A program made the translations under genes and the position numbers. A stretch of DNA of 64,000 nt, taken from positions 1,550,001-1,614,000 of the forward strand of contig JAQGEQ010000043.1 of the NCBI GenBank assembly GCA_034620365.1, given 5' to 3'. The DNA is from Pegea sp. RAD2-039. Taxonomy: Eukaryota; Chordata; Thaliacea; Salpida; Salpidae. This document shows, piece after piece, positions 1-64,000 of the stretch (its first letter is position 1; each line of letters starts with the position of its first letter). The notes under the pieces are model-generated. The model was not told where the DNA came from. It did no database searches and was given only the letters and a program-made list of their open reading frames with translations.

Positions 1-1920
1 AAGAATATTTTTTAGAAAATATTTTAAGCTTTTTATTTACAAATTGAAATGCTTTAAGATAATTAAGATTGAGCTTCACAACAGAGTTAAGATATAAAAA
101 AATAAAAATTATCAATAAAAAATCAGAATAAAGATATATATCATGCATATTAAAATTATATAAAACTGATCACAAAAAATTATTTTAAGACTTAGTCCAA
201 AAATTAAGACTTAAGTAACTTTTTTTGGCAATTAAATCATAATGCTGCCAGTATCTTCATTTTCTTATATTAACTTCTATATTATTGATTCATAACTTAT
301 GCTTAAATATACTTCTGCAGTGTTCCTAATTTTTATGTAGTATTTATATTAAATTGAGGTACATATAACCATTTCATTATTTTTATGCAGTTATATTGTT
401 CACTGTGTACACTATAAAAGCTATAAATTTTGTTATCTGCAACCATTAGTTCAATAAAATTATTAAACGACCAAAATAATTTGTTTTTTAAACTTTTATA
501 ATCTACACAAATTCTATAAAATAATATTGCAGAAAATAAATAAGCACTTATGAATAGATTTATTGTCAAACATAGATGAATTTCAAACAAAACACTTAAA
601 AAAGTAAAATCAAAGTAAAATTAATATATTAGAAAAATATAACCTAAGAAAACAATTTCCTATCTTAAACTTATAATTATATATTGGGTTCTAATAAAAA
701 ATTCTTTCAAAAAAGTCACATTAGAAATACAATGAGTAAGCTTATTGAACGGTAAATAAAATCTCATTACTGCTAGTGGTGGACAAAGAAAATAATATTA
801 AATTTTATTGCCAAGTTTAAAAATAATATTTTAGTTTCATTATCGCTATTAAATAAAATATTAAATGTATCAGCAAAAAAATTGATACTTCATTATATTA
901 TATACTTAAAAAATAGTTAATCTCCTGAAAAATCGAATAGTGCCAATATAATTTTAGTCACTATTGCATTGACTTTGAAAGACTGAGCAAGACAAATGAA
1001 AATATATTCTAGCCACTTAGAAATATCATTTATAAGACTTTGTTGGCCAAAAACATATACTTTTTATTAGTGAAAACAGACAAATTTTGTCAATTTGGCG
1101 ATATATGGTCGTAGTGTAAAATTCGAAGTTATACTTCTATTTTACTTTATAGTATAATATTATATGTTACAATACTTATAAAAAGTAAAATAAACGAATT
1201 TACTGAATTTTTCTCTAATAATACAAAAACTTCATTTTAAACTTTACTCTTTTATTTAATTTAAATCTAATTTTTTCCAATTTTTTAAACTAACGCAATA
1301 TAAAAAAAATGTCATCGTATTTTTAGTATTGAATGTTAAAAATCAATCAATGAAATTATGTACGCTACGAACTCTACCTTTAATGTTGATATATTTACTT
1401 ATCTTTAATACGTGAAAACGGGAGGTTGTCCAGGTGAGTCGTAATAAATTTGCTATTATCAATTAATCGGTTTTCAAGCTTCAGCCCTTTAGTGTACCTT
1501 TAAGCTTCTGTAGGGTTGATGCTAACATTTTTACATCATTGCTTTACATCCACATACATTACAGAGTCTGATAAATTATTATTGCAACATCAGATCTATG
1601 GCAAATAAGACAGAATACAAATTTATATCTCAGTTATCTTAGAATAGCAAACTTTTTAACCTAGGCTTTCAGAAGGTCTTCATGAAAGATAACGATCATA
1701 AAAACATTATTCTTAAAGTAAAGAAATATATTCTTATGAATGATTTGGTAATAACTACCGTCTACAATATCAAGGATAAAATAACTGGTAAATCTGAAAA
1801 GATTTCTCCTTATTTTATTAAGCGCTCAATCTATTCTATAATACAATCTATATTACATGTCTTTAATTTCTCATCATGAAAGAGTTTCGTTATTATCCTA
1901 TTTCATAAAAAAAGAAAGTA
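1..1920. other. AT-rich intergenic sequence
   Basis: No coding exon, RNA gene or structured repeat could be recognised. Open frames here are short and of A/T-driven composition. The final ~250 bases may be upstream parts of the decayed reverse-transcriptase element that follows, but no motif was readable there. Confidence 0.5.
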
Positions 1921-2510
1921 TAAAAAAGTCACTAAATTACCGACCAATTTTTTTATTAGTAGATTCTGCTGAATGAATTGATCATTTTATAAAGAACTCT
2001 GACATAGATTCTCAACCACAATTTTCTCTCTGATTATCAATTTGGATTCCTTCCTTAAAGATCCTCTGATGATCTGCTGCTGTTCTGCCTCCACCAGCGG
2101 CTATACTCCTCAGTAAATAATTTAGCAACTCATATCATTTGTATATACATTAGTAAACCTCAAAGACTCACTCTTACATCCCATATGAGTAAAAACTCTC
2201 AGACAGTTTAACATCAACCCAACGCTTATCTTTTGAATTGATCAATTTATGTATTAGCAAGAGATGATCTTTTCAGGTACCCACCTTTGTGTTTATTGTA
2301 ATGAATGAATAAATTCATTGAAGATAGACAGCAACAAGCCATAATCAATAACACTCATTCAAGTTTTATTTCAAAAGGTCTTTCCAAAAGCAGCATTATT
2401 GGCCGTATACTTTTCAATAATTATATCAATGACATTACAGACAGTTCTTCATCACTAAATAGTTCTGTAAATTTCATGTATTTTGCCGACGATGCTAAAC
2501 TTTTTTAGTA
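1921..2510 (+). mobile_element. Decayed non-LTR (LINE) reverse-transcriptase fragment
   Basis: Scattered pieces of a LINE-type reverse transcriptase can be read in several plus-strand frames. First comes a NYRPIFLLV stretch (consensus NYRPISLL) near 1940. A DYQFGF piece followed by an RSSDDLL-like stretch lies near 2030-2075. At 2305-2508 an uninterrupted frame reads from DRQQQAIIN through GLSKSSIIGRILFNNYINDI to FADDAKLF. This order matches jockey/CR1-like elements (YRPISLL, QFGF, RQQ-V-IN, GVPQGSILGPLLF-YINDI, FADDTKLF). Frameshifts and stops between the pieces show it is dead. No endonuclease domain, poly-A tail or target-site duplication could be identified, so the true limits are unknown. 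Confidence 0.75.
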
Positions 2511-3357
2511 CTAATTATTTGCTTCTTTAATATTGTTTTCTGCATCAAGCTCGCCTGTAAACTATTTTTACATCAAAATATAAAACTCTCAACCAATCTT
2601 AAACCACTAGCAACAACTTAGATTCTTTTCCATCTGAAGTAGTTTAGCAAGTTGGTTGTTTTAAACTTAGTTATCAATCAGCAGTAAGGTGGTTTGTAAG
2701 TATTGAAAGCTGGTTGATGTTTGCAAAATACAAACTTTGCGTCTAAGTATTAGTTAGTTTGGCGCCTATTTGTAATTAAGCCAGAATTACTCTGTAAGTC
2801 GAATAAGAGTATTAAGCATAGCAATAAATGACAAATAAATTAATCATCTTAAACATAATGATGTATTTTAGCTTGTAGTTGAGACTAATAAAGCTGAGTT
2901 ATCAAAAATCATTTGATGTAATTTATCTAGAAATAGATTGGATTAAGCAAACTCATTTAAAGAGTCGAATGATTGATTACAAAAGATAGAAGCAAGCACG
3001 CAGAATCAAACATTAGATGAAAGAAAAAGATAAAAAAGTATACATATGCTATATATATAAAGTACATGAAAAATTGTAAGTAATTAATAGGTTGGTTTGG
3101 TGCTTTTAAAACTACATATTGAGCAAATGACATTTTTACATAGATGGCGACGTCATCAAGTTTGTGAAGTTATTTTAAAATTATTTCATCTCACTTCAAT
3201 CAGAAAATCCGACCAATTTATATAAAAGAACCAAATTTATTCAGCTCTCATTTCATTGTTTCTACAAATTGTTACAGTAAGAAAAGTTAAGTTGAACATA
3301 AACAGAAGTAGTCACATGGAGACGATTGGTCACAGATAGACGTGAAAGCTGAAGTAT
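2511..3357. other. Intergenic, downstream of VPS37
   Basis: No supported gene. The stretch from 2511 may include the decayed 3' part of the reverse-transcriptase element. The last ~200 bases are probably the VPS37 3' untranslated region and terminator (minus strand). Confidence 0.4.
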
Positions 3358-4511
3358 TTATCCCCATTTGTAAGGTTGATTACGAGTCATATTCATCGGC
3401 ATACTGAAAGTTGGAGCTGGGTAACTCGTTTGCTGGCTTAAAGGATAAGGAGGAGTTCCATTGTAAGGATTTGGAGGGTTTGGAAGTGATGAAGGAGCAG
3501 GAACTGACTCTTGTCGACGAGCTTGGATCACCAGTTCTCGCATTTTGTCAGATTTGATACGACGTAGATGAGCTTCGGTTTTTCTGATTTTAAATTCTTC
3601 AATAAATTCATTTACAGATAAATCTCCGTTGTAGAACTGCTGAGCAAGTTCCTGGAAGAAAACTCTTCATCAATTTATGCAGCAAACCACTTGCTCTTTA
3701 AGACATAGATCATTTGAACCTACTTCTGACTTTTCTTCAGACATTGCACACTTGGCTTGTAAAACATTCAGCATTGCTTCAAGGTTGACTCTTTTTTGCA
3801 AAGAATCTGAAAAATTGTTTAATCAACATTTTCATAAACCGAATGAATAAATTCATTAACTGCGTTTTGCATTGTTGGTTTCAAAGATTTCGTTTATTTG
3901 AGAAATAACTTCATATTTTTTGGAAAGAGATTGTCTTAATTGTTCAAGAACTGGTTCTTTTTCAATTGTATGATCAGCAAGGCTCCTGTTTTCTGCTTGT
4001 AGCAACTCAATGTCCAGTTTTATTTTCCTTACCTAAAAATTTAGTTAATGAATAAAGAATAATTAAAGAATAATTGTGACTGAATTGAAAAAGATCTGTT
4101 TGAAGTTACAAAATAATAATATCTATAGAATAATTATAACATTCGATAATAATTTCAATAAGAATTTATAAACTCTGAAGACTTTCTAACAAACAACAAT
4201 TTCAATTTTATAAAATCGAATTTGGTTCAAACATTAAGTAGTTGGAAAATACAAATTGATAAAAATTAAATAATATAATATTTGAAATAAAATTGAACAA
4301 AAGTTATTACAAATTACAAAAGAATTTTCTTTAACCGGAAGATAAAAAAAAATATTCTAACTTTTTCCTGATCACAAACAATTTCATTTATCCTGTCTTC
4401 ATTATCCATCAGCTCTTGAAGCTCATCTGTAGAAAGATTGGCAAGCAGTGGTAAAAAATCATCACTAACAAGATTGTCTTTGCCGGTCGGGTAATAACTC
4501 CATTGCGCCAT
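3358..4511 (-). CDS. VPS37: VPS37-like ESCRT-I subunit (4 exons, 232 aa)
   Basis: Subunit of the ESCRT-I complex, which binds TSG101/VPS28 and sorts ubiquitinated cargo into multivesicular endosomes. Four exons join in phase: 4362-4511, 3861-4032, 3724-3806 and 3358-3651, giving 699 nt. The N-terminal exon carries an LxNLSTDELQELMDNEDRI stretch. The centre (AENRSLADHTIEKEPVLEQLRQ) and the end (EELAQQFYNGDLSVNEFIEEF followed by KTEAHLRRIKSDKM) follow the modifier-of-rudimentary (Mod(r)) domain of VPS37A-C, including the AHLRR signature. The last ~60 residues are a Pro/Tyr/Asn-rich tail as in VPS37B/C. Intron 1 is 329 nt and the others 54 and 72 nt. It lies 165 bp downstream of RRP8 on the same strand. 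Whether it is the B or C paralogue cannot be decided. Confidence 0.9.
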
Positions 4512-4675
4512 TAGTCAACAATATTTAATTCTGACACCTTTCTGTGGCTTAAATCTAAATTTTATATGACAAAATTTCATTAAACCATCAGCAAAAAGAT
4601 AGAAAATTTTACGAAATATTTTTCTATTACCTAATTAGCAAAGTTAACAAAACATTTGTCATAAAAAGTAAACAT

Positions 4676-5713
4676 CTATCTCTTTTTATAAAGACAAACT
4701 GACAACTGAAGACCATTTAAAGTTTTAACTTTCTTTTTAAGTGAATTACTTTTGATAAATTCAAACATATAAAAATGTGTCTTGCTAACATCCTTTTTTT
4801 TCAAATAAAACCCAACGGTTTTCATATCATTAACAAACATTTTAATACTTTTAAATCGACTAGCTACTTCAGCTATTTTCAAAACTCCATTCTTTTTCAA
4901 AACTCTATTTGCTTCAACAATAAAATCCTGACAATTTGTATTCATCAAAGACAGACAGCAAACTACAATATCAACACTTTCATTTGATAAAGGAACATTT
5001 GAAATGTCACAAACTGTCACATGCTTATTCAAAGCAACAAGATCAAATGAATGAACTTCTTGTGGAACCTTTTGAGCCAAAAACGCTTCACCGCAACCAA
5101 AGTCAGCAACAACCAAATCTTTTGGCTTTGATTTAACCCAATGAATTATCATATCAAGAGGTTTTATTGGCCATTTCTTTACTTGAGAAAGAAATCCTTG
5201 ATGATAGACTTGAAAAGCAATAGGGTCTTCAAAGAATAATTTTTTAGCTGCCTTGCTGTCTGATGTATAAAGTTGTTCATTTATATATCTAAATCTTGAA
5301 CCTTTCAATTTAGCAACTAGATTTGTTTCCAACTCATTAACTTTTTTGGGCTTTTCATTATCTGGTTTCAAAACATTTAACTTTTTGGCTTTCTTCTTTT
5401 TACTTTTTGATTCTTGCTTCAAAAGTTCTTGCTTAGAAACTCCTGATTCAAGAACCTTTTCATCAACTTCCACATTTCCTTCAACTTTTTCTAATTTTGC
5501 CTTTTTGATTGGAACATTTTCTTCATCTTGTGGTTTAAACTTATTCTTACATCTTCTTTTGTTTTTCATCTGTCTTCTACGTTTTTCATGACCGCTAATC
5601 TTTTTCACTTTAATTTCAGGAACAACTTCTTCTGTGTCATTATTTTCTTTCATGACAACTGCTTCAGAAGAAATTTCATTATCTCCACCCCAATTTTCAC
5701 ATAAAGTAAACAT
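4676..5713 (-). CDS. RRP8: Ribosomal RNA-processing protein 8, rRNA methyltransferase (345 aa)
   Basis: Nucleolar SAM-dependent methyltransferase that makes m1A in the large-subunit rRNA; in mammals it is also part of the energy-dependent nucleolar silencing complex. The single exon encodes a Lys-rich N-terminus (residues ~35-130, nucleolar-localisation-like). The catalytic domain then starts with SRFRYINEQLYT (139-150). SAM-binding motif I is VVADFGCG (201-208). An HSFDL segment, the acidic-turn VTVCD (232-236), CLSLMNTN (253-260), EANRVLKKNGVLKIAEV (267-283) and FYMFEF near the end all match the RRP8 family. The start at 5713 gives a length close to other invertebrate RRP8 proteins. It has no introns, unlike VPS37 165 bp downstream. 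Identity is very secure. Confidence 0.95.
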   Translation of the reverse strand: MFTLCENWGGDNEISSEAVVMKENNDTEEVVPEIKVKKISGHEKRRRQMKNKRRCKNKFKPQDEENVPIKKAKLEKVEGNVEVDEKVLESGVSKQELLKQESKSKKKKAKKLNVLKPDNEKPKKVNELETNLVAKLKGSRFRYINEQLYTSDSKAAKKLFFEDPIAFQVYHQGFLSQVKKWPIKPLDMIIHWVKSKPKDLVVADFGCGEAFLAQKVPQEVHSFDLVALNKHVTVCDISNVPLSNESVDIVVCCLSLMNTNCQDFIVEANRVLKKNGVLKIAEVASRFKSIKMFVNDMKTVGFYLKKKDVSKTHFYMFEFIKSNSLKKKVKTLNGLQLSVCLYKKR

Positions 5714-8700
5714 GATGAAAACCTTTGAAAATTCTAAAAACCATAAAATTAAAAACTTTTATTAATAAATCTAAGTTGTTAAAATGATAAAATTTATTTT
5801 TTAATCAAAATAGGTATTTTAGAATGAAGAAAATATTTAAATTTTTAAATAAAAAAACAAACAAAAGAATTTAAAACCATAAAAACAGAAAATTTATAAA
5901 ATAACATTTTTTATATTGATTATCTTTCTTAAAAGTTATGTCTAATTTGGTGTTTATAAATATTTTACAAATTAAAAATATAAAATCAAAAAGTTAGCTT
6001 CCCTACTATAAGAAAGGAAATTAATTAACACAAATTAAGTATAGTACAATATACTCAAATAAAAAAATTAAAATCTAGAAAGATAATAAGGAAATGAAAT
6101 ACTTATAAAGATACACTTTTCCACAAGAAATTGATACAATATTTTATAGTTCAAAACACAAATAGGTAAATCAATTAAATTTTAATTAAAATAAAACGCT
6201 TTAAATACAATGTATATAAATTACTATTAGATATTTTTTTAAATAATTATGTATGAAAGTTTTGATTTTTCATAAACTTAGATATAAAAACTAATAGGAA
6301 AAAAACGTATTTTTGTATTCAAGAACTTTAATCTTTCAGTTATTAAAGAAATAGACTTAAGAAACTAGGCATTGTACTAGATGTTGGTCTGATTTTAGTT
6401 TTTAACAATAAAATGTGAAAAGGGATTTTATATAAAATGGCCTGCGTCACTAAATTACATGAAGGGTTTTAACATTTACATGGCAAAACTACAAAACAAT
6501 ATTGTTTACGTAAATGTGTTTTTTTATTAGGACTTTAAATATGATTGAAAACAAATTTACTGGTAAATATAGATCATCACAGCTTAAGGAAATTTATAAG
6601 TACTTTGATGTTCGAAGATGAAAAACTGGGAGCAATTACGAATGTTACAGTTAGAAAGAAGGAAGAAATAGGTATACAAGATAAAACGCAGTCTATCTAT
6701 TCTTCCGATAGACACACTCGAAACTATACAAGCCAATGCACAAAATACACAGCCTGTCAATCATTCCAAAGAGATGTGGTGAGTACAATTGCTGGATGAT
6801 AGTGTTTTTCTTTCTTGAATTTTCTCTTTTTTTCTTCAGCTTCAGCACTGTTGATAAAACGTTTTCAAGCTGGACAATCTACTGCATGCTGAGACAACTA
6901 AGTTGAGACAAGGAGTGTATTTTACATGGTTGTTTCAACAAAGATCTTGTTAGGTCTTTGTATCTTTTTTGGGAACAACTCTAGAGCCAGATGACAGTCT
7001 ACCATGAAATAAATGTTGGTTAATTTAACGGTTATTTTCTATTTTGGAAAAACATAAAAATTTTGGGCCCCTTTGGGGCCGCCGACTCCTCAAAGTTTTT
7101 ATTTTGTGAGTGTGGTTTGGATCCTGGATAAACTCGTTCTAAAAGCAGGTTGACCGTATAAAGCTAAACAGGTAGCCATCGAGTCGGTACCTAGAATACA
7201 CTTCGTCTTTGTCATAAAAGTTTAAGTTTACGAGATTTGGCATTAAGCTGAAGAATATGGTGAAATGGGATGATGCAAGTACACAGTTTTATTCGAAACC
7301 GTTTTTTATTACAAACTTTGTAGAGAATTCATTTCCGTATCATACTTATCCTTTTGATCTTGGTTGAGTTACATCACCATGTTGGTGAGCTTTGGTGGAT
7401 ATCAAAAATGTTTGATTATATTCTACAGGGCTTGTCTATCTATAAACATTGAAGTATTTGGTGAGATCTACATGTGATATAGCGACCCTTGTTTTAAAGA
7501 GTGTGACATTGTGATGCAGTCGAGAAAATATTTCAAATAGTGGATACCTCAATAAAAGAGATGTCAATCATTTGGGTCTTTTTTAAGTTATTGAGTGGGT
7601 TACTAATCTCTGCGGGCGTATTCAAGCCGTAGTTACTCCGTTAAAAAAGATGTTACTTGGATGTTTTTATAGTTGTTGAGTAGGTTAATTGTGGAAGGTT
7701 GCGATCTTTCAAGAACTCCTTAAAGTTAGGATGAGAGAAACCATCAATAATATTAAGTAGTAGTACGAGATCGGAGAAAAGGGGTCCGTATTGCAAGGAT
7801 TTAACATTAAGCTAGTTGAGACGATCTTTGATCGAGAAAAAGAAAATCCAAGAAAAGCTTTCTCAGTAAGTGATTCTTGAACTGTTTCAAGTTTTATAGT
7901 AGCTTTCAAGGTAAGAATACAGAAGAACTGAACTGTACATTAGAACGGATGTATGTGGTAAAAAGTTTCAACAATATCAAGATATTTCTAATTTTGAAAG
8001 ATTTAAAAATTTGATATAAAGTAACTGAACAAATTTTGAACAAATAGCGTATGCAGCAAGCTCAGTCATGGGAGGTTAAAATGCTTAAATATATAATAAC
8101 CGCACAATCTAAAATACTGTGGCTGCAAATAGAAATTAGATAATGTAGGGTTAATGTATAAAGATTTATTTATTTAGGAGTGGAAACATTTATTGGTAGC
8201 TTCACTTGTCTAGATTGAAGCCATCGAATCCAAAGAAGGTTGAACAGTAATTGAGTCAGTAAAGTAAGTTTTCATTTTATAAACTATATTCCGCAACTTT
8301 TCAGAAGAGTAAAATTGCATTTACTCGCAATTAGTTCTCTCTTTGTTTTTATTATTTTATCTTTTTTTCATTTTATAATTTTATACTTTTTAAAAGTTAT
8401 TCTATGTTATACCTTTTTCAACTTTGTCAAGTTTTATATTACAATTTTGTGTTTCTACAAAGTTTGTAAGAAAAAGATAATTATGTTTTCTGTAGTAGCA
8501 GCTAAAATCTTATGAAATATTTTCAACGTTTGTAAATGAATTAAGCTTAATTAGGAAAAACTTCTTGGTGTATCATTTCACATTTTTAGACATCATAAAC
8601 ATATTTTGTTTTTATATTGGAGAGTTTCCAATAATTTTTTTATTTTTCTTTGTACAACCTATAAAAGTATGCCAACTTAAGATGTTATCTGTTTAATGTG

Positions 8701-9042
8701 AAAGAAGTTTGAGGAAAATTAAACGAAAGTCTGTTTTATAAGTTGAAATGAGTTAGAAGGAATAAATGATTTAAAATAAAAGAACAAAAATATTAAGCTC
8801 TAATAGTGATTATTACTTATTTTGCTAAAAAATATGATTTTAGTCACTTCCAAATAAAGATATACAAATTTTCATCAGTTATGCAGCAAAAAAAATGTGT
8901 GGTAAAGTTGAAATAAATTAATTGATTCGATCATTAAATTTGATAAAGATTTTTGTTTCATTGACTTTTGTTGTTATATCAGTTGTTAAATTTCATCTTT
9001 AGATTATAACTTTAAGTAGCTTTGAGTACTTGACCTGGAGCG
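5714..9042. other. Intergenic region with unassigned higher-GC patch
   Basis: 5714-6540 is plain A/T-rich sequence and probably holds the RRP8 promoter. Between about 6860 and 7910 base composition rises and both strands show broken peptide-like stretches. One is an open minus-strand frame at 7709-7909; another is a perfect 6-bp G/C stem with a 3-nt loop near 7065-7079. It looks like an old, heavily mutated insertion, but no domain could be recognised. 7910-9042 shows nothing beyond short hydrophobic A/T-driven frames. Confidence 0.35.
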
Positions 9043-10273
9043 ATGGCCTTACAAGCTATTTCGATGCTTATGGTAACTTTGAGTCTCATTCTCACAATAA
9101 CTTCTATCGTTTTACCATCTTGGCAACAAAACGACCCTACCGATGTAACCATTGAATCAAACAAACGGGTGAGGACTTTTTCTAATTTATTCAAGATATA
9201 TATTATATGTGCAATGGCGTATTCATGAGCTTCATATCTAAGTTTAACCACTTTTATATTATAGTACTTTGGATTATGGACTTTTTGTATGACAATATCT
9301 ACAGGAGACTGGAGCTGTAAGAATCAAGATCGTTTTTTCCTGGGAGTAGATTCTATGTTGCTAACAGGTTCTGAAGCTTCTTCAAATATTTTTGTAAAAA
9401 TTACTCTGAAATTTCATTATTTTAATATTAATTAACATTTTATAAATCGCTTTAAATAAAATACAATATTTTATAAAGTAAAATTTTATTAAAACTAGTA
9501 TTTTAATAAGAATTTACTTTTTTTATTTTCAATAAATTGATGGCTTATAACTGAAGTTTATTTTAATCTTTTTAAAGTTCGCTTGCTTGGAATTGGTTCA
9601 GCTTTTTTTGCTGTATTCGGATTTTTCTTGATGATTTTAGGTTTAGATCATTTGTCTTTTGCTCGGAGCTATAATAAGGTTTTGTTTGAACTTCTTATAA
9701 ATCTAAAGTTTGCTAATAAGTCAATCATTTTGAATATAAATGCAGTTATACAGCTAATCAACTGTAAATGACCAAATATTTCATTTGCAGTTCATTAAAA
9801 CGTTTTTTTTAACTTTTCATTTTCAGAGTAAAATTCGTGGAATTGCTGCATGCTTCAATCTTTTGAGCGGTTTGTTTTTACTAATTGCAACTTGTCTGTA
9901 TGCTAATGATGTCAAAATTACTCATGATCAACAAACAGAAAGGTTTATTCAAGATAATAGTGTAAGCTTAAACAGGTAGCTATAGAAATCTTTACTTTTT
10001 TTGATATTCAAATATAAATTAACATAAAAGTTTTTAGCACTATATTTACTTAAGTATAAGCAAAGATAAACTTTGGCTTAAAGGTTGTTTAATTGATAAT
10101 TTTCTAGATATATTTTCGGGAAAGCCTTGTTTGTTGGTTGGACAGCTTCTATTTTAGCTTTGATTGGCGGATTAATTACATTTTGTACAACCATTACGTC
10201 TCCAGATCTGGCTAAAAGTCAAATGGGTTACAATTTTACACCACAGCAGAAAAAAGCTGATGTTTATGTTTAA
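9043..10273 (+). CDS. Claudin family tetraspan membrane protein (5 exons, 214 aa)
   Basis: Probable tight/septate-junction claudin in the plasma membrane. Exons 9043-9168, 9265-9367, 9578-9678, 9827-9975 and 10108-10273 join in phase (645 nt). Four hydrophobic segments lie at residues ~4-26, ~77-98, ~112-135 and ~163-187. The first extracellular loop has W27, G45-L46-W47, C50 and C60, reproducing the W-GLW-C-C signature with the canonical 10-residue cysteine spacing. The protein ends in Asp-Val-Tyr-Val, which matches the Tyr-Val PDZ ligand by which vertebrate claudins bind ZO proteins. Intron 2 ends in an AAAG acceptor. Related PMP22/LHFPL families are an alternative, but the spacing and C-terminus favour claudin. 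No neighbour suggests a specific pathway. Confidence 0.85.
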
Positions 10274-11960
10274 CATATTTGGAAATAACTACTTTAATAT
10301 TTGGCGTAAAATTTAACTTTAAAAGTTCATTTGAGTCATTTTAATTAATTTGAATAAAAATCTATTAACTTTTTTATTATTGATCGAACGATGTATTTAT
10401 TAAGTTTAAGTTATTTAAGTTTTAGTAACAAATATATATTTTAATTATTTAAAACTTTATCTGGCCTTACCTACATTTCTTAGTTATAATAATTATAAAT
10501 TATTATAGTATTATCTAAATGGTGTATTCGTTCAATTTTTAGTGTTTAATCAATCTGAGTTTTAAATTATAAATTCATATCCAGTAAAACTTTGCTTTAA
10601 GCAATTTCAGTTCTTGGTTTTTAAATATTTTCTTTAAATTTCTAAGGATTATTTTACTTTAGAGCTTATTAATAAATTTTTACAAAGTGTTTTTAAGTAT
10701 TTGTGTGTAAACATAGAAAAATCAACACAAAAAAGAAATGAAAAAAGTAAAACGTATGATTTTGAGGAGAACCTTTCTATTTTTGATTTAATTTCAAATC
10801 TTTCGTAAAATTTCAATAAAGTAAGAATTCTTATACATTTGATAGATTTTCAAACGACTGAAAAATAATTAAAAAAAAATGAAGTCAAATTGTCAAGGTT
10901 TTTATTGTTATTTTATCAAATTTGTTAAGATATTGCTTTAATTTAAACTTAATATGTATTGCTCATCAATTATCTTACAGCAATAATATACTAGAGAAAT
11001 ATAATAGTTTTATCGTTTTTACCATCAAATGTTCAAGTTCAGTTAAATAACATATCTTTGTTTGTACGTTTTTCAGCCAATTTAATAGAAAAATAATGGC
11101 AAGATTTTTTTGATAATTTATATCTTCTACAAGTATTTGTAAGTATTTAGATATTTTATGGTATGACTATATTCAATTTTATTTGACGATAAAATTATTG
11201 AGTAAACTATTTTTAAGCAATTTTTTAACGTTTTTGTATTCTCATTATGATTCTTAAGGCTTTTTTGTAATAACGTATGTTCATTGTTAGAACATTTGAG
11301 CAACCTAAAAAATGATTTTTTATAACCTTCAAAACTGTACTTATTTATATTGATAAATTTATGAGCAATACTTCTATAGAAAATACTTTTGGTCACGCTA
11401 AGTGACTGAATATAGCTTTTAAAGACAATTTAAAATTTTAGGTTTAAACCATGTTTAGTGTTAAAGAAACAACTTTAATTTTTTAGAAGTGATTAAAAGT
11501 AATTAAAGGTAAATCTTTGTAAAGAAAAATCTGATTTTAGAATTTGTTGTTGACTTACGTTAGGAGAATTCATTTTCTGAATAAATATTACAGTCTTATA
11601 ATTCAAAACTCCATTAATATATATGTTTTTTTAAGTATATCGACATACAACAAAATTAAAAGCTTAACTAAATTAGATTATATACAAAATTTAAGGAAAT
11701 TATAGAAATAATAAAAACTTGATCCTTTTTATAAGTAATCTTGACAATACAATAAATATTTAACGAGCTGTTAATTACAAAATTGGAAATATTAGTTTCC
11801 TCAGTATCAAACATTTTACTCATAAGTATGTTTGCTAAAAAATTATAAAACCATTCAAATATGTTTAGTGGTAAAGATTTTCAAATTATATTTCATTTAA
11901 TTATGCTATTTAGTTTTTCAACCAAGTTGTAAAAAATCTTGGTTACTAAGGAATACAGGT
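10274..11960. other. AT-rich intergenic sequence
   Basis: Nothing recognisable beyond the probable 3' untranslated region of the claudin gene. Open frames on both strands lack family resemblance or splice-consistent partners. Confidence 0.5.
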
Positions 11961-12350
11961 GACAAGATGGACGAGTATTTAAGGCGATTGGCTTCTAGTC
12001 TATAATTCTCTGCATGTATTCTCTCAATAATAATAAAAAACGTCATCTTTCGTTTGCAAACAGTATCTTCCCCCAACTAAATGTGAATAGTTCCACTATC
12101 TTGTGGTTACTTCGGAAGATGCAAAGAGAGAGCCAAAAGCTATAGGAGTGAGCCCAGGTAGAAAACCTACAATTTTTTGACATTGATTTCATTGTCCCAG
12201 GTCGCTGGGCCGTGTCACCAAACAGCCGATATAAAGAGTGAGAATGATTCAGATTACGCTACTCTCCACTATAATCAAAGCCTCTGCGCAGGTAGAAAGG
12301 AAATATGGTTTGCAGCTTCTTTTCATCAATTGTTTCTCCGGGATGATCAG
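11961..12350 (+). repeat. tRNA-Ser-derived SINE, copy 1
   Basis: The 5' end reads as a degraded tRNA-Ser: a GACAAGATGG start, an A-box-like GACGAGTATTTAAGGCGATT, and an anticodon-arm region followed by a CTCTGCATG variable arm. The B-box is eroded. The body that follows is shared with copy 2 at 23067-23390. Shared blocks include TGAATAGTTCCACT, a TTGTGGTTACTTCGGA-like block, and CTATAATCAAAGC leading into a GTAGAAAGGAA-like block; the 3' part translates to similar peptides in both copies (YNQSLCAGRK here, [10 protein letters not shown] there). A tRNA head plus a dispersed tRNA-unrelated body defines a SINE. The right boundary is approximate, and no clear poly-A tail or target duplication was found. 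Confidence 0.8.
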
Positions 12351-13659
12351 TCAAAGGAAATTATACATTATTTATACACATATATATGTATACAGTAAAT
12401 CATAACCATTATATAAAGTGATTAAAGCATTTATTAAGAATTGAAATCAATTTATAATGAAAAAGAAGAAAAACGTGATTTTAATTTCAGTTTAAATAAA
12501 CTTATTTTCACTATTTCAAGAAAAAATTAGGTTTTAAGAGAAATTTCATTTTAATTTCCTATTTTTTACTTTTAAGTTATTTATTGGTTCGATTTTCTTG
12601 TGTATTTTATAATTTGAATTTTTTTTAAATTTGTAATAATTTGTAAACTTCAAGTTCTAAAAAAATGTTCTTTTTTAATTTTGAAGATATTTAATAAAAG
12701 TTATTATTTTTCTCATGATTATATTTAGTACAATTGACAGAAAGTTTCAAACTATAAATATTAAAACTCCTGAAATATTTTTAAGTTGTAGTATAAATAA
12801 TCATAAAGCAGTTTTAGTTTTAAATATAAATTTTAGCAGTATTTAAAATTTTAAACTATTTTTGTATTTAAATATTTGCTAACTATACATTTTAGTTTAA
12901 TTAAACTAATATATATTTATATATTTAATGGAACTTATATAGTTAGTGTCATAAATTAATTATATAGTAAAGTAGTAAAAGTAAGCTAACTAATAAAAGT
13001 TTATGTATTTTTTTATTAATTTAATGCTCTAAATCAAATATCTAAATAGAATTTTAGAAAGTTTTTATTTTTGGTATATATTTTTATTTTTGTATGCTAT
13101 TTAAGTTTATTTTAGTTTAAAAATGTTACCTACTATTTGATTTTTGCATAGAAATTTGTTTTCTAAAACATGTCCTATATTAATAGTTTAAACTCAAAAA
13201 ATAAATTAACGTTTTGATTTTAGTATTATGGATTATTATTATTTGATATAAATATTTACAAGACACTAACATATAATTAGCAAAATTATCTATATTTTGA
13301 ACGTTGGACTTTATGATAATTAAAAAAAATTAAATTATGTGAAAATGGATTTAAAGTAAAAGTAACTAATTTTTTGTCATTTTTGTAACTTAACTGTAAA
13401 GTTCTAAAAATACTTTCTGTTTGATAAATAATTTTTTTAATTTATATGTTATTTGTGTATAATTATATTTTTTAGTTTTATTTCTGTTTATCATCTTAAT
13501 TTTCTGATTTTTATACTATCATTGGCAATTTTTCAAGCTGTATTTTATAAATATTTGTACTATTTTGTTTAAGGCTCAATTAGATTTATTATATAATTTT
13601 TATGTTTTTTTATATACTTAAACTTAATTTATTAAGATTTCATTTTTTTTAAAGTAAAA
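12351..13659. other. Intergenic, upstream of BRD8
   Basis: Extremely A/T-rich sequence with no gene or repeat seen. The BRD8 promoter should lie at its right end, but no core element can be singled out in this composition. Confidence 0.5.
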
Positions 13660-16600
13660 ATGAGTGAAGCTGAATTGTCTGGAAATCTTTGGACTTTGAA
13701 AGAGCAATTGCTCCTAATTGCTTTTGTTATTAAAAATGGAAAAGAGAGTTGGTAAGTGTTGATAAAAGTTTTTATAAATAAATTGATAAGTTTAGTTTGT
13801 TGTAAAGGGAAGAAGATGATTTAGATAATAACATAATCCGTCTAGCATCTAAGTCACCTCGGGAGTTAGGTTGGTATTCGCCTGAAAATTGCCAAAATGA
13901 ATTTGAAAATATTGTTACTAACAATTCACAATATACCTCCAAGTAAGTTTTATTTTGTTTTTTTAATATTTTTTAAATTATAAAATTCTTTAAAGTGATT
14001 TATGAATGGATTAAAATTGTTATTATACTTTTCAAAACTAACTAAATTGTTGCCATATTTATATTTTATATATTTATTTATACATATTTAGATCTATAAC
14101 AGTATAATAATAATTTTGTAAATATTAAATTAAAACATATTAGATTATGTTTTTGCATTATGATTAGTTTGTAAACTTAAGATATTCTTCAAACTATAAA
14201 ATCTCTCTTGTTTATAAACCGGTTCTATTTTTGATTATTATTTTACTATTTAAATTGATAAAGAATAAACTTTAACTTTTTTCTTGAAGAACAATATCAG
14301 AAGATGAACTCCAAAATTTAATGATAAAACAAAGAACACTTTGTGTTAATTTCATGATTTCAAAAATGAATGAGTATAAAGTTGAGAGTAAAAAGATGAC
14401 ATCTTTAAGAAATAAAGTTTGTTTAACACTTTATTTGATGACATTAAGAGAATTAAAATTTAGTTACAAAGTTATCAAACATTTTGTTTTACATTTTGAC
14501 TAAAATAATTTTTTAGATAATAAACAGAGAACAATTAAATCACGAAGAAAAAATCCATTTAAAAAGTGTCACAAAAAGGTTTGTAAAAATGAACAGATTT
14601 CGATTAAATGAAAAAAGTTTTTTGGGGAATTTTAGTCAAATATTTTTCAGATATCTTCCAACTGATGAAGATGAAATTGAAGATCCTTGTTTGGAAGTTT
14701 TAGAAAGTGTTTCGGAAGAAAAATCTTTAGTTTCAGCGCCATCAGAAGTTCTTTCAAATGGTAATCATGAAGTTTTGATGACTAAATTCCTTTTGTAGTT
14801 TTGTAATTCTGCATCCACATCAGCCCTATCAATTTAACTCTTTTTTTTGTGCAGATGATATTTTGAAGGATGCAAAAGACATCGAAATAAAGGTTGATTT
14901 GGATAAAATCTCGACAACGTCAATTGAGAATTATGGGAAAATAGAAAGATTAGATGAAGTTACTAAAGAAGATGAAAAAATGGATTTAGATGAAGATTCA
15001 GCTGAATCTGAAGCAGTTGATAAAGTTTCTAAAGAAGTTGATGAAGTAGTCATGGAAGAAGAGCAAAGTAAAATCAAAGATGTTGAGATGCAAGATGTAA
15101 CAGATTTAGTGAGTAAGAAGTGAGAAATAAGATTTGAAATTGATGATCGGATGTTGTTGCAGATTGTTGAAGAGAGCAATCAAATGTCTGAAGATCAAAT
15201 TCAGGTAAATCAAATTTTGATGATAATTGTAAATGTAAATGTTGTACAACAGATGCAAACAAGAGAAGATTTTGGAGGTGGAGATCCAGTTGTAGAAGAA
15301 ACCCCAGTTGTAGAAGAAACTCCTGTTGGAAGTGAAGCTGCTGTTGAAAAAGAAGCTGCTGTTGGAGATGAAGCTCCTGTTGAAGAAGCTCTTGTTGAAG
15401 ATGAAGCTCTTGTTGAAGATGAAGCTCTTGTTGAAGAGGAAGCTCTTGTTGAAGATGAAGCTCTTGTTGAAGATGAAGTTGTTGTTGAAAGTGAAACTCC
15501 CGTTAAAGGTAAATTTTCTCATTTTAATTTATTTAAATACAATTTTGAGCTTTCCATTCATCACAAAAGTTGAAAATAAATTATTTTTATTTATTTGATT
15601 ATTTTATCTAAACTCAAAATGTGAGAATCTTTTTCAATTTTTCTAGAACCAGCTTTAGATGATCGAATGGTATCTGAAGAAATCGTGAAACAATCTGCTG
15701 GTGATAATCAAGTAATATGATTTGATGATAAACAATTATTTGTAAAACTATAAAAATCTCAATTAGAATTTCGTGCTGATCAAATTCAATTTTTGTAGAA
15801 AACTGAGATGGTTGGAATAGAAAATTCAAAGAAAGAAACTGAAGCCTGTGATCTTATGCAAGATAAAACAAATGCTGCAACTGTTGCTGAAGAGATGAAA
15901 TCAGAAGAAGATCTGAAAATAGCTGATGAGACTTCTTTAAATTTGATTGAAGATAAACCAAAGGATTCGGCTTCGAATGAAGTTTGTGAAAATCTTGCAG
16001 CAAAAGAAAAAGTTAAAGAGATCGAAAGTCCTCAAGTCGATAAAGTGGTTAGCAAAGAAGTCAGACTTTGGTTCAATTTCAATCGTTTTTTTTTTAATTT
16101 AAGGTTTTTCAGATTAAAGAAGAACCGAAAACTGAGAGAGCCACTCCAAGAAGAAGGTCAAAAGCCGGAAAACGACGTAAGCAACTCATTGAATGATATT
16201 TGGAAGTTAATCAAGCTGTTTTCAGGTTCTAAACAGAAGACATCGGTTGCCAAGCCAGCGCCTTGTACTACAGCTGAAGCTTCAGCGTTAGTTGCATCTT
16301 TCAAAATTTCAGGATTTAAAAAAAACGAATTTGTAGAAATGAAGAAGATGAAGATAAAGTGAAAGTCACTGACAAAGACAAAGCACATCGTATCTGGAAG
16401 TCGACTACATTAGCACTTTTGAAGCAGATTAGTTCTTTAAGGTGATATCTGACATTCTAATGTGATTTGTGATGGAATTTCCTTCTTTAGATGTTCAGAT
16501 ATCTTTTCGATGCCAGTAAAAGATAAGAACGCTCCGAATTACTCCAAAGTCATTCACTGTCCAATGGACTTGTATACAATCAAAAGAAAGATTGAGACTG

Positions 16601-17332
16601 GAGTTGTAAGTTTCACAACTAATTACTTTAATATTAATCCAACATTTTTAAGTATAATTAAAATCAGATTTAACAAATAAGTATTTATAAATTCACATCA
16701 AACCTAATTATAAAGTCATATTTTGATTGATGTGATCAATTTTAAAAAGTGTTGATTGGATTATATAAAGATGGTAGCAACATTGCTCAGCGAGTTTCAA
16801 GTAGTATTATCAAGTTTTCCACAAAGTCCAACGACTTTTGCTATTTTTTCAGCCTTATTAAATTACTTATTAAATTTTTGAAAAAATCAAATGCTTACTT
16901 TTAGTAAAATATCTTTCATTTTATTTCAAATTCCAGATTAAAACAAATTTATCTTTCCGACTTTGCCTATCTAAAATGATTCAAAATGCGATTATGTATA
17001 ATCAGTTCAGAGATAATGTCTACATGAAGGCCTTGGATTTGATGAGAGAAATCATGCCTTTGATAGAGGTTTGCCTGATTAACTTGAGATAGAAACTAAC
17101 AAAAATTGGTTTACAGAAAGAACATCCTAATAACAAACGGTTGTTTGTCAATCAAGAAGCTCAACACTCGCGGCGCTTAGCGCTTAGAAATCAGAACGTA
17201 AATAACAATAATTAACATTCGATCTTCAAAATTTAATTTACAACTTTTATTCAGACCCTAATTATGAAAAGGACAAAAAGGGCCGCTGCTAAAGAAAGCC
17301 AAATTAAAACTAAACGAAGCTGTGAAAGATAA
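13660..17332 (+). CDS. BRD8: Bromodomain-containing protein 8 (17 exons, 679 aa)
   Basis: Acetyl-lysine reader of the NuA4/TIP60 histone acetyltransferase complex, acting in the nucleus. Seventeen exons join with consistent phase to 2040 nt; most introns are 48-140 nt, with two of ~330-350 nt. The N-terminus (WTLKEQLLLIAFVIKNG, then WYSPENCQNEFENI) matches the SANT-like start of BRD8. Residues ~175-470 are a low-complexity Glu/Lys/Val region. The bromodomain (~523-627) begins HRIWKSTTLALLKQISS, continues CPMDLYTIKRKIETG and ends in NAIMYN; the last Asn (~605) is the acetyl-lysine-binding position. A basic tail follows. A 50-nt intron (16287-16336) is needed to keep the frame into the bromodomain. 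The stop lies 4 nt from that of convergent CIAO1. Confidence 0.9.
15385..15485 (+). repeat. 18-bp tandem repeat in the BRD8 acidic region
   Basis: An 18-bp unit encoding Glu-Ala-Leu-Val-Glu-Asp is repeated about five to six times in frame inside BRD8 exon 8 (15253-15508), with single-base variants. It is preceded by more diverged Thr-Pro-Val-Val-Glu-Glu-type units. The near-identical copies suggest recent slippage or unequal exchange and probable length variation between individuals. Confidence 0.85.
17246..17251 (-). terminator. Probable polyadenylation signal of CIAO1
   Basis: An AATAAA hexamer on the minus strand, 86 nt beyond the CIAO1 stop. It overlaps the pyrimidine tract of the last BRD8 intron, so the CIAO1 3' end would lie inside BRD8. 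Position and hexamer are seen; use is inferred. Confidence 0.4.
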
Positions 17333-17336
17333 ATGA

Positions 17337-18651
17337 CTAAAGTTTGTTTAGTTTCCAAATTTTGATGGTTTCATCATCGCTGCAAGAGGCCAAGATGTCG
17401 GGGCGGGTTGGGTGCCATGAGACCTTGTTGACGTCTTCGTTGTGCGCGTTTGTAACGCGGCAACAGACCTCGAAGTTGTCGTCATCTGAGGGTTTGAAGA
17501 TGATTATCGAGTTGTCCCCGCTACCGCTTGCGATTAAATCGTTTTGATGATTCCTTCAAATTAATTAATTCGGTTTTTTTGTAAATTTTTTGTAGACAAT
17601 TTCTCGGTTACCAATCAACAGAATAAATTGCTCTTTTGTTGAATCCGCTCAAAGTGCAGACGTTCTTCCATTTCGTGTTTTCATCACCTGCATCTGTTCC
17701 TAAAAACCAAATTTTAAATCTAAACTCATCAGATTTGAAACAAACCTTTTGTAAATCCGTTCGCTTCAAAATTTTGCCAAATTTTAACAGTTTGATCATC
17801 TGAACATGAAGCTAAACGGTCACCTTTCGCAGACCATGCCACTCCCCATACAGTCGATTGGTGCCCTGCTAGAGTTGAGATATGTTCCCATTCATAATCA
17901 CATTGTGAATAGATATTGATGGTGTCATCGTAACTAGCAGAAGCTAGAATCTGTAATAAAAACTTTGAAAAGTTTTCAAAAGTTTATTTTGAGACTTACT
18001 TCATCTGTCGGATGCCAAGAGACATCTTTAACATCTTGTGAATGATTAGTTAGAACTCCAGCACACTCAAAGTCGTCATCTTCATCAACTTCAGATTCAA
18101 ATATAAAATTTGAGACAGAAAACTTGAGTAAAAACTCATCTAACCTGACCAAATCCATACTGACTTGTCTCTTGAACAAGTAGCTATAAAATTACCGGAT
18201 TTCGACCAAGAAACTCCTTTAACTTCGTTTTCATGACCTTCTAAAGTTGCTGAAGACTCAAATTTACCAGAATAGCGATCCCAAACACAAACTGTTGAGT
18301 CAAAACTAGCTGATGCTAAGCGGTTACCACAGGGCGACCAACTGATCTTTCTAATTGTTCGAAAGTGGCCGTCTAACATTATGGATTTACAAATCCATTT
18401 ATTTTCTGAAATTCAAATATTAAAATTGAAGCTTTTAACATCAAAAGAAAGAATTATATGAATTAAGATACTATGAAATTCAAAATAACTTCTAATAAAC
18501 TAAATTGATTTTTTTCACCTGATAAACTCCAAATACGAATACTTTTATCTGAGCCAGCAGAAGCCAATATTTTTCCATCTGGACTCCAGCTAACATCCCA
18601 GACTTTATCAGTATGTCCGCTTAGTTCGTCAATACATTGTAAAGAATACAT
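17337..18651 (-). CDS. CIAO1: CIAO1, cytosolic iron-sulfur assembly WD40 protein (6 exons, ~340 aa)
   Basis: WD40 propeller of the cytosolic Fe-S targeting complex (with CIAO2B and MMS19), which hands clusters to cytosolic and nuclear apoproteins. Six exons read in phase from ATG 18651 to a TAG at 17337-17339. Repeats start with [20 protein letters not shown] and SDKSIRIW, continue with [15 protein letters not shown] and FDSTVCVWD, then [15 protein letters not shown] and RDKSVWIW. Next come the CIAO1-typical VDEDDDFEC insert, [48 protein letters not shown], and finally [12 protein letters not shown] with [11 protein letters not shown]. Length matches human CIAO1 (339 aa). The internal introns are short. 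Its 3' end necessarily overlaps the BRD8 transcript. Confidence 0.93.
17622..17627 (+). terminator. Candidate polyadenylation signal of BRD8
   Basis: The first AATAAA on the plus strand after the BRD8 stop lies ~290 nt downstream, inside CIAO1. If used, BRD8 mRNA would be antisense to the last CIAO1 exons. A variant signal closer to the stop cannot be excluded. Confidence 0.3.
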
Positions 18652-21011
18652 TTTTAAAAATAATTATCTAGAATAAAGAAGTAGTAATAATAATGACACC
18701 AAAAAATTGATTGCTTTATAAAAATTGATTGGTAGATTTAATAGTCTTTGAATTAGAAATACATTTAAAAATATTCACCAAAATTTCATTATGATATTGA
18801 TACTAAATGAAATTTAAATTACTATTCTAATTATTATCTAACTTATTAATTATTTAAATTTTTAGCTGATCATAATAATAACAACAAATTGTTAGACTCT
18901 TTTTATTAATCAAAGATTTTTTATAAATAAATGTGTTGCAACAAATTGCATTTATTTAACTTCATTGCATTTTGTAAAATTTAGATAACACATTTTATGG
19001 CTAACTCAAACAGTTTGACTGCAAAAAAAATAATCAAAAGATTTCAACTATCACAGTTTAAGATAAGTAATGATGTTGAAAATTAGGGAGACTACAGATT
19101 TAGAAGTAAATATAAGCTATAAATCAAAAATAATAAGATGAGGTTTATAGACTCTAAAAAAGATTGTGGCGTTATGTTGTTTAACTAAAATAGTTTTTTT
19201 ATAGATGTCACCAACCAAACATTTTATTCTATTGCTAGATAAGTATAAAAATAACTTTTGTAATTTCAGTGCTAAAACTTTCAATAAAAATAAGTATCAC
19301 TTTGAAACAAAATAAAATTGATAGTTAAATTCTGCAAATAAAAATAGTTTTTTATCATAAAATTCCAATAAATAAAGAAAAGATACAACTAGTTGCTGAA
19401 ATATCATTTTTTATAAATAGCAATTTGAATATTGTTTAATTCAAAATGACTACTTTATATGCATCTTCATTATAAAACTGCAATTAAAAAAATCAAATTA
19501 GAAAATATCATAAATAAAAGGTATTTAAAATTTGATAGAAGCCATAAATAATAAAATCAAAACAAACAGAATAATACCTTACCATAAAATTTCTCTAAAA
19601 TAATAACAAATTAATTTAAATAAATAATAAATGTAACAAACTTGGACAACAGAAATAATGGTCCAAATACCGGGAAAGTACCTGATATAAAAATATTTCA
19701 AACCTATTATAAAACAAAAAATATTGCTTCTATTGCTTGAATAATTATTTGCTGCAAAATTTCAAGCTGATTAAAAATTGTAATATTATTTTATTACAGT
19801 TTGAGTTTAAAAAGCTTTTGCTATAAATTATATTTTTAATAATTTAGAATAATTCAAACATGTCTTCATCAAATGTCCAGGCATTTTCGGTATTTTTGTT
19901 GTATCTTTGTATACCCAGGAACAACTTTTTTAGGTATTTTTTCTGATACATTTGAATAACTTTAATTGCTTCTAATTTTTCTGGAAAGGCTTAAAGATTT
20001 ACAATATTTAGTATATCTAAGTACAACTTTTCTAATTTTTTAGGCTCATAAATGAAATGATTATTGACTTTTAATAGATACGACTGGCTTGTAATATCAT
20101 ACTAAAGGCAAAGCAAAGAACAACAACTGTTGCTCACCTTTAAGAAATATTAAAAAAAAATTTAATTTTTAAGTATTAACTTTACTTGTATTTTGTTACT
20201 TTAATTGTATTTAGTTTTTACTTTTTATAAAAGATGTAAAAGGTAAAAATAATTAAAACAATCTGAAACTCATAACAATAGAATTTATCTATTTAACACA
20301 TGGCTGCACATAATAAATTATAAAGTTCTTATAGCAAACATAGGACGATATAACTAAAAATAGAAATTTAAATTCATAAGTACCACAGTTTGACATCATG
20401 AAGAGAAAAAATAAGGTTTACATAAAATGATTAGATGCATTTGTCGTTTTTAGATGTTTAATTATACATTAAATTTCTCAAGTAAGGGTGTTTCCCTTAT
20501 TTAATTCTAAATTCTAGAGATTCAATAAATTAAACAGAAATAAGTTTTATTTTTATAAAAGCTAACTTTGGCTGTATATCGATCCAAAAATATTATTTGA
20601 ACATTTTTTCAAATTATCTTTATGATTAATCATGAAAGCTTAAAACTAATGTAGTTAATCAATTTATAAATATGGAATTACACCTTAAATTTATGACCTT
20701 TTATTTATATCTGCACAGATTCTTATTTAAATCATAAACCTTTTTGAGGTATGAAGGCAAATCTAATCATTCATGATTTGAAAAACCTTTTTTACTTATA
20801 AATTTTTTACCTTTTTAAATATAATGCTTTGATAAAATTTCAAATTGAACTTCAAATATAAGTATAAAATACCCTAATCAAAATAAATAATCTTTTAAGT
20901 TTTGAATTTCATTCAATTCTTGTTATTGTTTATGTTAAAAATTATTTTTTAAGCTTTTTTTTTGCTACAAAACTTATTTCAATTCAAATTTTTATTCAAA
21001 AAATTTTATAA
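18652..21011. other. Divergent intergenic region CIAO1/RTCA
   Basis: About 2.4 kb of A/T-rich sequence between divergently transcribed CIAO1 and RTCA, so it must contain both promoters. No exon, RNA gene, tandem array or recognisable control site was identified. Confidence 0.5.
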
Positions 21012-23575
21012 ATGGAGGAAATTGACGGAAATATGTCTGAGGGAGTGAGGTTCAGATAGTTAATTTCAACTTGAAACTATTTTTGTATATTTTAGGGTGG
21101 ACAGATCCTGAGAATTTCAACGTCTTTGAGTTCCCTTCTTCAAAAACCTGTTTTGGTCTATGATATTAGAGGTGGAAGAAAATCTCCCGGTTTAAAGTAA
21201 ATATTTTAATAGTTGAAATAAAAAATGGAATCAATTTGTTTCAGAAATCAACATTTGAATGGAATCAAGTTGCTGGCTGAAATGACTTCTGCTGAATTGA
21301 AAGGAGCTGAACTAAATTCACAAAAAATTGAGTTTAGTCCTAAAGCTCATAAAAATGGAACTTTTAAAGTTGATATTGGAACTGCTGGGTTTGTCACTGA
21401 GTTGATAAAATGAATATTTGAATATGCGTTTAGGTGGTTTCTGAAAATTCTTTTTATTTATTTAGACCCTTTAAAATGATTTGAAGTCAATTTTGTTGAG
21501 TTATAAAAATATAACTTTAAGATATAATTTACTTCTTTATGTTTAAAGTATTTTAAATAAATTTTAAAACATTTTTAATTAAAATTGAATTTGAACCAAA
21601 ATACTAAACAATTATTTATTTATTTAAAAAATGTTGAAATATTTAGTTTGTAATGAAACAATTAAAAATATTTAAATTTTTTGTAGATCTGTTACTCTTC
21701 TTCTTCAATCAGCTCTTCCAGCTTCTTTATTCACTTCCGGACTTTCACAATTCTTCTTCTCCGGAGGTACAAACGTCGATTTCTCTCCACCAATTGACTA
21801 CAACACAGATGTCCTGTTTCCAATTTTAAACAAATTTGGCATCAAAGTTGACTGGAATATCATCAAAAGGTCAGTTGTCATCACCAATCATTAATTTGCA
21901 TATATGTAAATTTGTAGAGGGTATTACCCTAAAGGCGGTGGGATCGTCACTTTTCGTGTCCAACCAATAAAAGAAATTAAACCAATTCAGATCTTAAACT
22001 TTGAAAAGATTGTCAAGATTAAAGGAAAAGCATTTGTGGCTGGTGTGCTTCCTCAAATGGTTTGTTCATTCAAACTCATCATAAAACTGATCTTTTCGAA
22101 ACTCGAACATTAGAGCTGTCGTCATATTTTTATCATCTTTTCCTATATAATTTTTCAGCTGGCTCGCAAAATGTCCCAATCAGCTGAGAAAATGTTGAAA
22201 CAAGTTAATTGTGAGTGGCAGATTGAGATTGAAAATATCAAAGAAAGTTCTGATAAAAGTTTTGGAAATGGAAGCGGGATTCATCTTGTTGCTACGACAA
22301 CATCAGGTTTAATAGAGATTCAAAAATATTTCCTTAAAATAAATCAGCAAGATTCCTTGTAAGGGTCGAACTCGAAATAAGTTGAATTTGAAACTTAAAA
22401 AAGCAATTTGATTGACTTCATTGAGTGCTTGAAATTAGTTGAAACGTGTTTGAAATATTTAGTGTTTGCTCTTTGAGATAATCAGATGATCATTGACTGA
22501 AAATTTGCATTGATCTTAATTTTCTCTCTTCTTTTATCAATTCAAACTTTGTAAATTCAAACTGAATATTTTTTGTTGTATTTCAAATATTGTTGAATAG
22601 GCTGTCGGCTGTTCGGGTCAGCTCTTGGAAATAGGAAACTATCTGCTGAAGACGTTGCCAAGTCAGCTGTTGACTCGCTGATGTCATCACTTCTTGTTGA
22701 AGCTTGCGTTGATGAGTTTACTCAAGATCAAGTTAGATGATGTCGAAGTAGTTCTTTATTTTGAAAATTTATGAATTATTTTTCAGCTTCTTATATTCAT
22801 GGCTTTGGCGAATGGCGAATCTTCAATTCAAACAGTTGAACCAACTGAACATAGCAAGACAGCGATCGCTGTAATCGAACAACTAACTCAGGTTTAAATT
22901 TTAGTGATTTATAGTTGAAAAATTGGATTACAGAAGTAGTTGTTCTACAAATTGTTGACTCGATTATCTCTTCAAACTTTTAAAAGAAATTTCACGATAT
23001 TAATTTGGATGTATAAAGATTTGTGTACAAAATCTACATCTAATGTCGCGCTTAGAGTAAATCCAGTAACGAGATAGACGAGTGGTTAAATCAATTGGTT
23101 GTTATTCCATTGTACTTTGCACTTGTGGGTCCTTATGCCACCTTGTCGTCAGAGATATGCCGCGCATTACATTTGGAGCTATTGAGCGCGGAAAGTATTT
23201 TTTCCAACTATGAGTAAATAGTGCCACTGATTTGTGGCTGCTTGGAGAGAAATAAAGACTATGGAAGCAAAACCAGGCGGAAAAACACGCTGCTTTTACT
23301 ATAATCCAAGCGCATGCGTAGGTAGGAAGAATGTATGTCCATCAACTTTCTTCCATCTACTGATTCGGTCTACAAAGCCCACTTCAAAAAAATATCCATT
23401 TTATTTTATTCATAAACTTTTGAACATCTAAATCATCTAATGTTTATAAATGCTATATAAATTACTATAAATGAAATTTGTATTTTGTTCAAAGGCAAAG
23501 TTTAAAATTGATAAGAGTAAACGAGGTTGGATCATCAAGTGTAATGGTATTGGTTACCAAAATCGAAATATTTAA
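21012..23575 (+). CDS. RTCA: RNA 3'-terminal phosphate cyclase (9 exons, ~355 aa)
   Basis: Converts RNA 3'-phosphate ends to 2',3'-cyclic phosphates using ATP, through a covalent His-AMP intermediate. Nine exons were traced in phase. The N-terminus [19 protein letters not shown] holds the family EGGGQ motif, followed by [18 protein letters not shown], then [30 protein letters not shown] and [12 protein letters not shown]. Later exons give [32 protein letters not shown] and [14 protein letters not shown], where His is the predicted adenylated residue. The last exon (23495-23575) encodes [18 protein letters not shown]. The catalytic His argues for RTCA rather than the catalytically inactive paralogue RCL1. 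The final intron (22892-23494, ~600 nt) is unusually long because it contains a SINE. Confidence 0.92.
23067..23390 (+). repeat. tRNA-Ser-derived SINE, copy 2 (in RTCA intron)
   Basis: The head is close to tRNA-Ser(GCU): GTAACGAGATAGACGAGTGG, TTAAATCAATTGG, a TTCCATTGTACTTTGCAC anticodon/variable-arm region, then a GTGGGTCCTTATGCC B-box and a CTTGTCGTC acceptor-like 3' side. The tRNA-unrelated body matches copy 1 (11961-12350). It is inserted in the sense orientation in the last RTCA intron, and splice sites on both sides remain intact. This copy keeps a better tRNA part than copy 1. Confidence 0.85.
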
Positions 23576-24327
23576 CCATAAAATCAGGTTAAGCTAATTA
23601 ATTGCTTATTTTTTATTTTAATATCCTTTTTGTATTTTTGAAACTCCTTTCTGTAATAATATATAGTTTATAAATTGTTATTTTATTTTTATTAAATCTA
23701 AAATCCAATTTCTTTCTAAAAAATAAGTTTTCGAATATTTAAAATCAACTTCAAACATTATTTTATCTTATTTTAAGAAAAATATCAAAAAATGAAGTTA
23801 TTAGAATTTGTTTTATTCTAAACTTTCTTTTTTATATCTTTTCAAGACTTTGGAACATTTAGATGATACACAAATCAGTATCAAAAATGCCTGATACTTT
23901 CAAGTGACAACAATTCTATTTCTTCAAATATATATTCATTTCATTCGTAAATTCTAGTTATTAAAAACTGACAATGTCGTAAAAATTGTTTGAATTTTTT
24001 TTTGAACAAGTAAAGACTAAAGTTTGCTATCTATGAATGCTCAGATAGTCAGGAACAAAGTGAACAATTATTTGTGTAGTTTCCTGCTTTAATCCCACAT
24101 TAAACCCCGCCCACTAGAAGTTAGAACAAAATTTGCTTTTCTTGTTAATATTTTAGGAGTTTAAAAAACATAAATCTTTTGATTTTCTGGTAAATATAAG
24201 TTTAGACTTTTTAAAGAGTTCAGAACCCAGAAAAAACTTTGGTAAAAGCTCAATTCATTTTATGATTCTGATTTATTAATAACTTTAAAAAAAGTTAAAA
24301 TGTGAAAACCTTCAACAAAAACTTTAT
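23576..24327. other. Intergenic between convergent RTCA and CREC gene
   Basis: No gene seen. The region holds the 3' ends of RTCA (plus) and the CREC gene (minus). Confidence 0.5.
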
Positions 24328-25559
24328 TTACAACTCATCCATAAGCTTCCTTCCAAATTCTGTTGCTTCTGTATGTAACCATAAATCATGATTATTTAGA
24401 ATCTCATCAACAGTCAACTTTTGATCCTGATCAGAATCGCATTCTTCTATCAAATGATCGGTTTCAGCCTCAGCATTTTGATCAATATCGTGAGGTCCAT
24501 TCCATTTTAGGATTTCATCTCCTTTCAAAACTCCATCTTTATCCACATCAAGAATTTCTTCGAATTTATGTTTTGCGTAATTTATCCAATCATCATCTTC
24601 TTCATCAAATTCTTCAGCATTGTCATGGTTCTTCAGAAACTCAATGTATTCATCAAAACTAATGCCACCATCTTTGTTTGTATCAGTGTTATCCAAAGTT
24701 TTGCGGATCCAAGCCTTTCGAGTTTCATTGTTGGTCAGCGGAAACCGAAAAGTTTTCAATTCTTCTAAATTTAAACTTCCATCTCCATTCTGATCAGAAA
24801 CTGCAAAATCCTTTTTTTCTTCTTTAATAGAATTTTCCAATTCGATTTTCTCTTCTTTATTTAAACTGTTGTTTTTTTGATTCCCAAAAATTGCGGATGA
24901 AAACTCTCTCCACAAAATCTTTCCGTTCCCATCTGTATCGATCATTTTGAACTCTTCTTCGAGCTCGCGATTTCGGAGTTCTTTCATTGCGTCCTTTGTC
25001 CATTCCAACAACTCTTTTCTTTCAACAAATCTTAAAACCAAAAAATATTTTTGTAAATTTAATGAGTAACTAAGGTATAAAAAATAATTAATTAAAAATA
25101 TCTATAAATTATAATTATTGATAAATTATTTACTATTTATAGCTAATTTAAAAAATCAAATCATATTTTTCCAAAACTTACTTTCGTCTATTCACGTTCT
25201 ATAATCAATTTAGACCAGAAAATAAGTTTTGACTTTTTATTAAACTTTGAAATGAATCTTTTTACAAACGTTTTATTTACGTTTTTATTAAATATTTTTT
25301 AAACTTACTTATCTTTATTTACATCCATCTTTTTTTCAATGAATATTTTCAGTTTTTCTTTCTGTTCTTCCTCTGACATATCTTCGATGCTTCTTTCTTT
25401 GCCTCCGAGCAAAACTTCTTTGTCATATTCAGCTTGCTCTTCTGAGCTCTTGTTTGGTTTTTCATGTTTGTCTCTGAGCTCAAAAATTGATCTGCTTTTG
25501 ACTGTACTTAGAATAGTTGATAAGATTAAAATACAACAAAACTTTTTACTTAATTCCAT
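24328..25559 (-). CDS. Calumenin/reticulocalbin-like CREC protein A (2 exons, 317 aa)
   Basis: Secretory-pathway, low-affinity Ca2+-binding protein of the CREC family. Exon 1 (25309-25559) encodes a signal peptide (residues 1-22, hydrophobic core CCILILSTILS) and a charged linker. Exon 2 (24328-25030) completes the first EF-hand across the junction. Six EF-hand loops are visible: DVNKDKFVERKEL, DTDGNGKILWREF, DQNGDGSLNLEEL, DTNKDGGISFDEY, DVDKDGVLKGDEI and DSDQDQKLTVDEI; the first and last have weakened ligands. The C-terminus Met-Asp-Glu-Leu is a variant KDEL-type ER retrieval signal. Length (317) matches calumenin (315). It stands head-to-head with paralogue B (26505-27981), which has the same intron at the same position and phase. 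Confidence 0.92.
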
Positions 25560-26504
25560 TTTTGACTCTTGTTGAAAAAAAACTCACTTTAGAAAAATTG
25601 CAAGATTTATTAGAAAATACTAAGTTACAGGCAATAAAATAGCTTCATGAACTCAGATTGAATATACTGATTCTAAACTCATTATTAAAGTTCTTAATGA
25701 TAACAAAAATTATTTCAAATTTAATAGTTTTTTATAAACGATTTAATTAAGAAAATATAATATAAGTATTGTCATAAATAAATTGAAATTTATTTGATCA
25801 ATTTTGTTTGGAAAATTTAATTTTATAAAAGTAACTCTACAGCACCAGCTACCGTGATATTTAATTGTAAATGGCTATTTTCAAAATAATTTGGTAAATC
25901 TAATACATCTTAATAAAAGTTATGATTTTTATTATGTTAAAATAGTATGACGTAAAAATCACTTATTTCTACTTGATAAGTAAATCATAAATTCAAAACA
26001 GACTGTCCTTTTTCTTTTGATTTAAAAAACAAGATTTTGATATTACAAATAAAAAAAATACATCTACTTTTAAGAAGTTTTAAAATAATATTTTTCAAGT
26101 CTATGTTAAGATCAAAAGTTAGTTATATTCTGAACTTCTTTTTGCAAAATGTTCTTTCAAAATTTGTTACTTTACTTTTTGGTTAGTATTTACAGTTTCC
26201 ACAATTTTAGTCTTATCTCTCATTTTTATCAAAACAGTATTGTTTCTAATTTCTTCTTATTATTTTGTTAAATACCTAAAAACGATAGTATTTTTGTTAA
26301 TAATGAATGAAATACAAAGCAATCTTGTTTTAAATTCTTAAAATAGTTTTTAATTTCCTTTTCCTGATATCTACGTTACTTGATTATTTATATTTCAAAG
26401 CTTCCGTAACTTTAAAGCCGACGTGTCCTTTCGTGACGCTATGAGTGTTTGGGCTAAATTGTTTTTATCAACTACACTTTCATTGCTCTTGTTTGGATTG
26501 AAAG
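25560..26504. promoter_or_regulatory. Bidirectional promoter region of the CREC pair
   Basis: 945 bp separate the two start codons, so both promoters lie here. Most is A/T-rich, but just upstream of gene B (about 26415-26445) a higher-GC patch contains GACGTGTCC and GTGACGCT. These resemble, but do not exactly match, ACGTG-core unfolded-protein-response sites. Their use is only a suggestion from the ER location of the products. Confidence 0.4.
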
Positions 26505-27981
26505 ATGACTTCCAAATTAGTTGTTTTGACATTTCTGATACTTTTTAGTAATATTTCATTTTCGAAATCAGTTTTTGGAACTAAACATGAGCAGAAAAGT
26601 CAGTCTGATATTGATAAAGAGATTCTTCTAGATGACCCGGAAGATTATCCTGATGATGATGTCTTAGATCTCCCTCCTGAAGTTCAGAAAGAACGTTTAA
26701 AGAAATTAGTCGAAGCTAAAATTGATATAGACAAAGATGGGTAAATAATTGTTTTTGTCTCATCATGTTTAAAATAATGATGTCTTTTTTTTGTATTTTA
26801 TTTAACTAATCACAGTTGGTCTAATCATTAATTATACTGATAGTCTACCAATTAATATTTTAATTAATATAATTAATGATTGAAAAGTAGTTTATTTAAA
26901 TTCTATTTGTTTTTATAAATCTTTTTTTTGTAAGTTAATTTTTTCAAAGTTTATTTTGTTTGGGTTATTAGTCTAAAATATTTAATTATTAATTAAATTA
27001 TTAATATAAGAATCTGGTACAAGATGTATTATAATTGAATAATTATTTTTGCTGAGTAATATTAAATCAAAGTATAAGTAATTTATATTATAAAAATAAT
27101 ATTGTTAGTATAATTCAAAAGGTTTTTATATTTCATTATTATAGTTTTTTATATTTTTTGAAAGTTATCAAAATATTAAAACTTTTCCTGGAATTTTTGT
27201 TTTATGTTTTTATAATTTCGTTTTAGTATAAAACTTATGTAATAGCAAAAAAAAACTAAATTAAAACTTTTTGTTCAGTTTTGTGGATTCTGATGAGCTT
27301 TACAAGTGGACTTTAAAAGCTTACAATCATTTTGAGGTGGAAGACCTTAGAGATGAAATTCAAATAGTTGATGAAGATAGAGATGGATCAGTCTCTTGGA
27401 AAGAACATTGCACTGATGTCTTTGGAGCTGAGTGTGCTGAGAAAGATGATTGTTTTGTAGATCCACAGACATCTGAAGATATCCAAAATGCTTTTAATTA
27501 TAATAAAGATAAAGAATTATTTGCTGCATCTGATACTAACAAGGATGGTTTGCTGGACTTCTCTGAGTATGTTGTCTTCAAACATCCTAGAAGATCAGAG
27601 ATCACTTCAAAAGTTGTCGTACAAACCAAACTAGAAAAACTTGATTCCAATTCAGATGGAGCTCTTGATCTAAAAGAGTTTTTAAAGGACACTCAAGATC
27701 AAACAACTGATGAAAATACTCATAAAATGGAAGAAGAACGATTTACAGATGAATTAGATGTTGATGGGAATGGTAAGCTTGATGAAAAGGAAGTTCTTGA
27801 TTGGTTGGAACCAAATAATGAAGCTGAGGCCCATGATGAAGCTGATCATTTGATGTCAGAATGTGATTCAGATGATAATTCCAAACTTTCAGTCGAAGAA
27901 ATTTTGAACAATCACAACATTTGGGTGGACAGCGACGCGACTGATTATGGAAGGTACCTTTTAGATCATGATGAATTGTAA
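26505..27981 (+). CDS. Calumenin/reticulocalbin-like CREC protein B (2 exons, 312 aa)
   Basis: Second CREC-family ER Ca2+-binding protein. Exon 1 (26505-26740) encodes a signal peptide (core LVVLTFLILFSNISFS) and an acidic linker. The 538-nt intron interrupts the first EF-hand in phase 2. Exon 2 (27279-27981) carries the rest. Loops: DIDKDGFVDSDEL, DEDRDGSVSWKEH, DTNKDGLLDFSEY, DSNSDGALDLKEF, DVDGNGKLDEKEV and DSDDNSKLSVEEI. It ends in a classical His-Asp-Glu-Leu ER-retrieval tetrapeptide. The last ~40 residues (AEADHLxxECDSD, EEILNNHxxWxxxATxxGR) are closely shared with protein A. An extra acidic segment with two Cys (AECAEKDDC) sits after EF-hand 2. Calumenin and reticulocalbin cannot be told apart by eye. 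Confidence 0.92.
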
Positions 27982-30900
27982 ACAGCAGTTTATGAAATTA
28001 CCATATATCATATCTCCGTCCAAATTATTTTACCTGTTAGCTTGTTTTTAAGCCAATTTTGTGAACACATTTAATGTTCTCGAAATTTTCAGCCGAATTT
28101 TTTTTTCTCACCCAAAACTTCACTTTTTGCAAATTTGGTTTTTGTAATTTCAATCGTTTTTTTCTACAATCAATTATTGCATTTAAATCATGTTAAAGAT
28201 ATTTTCTCGATTTAAGTATATTATATTTTATTAAATGGTTTTATAGTTCATTTTTATGCCTTTTTCAATTAATAAAAGATTTTGAAATTAAAATTGATAA
28301 TTTGAAAATAGTTTTGAAATAAGAAAGTCAGAGATCAAAAATATGTATTACTTAAAATTGTCTTTTTATCATCTTATCAATATCTTCTTATCATTCAAAT
28401 CTAGTGGTTCTTGAAGCTTCTTCTTACAGCTAGATTGATGTTTCAACTAAGTAATTTAAATACTAAAACTCAGGATGCTACAAACATGTTAGAAGCGGTT
28501 AAAGTCAGGAAACTTTTGGTAATTTTTCTATTTCCTTCTTTTTGTATATTCCAAAAAGAATTTCAAACAAATTAGAGAGAGAAACTAAAATTTATTCAAG
28601 CCAAGTCAACTTTTCAGTTTCCTTTTATACTTGAATGCTTACAGAAAGTCCATTTTAATCTTAACTGGTTACTATCTAATTAGCGCTTGATTATGTGACA
28701 TCTCCACAAGTTAAAGACATTGATAACTAAAAGTTAATGCAAAAAGTAAAATTTTGGTATGAAGAAAGTACAATTATTAGATAAAATCTGAGATTTTTTA
28801 AATTTGAAGTTTTTTTGAGTTCAATGAAAGAAAGATTTCATCAAAATAATTTAGCCGAAATAAACTCAAATGATTGAATATTTTAAAATCAGATTGCAAA
28901 ATGCTAACAAACTATTTTGAAAATTGCAGTAATTATAATTATAAAAATGTTTACTTTAATGAAACTAATCCCTGAATTTATTGATTTTATCAATTTATTA
29001 AATAGTGAATCGTTTAAAGAATTTTATTATAAAAATTTTAGTTTCATTAATTTTAATTTCTTGCAAAACTTATTTATTATTTGATCTTCTTAGTAGTTAA
29101 GAAGCCACAAAGTATTTCTCTGATTCCAACTTGGAAACGATTACATAAAGTTTTAGAAATTCATATTTTCAGTTGTTTAAAACTTTAATAATAATAAAGA
29201 AAGGTAGTTTCTAGAAATTGACAAAATCTTAGATCGCAAGAGTAAAACTGATGTTTTTCAAAAGCAGTTAAAAAAAGTATAAATATTTCTTTAATTTACT
29301 TGTTAAAATATAAATTGTTAACAAAATTTGTATTTTTGTTTCGGAAGATATAATTTTATAAGATTATAAAGAAATAAATTCCTTTTAATATAGAATGCCA
29401 AAGTTATTTTATTATTTTTGTCTCTATGCAATTTTAGTCAGAATTAATTATTTTTATAGTAAAACTGATTAATTACTCGTTCTACATGAAATTTTGTCTA
29501 AATAAGGTAAAAAAAATAAGGCTTCAAGATTTTGAAGTTTTTTAGCTAATTAAATTTTATTGCAGAGTTATTTTTAATTTTTTACTAGAAAATAATTGTC
29601 TCAAATATACCATTCAAAGCTTATTTAAACTGAATGTCAGAAGTGCAGCCAACTTACAGTATTTTCAAATTATCTAAATTGTATGTTTATCCAAAAAAAA
29701 GTAAAAACTAACAAAATATTATTTCAGCTGAAAACACACATAGTTAGCTTTGTTTTAATGTACTTGTTAAATAAAATTCTATGCTTTATTTCATCTATAA
29801 GAACATTAAAAAAATTTTGGTATTTAATGACTTTGTTTCTTACATGTTTTTGATATCGTTTCTTATACTATTATTATATTGTAAAAAGACTTTATTCAAA
29901 AGAGCTTTAAAAAATAGATTTGGAAGAGTTGGATAAACTTTAAAAAAATTGCTATTTTTTGAGATAATAGCTAGGTAATATAACTCTGATAACTATGATT
30001 TTTGAAATAAATTTTGTTAAAATATTGTAAAATAGTCCACAAAGTGAAATCAAAACCCAAAGTGCTCTTAAAATGGTCGATTTAGTAGTTCAATTTACGG
30101 TTGACTATTCAGGTTTTTGCTTCTAGACCTTCTGTGCTATTTTGTTACTACAATATTTAGAAACTTATTATTGATCATTTTCAAGCTTATTCATGTAAAT
30201 TAGCATAAAACTACTACCAGTCGAATATTATTTAATTAAATTTATGATAAAACTTTTTAACGAATTTAGCAAAATTGTAATCAAAATTTGTGATTAGTAA
30301 AATTTATCTAAAAAATTGCTGTAAAGATTTGTAGGTTTTAGATAAATTTAAATCTTCAATAATCTTTTTGAATTCTACAAATTGTAAACATTTTAAATTG
30401 ATTTAGAGAAACCAGCTAAGTTATAGTGCTACTCAGAAGTTCATTTAGAAAGTTTTTTCTTTAGAATTTTCTTTTATAAATTAAATTTTATCAAGTTTTT
30501 ATAAATGCATAATAATAAAATCAAATTTTCATATAGAAAATTCTTAATCTTAGATATGTGAGTATTTTTTTTTAATTTTACTTAAATAATACTTTTTGAG
30601 ATGCTTTTTATACAATAAATTTCTTTGTAATTTTATGGATTTGTTATCTCTAAGTTTTTTTTTAAGGATTGAAAACTCAGTACTTAGTACCAAATTATTT
30701 ACTATCTAACAAATTTTGAAAAAATTGCATTTATGTAAACTAAGATATTTTAATTGAGATTAAAAACCCTTTAAATATTGTCTTTAAATATTCAATAAAT
30801 AAATAATTATTATAATTGTCATAATTTATTTGAACATTTTTTTAAATCTATTTTTTTTTTTACAAACATTGAGATTTAACTCTAAAATTTGACAATTTTT

Positions 30901-31041
30901 ACAATAAATTAACCAAATAAAAGCACTTTGAATTCAGATATTTTACAGATAGTGTTTTTTTGTTTTACATTTTTATAAATATAATTTTTCTAATTTTGAG
31001 GTTTCAATTTAGATAAAAATTTTTTTGAATCTTTTGATATA
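27982..31041. other. AT-rich intergenic sequence
   Basis: About 3 kb with no coding frame of note, RNA gene or repeat recognised. The first ~300 bases are likely 3' untranslated region of CREC gene B. An AG acceptor-like tract just before 31013 could end a 5' untranslated intron of the next gene. Confidence 0.5.
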
Positions 31042-33654
31042 ATGGAACGCCCAAGAGGACCGCCACCCGTTCGAGGACCTCATGGACCTAATATGCCAGC
31101 TATGGGCGGTTTCAACATGAGACCAGGACAACCAGCTGCTGATGGTCCACCTAGGTTCCGAATGAGGCCACCTCTAGGACCAAATCAACAGGGAATGCCT
31201 CCAATGGCTTGGCATGGTCCACGAATGCCAATGATGAATAGGCCACCAATGAATGGACCTGGAATTCCACCGAACGGCCCTAGGATGCTTGGACCAATGC
31301 CAAACATGCAAAATGGTCCACCTAATAATATGATGGGGCCCTGTAATCAAAACATGCCCTCAAATATGATGCCTGGACCGCCTGGGGTTTCTATAAATAC
31401 TGGACCACCTGGGTCGAGTCCCAGCTGTGCTACAGAAGAAGGAAGCAAACAAAGTAATGGAAATGAAACTAAGACTTGTGTTTGGACCGAACATCACGCC
31501 CCTGATGGTAGAAAGTATTACTATAACACAACAACGAGGCAGTCAAAGTGGGAAAAACCAGATGAGATGAAAAGTGAAGAAGAGATCTTGCTGTCGAAGT
31601 GTCCCTGGAAGGAATACAAAGCTGACTCTGGAAAGGCTTACTACTACAACTCAGCTACAAAGGAAAGTGTCTGGACGATTCCAAAAGAGCTTCAAGAGTT
31701 GAAAGAGAAGATTGAAAAGCAGCAAGCTGCTAATAAGACAGAAAGTGAAGCTACAAATGACAATTACCCCCCTGGAGTAGGAAGTGGTGATGCAACTCAA
31801 ACATCTGGGACAGATGGGTCAATGATGGGTCCGATGTCCGGGTACATGCCGAATGGTCCGATGATGATGGACCCAATGCAGGTAATGATGCAACAACAGA
31901 TGATCATCCAGAGACAGATGGCTATGATGGCACAACAGCAAAAACAAGCGAAAAAACAAAAGAAGAAAGATAAAAAGAAGGAAAAGAAGACAGAAAGTGA
32001 AGCAGAAGATGAAAATGAGGATGAGGGTGATGCGGATGAAAAGAAGACGGAGTCTGGGGACAAAAAGGTTAAAGAGTTAGAGAACGCTGAATGGGCAGAT
32101 AAGGAAGTAGCAAAAGCCGCGTTTAAAGCTGCATTGAAGGAGAAAGCAGTCCCTGCCTCGTCGACATGGGAACAAGCTATGAAGGCGATTGTAGGTGATG
32201 CGCGTTACGGCGCTCTTAAGAAGTTGAGCGAAAAGAAGCAAGCCTTTAATGAGTACAAAACACAAAGAGGTAAAGAAGAGAAAGAAGAAGAAAGAGTGAG
32301 AGCAAAGGAGAGTAAGGAGAAGCTACAAAGCTATTTAGAGAAGCACTCGAAGATGAGCAGTAGAACGAGTTATAGAACAGCAGAGAAACTGTTCATAGAT
32401 TCCCCTATATGGCGCGCTGTTCCTGATCGAGATAAGAAAGAGATATTTGAAGATGTGATCTTCTTTTTAGCGAAGAAAGAGAAAGATGACGCAAAGGAGC
32501 TACGGCGGAGGAATATGAAGGAGTTGCGCAAGATTTTGAACTCTTTAGAGAAGATAGATGGAAGAACAACTTGGAAAGAATGCAGAGAGCTCCTTGCGCG
32601 CAATGAGAGCTTTAAAGAAGACGCAGAACTCCAGAACATGGACAAAGAAGACGCGCTGATCTGTTTTGATGAAGTCATCAAAGACTTTGAACGCGAAGAG
32701 AAAGAAAAAGAAGAAAGAAGAAAAGTATTAGAGAAGCGAGTCTTCCGCAAGAACCGTGAACGCTTCACACAACTTCTCGATTCGTTACACGAAGATGGCA
32801 AGCTTCATTCGATGTCTTCTTGGATGGAGCTGTACCCGGTGATGTCTGGAGAACCTCCTTTTGTGCAAATGCTCGGTCAGCCCGGCTCCACTCCTCTAGA
32901 CTTGTTCAAGTTTTATGTTCTCGATTTAAAAGCGCGATTTCATGACGAGAAGAAAATTATTCGCGATATTCTAAAAGACGAGAATTTTGAAGTGGGCGTC
33001 GAGACTAGCTTCGATTCTTTTGCGTTGGTTGTCACGGGAGACAAACGCGCCGCGACCTTAGACGCAGGTAACATCAAATTATCTTTCAATAGTCTCCGCG
33101 AAAAAGCAGAAGCGCGCGAGCGCGAACGAATCAAAGAAGAAGCTCGAAAGCAGAAGAGGGTCGAAGCCGCGTTTCGTGGACTTCTAAAACACTCTGCACC
33201 ACCAATCGACTCTAACGCGCGATGGGAAGATTGTAGATCGCGTTTCGAAGCCGAAGACGCGTTTAAAGCGGTTCTAGTTGAAGCAGATCGAATCAGAATC
33301 TTTAATGAGCACCTGGAAGGTCTTCTTCAAGCGGAAGTTGCTCAAGATCGCGAAAAGAAAAAGAAGAAGAGAAAGAAGCATTCTGAGAAAAAGAGTAATG
33401 TGGAAACATCTGATGAAGAAGCGGAGAAGAAGAGAAAGAAGAGAAGAAGATCTGCTTCAAGTGGATCAGAAGTCGGATCAGAAGTTGAAAGAAGAAGCAA
33501 AAAGCATCGAAAAAGGTCAAAGAAGCATCGAAATCGCGGGAAGTCGCCCACTAGTGGTGATTCAAAGCCAAAAAAGGGTCAATCAGAAAAGAAGAAGTCT
33601 TCGAAGAAGCGACGTGAAAGTAGAAGCGATGTAAATAGCGATGAGAATAGTTAA
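31042..33654 (+). CDS. PRPF40A: PRPF40 pre-mRNA processing factor (single exon, 870 aa)
   Basis: U1 snRNP-associated splicing factor that bridges 5' and 3' splice sites. One exon encodes an N-terminal Pro/Met/Gly/Asn-rich region (1-125). Two WW domains follow: residues ~146-176 ([18 protein letters not shown], ending KWEKP) and ~187-217 ([18 protein letters not shown], ending VWTIP). Next is a Met/Gln-rich and Lys/Glu-rich linker (262-345), then a series of FF domains from ~356, e.g. [40 protein letters not shown] and [13 protein letters not shown]. The tail is Lys/Arg/Ser-rich and nuclear-localisation-like. WW-WW-FF order defines PRPF40. The gene is intronless over 2.6 kb, and its second half is visibly richer in G+C (GCG/CGC codons) than any neighbour. 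The A or B paralogue is undecided. Confidence 0.93.
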
Positions 33655-35801
33655 AATCGTTTCCACTTCAAATCCATTCCTTCAGATCATATAGTTTTGT
33701 TTAAAATATTTTCATCTTTTTGTTGAAATTAGCGCCAAAAACCCTGGAATCCCCCGAAACTGAACCCACAGTCATTCTGCTTCGACGTTTCATCGTGAAA
33801 ATCGAATTTTGTAAAAAAACTTCTAAATCGGAATTGAAAAAGTTTCGACAATTATAAGTTAATAAAAAATCGCCGCCTTTAATCAAATCCATTGATGCTA
33901 GTGATGGTGATGACTTCTTTAGATCTTCTGATGACCTCTAGGTCTTTTGATGGTGATGACGTCATCAAGTAATCTTCTGATGATGGTGTTTAGATAATCT
34001 CATTTGTCCAGTTTGCTTCTTAAATAGTTAAAAAATTTAGAAAATGGAATAAATCTATCCAATTATTGTTTTGGTTTTTTCAATTTTGAAACAAGTTTTT
34101 GTTTGATGGAAATTTGAAATGATAAAGATTATATTTAAGGCACAAATAAAATTTGAAGAAGTATCTTTGGTGAACAAACTTGACTTTTTTGTTTTAAACA
34201 AAACTTAACGAGAAACTCAATCAATTTGTTTATTTGAATCTTGCTAGTGAAAAATAAAAGAGTTAATTTTTTTATGAAAAGTAAAATTTATTAAATAAAA
34301 TTTAAATAATTTTGAGGACTTTAGATCAATTTTTTCATTATTTAGATTTGAATTTAAGTAATCTTGTAAAGTTGATTTGTAAGGTTCTTTGATAATTAAA
34401 TAGAAAATGAAGACCAACAAAATTTACAGTTAGTTCACTGATTAAGTTTTATATATAAATTTCACTGAATTGCTCATTTACATCCAATCTTTTGATTGAA
34501 CTCATTGTTCAAATCCTGAAGATGAAGAGATCATTCATTCACATACTTGCTCGTAACAATCACTGCACATTTACATAAAACTGAATGAAATAAATTCTTG
34601 TATTGAAGCTTGGTTAGAAACCTCTTGGTTATCTTTTGATAACTGTTGGAAGTAAAACAATTGAGTTCTGGAAAAATTAGCTGTGATTGAAGCAAACAAT
34701 TCCAAGTTGATTTTCTATCTTTTAGAGTTTCTGATTTTCTTTCGGAAACCTCGTTTATATGAAGTTAAAAGGTTTTGTTTGAAAAGGAAACTAATTGGTC
34801 ACCAGCAAGATACTATTTTGATGATTTAACAGATGCTGTTTGAGTTAAAATTTCTCCAACTTACATGAGGTGAATTTGTATACAGAATTTTCCATAGAAC
34901 AGCATAAGAAACAATTGCTACTCGAATTTTAGAAAATGATGTTCTACTTCAAGCAGTTGAATATCAAATGTAACATTGCTTCATCTGAAATTTCTTACTA
35001 AGGTTTCTATATTTAAGATTCTGAGAAAATGTTATTTTTGTAAAGATATTTTGAAACTCATTAATTCAAAACTTCAAATTTTTGTTATGAAAAGCAAATT
35101 TGCTTTTTTGGTCATTTTGAAGCCAGTTGATTATATAGCTGATTATATTCAAATAAGACAAATGATTATCTACCTGGTACTCACCTACCATATTTGTACA
35201 CTCATTTTAGAAACTCTGATGTAAATGTTTAATGTTTGTTGCAAAATCATTTTGAAAGTGAAAACTGATTTTATAATTACTTTATTAAACAGATTCAATA
35301 TTTACTTTGAAGTGAATTTTATATTTGTATATTTGATCAAAGTGTTATAAAAATATCTGTGAGAAGAAATTAAAACAAACAAAACTTTTATGTTAAATTA
35401 ACTTTAAGGTTTTCATATTCACTTGTAAAAAGCTTTGTTTAAAAAATTAGAAATAGAATATATTACTTTTGAAAATATTTTTAAATTTTCATTTGGATTT
35501 TTTTAGAAAATTTGTTAATTAAAAAATCCTTGCTCAATTCAATCATTTTCTTTATGTAACATCTTTTAAAATTTCAAAATCATTAAAATTAAAGAAAAAT
35601 AACCTTCAGTCGATATTTTATATCTTCACATTTTGTTAGCTTATTCATATAAAATCGATTTTTTTAATAAAAATGCAAAATTTTAATATTTTACAAGATT
35701 TCTACAAAAGCTTAAAAAACGAAAAGTTTTACCATAATTTGCATAAAAACGCAGTTTGTTAGATAAAGGACCAAAAACTCCATAACAGTTTGAAAAAGCA
35801 T
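33655..35801. other. Intergenic between PRPF40 and SPATA1
   Basis: Convergent 3' ends. At 33898-33985 is an imperfect GATGGTGATGAC / TCTTCTGATGA low-complexity repeat that includes one ATGACGTCAT palindrome. The remainder is A/T-rich with no gene recognised. Confidence 0.5.
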
Positions 35802-38800
35802 TTAAACTTTCGTTGGTGAGTTTTCAAAGAACAAATTTTGTTGATTTTGATTTGGAAATCCTCTAGTTCTCTCTAAATCTCGATAAGCGATATGAGCTCT
35901 GATCTTTTTCGACAGCAGTTCCTGACGCAGATTCTTGACGTCATGTTCAGCTTGATGACGTAACTGAAACGCGATTTATGAAGAAACAGAAGCAACAGCA
36001 GCAAAAAGTTTACTTTTATTTCTCCAGAAAGTTTCAGTTTAGCAGATTCAATTTTTTGTGAAATAATTTCAGTTTCATGAAAGATTTTATTGGCCTGAAT
36101 TTTGTCGCTATTCTGTTACAAATTCGGAAAATTACTTTAAAGAATTTTCACTCTTCAACAAACTTTTAAGGATGGAAGTTGATTTGAACGTCTTGTACTG
36201 AATCTCTGCCGAGATTTCTGATTCAAAAACTTCTGCTTTTTACTAAAAACAAAAATGAAATAAAAACAAAAAATCAAATAAAGAAACCTGTCGAGTTCCT
36301 GGCGTAAACGAGAATAAACTTCGTCTAAAGGAGAAGTCTTCTTCTTCTCTTCAAAGAACCTCTTCTTCCATATATCTCTGACTGAAAACAAAACTTCTTT
36401 CAACATCTTTTAAGCTTTACAAAAAGTCTCACTTTCAGATCTTCTTTGACTCAACTTCATAGAGTTTGTGCGCGCTGATCTCACAATATCTTCTCTTCTT
36501 CGTTCAGCGATTTTTCTTTCATTCTGAGCTTTTTTGAGCTTCTCCAACAAATCTGCTTCTAAATTAAAAAGTTAAAATCCGAATTCACAGATTTCAAATC
36601 TCACTATCAAAGTTGTTATCTTCAGTTTTGATATTTTCAGACTTTTCCTTCAAATCTTCATTCTGCTTTTAAATTATTTACAATTTTTTAGTTATCTTTT
36701 AATCAGAAGCGCTAAGACTCACCAGCTTGTCATCAAATGATGAGTTCATTTGATCCGGGGAAGAATTTTGTGAATCTGAAACTATATCTGCTTGATGCTG
36801 AAAAAAGAAGATTAGACAAATATATTTAGAAATTTGTCAAATTAAGTTATAAATTGTCATAACAAATCTAATTTGAGTATTTGTAGCGATGTTCAAAGAT
36901 GAATTAAATGGATAAAATTATTGATTTGTAACCAACAGATTCTTTCGATTAATTTCAAAAAACTTTCATCTGAAAAAAATCTTTTTTTCATTTTAACGTT
37001 TTCTTCAAAGGTTTGATTCAGAAAGTAAGAAATTGTAAAATTGCTGAATTTCGCGTGATTTAAACTTGCTGAGATGTAAAAATATCCTTAGGTTTTATTC
37101 AAAATTTCTTTTTTATCAAAAAATGTTTAAGTTTTTGCAAACTGTTCTTTGATCTATTAGAATCTAGAAACATTAGATTGTTTGATCCAATAGTTAATAT
37201 TTTTATATTTGGAAAATACTTTTTCAGGGTTAGATTTAAGATCAAGGGAGAAAGATGATTTTCATGAGAAGATTCAGTTTTATTTGATTCAGAGTTGAAA
37301 ATATCATTTTTATTTAAGACATTGTTTAGAATTTCAAGATTTGATTCGTTTTTAGATTTTGAAGTTTTTTTTATTGATTTTTGTTGTTGGAATTTTGAGG
37401 TTTTAAAAAGTTTTCTTTGAATCTTCAAGATTGTTAGTTTTGATCCAGTTAAGATTTAATCTTTTACTTTGATAAATCACGAATTTGGAGTTCCTTAATT
37501 TAGAAGAACAATTTTTCTAAAAAGATTTTTAAGATATGATTTGCAACTGAAACACCGAAAATTTGAAGTTTCAACAAAAACACTTAAGTTATTTATTTCG
37601 GTTTCGGAATTTTTTTTTTGAAAGGTTTTAAATTTTATTTCTTCACTTTGAAGATTGAAATATTTTAATTATTTAAATATTGTAATTATTTACCAAAAAA
37701 TCATTTTGATTGAACAGATTTTTCAAATTTATTCAACTCTAAAATCATTTCTTCATTCAATTTTTTTGTTAAATTTTCAACAAAATCATTTTTGATTCTT
37801 TGATTTAATTCAGAATCAAGATTTGAGTTTGAAAATTGATTTATTTCATTCATTGAATATTTACTTCCAATTTTGAAATTAACAAAACTTTTTACCGAAA
37901 GTTCTTCAACAAGAGATTCATTTGGAGAAAGTTTGAAATTCTCTTCCAAAGAATTCACGGGACTTGAAAGTCTGAAAATACAAAATTATTGAAAAAGTGA
38001 TTTCAGTGAAAAATTATTTCAAGATTAAGTGTTCTCTTTTTAATCAATAAACTAAAAGCTAAAAATATATTTCTAAATTGATTAGAAAATTATTTTGAAA
38101 TTTTAATACTTCAAAATGAAATTTGAAATTCAGCTATTTATTGTAATTTTATTTTTATGTAAATTTATAAAATTTGTCGCAAAAAACCGGGGTTTTGTTG
38201 GTAGTTCTTGAATCGATTCTGTCTCCAATTTGACAGTTTCAGAAAAAGGTTCTTGGAATCCTGAATCTTCAATTTGATTAGAATTGTCGGAATCTTGAAT
38301 TGGATTTGAATTGTCTGAATCTTGAATTGGATTTGAATCTTCATTTTTCATTTCATCTAAATGATTCATCAAAATAAAAAGTCTTCATCAGAAGTTTAAA
38401 TCAATTTTTAAATGATTAAAGAAACAAAAACCTTAAATTTGTTTAAACAACGAAATAAAAGAGTTTGAAGTTTAATGCAAATTGTTTCTCTTCATAAAAG
38501 AAGAATTTCAAATTAACAAAAGAACTTAAAATAATAATTGAACTGAAACTGAAACAAACCAAAAGAAACATTCGAGGGTTCCGGAGGAGTGTGAAGATCT
38601 TGAGATGAGAGTTTTTCGAATTTATGTCTTTCAGAGTGATCGGAAATTGTTCTTGAAGAAGTTAGAAGTTTTGGAGATAAAACAGGATGAAGAAAGTCAG
38701 GAAATTCGGGTGAAGCAAGTCGTGAAATAGGGCGAGGTGAGATTGGAGGTAAGATGTTGTATCCATACAAAGGAGGGCGCTTCGGCAAGATGTAAATCTC

Positions 38801-39443
38801 CGGAGCAAGACTCTATTCAAAGAACTTAGTTTGAATATTGAAACACTTACAAGTACTTACATTGGGAGGTAAGAAGCTATCGACGGTGAGTTCGGCTTCC
38901 TGCTTGCTTCTTACCTTTAACAAAATTGATTGAAATAAAAATCCAATTTTCATTTTCAAAAGTACAATTATTTTTTTAGGCTGCTTTAATTGTAAATATG
39001 ATAAATGTTTTGAAAATAATTAAAAATAAACAAAGTTTTGTTTAGAATTCAATTTAGAAAGTTTTTGTTTTATGATTATCAGTTAGTTTTTATAACAACT
39101 TTATCATCCAAAAATATTTTGTTCTTTTACTTTATAGTTGTTTAATGTTTTCAAGCAACTTACAAGCACAAGACAGCGTCCAATGTGTTTTAAGAATACA
39201 AAATCACTTGGAAAAACATCTCTGCCAAGTTGTTCTTCAATTTGACCTCTTAAATTTCTAATTGTAAGATTATTTGGAACTCTAAAAGTTAAAAAAAAAA
39301 CTAGAAAATTAAAATCTTAGAAATTTAAGTTCACACCTCACAAAACCATTTGAAACTGTGTCTGATATCACAGAGTAATTTGCATAATTCAACCGGTCCA
39401 CCCAATAGTCTGGATGGACATATGCAATATGCAAATCGACGAG
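35802..39443 (-). CDS. SPATA1: SPATA1-like protein, 5' exon not found (multi-exon)
   Basis: Spermatogenesis-associated 1 family, linked to ciliated/flagellated cells; molecular role unknown. The N-terminal domain lies in 39337-39443 (LVDLHIAYVHPDYWVDRLNY), the next exon (RVPNNLTIRNLRGQIEEQLG, DFVFLKHIGRCLVLV), a small exon (VRSKQEAELTVDSFLPPN), and the exon beginning LAPEIYILPKRPPLYGYNIL. A variable Ser/Asn-rich middle follows (38513-37700), then coiled-coil C-terminal exons including RDIWKKRFFEEKKKTSPLDE with VYSRLRQELDR, which matches the SPATA1 C-terminal domain. The stop is at 35802-35804. The start codon must be in an upstream exon that I could not locate, and exon limits between 36.8 and 37.7 kb are uncertain, so the span is a partial CDS. 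Confidence 0.8.
38261..38341 (-). repeat. Three 27-bp tandem units in the SPATA1 linker
   Basis: Three adjacent 27-bp units (38261-38287, 38288-38314, 38315-38341) encode Asn-Pro-Ile-Gln-Asp-Ser-Asp-Asn-Ser variants in frame. The first unit is the most diverged. They lie in the disordered middle of the SPATA1-like protein. Confidence 0.85.
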
Positions 39444-42400
39444 CTGAAATTCAAATAATTTTTTGTTACATAAAATTTTTCTTACAAAAATAAATAATTT
39501 ATAAACATGAGAAAAGTTATCAAAAAAGCTAATCTTTAATTATAATCACTAAACTAGAAAGTTACTTGTAAATAAAACCAACTTTATTTGTAAATTCTGT
39601 TTCTAACATAATAAGTTTTTCTTTCTTTTTGAAAACAATTTTCTTCTTTGAATCATTTTAAAAAGTTGCTAAAAAATTAAAATTATTATTTTATAAGCTA
39701 GTAAGGCTTTTTATAAGAAACTACATTTTGATATTAAGTAATTCTTATAAAAGAATTCAACTTTTTTAAAGCAAAACTAATCTCTTTAACATTAAATTTA
39801 CATCATTTTAAACTTTATAGTTAAAATAGTTATATAGATGAATAATTCTCATATTTATAATAAATCTAAGTTACAATTTACAAATCTATAATAAGTAGAA
39901 GTAAAAAAATATTGTTTTTGAACACAAATTTCAAAGTTTGCAATCATCAAAAAGTAAGAATAAACATTTTTTATTTATGACAATTTATTTCATATAAAGA
40001 TTTTTGAAGTACATAAAGTAATTTTACATAAAGTGTTAAGATCATAAGCAAAACAAATGAAAAAATGACTAAAAACTTATACAACTTTCAATTAAAAAAT
40101 TATGTTTACCTCGACAACCAGATTATTGAGAAAGTTTCAAAAATGGTCGTTTTAGATTGTGAACAAGAATTTTTAAGCAAAAGTTATCTCATAATAAATA
40201 GCAGTACACAGTTTCAACTTTATTATCAAACAAACTATTTTTTCATTTTAATATAACAAAAATTCAACAATCATTTATTCTAATTTGTTAATAATTCAAA
40301 GTTAGCTGATATATGTATAATTACGTAAACGGCAACTTTATAATAATTAGAACAACTTTTTGAAAAATTGATTTCCTTGTTTAAAAATTTATGAAAATAA
40401 TGTTAGATTTGTAAACACTATGAACATATGTTTAAAATATGAGGATATGATTAAAAGTATATGACGATGGCTATGAGGATATGATTAAAATTTCAAATAT
40501 TTAGGTTGTATACTATATGCTATACTTTTATGCTTTATTTATTTCATTTCGAATGGAAGCGCTATGAAAAACTTTATTTATTATTTTATGAATAATACTA
40601 AATTTTCTAGATTCCTTCAAGAAACGCTTATAAATTTAAATGTTATCTATTAAGCTATTCTTTTAGTTTTAAATCTTCAAAAACAAACCTTTGTTGAGAT
40701 TTTTTAAGTTATAATATCAATAGGTGACTTAAACAAGAATAACACTAATTTTTTATTTACTTCCAAACACACAGATAATTTTTTCTAACCAATGGCTAAA
40801 ATGCACAATTATTTGAAGATATTTAAATTCTGTTGAAACAAAATTATAGCAATTGATAAATTTAAATAAGCTACAGTTTTGTTCATTAATTTAGATAGCA
40901 TATTTTGTAAAAAATAATTTAACCTGTTGTAATTAATTAAAAGAAAAACTATTTTTTGTATAATAAAATCATTTGCATTTTCTTCATATTGACGCAATTT
41001 AACTAAAACTTTAAATATTTCTCTTTTGGAAACCTCCTTTCTTAAAGAATAGTCAATAAAAATAGTAAGAAAATATTCTCTGTTTATTATTCCGCAGAAA
41101 AATAAAAGAAAGAAAACTTATTTTTAATTATCAAGTACAAAACTACAACAATTATTCAATTAAATTGTATGAATTAAAGTAGTTTTATGAGTCGTATTGG
41201 TATAATTCACACTCTAGTTAAATATTTTAACAATATGTTTTATTTAATGATAAATGTTTAAAAATTTTAAGATCATCAAGATCTTTTGGATTACGATTAT
41301 CTTTATCTCAGTCAATATAACTTTTTTAAAATACTTTATTTAACTTACCCTTTACAAAGTTAACTTTGAAAAAGCTAAAACTTGTTTGTCGTATATTTAG
41401 GTTTTGATAACTCTCGTTTTCAAGTATAATATAAATGTTGTAGATATACAATAATGAGTTTTTTAATTTTACGTAGGCAAGTCTATAAATTCTTTGAAGT
41501 AAATATGTTTTTCAAAGTTAAAAAATATCTAATGTAAAATCAGACTTAAGTTGTATAAATTTGTACTTGAGTTTTAGCTAAGTGAGCCTTCTTATTCACT
41601 TACAAAAATTCATATTACATACTGATGAAAGGCAAAAATCAATAAAAAAATACTTTTATGAGTTTGACATCACAGCAAAGATAGTTTTAGGTGAAATACT
41701 TAATGTTACAAAGATGAAAGTTTTAAAATATAAAATTGAATACAATTTACAGCTAATAAATAAAAGATAATTTAATACAAATTTCAAAAGATTTTTTTGG
41801 CACAAAAATGATTCAAATTGAAAGCTTTTATAAAGTCGTTTTTAAATAGCCTTTAGAAAAGTAAAAACTAAAAACAATTTTTATAAATAAAATATGTTTT
41901 ATATATAAAATATAAATTTAGTTTTTTGTCCATAAGTTTATAGGTTTACCTTAGTAAAATTATTTTTGTGATCAATTATAGATTTTAGAATTCTTAAACT
42001 TCCTCCGCAATAAAGACTTAAGAATTAAGCTAAAAAATGAGTTATTTTCGAATAATCAATAAAAAGTTGTTGTTTTTTAACTCAGTTTTGCAATCACACA
42101 AAAACAAAAGAGCAATAGTTTGACATTTTAACTCTGTTTAAAAGTTTTATGTAATCATTAGCAAGAAAAAATCGGTAAATTTCACAAATTCATATATTTT
42201 CAGCTCTTAAAAAATTTTATCGATTCTAAATTAATTCAAAAATTAATTTTGCTTGTCATTCTGCTCTGTTTTTATCTTTCTTTTCAGCTGGCTGCAAACT
42301 TTTAACAGTTTCAAAACTTTTTAATCTTCTCCCCAGTAAGAGACTAGTTATCTACAAACAAAACATAATTACTAAGTTTTTGTAAAGTAACTTTTTTAAA

Positions 42401-44676
42401 TAAGAAAAATTAAAGCAAAAATGTTGAAGAATAATTTATAAAACCTAATAGATGCTCAATATATTCATTTCATTCTATTTTATTAAAACTTTGATAATAT
42501 AAGTTAATTTGTCATTTGAGTTGATGAAAATTGTTTGAAATTGATGATGTTTTGAAATATCTAAGATTTAAATGATTAAGTTATATCAAAAGTAAATTAG
42601 TTCTGAGCATATTTATGATGAAAAGGTATTTGTAGTTTGAAATAAATAAATTCAGATATTATTATTGAAAAATTTTAAATTATTGATAGGAAGAAAAATA
42701 AAGGGAGTAGATTAAAATATTTTGAATTGATTTATTTTGATTTATCTATTAAAAAAAGTTTACATTAAAAACTTAGAAATTGGCTTTTAGAAATTTGATA
42801 ACTTTAGATGAAACTTTATAATCTAGTTAGAAGAATTTATTTTTTTTAAATAATTATTTTTTGGGAGTTTCATTTTCTACAAAAATGAAAAATACCTTTT
42901 TATATTCATTTGTTTCATTCTTATTCAACTTTTACAATTTTTTAAATACAATTTGTTGACAGAATCAATCAACTTTTTTTTACGAATATTTTGGTTTTAA
43001 GAATTTTTTATCAGAGTTTAATTACTAACAAAGCCAATATTTAAAATGTGATGACATTACATTACAAAATGAACAAAGTATGAATAATAAAAAGGGAATT
43101 TTAAGCTGCTGTTCTAGTTAAATCATGAGATGATCAAAACGTTAAGAAATTTTGTCCAAAACTATAAATTGAAGATTTTCTTCAAGTTCTATTGAAAAGG
43201 GAAACTCCTTTTACAGGCTTCAAACTTTTTTGTGACGTCTTATCGAGCTATAGCTACAAACGATACGACGCTAAGTTAAGTTTCAAAACTAAAAGATTTT
43301 CTGAATATTTTAAATTTGGGGAAATTAATTAGGTAATCATTATTCTAAACACAATTAGCTTCAAGCTAAATGAAAATCATTTCAAACTTTTTGTTGAAAA
43401 ATTAAAAAACTTTCTAAACTAAATATGTTGAAAACAAAACTTTTAAGTTTTTGTTTTGAAGTTTGAAAATTTGTTTAGCTTTCATAATGAGTAAATAAAA
43501 CAGAGAGAAAATGGAAAGATGCAAAGTAGAAAAGCTGTTTATGAATTATTTAAACCCTTTTAACCATGAAAAGTTTTCTAAAATTAAAAAAATAAGTATT
43601 ATATTTCCTGTTACAACCTATTGTAAAGACTTGCAAAGCTGTATCTTTTTTTAAAAAAAACATGTACAAGTTTTTAATGTTACAAAAAGGTTCTTAGGGT
43701 CAAATATTTCATATTAAAGCTTTCCACTTTGCATAACACTTTTTTTGGGGTTTTCTTTTGAAAAATTTAAACCTTTTTTTGGAATGCTACTTCTAAAATA
43801 AGTTAATTTTTTATGAAAATTGTTTAAGGAGACTTTTTTGTAACTATTATTTAAGTTTTATATGAAAAAATAATCGATTACAACTTTTGATCTGAAAATT
43901 ATTACAAATTATTGGAAATTTGTTGAAGTCGCAGAAAACTAGAAACTTTTTCTTTCTCTGTAATCTGATACAAACTCAATTTTGACAGATTTGGAAAAAC
44001 TAAATTAGATTTATCATTTCTTGTAAAATAAATCATTTTAACATTTTTCAGTTTTCAAATAGTTTCTTTTGATTTTAAATTGAGTTGTAAAAAGAGTTTA
44101 AACATTTTTTATATCAAGTTTCTTAAATAGATTAGAAAATTAAATTGTTGTTTCAATTTAAATATCGAAAGCAAATTAACTTTTGCTACTTATTTACATA
44201 AGAGCTAGATTTATGCAAAAAAAGTTGAGTCAAACAATCAGAAAGTAATTTAATAATCAAATTAAATAAGTAATAAAAGTTCTCGATGGTAAGAACCAGT
44301 CACTCATTTGCAAATGTTACATGTAAAAGAAAGAGAAAGAAGAGAGGTTGGTAACAAAATTAGGAAGGTTTTTCTAAATTACATCATAGCAAGAAAAAAG
44401 AAAAGTCAAACTGCATCGGAAGAAAAAAGGATTTATATTTCAGAAAGTTATCTGAAAGACTTTATATTAGAGGCGAAAAATTTGTCAAAATAAAAGATAC
44501 AAAAATTTGTGAGAAATTCTAAAGTTGTTTGATGTGTGAATTTTGATAGGCTGTAAGGTTGAGGCGAGAAAATGTTGTAAAAGGCTCAGGGCGTTTCCTA
44601 ATCTCTAAAACATTCTTTGATACTACTTCTTATGTCTTTCAGATTTCATTAAAACTTATCTAAATATCCACTGTTG
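39444..44676. other. Long intergenic region, probably with SPATA1 5' exon
   Basis: 5.2 kb of A/T-rich sequence. The missing first exon and promoter of SPATA1 should lie in its left part, and the promoter of the small secreted gene at its right end. No frame with family resemblance, RNA gene or repeat family was recognised. A short Lys/Arg-rich frame at 44308-44493 has no supporting evidence. Confidence 0.45.
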
Positions 44677-45548
44677 ATGAAAATGTCTTGGAAAACAATC
44701 CTCATCTTTATATCTTTGTTGGTTCTCCTTGGTGAGTTTGTTTAAAAAACTATTAAGTTTAAATCAAATAGTAAAACTTTTAAAGTGAAAAATTTGCCTT
44801 AAATTGTAAGAAGATTGTAAATTTTAAGATTATTAAAGCAAAAAGTAATTTGGATAAAATTGCAAATGTTGATCCTTCGTTAAATAACCTTCAAATGATC
44901 CTGTGACCGCTATTAAAGCTTCGATCTTCCTTTTGAACAAATTAAAATTTAAATTGATCGTAAAGAAACAAAACTTCGAAATTGAGCAACTTTGAGAAAC
45001 TTTATCTGCTGATGACGTCATAATGGAAGTCGCGAGAAAGTGAAATTAAAGGAGAAGCCAGAAGAAGCAGACATCAATAATTCAACAGTGTTGTTCTGCT
45101 GCTTATGACGTCATCTATTCCTTAGCTACTGATCGGGAAATCCCCGCGCTTTAAGCTTTGCGATGCGAAATTCTGGTTTTGGTTTGAACGATTTTGAATT
45201 TTTGCAGAAACTCACCAAGCTGTTGGTACCGATGGAGTAGATGGTAATTCAGAAACTGGTTCACAAGCTAGCTCAGAAAATGGTTCAAATACTGTTTTAG
45301 AAACTAAACAAAATACTGATTCAGAAAATATAAAACCAAACGAAGATGATTCCGGTAAAACCAATTCGGAAGAAACCAATGAACCTGCTCCTACCAATGG
45401 AACTACTCCCTCAAGTCGTTCTGACGATGCAAAGACAGCTTCTACAACAGCACCAAATACAACTGTACCAGGGAAAGCAAGTCATCTAGGTGCTGTGAAC
45501 CAACTGATATTTCTACTTCTCTCATTTGTAGCTTTTGCTGTTTACTAA
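44677..45548 (+). CDS. Small secreted, probably GPI-anchored mucin-like protein (2 exons, 131 aa)
   Basis: Not recognised as a known family. Exon 1 (44677-44731) encodes a start and signal-peptide core (KTILIFISLLVLL). Exon 2 (45208-45548) encodes ~90 residues rich in Ser, Thr, Asn and Glu with N-glycosylation sequons (Asn-Gly-Ser, Asn-Gly-Thr, Asn-Thr-Thr) and no cysteine. It ends in a hydrophobic stretch (QLIFLLLSFVAFAVY) directly at the stop, preceded by small residues (GKASHLGA), as in GPI-attachment signals. The junction is phase 1 with good GTGAGT and TTTTTGCAG sites. The 476-nt intron is long for this window, higher in GC near its 3' end, and holds two TGACGTCA palindromes. A heavily glycosylated cell-surface coat role is inferred from composition only. 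Confidence 0.65.
45011..45115. promoter_or_regulatory. Two TGACGTCA (CRE-type) palindromes in an intron
   Basis: Exact TGACGTCA sites at 45013-45020 and 45106-45113, 93 bp apart, inside the first intron of the small secreted gene. TGACGTCA is the CREB/ATF-type bZIP full site; binding here is inferred only. Confidence 0.35.
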
Positions 45549-48500
45549 CTATGTGTTGCATCGATTAAATGTAACTTGTATTTTCCATTCTTTTGCTTGC
45601 ACAATTTTCTTGGGTTATTTTATTGCATTTAAACGATGATATGAAGAATTGAATCAATTTGGATAAGATTAAATGCAAATAATATCTTAATCTTCGGTTA
45701 CTCGGTATTGTAACAAATCAATTTGTAAATATCTCTTTTTTGGTTTTCACTACCTAACGTTATGATTGTAAATAAACTCGAAAAGAAATGAAATGTTAAG
45801 GCTCACCATAAAAAAGTACTTAAAAAATGTTTCTGAAAAGTATTTTTACAATTATCTGACGTAAATTATAACTTTTGATAATAGTAGTTTTAAAATCAGT
45901 TTTAGCTGAAATCAATCAGTTTTTAAACAATCTTTAAACTAAGTTCAATAAAATGAATGAAGTTTAATAATAAATAAAAATTGATAAAGTTTTCGATTTG
46001 TTATAAATGTTTGTGTAAATTTTCACTTGATATAGATTTTAGTGTTTTCAATATTTTAAAAGCATCTTTTGAATATTTTTCAAAGCTTCAAGTAAAAGAA
46101 ATGGGCTTAAAAATTACAAGGGAGGCTCTCTTTTAATTAGAATCAAAGGTGTATGTAATAGTTTTTCAAATAAAGATCTATAAGATAAATTTATAAAAAT
46201 ATAAAAAGAAAAAAAACAACGATAAATTCTGATCTTAAGAAATTTTTTTGAACCTCCTCAAAGCAAATGTAAGAAAGCAAAAAGGCGATTAATACTTTAA
46301 CTTCATCAATTTAAAGAATTTCAAAAAATTTATTTAAAGTTAAGTTAAGAAAATATAATTTTAATTTTAAAGACAAATGTTTTGATTATAAAACTTTTTG
46401 AATAATTCAATTGACTCTAGTCAAACTTTTCTAAAAACTTGTAAAAAGTTTACATGGAAAGTTGAAAACCTTTTTGAAACCAAAGTTAGATTTTAATTTA
46501 ATCTTATATAACTTTTTCAATTCAGGAATATTTTTAGAACATCTCATTTTGAAATATTTATAAGTAAAACAAGCTATTCAATTTTTTCTATGTTTATCTG
46601 GATTGAAAATCAATACTTAAAATAATTGTTTAAATGAATTTGTTTTTTTCAAAGATCTTTGAGATTATATTTAAATAAATAATTCATTTATATCTTCACA
46701 TAAATCTGAAAGAAGATAAACTTTTTGAGGTCAAAGAAAAAAATCAATTATTTAAAATAAAATCATGAAAAGTTAAGTGAAGACAAAATTGAAAGTTTTA
46801 AAATTTTTTACTTTGTGAACTTTATAGCTTTAAGATATATGTTCTAACTTCACAAACTTAATTTTACAAACTTTGACTTTAAAATTGAATTATTTGCAAT
46901 TTTTTTCTCACATGATATTTATCTTTTTCTTTTAATGATGAATAAAATTTAAAATCTGCTAAAACTTTCATCAATTATTCATTTCAAATAAATAAAGCTT
47001 TTCATTGTGAATTCTGAACTTTGTATACAAATTCTTAATCACTTTAAATTTATCTTTGACAAATAGCTGTAGAACTTAAAGGAGATCAAACAACTCATGA
47101 AAATTTAGAAATAGCATTCTAGTTTCATAAATAAAGTTCATAAACCTCTTCGTAAATAACATAAGTTATTAGAATAATAAATGGATATATATAGATATAT
47201 AAAAAACTAAACATTTATAAGACATACGCTTCCATCAACATGGAAGCTTTAATGAAATCGTAATATGTAGCTGGTACAAGGAGATGAGTCCTCAACACCT
47301 CAACCACCAAACACAAAATTTGTTTATAACTAAGTATTTGTGAACTAAGTGATTATAAAACAAGTTTTATTAGCCATGTGTTGTTGGCCGTAGAGTTTTT
47401 ACAAGCTAAGTTACTAAGTTATTGTATGGTATTAGACTGTCAAATTACAAATCATAACATAACTAAATAATCTATATAAACAGATGAGTTAACTAAATTA
47501 CTAAAGACACAATGATTTTCTTTAAATTAGAAGAAGTTTTTACAAGTACAATAAAAATAACTAAAAACAAAATTCACTGTTTTTGAAAGCTTATTAAGCA
47601 TAATTACATCGTAAATTTACTTACACGTATAATTTACATAGTAAAATAATTAGATTTGTATTTCAATTACAAACATACGTTTATACAACATACATGTATC
47701 TATAATATTTTAGTAATGTAGTTTTAAATCTACTTAAAGTTTATGAAATTACTTTTTGTATCAATTCTAATTTGCATCTTTCTATTTATTTTAAGCTGGT
47801 TAGTAAATTTAAGTAATTTTAACTTTCCAATTTTTTTTAATCTTAATCTTTTACTGTACATAAGGCAACTCAATAAATTCGTGATTAGTTATTAGTTTCA
47901 TTCCGACTTTGTACTACTATTCAAAATAGTAATGGTTTTTGTCAACTTAACTTTAATGAACTTTTTTAATTTTACAATCTTCCATACGTTCTCAGAAGTT
48001 TATCATTTAAAATTAAATCACTCTAAGTTAAATAACAATAAGCGAAGTAAAATTATTTTTAATAATTAGAAGCCACGATTTGGAATTATCGTCCAGCTCC
48101 GTCGTATATCAAAATCTATCACCGTTATTTAAATGTTGTGTAACAGATATGCTTATAATTATTTTCGTAGCAAATTATAAGTAATGATGCCAATGCTATA
48201 ATAAATTTTTTCACAACTTATGTTTTTTCTGTGTTCCTATTCTTTCTATAATAGTTAAGCTAAATTGTAAAACTAGTGATGCTAAATACTTTTTGATATT
48301 ATTTTATCTTTGTTCGCTATAAGAGTTTTAAAATTTCCAGCCATGCGTTGAACAAACTAAATAATTAAATTTCGGCGATTCTTGTCCAAACCAAACATTG
48401 AGTATAAAAGTTTAACTAAGTATGGTTTATTTGCGTCTTGACTTGTAAAAGCTCCTGGTCCAACGATACCAAGCTAAAAAATTGTGTCACAAACGAGTCT

Positions 48501-49622
48501 TGTGCTTGTGGTGGTCGAAGTTTTCGAAGAGTCGAGCACCTGCACACGGGAAATTACCTATTTTATTGATAGTGTGTATACCAAAAAATATTATTTTCAT
48601 AAAAATTTAGTGATTATAATTCATAATGTTCACATTTATGTTACTTTTATCTTATCTATCTCTAAAGATATCTTTAGAGGAATTAAAATTTTAGAAAAAA
48701 AAACTGGTTTAAAAATACTAATAGTATAAACTTTAAACTGGTACTTGTAAAAAATCAAATTTTTGTTATTCTTAAACATTATTTTGCTGCTTTAATATAA
48801 TTTTTATAAGAAATTCTATAATTTATACAATTTTTCAATTAAAAATAAAGAAGACCTTAATGGTTTTTTCATAAAAAGCTTTGAAAGTTTACGTTGTTGA
48901 TACTTGTCTTGTCCAAAAATATTACTTTGTAGAACGTAAACAAAGATTATTTAAGATTAAAAAAACTATTTCGATTGAAATTATATATTTTATATATATT
49001 TATATATGTATAAAACGATTATATATTTCATTTGGGTTCATCACTATTTAAATATTATATTAAATCTTATACATTATGAAATCTTAGTTTATTATGAAGT
49101 TGGGTTTTTAGCTTTTCAACCTTTTGTTATCTTTATAAACTGTTATGTTATATTTTAGCTACTTTTATTTTAGATGATATATTAATTTAGTTGCACTCTG
49201 ATTTTTTTAGTTTTATCAATATGATACTCTATCATATTTGTAGTAATAATATTAATTGTCTGATAATGAATTCTTAGTTATTAAATCAAAAAGGAATTTT
49301 TTAAACTTTGTAGCATTCAACAATTTTTTAAAGGTTGTTTTTTAATTTAAAAATATAATTTTTTCTTCAGTATTTCTAACTTTTATATTTACTTATGCCT
49401 TTACGGTGTTCTTTTTTTATATATTACTTGTAACTTTTTTCATGATTTTTTGTTTTGTGTTTGCTTTAATAGCTATATAGTTTGTTAGTTGCATCCATGT
49501 ATTAAATAAATAAATAAATTTTAGACTTCTCACATATAATTCTGCTTGAATATATTTTGTTCAATTGTGATTTTTTTGCAACCAACTTAACCAGAAAAAT
49601 TAAGTTTTTATTTAGATCACTT
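45549..49622. other. Long intergenic region upstream of ERLEC1
   Basis: 4 kb of mostly A/T-rich sequence. A perfect inverted repeat of two 8-nt arms with a 4-nt loop lies at 47228-47247. A small higher-GC patch near 48450-48550 contains a cysteine-containing open frame without clear homology. No gene, RNA gene or array is supported. Confidence 0.45.
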
Positions 49623-51107
49623 ATGAAGATATCAGTAATTTGGTGTTTCATCTTTCATCTTGTCTATTCATTCTCACCTTTGGATGATGATATTTTGTTT
49701 GATATTATCTGGCATCCATCAGGAACAAAGCTCGAAGATTTAGTAGCTCCTGGCCAGCAATTAAATCCATCAAACTCTTATCAGATGTCAACAGCAATAA
49801 AGGAACACTACACTTGTATGCTGCCATTTCAGTTAGCAAGTGATGAGGAGAAAGTCCTTAAAGTAAACAAAGATAATGCTCCTCATGTCTTACTAGCTCC
49901 TTTGTTTAAGTCAGAGACTTGTGCTTATAGGGTTGAATCTTATTGGACTTTTGAGGTTTGTTACTCAAAACATGTCCGTCAATATCATGAAGAAAGGGTT
50001 AGAGGAAATATAAAAGCTTCTGATAGAGATAAGTTGACAGTTACAACAGAACAAGGAGCAAAATTAACAATTCAGGCAAATGAGGAAGAAAATGAACTGA
50101 TTCAAACCACTGAATATTTTTTAGGATATTTAAATTTGAACGTTGACTCAAAAGGAGTTCTTTTGAATCCTCCTTTAGCTCCAAAAAATGTGGATGAAGT
50201 CCCTTATAAAAAGATTAATGGAGTCAGTCGTCCTTACTATGCAGTTGAGATGAATAGAGGAACTGCTTGTGATTTGAAACCAGGAACTTATAGAACTACA
50301 ACCCTTGTGTTTGTTTGCTCTTCAAAAGCGTTCAATGAAATTGTTTCTGTGACTGAAACATCAACTTGCCAGTATGAAGTTGTTGTATTCACTCCATATC
50401 TTTGTGGGAACCCCCTATATAGAATCCAGGAAAAAGAAATGAATAAAATTCAATGTATAGCAGATGAAGGTTCCCCTCTTAAGCCCAAAGCGCTTGCTAG
50501 TCGAGAAGAAAGTTTGATGAGTGCTTTAAATCAACAAACTTTGTTACAAACAGTTATCAATCAAGCTATGCAAGTTTCTGAAGTTAAAAATGTGAAAAAT
50601 AAAGCTGCTCAAATGACGATGGAAAAACCGCAAAAGCCCATAAAAGTCACAAGTTCGGATAAAATTTGGATAAAAGATTTTTTTTCAGGACTACATTGTC
50701 TTCATGGTGGTAGTGGTTGGTGGCGGTTTGAGTTCTGTTATTTGAAATTTGTCAATCAATATCATCAAGATACCAAAACTGGGGTTAAAACAAGTATAAA
50801 ATTAGGTGAATGGGATAAAACGAAGCATTTAGAATGGACAAAGAAAACTAATCCTTTGATCACTCAAAAAAATGGAGAAATTCAAGGAATTAAACAACTT
50901 TATACGAATGGTGATTTTTGTGAAGCTTCAAACACAAACAGGCAAGTTATTGTCAAGTTAATTTGTAAAAAGAGTTTAAAAAGTGACAGTGCAGTCTCTA
51001 TGCATTTGAGGGAACCTTCTGTCTGTTCATATGTTCTCACAATTGAGTCCTCTATGATCTGTGATTTTACAAATACTGCGAATGAACATGGTTTAATTGA
51101 ATTATGA
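49623..51107 (+). CDS. ERLEC1: Endoplasmic reticulum lectin 1 / XTP3-B (single exon, 494 aa)
   Basis: ER lumen lectin that recognises trimmed N-glycans and delivers misfolded glycoproteins to the HRD1-SEL1L ERAD complex. The ATG at 49623 gives a signal peptide (MKISVIWCFIFHLVYSFS); the open frame extends 22 codons further upstream but only from a TTG. Two MRH domains are visible. MRH1 (~62-262) has WTFEVCYSKHVRQYHEE (108-124), GTYRTTTLVFVC and ETSTCQYE. MRH2 (~359-480) has HGGSGWWRFEFCYLKFVNQY (361-380), NRQVIVKLIC and REPSVCSYVLTIES. The Gln, Arg, Glu and Tyr used for mannose binding appear in order in both, and MRH2 keeps the family WW pair. Length is close to human ERLEC1 (483). Intronless. 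Confidence 0.95.
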   Translation: MKISVIWCFIFHLVYSFSPLDDDILFDIIWHPSGTKLEDLVAPGQQLNPSNSYQMSTAIKEHYTCMLPFQLASDEEKVLKVNKDNAPHVLLAPLFKSETCAYRVESYWTFEVCYSKHVRQYHEERVRGNIKASDRDKLTVTTEQGAKLTIQANEEENELIQTTEYFLGYLNLNVDSKGVLLNPPLAPKNVDEVPYKKINGVSRPYYAVEMNRGTACDLKPGTYRTTTLVFVCSSKAFNEIVSVTETSTCQYEVVVFTPYLCGNPLYRIQEKEMNKIQCIADEGSPLKPKALASREESLMSALNQQTLLQTVINQAMQVSEVKNVKNKAAQMTMEKPQKPIKVTSSDKIWIKDFFSGLHCLHGGSGWWRFEFCYLKFVNQYHQDTKTGVKTSIKLGEWDKTKHLEWTKKTNPLITQKNGEIQGIKQLYTNGDFCEASNTNRQVIVKLICKKSLKSDSAVSMHLREPSVCSYVLTIESSMICDFTNTANEHGLIEL

Positions 51108-52360
51108 TTTTCACTCTGAATTACGATTGTTAAACAATTTAAAAATCAAATTTTTAAAGTTTTCAATTTTTAGTCTGAAATTAATTTATTTTGGAATAAA
51201 ATTTCTATAAAAAGAGATTTCAAAAAAGGTATTTTATGAAACTATTATATGCAAATGTCCAAATAGTTTTAATATGTGTAGAAAAATTGATTTATGACTT
51301 TAAAACTGATGAAAATATAACTTCTTATCAAATTATTTGGAAAATAATATTTATATTTGAAGTTTTTAGTATCAATTTTACAAAAAGTAGTGATAAAAAA
51401 CTGAACAAAGTTTTCAGATTTAAAATGAATATCTCTAAAATTATTTTATTTTAAAAGTAATCCGAATCTCCGTGAGCTTTATAAGTTATTAATGAAGCTT
51501 ATGATTTATGACTCATTCAGTTAGCAGCCACTTCCTTTTTATTATCTGGATTGGATCATTTTTAGAAAATCTAACTTTCTTATGAACTGAAAAACAACTT
51601 CATTATTTGAACTTTAATAATTAACAATTTATTAACATTTGAATTTAATTTTTAAATCATCATAAATTGCTGACATTCCCAAAACTTTTATTCAATTTCT
51701 ATCAAATTCACTTTAACAGTATGATTAAAACTTGTTTTATTATTAAAAATTTTCATCAAAATCTTTTGTCGGAAATTCTTCGACCAACAATACCATACAA
51801 GTTAATAAAATGTTGATGGGTGAATACATAAATTTTCAAAAATGTAAACTTTTATTATATTTGCACGACAAAATGGGCTTATTTATATATATTAGTTTAT
51901 TTAAATTTGATCGCATCTATCATATTGAAACAACTCGTAGTAGAATTCAAAATTGAATTTTTAATTTTCTTACCATTTTAAACGTCTATCAACTTCATAA
52001 TAAACGAAAAACTAAAATATAAAACTGTCAAAATTGATATATTTATTTATTGCAATAAAAGCGAAGTAGGGTGCCTGAAATAAGAACTTCTTGCCAACAC
52101 ATATTTTCACAAATAGTGAACTATTAATTACGAATAAGATGAAAATATAGAAAAAAATAGATGTAACACGTGGCAGCTCAGAGGTCCCCATATAGAATAA
52201 CAGTGAATATTTATATGGAATGTTAAAAATATATACAGTTTAAAACTGACAATTCTGGCAACATTAGAAAGGTCCAACTTCAGCTTGCATAAATTATATT
52301 CTATTTAATGCATTAGAGGTCGGAATTCTATCAGTCAAACAAGTTTACTAATCAATCACG
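51108..52360. other. AT-rich intergenic sequence
   Basis: ERLEC1 3' flank; no gene recognised. From about 52140 base composition rises, which marks the start of transposon-like DNA. Confidence 0.45.
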
Positions 52361-52378
52361 TTAATGATACTTCAGAAA

Positions 52379-52450
52379 CTCATTCTGCCGAGGATAAGAT
52401 CCTAGACCCGAGAGACCTGCCTACTACCACTGGACTAACCCAGAGTGAGT
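52379..52450 (-). repeat. tRNA-like segment with pol III A/B-box resemblance
   Basis: Read on the minus strand, this ~70-nt segment contains TTAGTCCAGTGGTAGTAGGC, close to a tRNA A-box, and then GGATCTTATCC, a degraded B-box, at tRNA-like spacing. A T-arm with four of five pairs can be drawn, but the acceptor stem is not convincing. It may be the head of a second SINE family or part of a transposon. It is not an intact tRNA gene. Confidence 0.4.
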
Positions 52451-53797
52451 TTACTGAACATTACGGATTACGAATCATTGAAAGTGGCTCTTTTCGCTAG
52501 CGAGCAACTCAAGAACTGGGTGGATGCCCATAAGAATATACTCGATTATGCAGGAATTGCCAAAACACTATTATAACTATGCTCATAGACAAAGCCAAAG
52601 TAGCACATGGCGACGGCTGGTTTAAAGCAATGAGCAATATAGGAAACTTGATTCTCTTCTACTGCATTAGAGGGGGGCAAACATCTCTAAAGCGATAAGA
52701 AAGATGACAGAACAGGTGAGAGAAAGAATGTCAACCGGAGGCTCCACCGGGACTAAATTTTCGGTAATGCTTCCTAAGCTGGTAGGGTGTTATCCTACCA
52801 TTTCGATTAAAGTCTAGCCCACATGCCAGAAATGTGCAGAAATACTACAGGAAAGAGCTACAACACTTTACTCGCTTTATTATCACTGATTTCTAAGAAA
52901 ACGCCATGATGAAGTGATGAAGCAAGTTGGTTTATTCGCCCTCTTAGATTTTGATTAGTTGATTAACCAGGACAACTCCAGTTGGACATTCAATCATGCA
53001 ACGGTAGAGAAGTATCAAAAGATCAAATATATGTGGTATTTAGGCGCTCTTAAGCCTTTCAAATAGACTCCCGACTGTCAACATCCCATACATAGAGTTT
53101 CTACATTGAAAGTGGAATGATTTGAAAAATCTGCTTCAATTTAAACTTGAACAATACAGTATCTTCCGGCAGCATCTAGCCCTAACATAATGGTTTTAGC
53201 AAGGTACTTCTAGATATTCATTTCGAATCGTAATCCATATCTCTATCTTCATATCTCCACCTTGGTTCTCATTTCATATCAAACTTATCACCTCTCTCTC
53301 CTATCAGAGAATTTATGAACTTAATATCTAAATTTACAAACCCATCTTCAAAAGCCAAAACAAGTCTCCACACTCTCTGCAACAACTTGGATTTTTAAGG
53401 AGCTGAAAATCCATCTAAAGTTTCATACACTCCAGATCAGGTTTTATTTTATCTCTTTTCATCTAATAACCTCGGAAACAAAGCTTTTCTAAGCTATATA
53501 CTACACTTTGTTAAAGGTCATTTTTGTGCCTCCGACGGACTAACGAACTGTGGTACGGAGCTGTTCTACCAAAAACGTGTACACTGGATAAAAGAAAAAC
53601 GCGAAATCATACAATATAAAGGAAAAGAAGCAAATTCTAGGGCTACAAAGCATGTTATCCCGTTTCCACTATCCTCTCTTCCACGATGGAAGTAACAACT
53701 TCCACGGAATTTTTGGAAAAGCGCTCATATCTCTCTCGTCGCCATTTGTGATTACTTTCATCTTATTCTTCCTTGGAATAATAAAACTTCGGTGTCC
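52451..53797. other. Transposon-like DNA of mixed origin
   Basis: Higher-GC sequence with broken open frames on the plus strand. They include an open stretch without ATG at 53399-53694 (about 98 codons, with YTPDQVLFYLFSSNNLGNKA) preceded across one stop by a compatible frame from about 53310. No domain was recognised. It is most likely decayed element sequence linked to the gag remnant on its right. Confidence 0.35.
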
Positions 53798-54686
53798 TTA
53801 TTGGTTCCTGACCAGATAGAGTAGGCTTATTATTTGTTCTTTATACCGTGAGGTTGTATGTCTTCTTCTGCTTTTTTTTAGCTTTTCTACCTCACAATAA
53901 CTAGAACGTCCGGATACTCTTTCATTTAGCTGAGTAGCACACAAACACTCAACCCTGGTCTGGGCCGTCACTGCAACTCTTTTCTTATTTCTTTTCCCAT
54001 GCAGCTGCTTCTTAGATGACCCAATTTTAACATCACACGAAAGACTATACCTTGCTCGCAATAGAGTCATCTACCATCGCATGGTTCAATTGGTTGGGAA
54101 ATCGAGTAAGCCCCAGTACTACATGTCCTTGACTATTCACTGCAGCTCTCTCCATACTTTGCCTTTCCGACTGTTTCTTGATAGACTTCTTCTGAAGATG
54201 ACAGACTCGAATATAGTGTCCCTTCATTCCATATTTGAAGCATAAGCTCAAACCAGCTCGGTATCTTGTAAAATCATGAGGTTTGCTACCTCCACATTTT
54301 AAACAAGCTCCTTTCATATCCGCTACTGAAGTTCCGATTGGTCCTACTCCATGAGCTCCATTGAATTCACTGATTCTTCTGCAGCTTCAACCGATTTGTC
54401 AGATTTGAAGTATTGGTTTCTCCGCTGTCATCTTTCAGTGCCACTGCTTGGTTAAAGGCTTGCTTTAATTCCTATGTTCTGCTGCAGTAATATTATTAAA
54501 ATCCTTGGCTAGGCATAACAAAGTGCATCGGAAGTTTTTTTTTAATTTGACTTGGCTCTTGCTTTTCCATTCGTAGTCGATGACGCAGAAACATTTCATT
54601 TGGTTTCCCTATACACAACCGCTCTAGCGTCGTTTCAGCTTCGACATAAGCTCTGGAAATATTAGTCTTCAGTTGTGCTGTTAACA
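53798..54686 (-). mobile_element. Ty3/gypsy-like gag (nucleocapsid) remnant
   Basis: Minus-strand open frames at 54496-54687, 54045-54317 and 53798-54070 form a broken gag-like region. The middle one contains two zinc-knuckle-like motifs: CLKCGGSKPHDFTRYR, then CFKYGMKGHYIRVC, whose second cysteine position is Tyr. This paired-knuckle arrangement followed by a basic region is typical of LTR-retrotransposon nucleocapsids. The upstream frame (NEMFLRHRLRMEKQEPS) resembles gag spacing. Frame breaks and lost zinc ligands show it is inactive. No protease, reverse transcriptase, integrase or LTR pair was found. It ends directly at the outer edge of the left inverted-repeat arm. Confidence 0.6.
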
Positions 54687-54910
54687 ATTTTTATGGGAGA
54701 TAAATCAGTTAGATCCTCATAAATCCAAGTAAGTTGCTGAAACTTGTGCTGCTTGTTCAACTATTTTCAATTTGTTGCAGATATTCTATACTTTCAACTG
54801 CAAGATGTTCAGCTACTATTAGACAAACAGCTTCCTCAAAAGATAGTTCTACATTGATTTGTGTCTGTGATGATGCTACTATATGGAGATGGGACTCAAA
54901 CAGCAAATAG
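54687..54910 (+). pseudogene. EED: Truncated 3' copy of EED
   Basis: Contains the end of the penultimate EED exon ([14 protein letters not shown]), the same ~95-nt intron with GTAAGT donor and TTGTTGCAG acceptor, and the complete last exon up to TAG at 54908-54910 ([10 protein letters not shown] to [10 protein letters not shown]). One difference changes the Phe of the complete gene to Ser (TTC to TCC), and the Glu-Leu before Asn-Gln is Glu-Ile here. All upstream exons are missing, so it cannot encode a WD40 propeller. It is a by-product of the inverted duplication. Confidence 0.92.
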
Positions 54911-56107
54911 TTTCTCAGTCGAAAATTTTTTTGTTATTTTGTGTGATGATCAAATAAAAGTTTTTATTTTCTAATTCTTATGATTTGATTAGAGAAATCC
55001 TCGCTTACTGTCTCAGATAATCTTCTTCTAAGTTATTATTCAATGTTTTGTTATTTTAGTGGCATTAAATGATAAATTTTAACAGAGTTTATCTAAAAAC
55101 CTGTAAATTACCCCCCTTAAATTTAGGTGGATAAGTTTTACAAGGTGTTTATCATTTAAGCGATGGTCTTCAATTGTTTTTATTTTTTGAGATTAAACAG
55201 CGCTGTGTTTGTTAGGAATGATTTATATGAAACTTCGGGTTCTTTTTACTCTAATAACCAAATACAATGACTGTTTTGTTTACTGGTAGAGCAATATTTC
55301 AGTTAGACTTTGCAAAAGTTTGTAAATCTAGCTTAACACTCACCAAACAAAACATTTTTTACTCAAATTTAAACAATTAGAAACAAAAAAAAATGATTTC
55401 AAATATAAAGTTTTTTAATTTACCAATAGCGCTACCATGCGGATAATTAGCAAGATTATTGAACTCTATTAAATTCTACTTAGGCTTTCTCTTTTTACAA
55501 TTACTAATTTGTGTAGAATTTGTCTTAAATTATTCTAAAACTTTAGATGTTTCTAAGTTATTCTGATTATTTAAAATCTAATGTTAAATTTTTAATTTGC
55601 ATCTGATTCTATAGAATTTGAATTTTATTGCAATTTTTGTCGATCTTTGTTTTTAACTTTTATACCGATTTTTAAAAACTTTTTAAAAATCTGAATATAA
55701 TTAATTTATTTTTTTTCATGAATTTTGTGTCGTTATCTTTGATTATTGTTTTTTTAACTAACAACATTTTAGCAAGCAAAATTTGCAAAGTTTTTCTTTG
55801 GTCAATTAAATAATTAAAAACAAATTTTTTTTCGAATTATGTCTACATACATACATAATTATGCCTTCATTTTTTGATTTCAAGATTATTTTTTTATCTA
55901 ATAAGTTACAATTTAATTTTCAAAATCGACTATTTCTTAAACTTTTGTAACTTTAATTTTATTTTTAATTCTATTTTTTGTTATACCCTTTTCTAATTTT
56001 TCGTCTAAATTGAAGTTTTTTTTATAAATTTTTATTTTGAATATTATAAAAGTAATTTTCTATAATTAGTATTTTTAAGGTTTAGAGCATTTATCTATAA
56101 CTTAAAA

Positions 56108-56629
56108 ATGTCGACATCGAAACAAGTTTTGTTTAAACGTCCAACTGAAATACTTCCAAATACAAAAGTTGAAAAACCATTTGCTTGTACTTATTGCCAT
56201 AAAGGTTTCGCAAGAAAAACTTATCTACAAAATCATGAACGGATTCATTTGGGTATAAAACCATATCAATGTGACATTTGTTTGAAACGTTTTACAGAAT
56301 CAGGAGCTATGAAATGTCATCGACGAATTCATTTCAACGATCGACCTTTTAAATGCGATATTTGTGACAGAAGTTTCAAGTTTACCTCTTGTTTAAAAAG
56401 ACATAAAATTGCCCATTCAACACCTCGACCATTTCCATGCTTATACTGTAACAAGTTTTACAAAACTTTGAAGAGTAGAAGAGCTCATATGTTGAAATTT
56501 CATAATGAAGAATATTTAGTTTTTGAAAGGCTTTATAAGGAATTCCCTCTGAAACCTCAAAATGGTAGTTCAGAAAGCTCTGACGAAAGGCTAACTTTAA
56601 TAGAAGTTAAGAAAAGAGTTACTAAATAG
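56108..56629 (+). CDS. Four-finger C2H2 zinc-finger protein A (173 aa)
   Basis: Intronless; probable sequence-specific DNA-binding protein. Four C2H2 fingers follow a ~24-residue N-terminus: CTYCHKGFARKTYLQNHERIH (28-48; quoted here by ends C28 and H48), CDICLKRFTESGAMKCH-type (55-75), CDICDRSFKFTSCLKRHKIA (83-103) and CLYCNKFYKTLKSRRAHMLK (111-132). Linkers are LGIKPY, FNDRPF and STPRPF rather than TGEKP. A ~40-residue acidic/basic tail (YLVFERLYKEFPLKPQ, then SSESSDERLTLIEVKKR) follows. No KRAB, BTB or ZAD domain is present. The gene lies in the left inverted-repeat arm; its mirror copy B (57911-58432) differs at seven residues, all between 38 and 110. The orthologous family was not recognised. 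Confidence 0.9.
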   Translation: MSTSKQVLFKRPTEILPNTKVEKPFACTYCHKGFARKTYLQNHERIHLGIKPYQCDICLKRFTESGAMKCHRRIHFNDRPFKCDICDRSFKFTSCLKRHKIAHSTPRPFPCLYCNKFYKTLKSRRAHMLKFHNEEYLVFERLYKEFPLKPQNGSSESSDERLTLIEVKKRVTK

Positions 56630-56830
56630 ACTACTTTCTAAAAATGTTCTTTTATAATATAGTGTTCATATTGTTGAAAAATTATGAAACAGTTCTTGTA
56701 TTTTCGTTCTTCATGTTCTTATTTCTTTGCAGACGGTTAGTTACATCAGAAAACTTTTGATTTTATCTTCACATTTTATTCAATGTTCTTCAAAAACAAT
56801 TCTTGGATTTTTACTGTCATTGTTATATTT

Positions 56831-57519
56831 GAAGACTAATGATTAATTTTTTGACTTGAAGATTATGAGAAAAATTAAATGGAATTTCCTACATTTTCCT
56901 CTGCCACATCAAGAAGTCAATTTATTCTGATCTCATCATTTTAAGAAACTTATAAATATTTTTATGATTTTACTGAAATTTAATTATGTCAAGACAAATT
57001 TAATAGAAGACTTAATATTTTCGTGAATGTTTTCTAAATAAAATTTCTTTCATATATTTACCATTTTATTTTATTTTGCTTGTAAATAACCTCTAGTTGA
57101 TGAGCTGGGGTTTAATTATTTTATTTGTTTAACACACGGTCACAGATAAACACCTGCTTTCAAAAAACACAAAATAATTTTACAACAAAATGTGAAAAAA
57201 TCAAAACATATTATAAGTATATCTCAGCAATTATTACAAATAAAGAAAATGGCAGCCTAATATATTACGTCAAAAAAAAATACTCGAATCAAATTTATTC
57301 CACTTGATTTTAAAAGAGAATATATTCACATTAGTTGCCTAACCAGTAAATTAAGATATATCAACACCTGAAAAATGTAGTCTTCCTCGCATCGGATTGT
57401 TTAGTCTAGAAGAGCATCGGATGTTTAGTTAAGAAATGTATCATCAATAAATAAAGTAGATGTAAAATTTCAAGCCTTTAATTCAAACAAATTCACAACC
57501 TTTAATCTTCTGATGTGAC
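56831..57519. other. Spacer between inverted-repeat arms
   Basis: About 0.7 kb of unique A/T-rich sequence between the arms. No gene recognised; an open frame at 57125-57307 has no supporting features. Confidence 0.6.
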
Positions 57520-57542
57520 AGTAAAAATCCAAGAACTATTGT

Positions 57543-57740
57543 ATATAGCCAGACCTCTATTTTCAGAAAAAAATAAAGTTTAGAAAAATGTTTATACTAG
57601 ACTGAAGACGATAACTTCTGCTAGAAGAGAAATATAAAAAACGTTTATTTATACATCTTTAATTAATCTTTAATTGATCATCATCATAATGTATAATCTC
57701 AGTTTAAATTGAAGCTGTGGTACTTACTTGATTATCAAAA
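57543..57740. repeat. ~200-nt indel in the right arm
   Basis: Present only in the right arm, between the blocks matching left-arm 56790-56808 and 56809-56830. It is A/T-rich, and no terminal repeats or poly-A tail were obvious, so insertion in the right arm and deletion from the left arm are both possible. Confidence 0.7.
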
Positions 57741-57910
57741 AGTGGTTTTGAAGATAATTGAATAAATGTGAAGATAAAATCAAAAGTTTTCTGATGTAAC
57801 TAACCGTCTGCAAAGAAATAAGAACATGAAGAACGAAAATACAAGAACTGTTTCATAATTTTTCAACAATATGAACACTATATTATAAAAGAACATTTTT
57901 AGAAAGTAGT

Positions 57911-58432
57911 CTATTTAGTAACTCTTTTCTTAACTTCTATTAAAGTTAGCCTTTCGTCAGAGCTTTCTGAACTACCATTTTGAGGTTTCAGAGGGAATTC
58001 CTTATAAAGCCTTTCAAAAACTAAATATTCTTCATTATGAAATTTCAACATATGAGCTCTTCTACTCTTCAAAGTTTTGTAAAACTTGTTACAGTATAAG
58101 CATTGAAATGGTCGAGGTGTTAAATGGGCAATTTTATGTCCTTTTAAAGAAGAGGTAAACTTGAAACTTCTGTCACAAATATCGCATTTAAAAGGTCGAT
58201 CGTTGAAATGAATTCGTCGATGACATTTCATAGCTCCTGGTTCTGTAAAACGTTTCAAACAAACATCACATTGATATGGTTTTATACCCAAATGAATCCG
58301 TTCATGATTTTGTAGATAACATTTTCTTGCGAAACCTTTATGGCAATAAGTACAAGCAAATGGTTTTTCAACTTTTGTATTTGGAAGTATTTCAGTTGGA
58401 CGTTTAAACAAAACTTGTTTCGATGTCGACAT
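57911..58432 (-). CDS. Four-finger C2H2 zinc-finger protein B (173 aa)
   Basis: Mirror-image paralogue of protein A, intact and intronless, on the same strand as EED with ~1.2 kb between the EED stop and this start. Differences from A: Thr38Cys (finger 1, helix position +2), Ile57Val, Ser65Pro (finger 2, +1), Cys95Ser and Arg98Gly (finger 3, +3 and +6), Ser104Leu and Pro110Gln (linker before finger 4). All zinc ligands are kept. Eight of nine nucleotide differences are non-synonymous, and residues 1-37 and 111-173 are identical. Its position beside the complete EED gene suggests that this is the older copy, though ancestral residues cannot be assigned without an outgroup. Confidence 0.9.
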   Translation of the reverse strand: MSTSKQVLFKRPTEILPNTKVEKPFACTYCHKGFARKCYLQNHERIHLGIKPYQCDVCLKRFTEPGAMKCHRRIHFNDRPFKCDICDRSFKFTSSLKGHKIAHLTPRPFQCLYCNKFYKTLKSRRAHMLKFHNEEYLVFERLYKEFPLKPQNGSSESSDERLTLIEVKKRVTK

Positions 58433-59615
58433 TTTTAAGTTATAGATAAATGCTCTAAACCTTAAAAATACTAATTATAGAAAATTACTTTTATAATATT
58501 CAAAATAAAAATTTATAAAAAAAACTTCAAATTTAGACGAAAAATTAGAAAAGGGTATAACAAAAAATAGATTTAAAAATAAAATTAAAGTTACAAAAGT
58601 TTAAGAAATAGTCGATTTTGAAAATTAAATTGTAACTTATTAGATAAAAAAATAATCTAGAAATCAAAAAATGAACATCGTAGACATAATTCGAAAAAAA
58701 ATTTGTTTTTAATTATTTAATTGACCAAAGAAAAACTTTGCAAATTTTGCTTGCTAAAATGTTGTTAGTTAAAAAAACAATAATCAAAGATAACGACACA
58801 AAATTCATGAAAAAAAATAAATTAATTATATTCAGATTTTTAAAAAGTTTTTAAAAATCGGTATAAAAGTTTAAAACAAAGATCGACAAAAATTGCAAAA
58901 AAATTCAAATTCTATAGAATCAGACGCAAATTAAAAATTTAACATTAGATTTTAAATAATCAGAATAACTTAGAAACATCTAAAGTTTTAGAATAATTTA
59001 AGACAAATTCTACACAAATTAGTAATTGTAAAAAGAGAAAGCTTTGACTAGAATTTAACAGAGTTCAATAATCTTGCTAATTATCCGCATGGTAGCGCTA
59101 TTGGTAAATTAAAAAACTTTATATTTGAAATCATTTTTTTTGTTTCTAATTGTTTAAATTTGAGTAAAAAATGTTTTGTTTGGTGAGTATTAAGTTAAAT
59201 TTACAAACTTTTGCAAAGTCTAACTGAAATATTGCTCTACCAGTAAACAAAACAATCATTGTATTTGGTTATTAGAGTAAAAAGAACCCGAAGTTTCATA
59301 TAAATCATTCCTAACAAACACAAAGCTGTCTAATCTCAAAAAATAAAAATAATTGAAGACCATCGCTTAAATGATAAACACCTTGTAAAACTTATCCACC
59401 TAAATTTAAGGGGGGTAATTTACAGGTTTTTAGATAAACTCTGTTAAAATTTATCATTTAATGCCACTAAAATAACAAAACATTGAATAATAACTTAGAA
59501 GAAGATTATCTGAGACAGTAAGCGATGATTTCTCTAATCAAATCATAAGAATTAGAAAATAAAAACTTTTATTTGATCATCACATAAAATAACAAAAAAA
59601 TTTTCGACTGAGAAA

Positions 59616-61397
59616 CTATTTGCTGTTTGAGTCCCATCTCCATATAGTAGCATCATCACAGACACAAATCAATGTAGAACTATCTTTTGAGAAAGCTGTT
59701 TGTCTAATAGTAGCTGAACATCTTGCAGTTGAAAGTATAGAATATCTGCAACAAATTGAAAATAGTTGAACAAGCAGCACAAGTTTCAGCAACTTACTTG
59801 GATTTATGAGGATCTAACTGATTTAATTCCCATAAAAATGTTTTTCCAAACAAGTTACCAACCGCCAAATACTTGAGAACAAATTTGAATGAGTTTATCA
59901 AACTAATTCCATCATTAGTTGCTCACTTTGTGATGAAAGTCGATAGCAAATCTCATGTACCAGATGTCACAGTGATTAAACTCAAGTCGACTGAGTACTG
60001 TCAAGTTAGTCTCCTTGGGTTTCAAATCATCGATGTCACTGTTAACAGAACCCGGCTTCCAACATACAATAGAGTTCTCGCAAGACTAGAAATAAAAATG
60101 TTTGAAGATGATAAAGGTTGAGGTTAAGAGCAGACCTTAGAGAGGATGTAGTCACCAAACCATCTCGCACAATCGACGTAGTTGCGATGAATATCTCGTG
60201 TAGAGAAGTAAGGACAATGAAAATGTAAAGTTGGAAAAGCTCTGAAGTACAAATCGAGTCCAATCTTTTGATTCTGACTTTAACTTGCTTCAAACTTACT
60301 CTGGAGAATCACCCACATAAACATCAGACGATTTCAGTGCCAGAAGCAATTCTTCAGTATCGAACCTCCACACCTTCAACGAGTGATCCATTCCACAACT
60401 GATAATTTTAGTTCCACAAATATCAAAATCCTGCAAAAATGTTTCAGTATTGCACAAAGAACAGAAGAAAGATAAGGATCACTAACACAACTTAAGACTT
60501 CATCACGATGCCCTTCTACTCCAGCAAACAAACAAACTAGTACATCCGTCTTCACGTTCCACACTCTCAACGAATGATCTTTCGAAGCACTCAGCAAGAT
60601 ATGAGGTCGAGTGGGATGAAACTTGAGTTCATTGACAGCGTTCCCGTGACTGATGTAATGCTGCGACATCAGCTAATCACTATCATCCATTTATTGATGA
60701 CGTCATGATACCTTGACGCAATCACGTGTGAAAATGTTGAGTAAGCGAATGAGTCCTCGAGCACCGGCAAAAGCCAGTAGAGGGTGTTGGGTGGTGGTAT
60801 CGACTGTCCAAGCGCAAGAATAGAACGTCTCTTCACTCTGCAATCGATAGACAGTAATGACGTCAACAGTGATGACATCATGATCAAGTACTAACGTCAG
60901 AGTCGACATAAGCTTGAATAGCTTTCATATAGCCCGATTGACGACATTCGTAGACAGTGATTCGATTACTGCCGACAGCTGCAAACATCTGAGGTTGATC
61001 TGCAGGTAGATGATAATTGAAGGCAACACCAAACAGAGGTTTGCCATGATCTTCCTGATGAAGAAGCAAACAAGATAAGAAGACAATTAAGAACAAGAAG
61101 TGATAAGAATCAGAATGTGAGTAAGGTCAGGAAATGATGAAGATTGGGAATTGATAAGAATAAAAGAGTAAGAAAGATAAAAAAGGACATTACTTTTATT
61201 GAGTTTGTCAGCTTAAAACCTCCTTTAGGAGAAACTTTTTTTGCCATTTTGCTTTTTCCTTTTCCTCTTTTTGATCTTGAACTAGTCATATTAGAGTTCA
61301 AAGCAAAATGTTTGATGGGAGTTGAAGTTTGGGGATCAATTTCCACCAAAGTAGAAATTCCATCAGCAGAATTTAAGCTTTCTGAATTAACTTCCAT
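59616..61397 (-). CDS. EED: Polycomb protein EED (9 exons, ~420 aa)
   Basis: WD40 subunit of PRC2 that binds H3K27me3 and stimulates EZH methyltransferase activity. Nine exons were traced from ATG 61397 to TAG 59616-59618, with introns of ~50-110 nt. After a basic N-terminus come [146 protein letters not shown] and [16 protein letters not shown] to TIWRWD. The aromatic-cage positions equivalent to human Phe97, Tyr148 and Tyr365 (in PLFGV, FYSCAW and IWYMRF) are conserved. Length is near human EED (441). The last ~1.5 exons belong to the inverted-repeat arm and are duplicated at 54687-54910. Confidence 0.95.
60696..60867. promoter_or_regulatory. TGACGTCA palindromes in two EED introns
   Basis: Exact TGACGTCA at 60698-60705 and 60858-60865, each inside a short (~50-60 nt) EED intron. 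They are part of a window-wide excess of this octamer. The function as a bZIP site or as an intronic element is unknown. Confidence 0.3.
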
Positions 61398-64000
61398 TAA
61401 GTAAATAATTAAATTATAGATATCCTGAAAATATAAATCATTGAAATTAATATAATAAACTTATTTCATAATATTCATAAGTAGATCACTTGATTTTTGT
61501 AACTCATACTATTATTTTACTTATCTAATTTGTAAGCAAACCAATTTCAGGGCTTTATAGTGAAACTGATGTTGATATTTTTGTCAACTGATCAATTTAG
61601 AGATGATTTTAATATGGTTTATTATAATTAATTACTGATTAAATAGTTAAATTTCTACTAAAAATAACTATTTAAGTCAAGTTCCCAGAATAAAGTCTTA
61701 ATAATGTTTAAGAATAACTCTAATATAAGTTATTTACACAATTCTATGAAATTTATTAATTAACTATAACTGTTTAAAAATCAAATTTATGTTTAATAAC
61801 CAAATTTTATAAAAATGACTTTTAAGTTATGTATGTAAGTAAAATATAATTAACTCAATATAAAAAATAATTTTTATTCAAATTTCAACAAAGCTTTTAG
61901 AAATGCAAACTTATTTATTCTACAATTCTCAATTTCTATAAAACTTCTTCTAAAGAATTTCTATATCTTAAAGCAGTTGTATTTACATGAATAATATATT
62001 TGATATAATTTATAGACATTTTATACAAACAAATTTTTATAAATTAAATGAGTAAAATAAAGATTGGATCATATAAGTTAAAGCTTTCGCAATTTATAAA
62101 CATTACTTTAAATGTCTGTTGTATTAAATAATTCTAACAAAATCTTCATTTTAATGAAGAATGTAATTTTCATTAATATATTTTATAAGTTTTTTATTTT
62201 AAAGCTAAAATGTTTCATTTCTACCAAACTTTTGCCTACAAAATCATTTTTGCATTTGCTATTCGTAGCAGTTAAAAAATTATAATAGAATAATCATTTT
62301 TTTAATTTATTTATGCATTGAACGCTTAGCTGCAAGTTACAAATTCAAATTTTGGCTCGAATACATAAGTGTATGAGTTGCTATTAAATTTTTCATCACT
62401 TTTAAATATGATACTTAAAAATATAGCTTTTTGAAAAAATTGTAAGTTTTATAAGAATAACATAACATTACAGTATTAAAGTCACTAGAAAATTAAATAC
62501 AAAGTACCAATAATCATGTATTTCAACAAAAAATTAACGTTTAAAGATAATTTTCGAAAAAAGAGAACAGGTTTGCATTAAAGTAAAAAACTTTAATTCA
62601 CTTTTATAATTATAATGTTTAAGTTTATTTTCTCAATCAAATTAAGAAATAACAAATTGAACTCTTCGAAGTTTAACTTCTGTCTTTACTCATTAAAGCT
62701 TGTCAAAAGTTATTATATATACTTAACTTAGAATCAAATACAAGAAAATGGCATATCAGTTTAAAAATACTAGTAAGCTACATGCTTTGAATTTATAATA
62801 TGTTTAATAACTGAACAAACAAAACCTCATCAGTAAATAACTTCTTATTGCAAAGGAGTCTTTAGTATTTTTTAGTGGCTAAAGGTCTCCAAATATTTTG
62901 AAAGAGAGTTCGGCCCTTTAAAAGGAATTTCTGATTAACCTAGGACAACTTTTTTCACTCGTACTGTACCCACGTATCTCGCAATGTCTTGTTAATTTTT
63001 ACTCTAATAACCAAGGAAATTACATTGATTTGTGATTGTTTTCTTAGGACACCGGTCTGCATCACCTCTTGTCTTCTTCTTTTTCGTCACCCTTTTCTAA
63101 AGGTTGACCCTCAATGATTTGACGTCATAGATTGTCGTACGCCTTCCTTTGTTAGACATACGAATGCAGCCGTGAGTCTATTTTGCCAAATTATTGAATT
63201 TGCTTATTAACCATCAAAAGCAATATTTAAAAAAACTAAAGTTTATTGCGCATCAGTGAATTATTTGAAAGATTTTAAATTATGTTTATAGTATGTCGTA
63301 ACTTTATCTTTATTTGATTATAGTGTTATCAGTGATTTGGAGTTTTGTTTGAGGAATTTTAAGTTTCAAAGTGCCTATCTAAGTTTGAAATCACTTTCAG
63401 AATACTTATGTTTTTCAAGACTTAATTAAAAGCCAACAACCATTTGAATTATTTAAAAAATCAAACCTATAAGCTTTTAAACAAACGTATTGTATATAGC
63501 AAAAAATTGAAAAAATGATCTTTTTGAAATCTAAATAATTTTTTATAATCATCTAAAAATATTTTACAAACCGGTACATTAAAAGTGTTATAAAAATTGT
63601 TAAGAGATTTTTTGTAATAAATTTAAAAAAAATGTTTTGAAGCTAAAAATGTTTTTTTTTTTAATTATTTAATTGATTATATTCGGATAAAGAAGCAAAG
63701 TTTATTGTTACTTTTTTCTATTTGAAAACAAATTAATTTTGTAAAGATTTTTAGTTTAAACATAAAATTAAATTTTTTACTTTAATTATTTTTTTCTGCT
63801 TCAATTGAGATTTAAGCTTTTTAAATAATTTCATATTTGATCGTAATATCAATCATCTAATAAACTTTAAGAAAATGTGCAGATTAGAGATCGTGGATGC
63901 TGACGTCAACAGTTGTACCTTACATAAACTTTGATTTTTGTGACGTCATAATTTGAGTTTTTAGCTACGATGAAAATTAAGAAAATTGTTGAAATTGCAA
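61398..64000. other. Intergenic, upstream of EED
   Basis: Mostly A/T-rich; the EED promoter lies at the left. A higher-GC patch at about 62880-63190 looks like decayed foreign sequence, but no motif was recognised. TGACGTCA sites occur at 63120-63127, 63901-63908 and 63941-63948. No gene is supported up to the window end. Confidence 0.45.

Follow-up and report, generated by a model that had tools for sequence, protein, structure and literature searches.

Two similar stretches of DNA, each carrying a zinc-finger gene and the last exons of EED, face each other on one contig of the Pegea sp. RAD2-039 assembly. Do they form a palindrome of the kind kept alike by gene conversion, an ordinary inverted duplication, or a product of the assembler? 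The arrangement is probably a fairly recent, ordinary inverted segmental duplication, formed by fold-back or template switching and lying beside one member of an older pair of EED genes whose core seems to have been converted. The window analysed is the 64-kb stretch C30:1550001-1614000, from an assembly of 105.7 Mb in 387 contigs; positions given below without a contig name are those of the window.

Architecture of the inverted duplication

A repeat search returned four inverted blocks, which tile one palindrome. By self-BLAST, 54687-56805 matches 59839-57736 with 97.36% identity over 2121 columns, the sole inverted pair reported within the window at E <= 1e-10. A more sensitive search revealed an exact 20-bp inverted match between 56800-56819 and 57516-57535, carrying the arms beyond an indel in which about 200 bp of the right arm (57536-57735) is absent from the left arm. 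The parts of the palindrome are as follows:

54687-56819 (2133 bp), + strand: left arm of the inverted duplication, from self-BLAST and base-by-base alignment
56820-57515 (696 bp), no strand: spacer, unduplicated, from the sensitive search
57516-59839 (2324 bp), - strand: right arm of the inverted duplication, from self-BLAST and base-by-base alignment

Chance is excluded as an explanation of the inverted match, because 2476 inverted 40-mer matches are present in 50000-64000 and none in any of 20 two-base-block shuffles. A reading made earlier from the sequence only had proposed an inverted duplication with facing arms; this is upheld by the repeat search, the self-BLAST, the alignment and the shuffle control, and the sizes it gave (about 2.1, 0.7 and 2.3 kb) agree with those measured. 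Near-perfect, homogenised arms, to which its remarks on palindromes and gene conversion pointed, are not borne out. The alignment up to 56784 has 35 mismatches in 2081 aligned bases (98.3% identity) and a further 19 gap columns, and whole-arm cluster and run tests are non-significant (P 0.29 and 0.35). The inner tip, 56785-56805, is more diverged than the remainder of the arms.

Among the matches listed, the spacer has no long copy elsewhere, short repeat matches being confined to 57183-57317 and 57240-57294, and the stretch of about 200 bp in the right arm has no relative elsewhere in the genome. Within the 72 kb of C30 and the 60 kb of contig C3 examined, all other inverted pairs are on C3, where they lie between LINE-like repeat copies (as judged from their ORFs) and between two satellite arrays.

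The outer joint and the direction of copying

Three features meet at the outer ends of the arms:

59616-61397, - strand: complete EED gene with nine exons, encoding 420 aa, from the protein match and an exon model
54687-54910, + strand: EED 3' fragment made up of 42 nt of exon 8, intron 8 and exon 9, without upstream exons, from the alignment
52000-54686, - strand: decayed, dispersed retroelement-like sequence that stops where the left arm begins and has copies elsewhere

The complete gene is identified as Polycomb EED by a full-length sequence match, with residues 10-416 of its 420-residue product matching PDB entry 6c23, chain L (E 2.1e-162). The right arm starts within exon 8 of this gene and, as had been claimed, the end of EED is also present in the left arm. 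There, it borders directly on the dispersed element. Copies of the element with at least 69% identity are found on many contigs among the matches listed, and a CCHC-like motif in an ORF suggests a retroelement; the one piece scanned, from this ORF, gave no Pfam match. Beyond the point where the window copy stops, homology between two of the copies, L037 and L038, continues for about 490 bp, and that between L037 and L041 for about 410 bp. The outer joint is thus located inside the element and inside EED exon 8. Few bases are common to both sides of the joint. Such a position, in the middle of both an element and an exon, is what end joining or template switching leaves behind, and is not what one would see had the element simply inserted cleanly.

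The left EED end starts in the middle of exon 8, abuts a truncated retroelement and contains a change from F to S, all of which argue for copying from right to left. A second EED gene, located on C3 and described below, allows a three-way comparison. In 250 core columns in which the left arm, the right arm and the C3 copy can be compared, 246 agree, the left arm being the odd one at three and C3 at one. Two of the three left-arm changes are 12-13 bp from the outer joint; the third puts S in place of the F present in the right arm, in the C3 copy and in the EED of PDB 6c23. Of the 166 columns farther out, 144 are identical in all three; C3 is the exception at 19 and the right arm at two, and one column is a gap. 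The two arms agree with each other at these 19 sites, so the left arm derives from the C30 EED gene and not separately from C3. The sequence-only reading took the right arm as the source and the left arm as the copy; for the EED end this direction is supported by the mid-exon start, the joint to the retroelement and the F-to-S change. The differences between the zinc-finger genes favour neither direction. The left EED end is presumably a dead fragment.

The same joint bears on whether the assembler may have created the structure by joining diverged alleles, or a chimeric fold-back read, head-on. Palindromes are hard to assemble, contig C30 ends about 12 kb from the locus, and single-copy flanks are also expected from a haplotype-collapsed assembly. 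However, the arms differ by 1.7% and by indels and are therefore not one molecule read twice, and the left arm passes in mid-exon into different, old sequence, which is unexpected for an allele of the right side. In addition, the flanking regions C30:1614001-1620000 and C3:4507048-4516448 have, besides EED, only short matches elsewhere and no second long copy among the matches listed (61501-64000 was left out of this comparison). An assembly artefact thus appears unlikely.

A second complete EED gene

Only one EED gene had been described as complete. This is true of the window, where the complete gene is on the right-arm side, but not of the genome as a whole: C3:4510268-4512049 contains a second complete EED gene encoding an identical protein of 420 aa, with three silent differences. 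The EED protein has 24 matches in the genome, 18 of which fall in the two EED genes and the left-arm fragment. The other six are weak (E 1.3e-5 to 4.6e-4) and are taken as general WD-repeat similarity. A VEFS-box was found at a single place in the genome. Together with EED and the Piwi-domain matches given below, it points to an animal. A search of the assembly for COX1 gave no matches.

The C3 gene was considered as an allele or haplotig of the window locus and as a retrocopy. It is not an allele, because the gene neighbours differ: from reading of their ORFs, without database matches, those on C30 appear to be kelch-like and PIG-U-like genes, and those on C3 RhoGEF-like, DYRK-like and 5-phosphatase-like genes. 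The flanks, as stated above, have no second long copy among the matches listed. A retrocopy is rejected, the introns being retained. C30 terminates in a 52-bp satellite, which is also found on C3, terminally and some 17 kb inwards; among the matches listed, satellite matches that are above 90% and exceed about 60 bp are confined to these places. Single units of about 50 bp, 90-96% identical, are found on many contigs among the matches listed, so that adjacency of C30 and C3 is only a guess.

Alignment of the two genes divides the region as follows:

59590-61500, - strand: core common to the C30 and C3 EED genes, 9 of 1911 aligned bases differing
59425-59589 and 61501-61585, - strand: diverged edges of the core, 36 of 245 differing

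In the core, the differences amount to three in 1263 coding bases, four in 519 intron bases, two in 103 bases of 5' flank and none in a 3' piece of 26 bases. In the edges, they amount to 15 in 80 and 21 in 165, and the alignment is lost beyond. The introns differ from the edges with P 6e-15, the limits between core and edges having been chosen after the divergence profile was seen. With these post hoc limits, a homogenised tract that includes silent sites is enclosed by more diverged, homologous edges. Selection on the protein is insufficient to account for the identity of the core, because the introns are also near-identical. The simplest account would be that the two EED genes are old paralogs and that gene conversion has recently made them alike in the core.

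A recent duplication of 1.9 kb without gene conversion would also fit a core that is near-identical throughout, introns included. A recent copy would, however, end sharply, whereas here the homology runs on for 80-165 bp on each side at 12-19% difference, making this explanation of the EED pair improbable. In what PMC3966223 describes for interlocus gene conversion in Caenorhabditis, a homogenised core including introns is likewise placed between diverged edges. The tracts there are usually 50-200 nt long, ranging up to 2958 bp; the EED core, at about 1.9 kb, is long beside the usual tracts, which counts against conversion. As for timing, six of 648 non-coding bases differ between the C3 and C30 cores and 23 of 1388 between the two arms (P 0.23), so the ages of the EED conversion and of the palindrome cannot be told apart.

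The zinc-finger gene pair

Each arm contains one zinc-finger gene:

56108-56629, + strand: left zinc-finger gene, 173 aa, four C2H2 fingers, from ORF, motifs and Pfam
57911-58432, - strand: right zinc-finger gene, 173 aa, four C2H2 fingers, from ORF and motifs

Both genes are single intact ORFs converging on the spacer, confirming the claim of an intact gene in each arm. The four fingers of each copy have the motif C-x2-C-x12-H-x3/4-H, and zf-C2H2 scores above the Pfam cut-off in the left copy. The copies differ at nine of 522 bases, with eight non-synonymous changes in seven codons and one silent change; the Cys2-His2 ligands are unchanged between them and intact in both. Four of the seven replacements are in what we take to be helix positions 1 to 6, which is suggestive only. 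Both genes are probably still translated.

The dN/dS ratio between the arms is 2.0, with eight of nine changes non-synonymous (eight or more of nine are expected by chance with P 0.40). All nine are inside 218 of the 522 coding bases (P 0.005, for a test picked after seeing the data). With the chance P of 0.40, and P 0.29 in the whole-arm cluster test, positive selection on the fingers is unsupported, and the measure of constraint on the pair is too weak to speak of either relaxation or diversification. At least 321 matches to the zinc-finger protein are present in the genome. Among those listed, the closest relatives are on contigs C6 (74% identity, residues 1-136) and C12 (60%, residues 21-152); the remaining ones, at 48% identity or less, resemble the ordinary C2H2 genes that this genome has in large number. 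At the nine differing sites, the C6 relative sides with the left arm at five and with the right arm at four, and conversion of the right gene from this relative is unsupported.

The distribution of changes also bears on whether continuing arm-to-arm gene conversion keeps the arms alike, as in the palindromes of sex chromosomes, which in the descriptions given in PMC8981503 and PMC5997626 have facing arms with a gene in each, as here. Pointing that way, 56437-56784 and 55970-56218 have no substitutions, compared with the nine in 218 bp of the finger region. Against it, the whole-arm tests are non-significant and the arms, at 98.3% identity and 2.1-2.3 kb, are far shorter and less alike than those described; they are below the identity of more than 99% and the arm length of more than 10 kb of ampliconic palindromes. 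Sex linkage and amplification, which the sequence-only reading had mentioned for such palindromes, are unsupported here. A sex-chromosome-like palindrome with continuing conversion of the arms is very unlikely.

Least likely of all, and hardly to be expected, is a newborn hairpin-RNA (hpRNA) locus, in which read-through would form a 2-kb duplex yielding siRNAs against zinc-finger and EED transcripts, placing a Polycomb core gene under endogenous RNAi while the zinc-finger copies diverge at DNA-contacting helices: the geometry fits, with a long inverted repeat, converging genes and a 696-bp loop, and Piwi-domain matches are present at three places in the genome, but the zinc-finger ORFs are intact in both arms and poly(A)-signal hexamers are present on both spacer strands. 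Such hexamers are common in AT-rich DNA. Were the locus of this kind, its siRNAs would correspond to the zinc-finger genes and to the 3' end of each intact EED gene, with read-through from the EED or zinc-finger promoter as their source.

Proposed origin and comparison with known rearrangements

For the inverted segmental duplication that we favour, the events may have started with a break or stalled fork to the left of the zinc-finger gene, leading to fold-back or a template switch. Reverse copying would then have proceeded through the zinc-finger gene as far as EED exon 8, and the copied end would have been joined to the old retroelement remnant. The difference of about 200 bp between the arms may mean that the left arm lost this stretch at a later time, or it may stem from a second template jump; an inserted repeat is less likely, because the stretch has no relative among the matches listed. 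In the right arm, this stretch comes between the 20-bp match and everything else, so a simple fold-back joint does not describe the inner edge. The 20-bp match at the spacer edge may itself have been copied.

Human fold-back inverted duplications, as described in PMC3907307, typically have a unique spacer of 766-70,466 bp, at the edge of which there is short inverted homology. Inverted copies around a unique spacer are shared by these, by the yeast foldback inversions of PMC7467729 and by the present locus, where the spacer is slightly below the human range. An outer joint to unrelated sequence is a further point in common, and the 20-bp inverted match would be the counterpart of the short inverted homology if it was there before the event. 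Unlike these rearrangements, the present one is about 2 kb long and inside a contig, not large and terminal, and has the extra step at its inner edge. Young inverted duplicates of C. elegans, in the description in PMC2728529, are also adjacent inverted copies that partly include a neighbouring gene, and their median span of 1.4 kb is near that found here; unlike them, copies that are 98.3% alike are not newborn.

Significance

Most likely, the structure does nothing special: two intact zinc-finger copies are drifting apart beside one dead EED end. It is a clean and fairly young case in which a single inverted duplication has yielded both an additional complete gene and the dead end of another. 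The EED pair is the more useful part, consisting of two complete, protein-identical copies of a Polycomb core gene with a sharply bounded homogenised core, and it lends itself naturally to the question of whether such paralogs are held together by gene conversion.

Satellite arrays at the contig ends

A 52-bp satellite forms an array at the end of C30, the contig carrying the inverted duplication; C3, which holds the second complete EED, has one such array at its end and another nearby:

C30:1620200-1622135 (L025:6200-8135, in the stretch right of the window), 52-bp satellite array
C3:4527503-4529487, 52-bp satellite array
C3:4545842-4546548, 52-bp satellite array

The arrays of the two contigs are 92-94% identical across 0.7-1.9 kb, and both contigs may break within the same kind of satellite array. 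Among the matches listed, arrays of ~113 bp spacing on many contigs (e.g., C22, C73, C103 and C159) have a short unit in common with this satellite and with the sequence of C3 near 4515300. Very many C2H2 zinc-finger genes are carried by a few contigs (C254, C255, C60 and C92) among the matches listed.

Other features of the window

15124-15570, acidic ORF containing a short tandem repeat (15272-15508; 75% identity, copy versus copy)
24331-25101, minus strand, putative EF-hand-like gene
27265-27978, plus strand, putative EF-hand-like gene

The EF-hand-like genes, assigned by reading the sequence, lie on opposite strands and share 32% identity over 244 aligned residues; they are possibly an old inverted gene pair.
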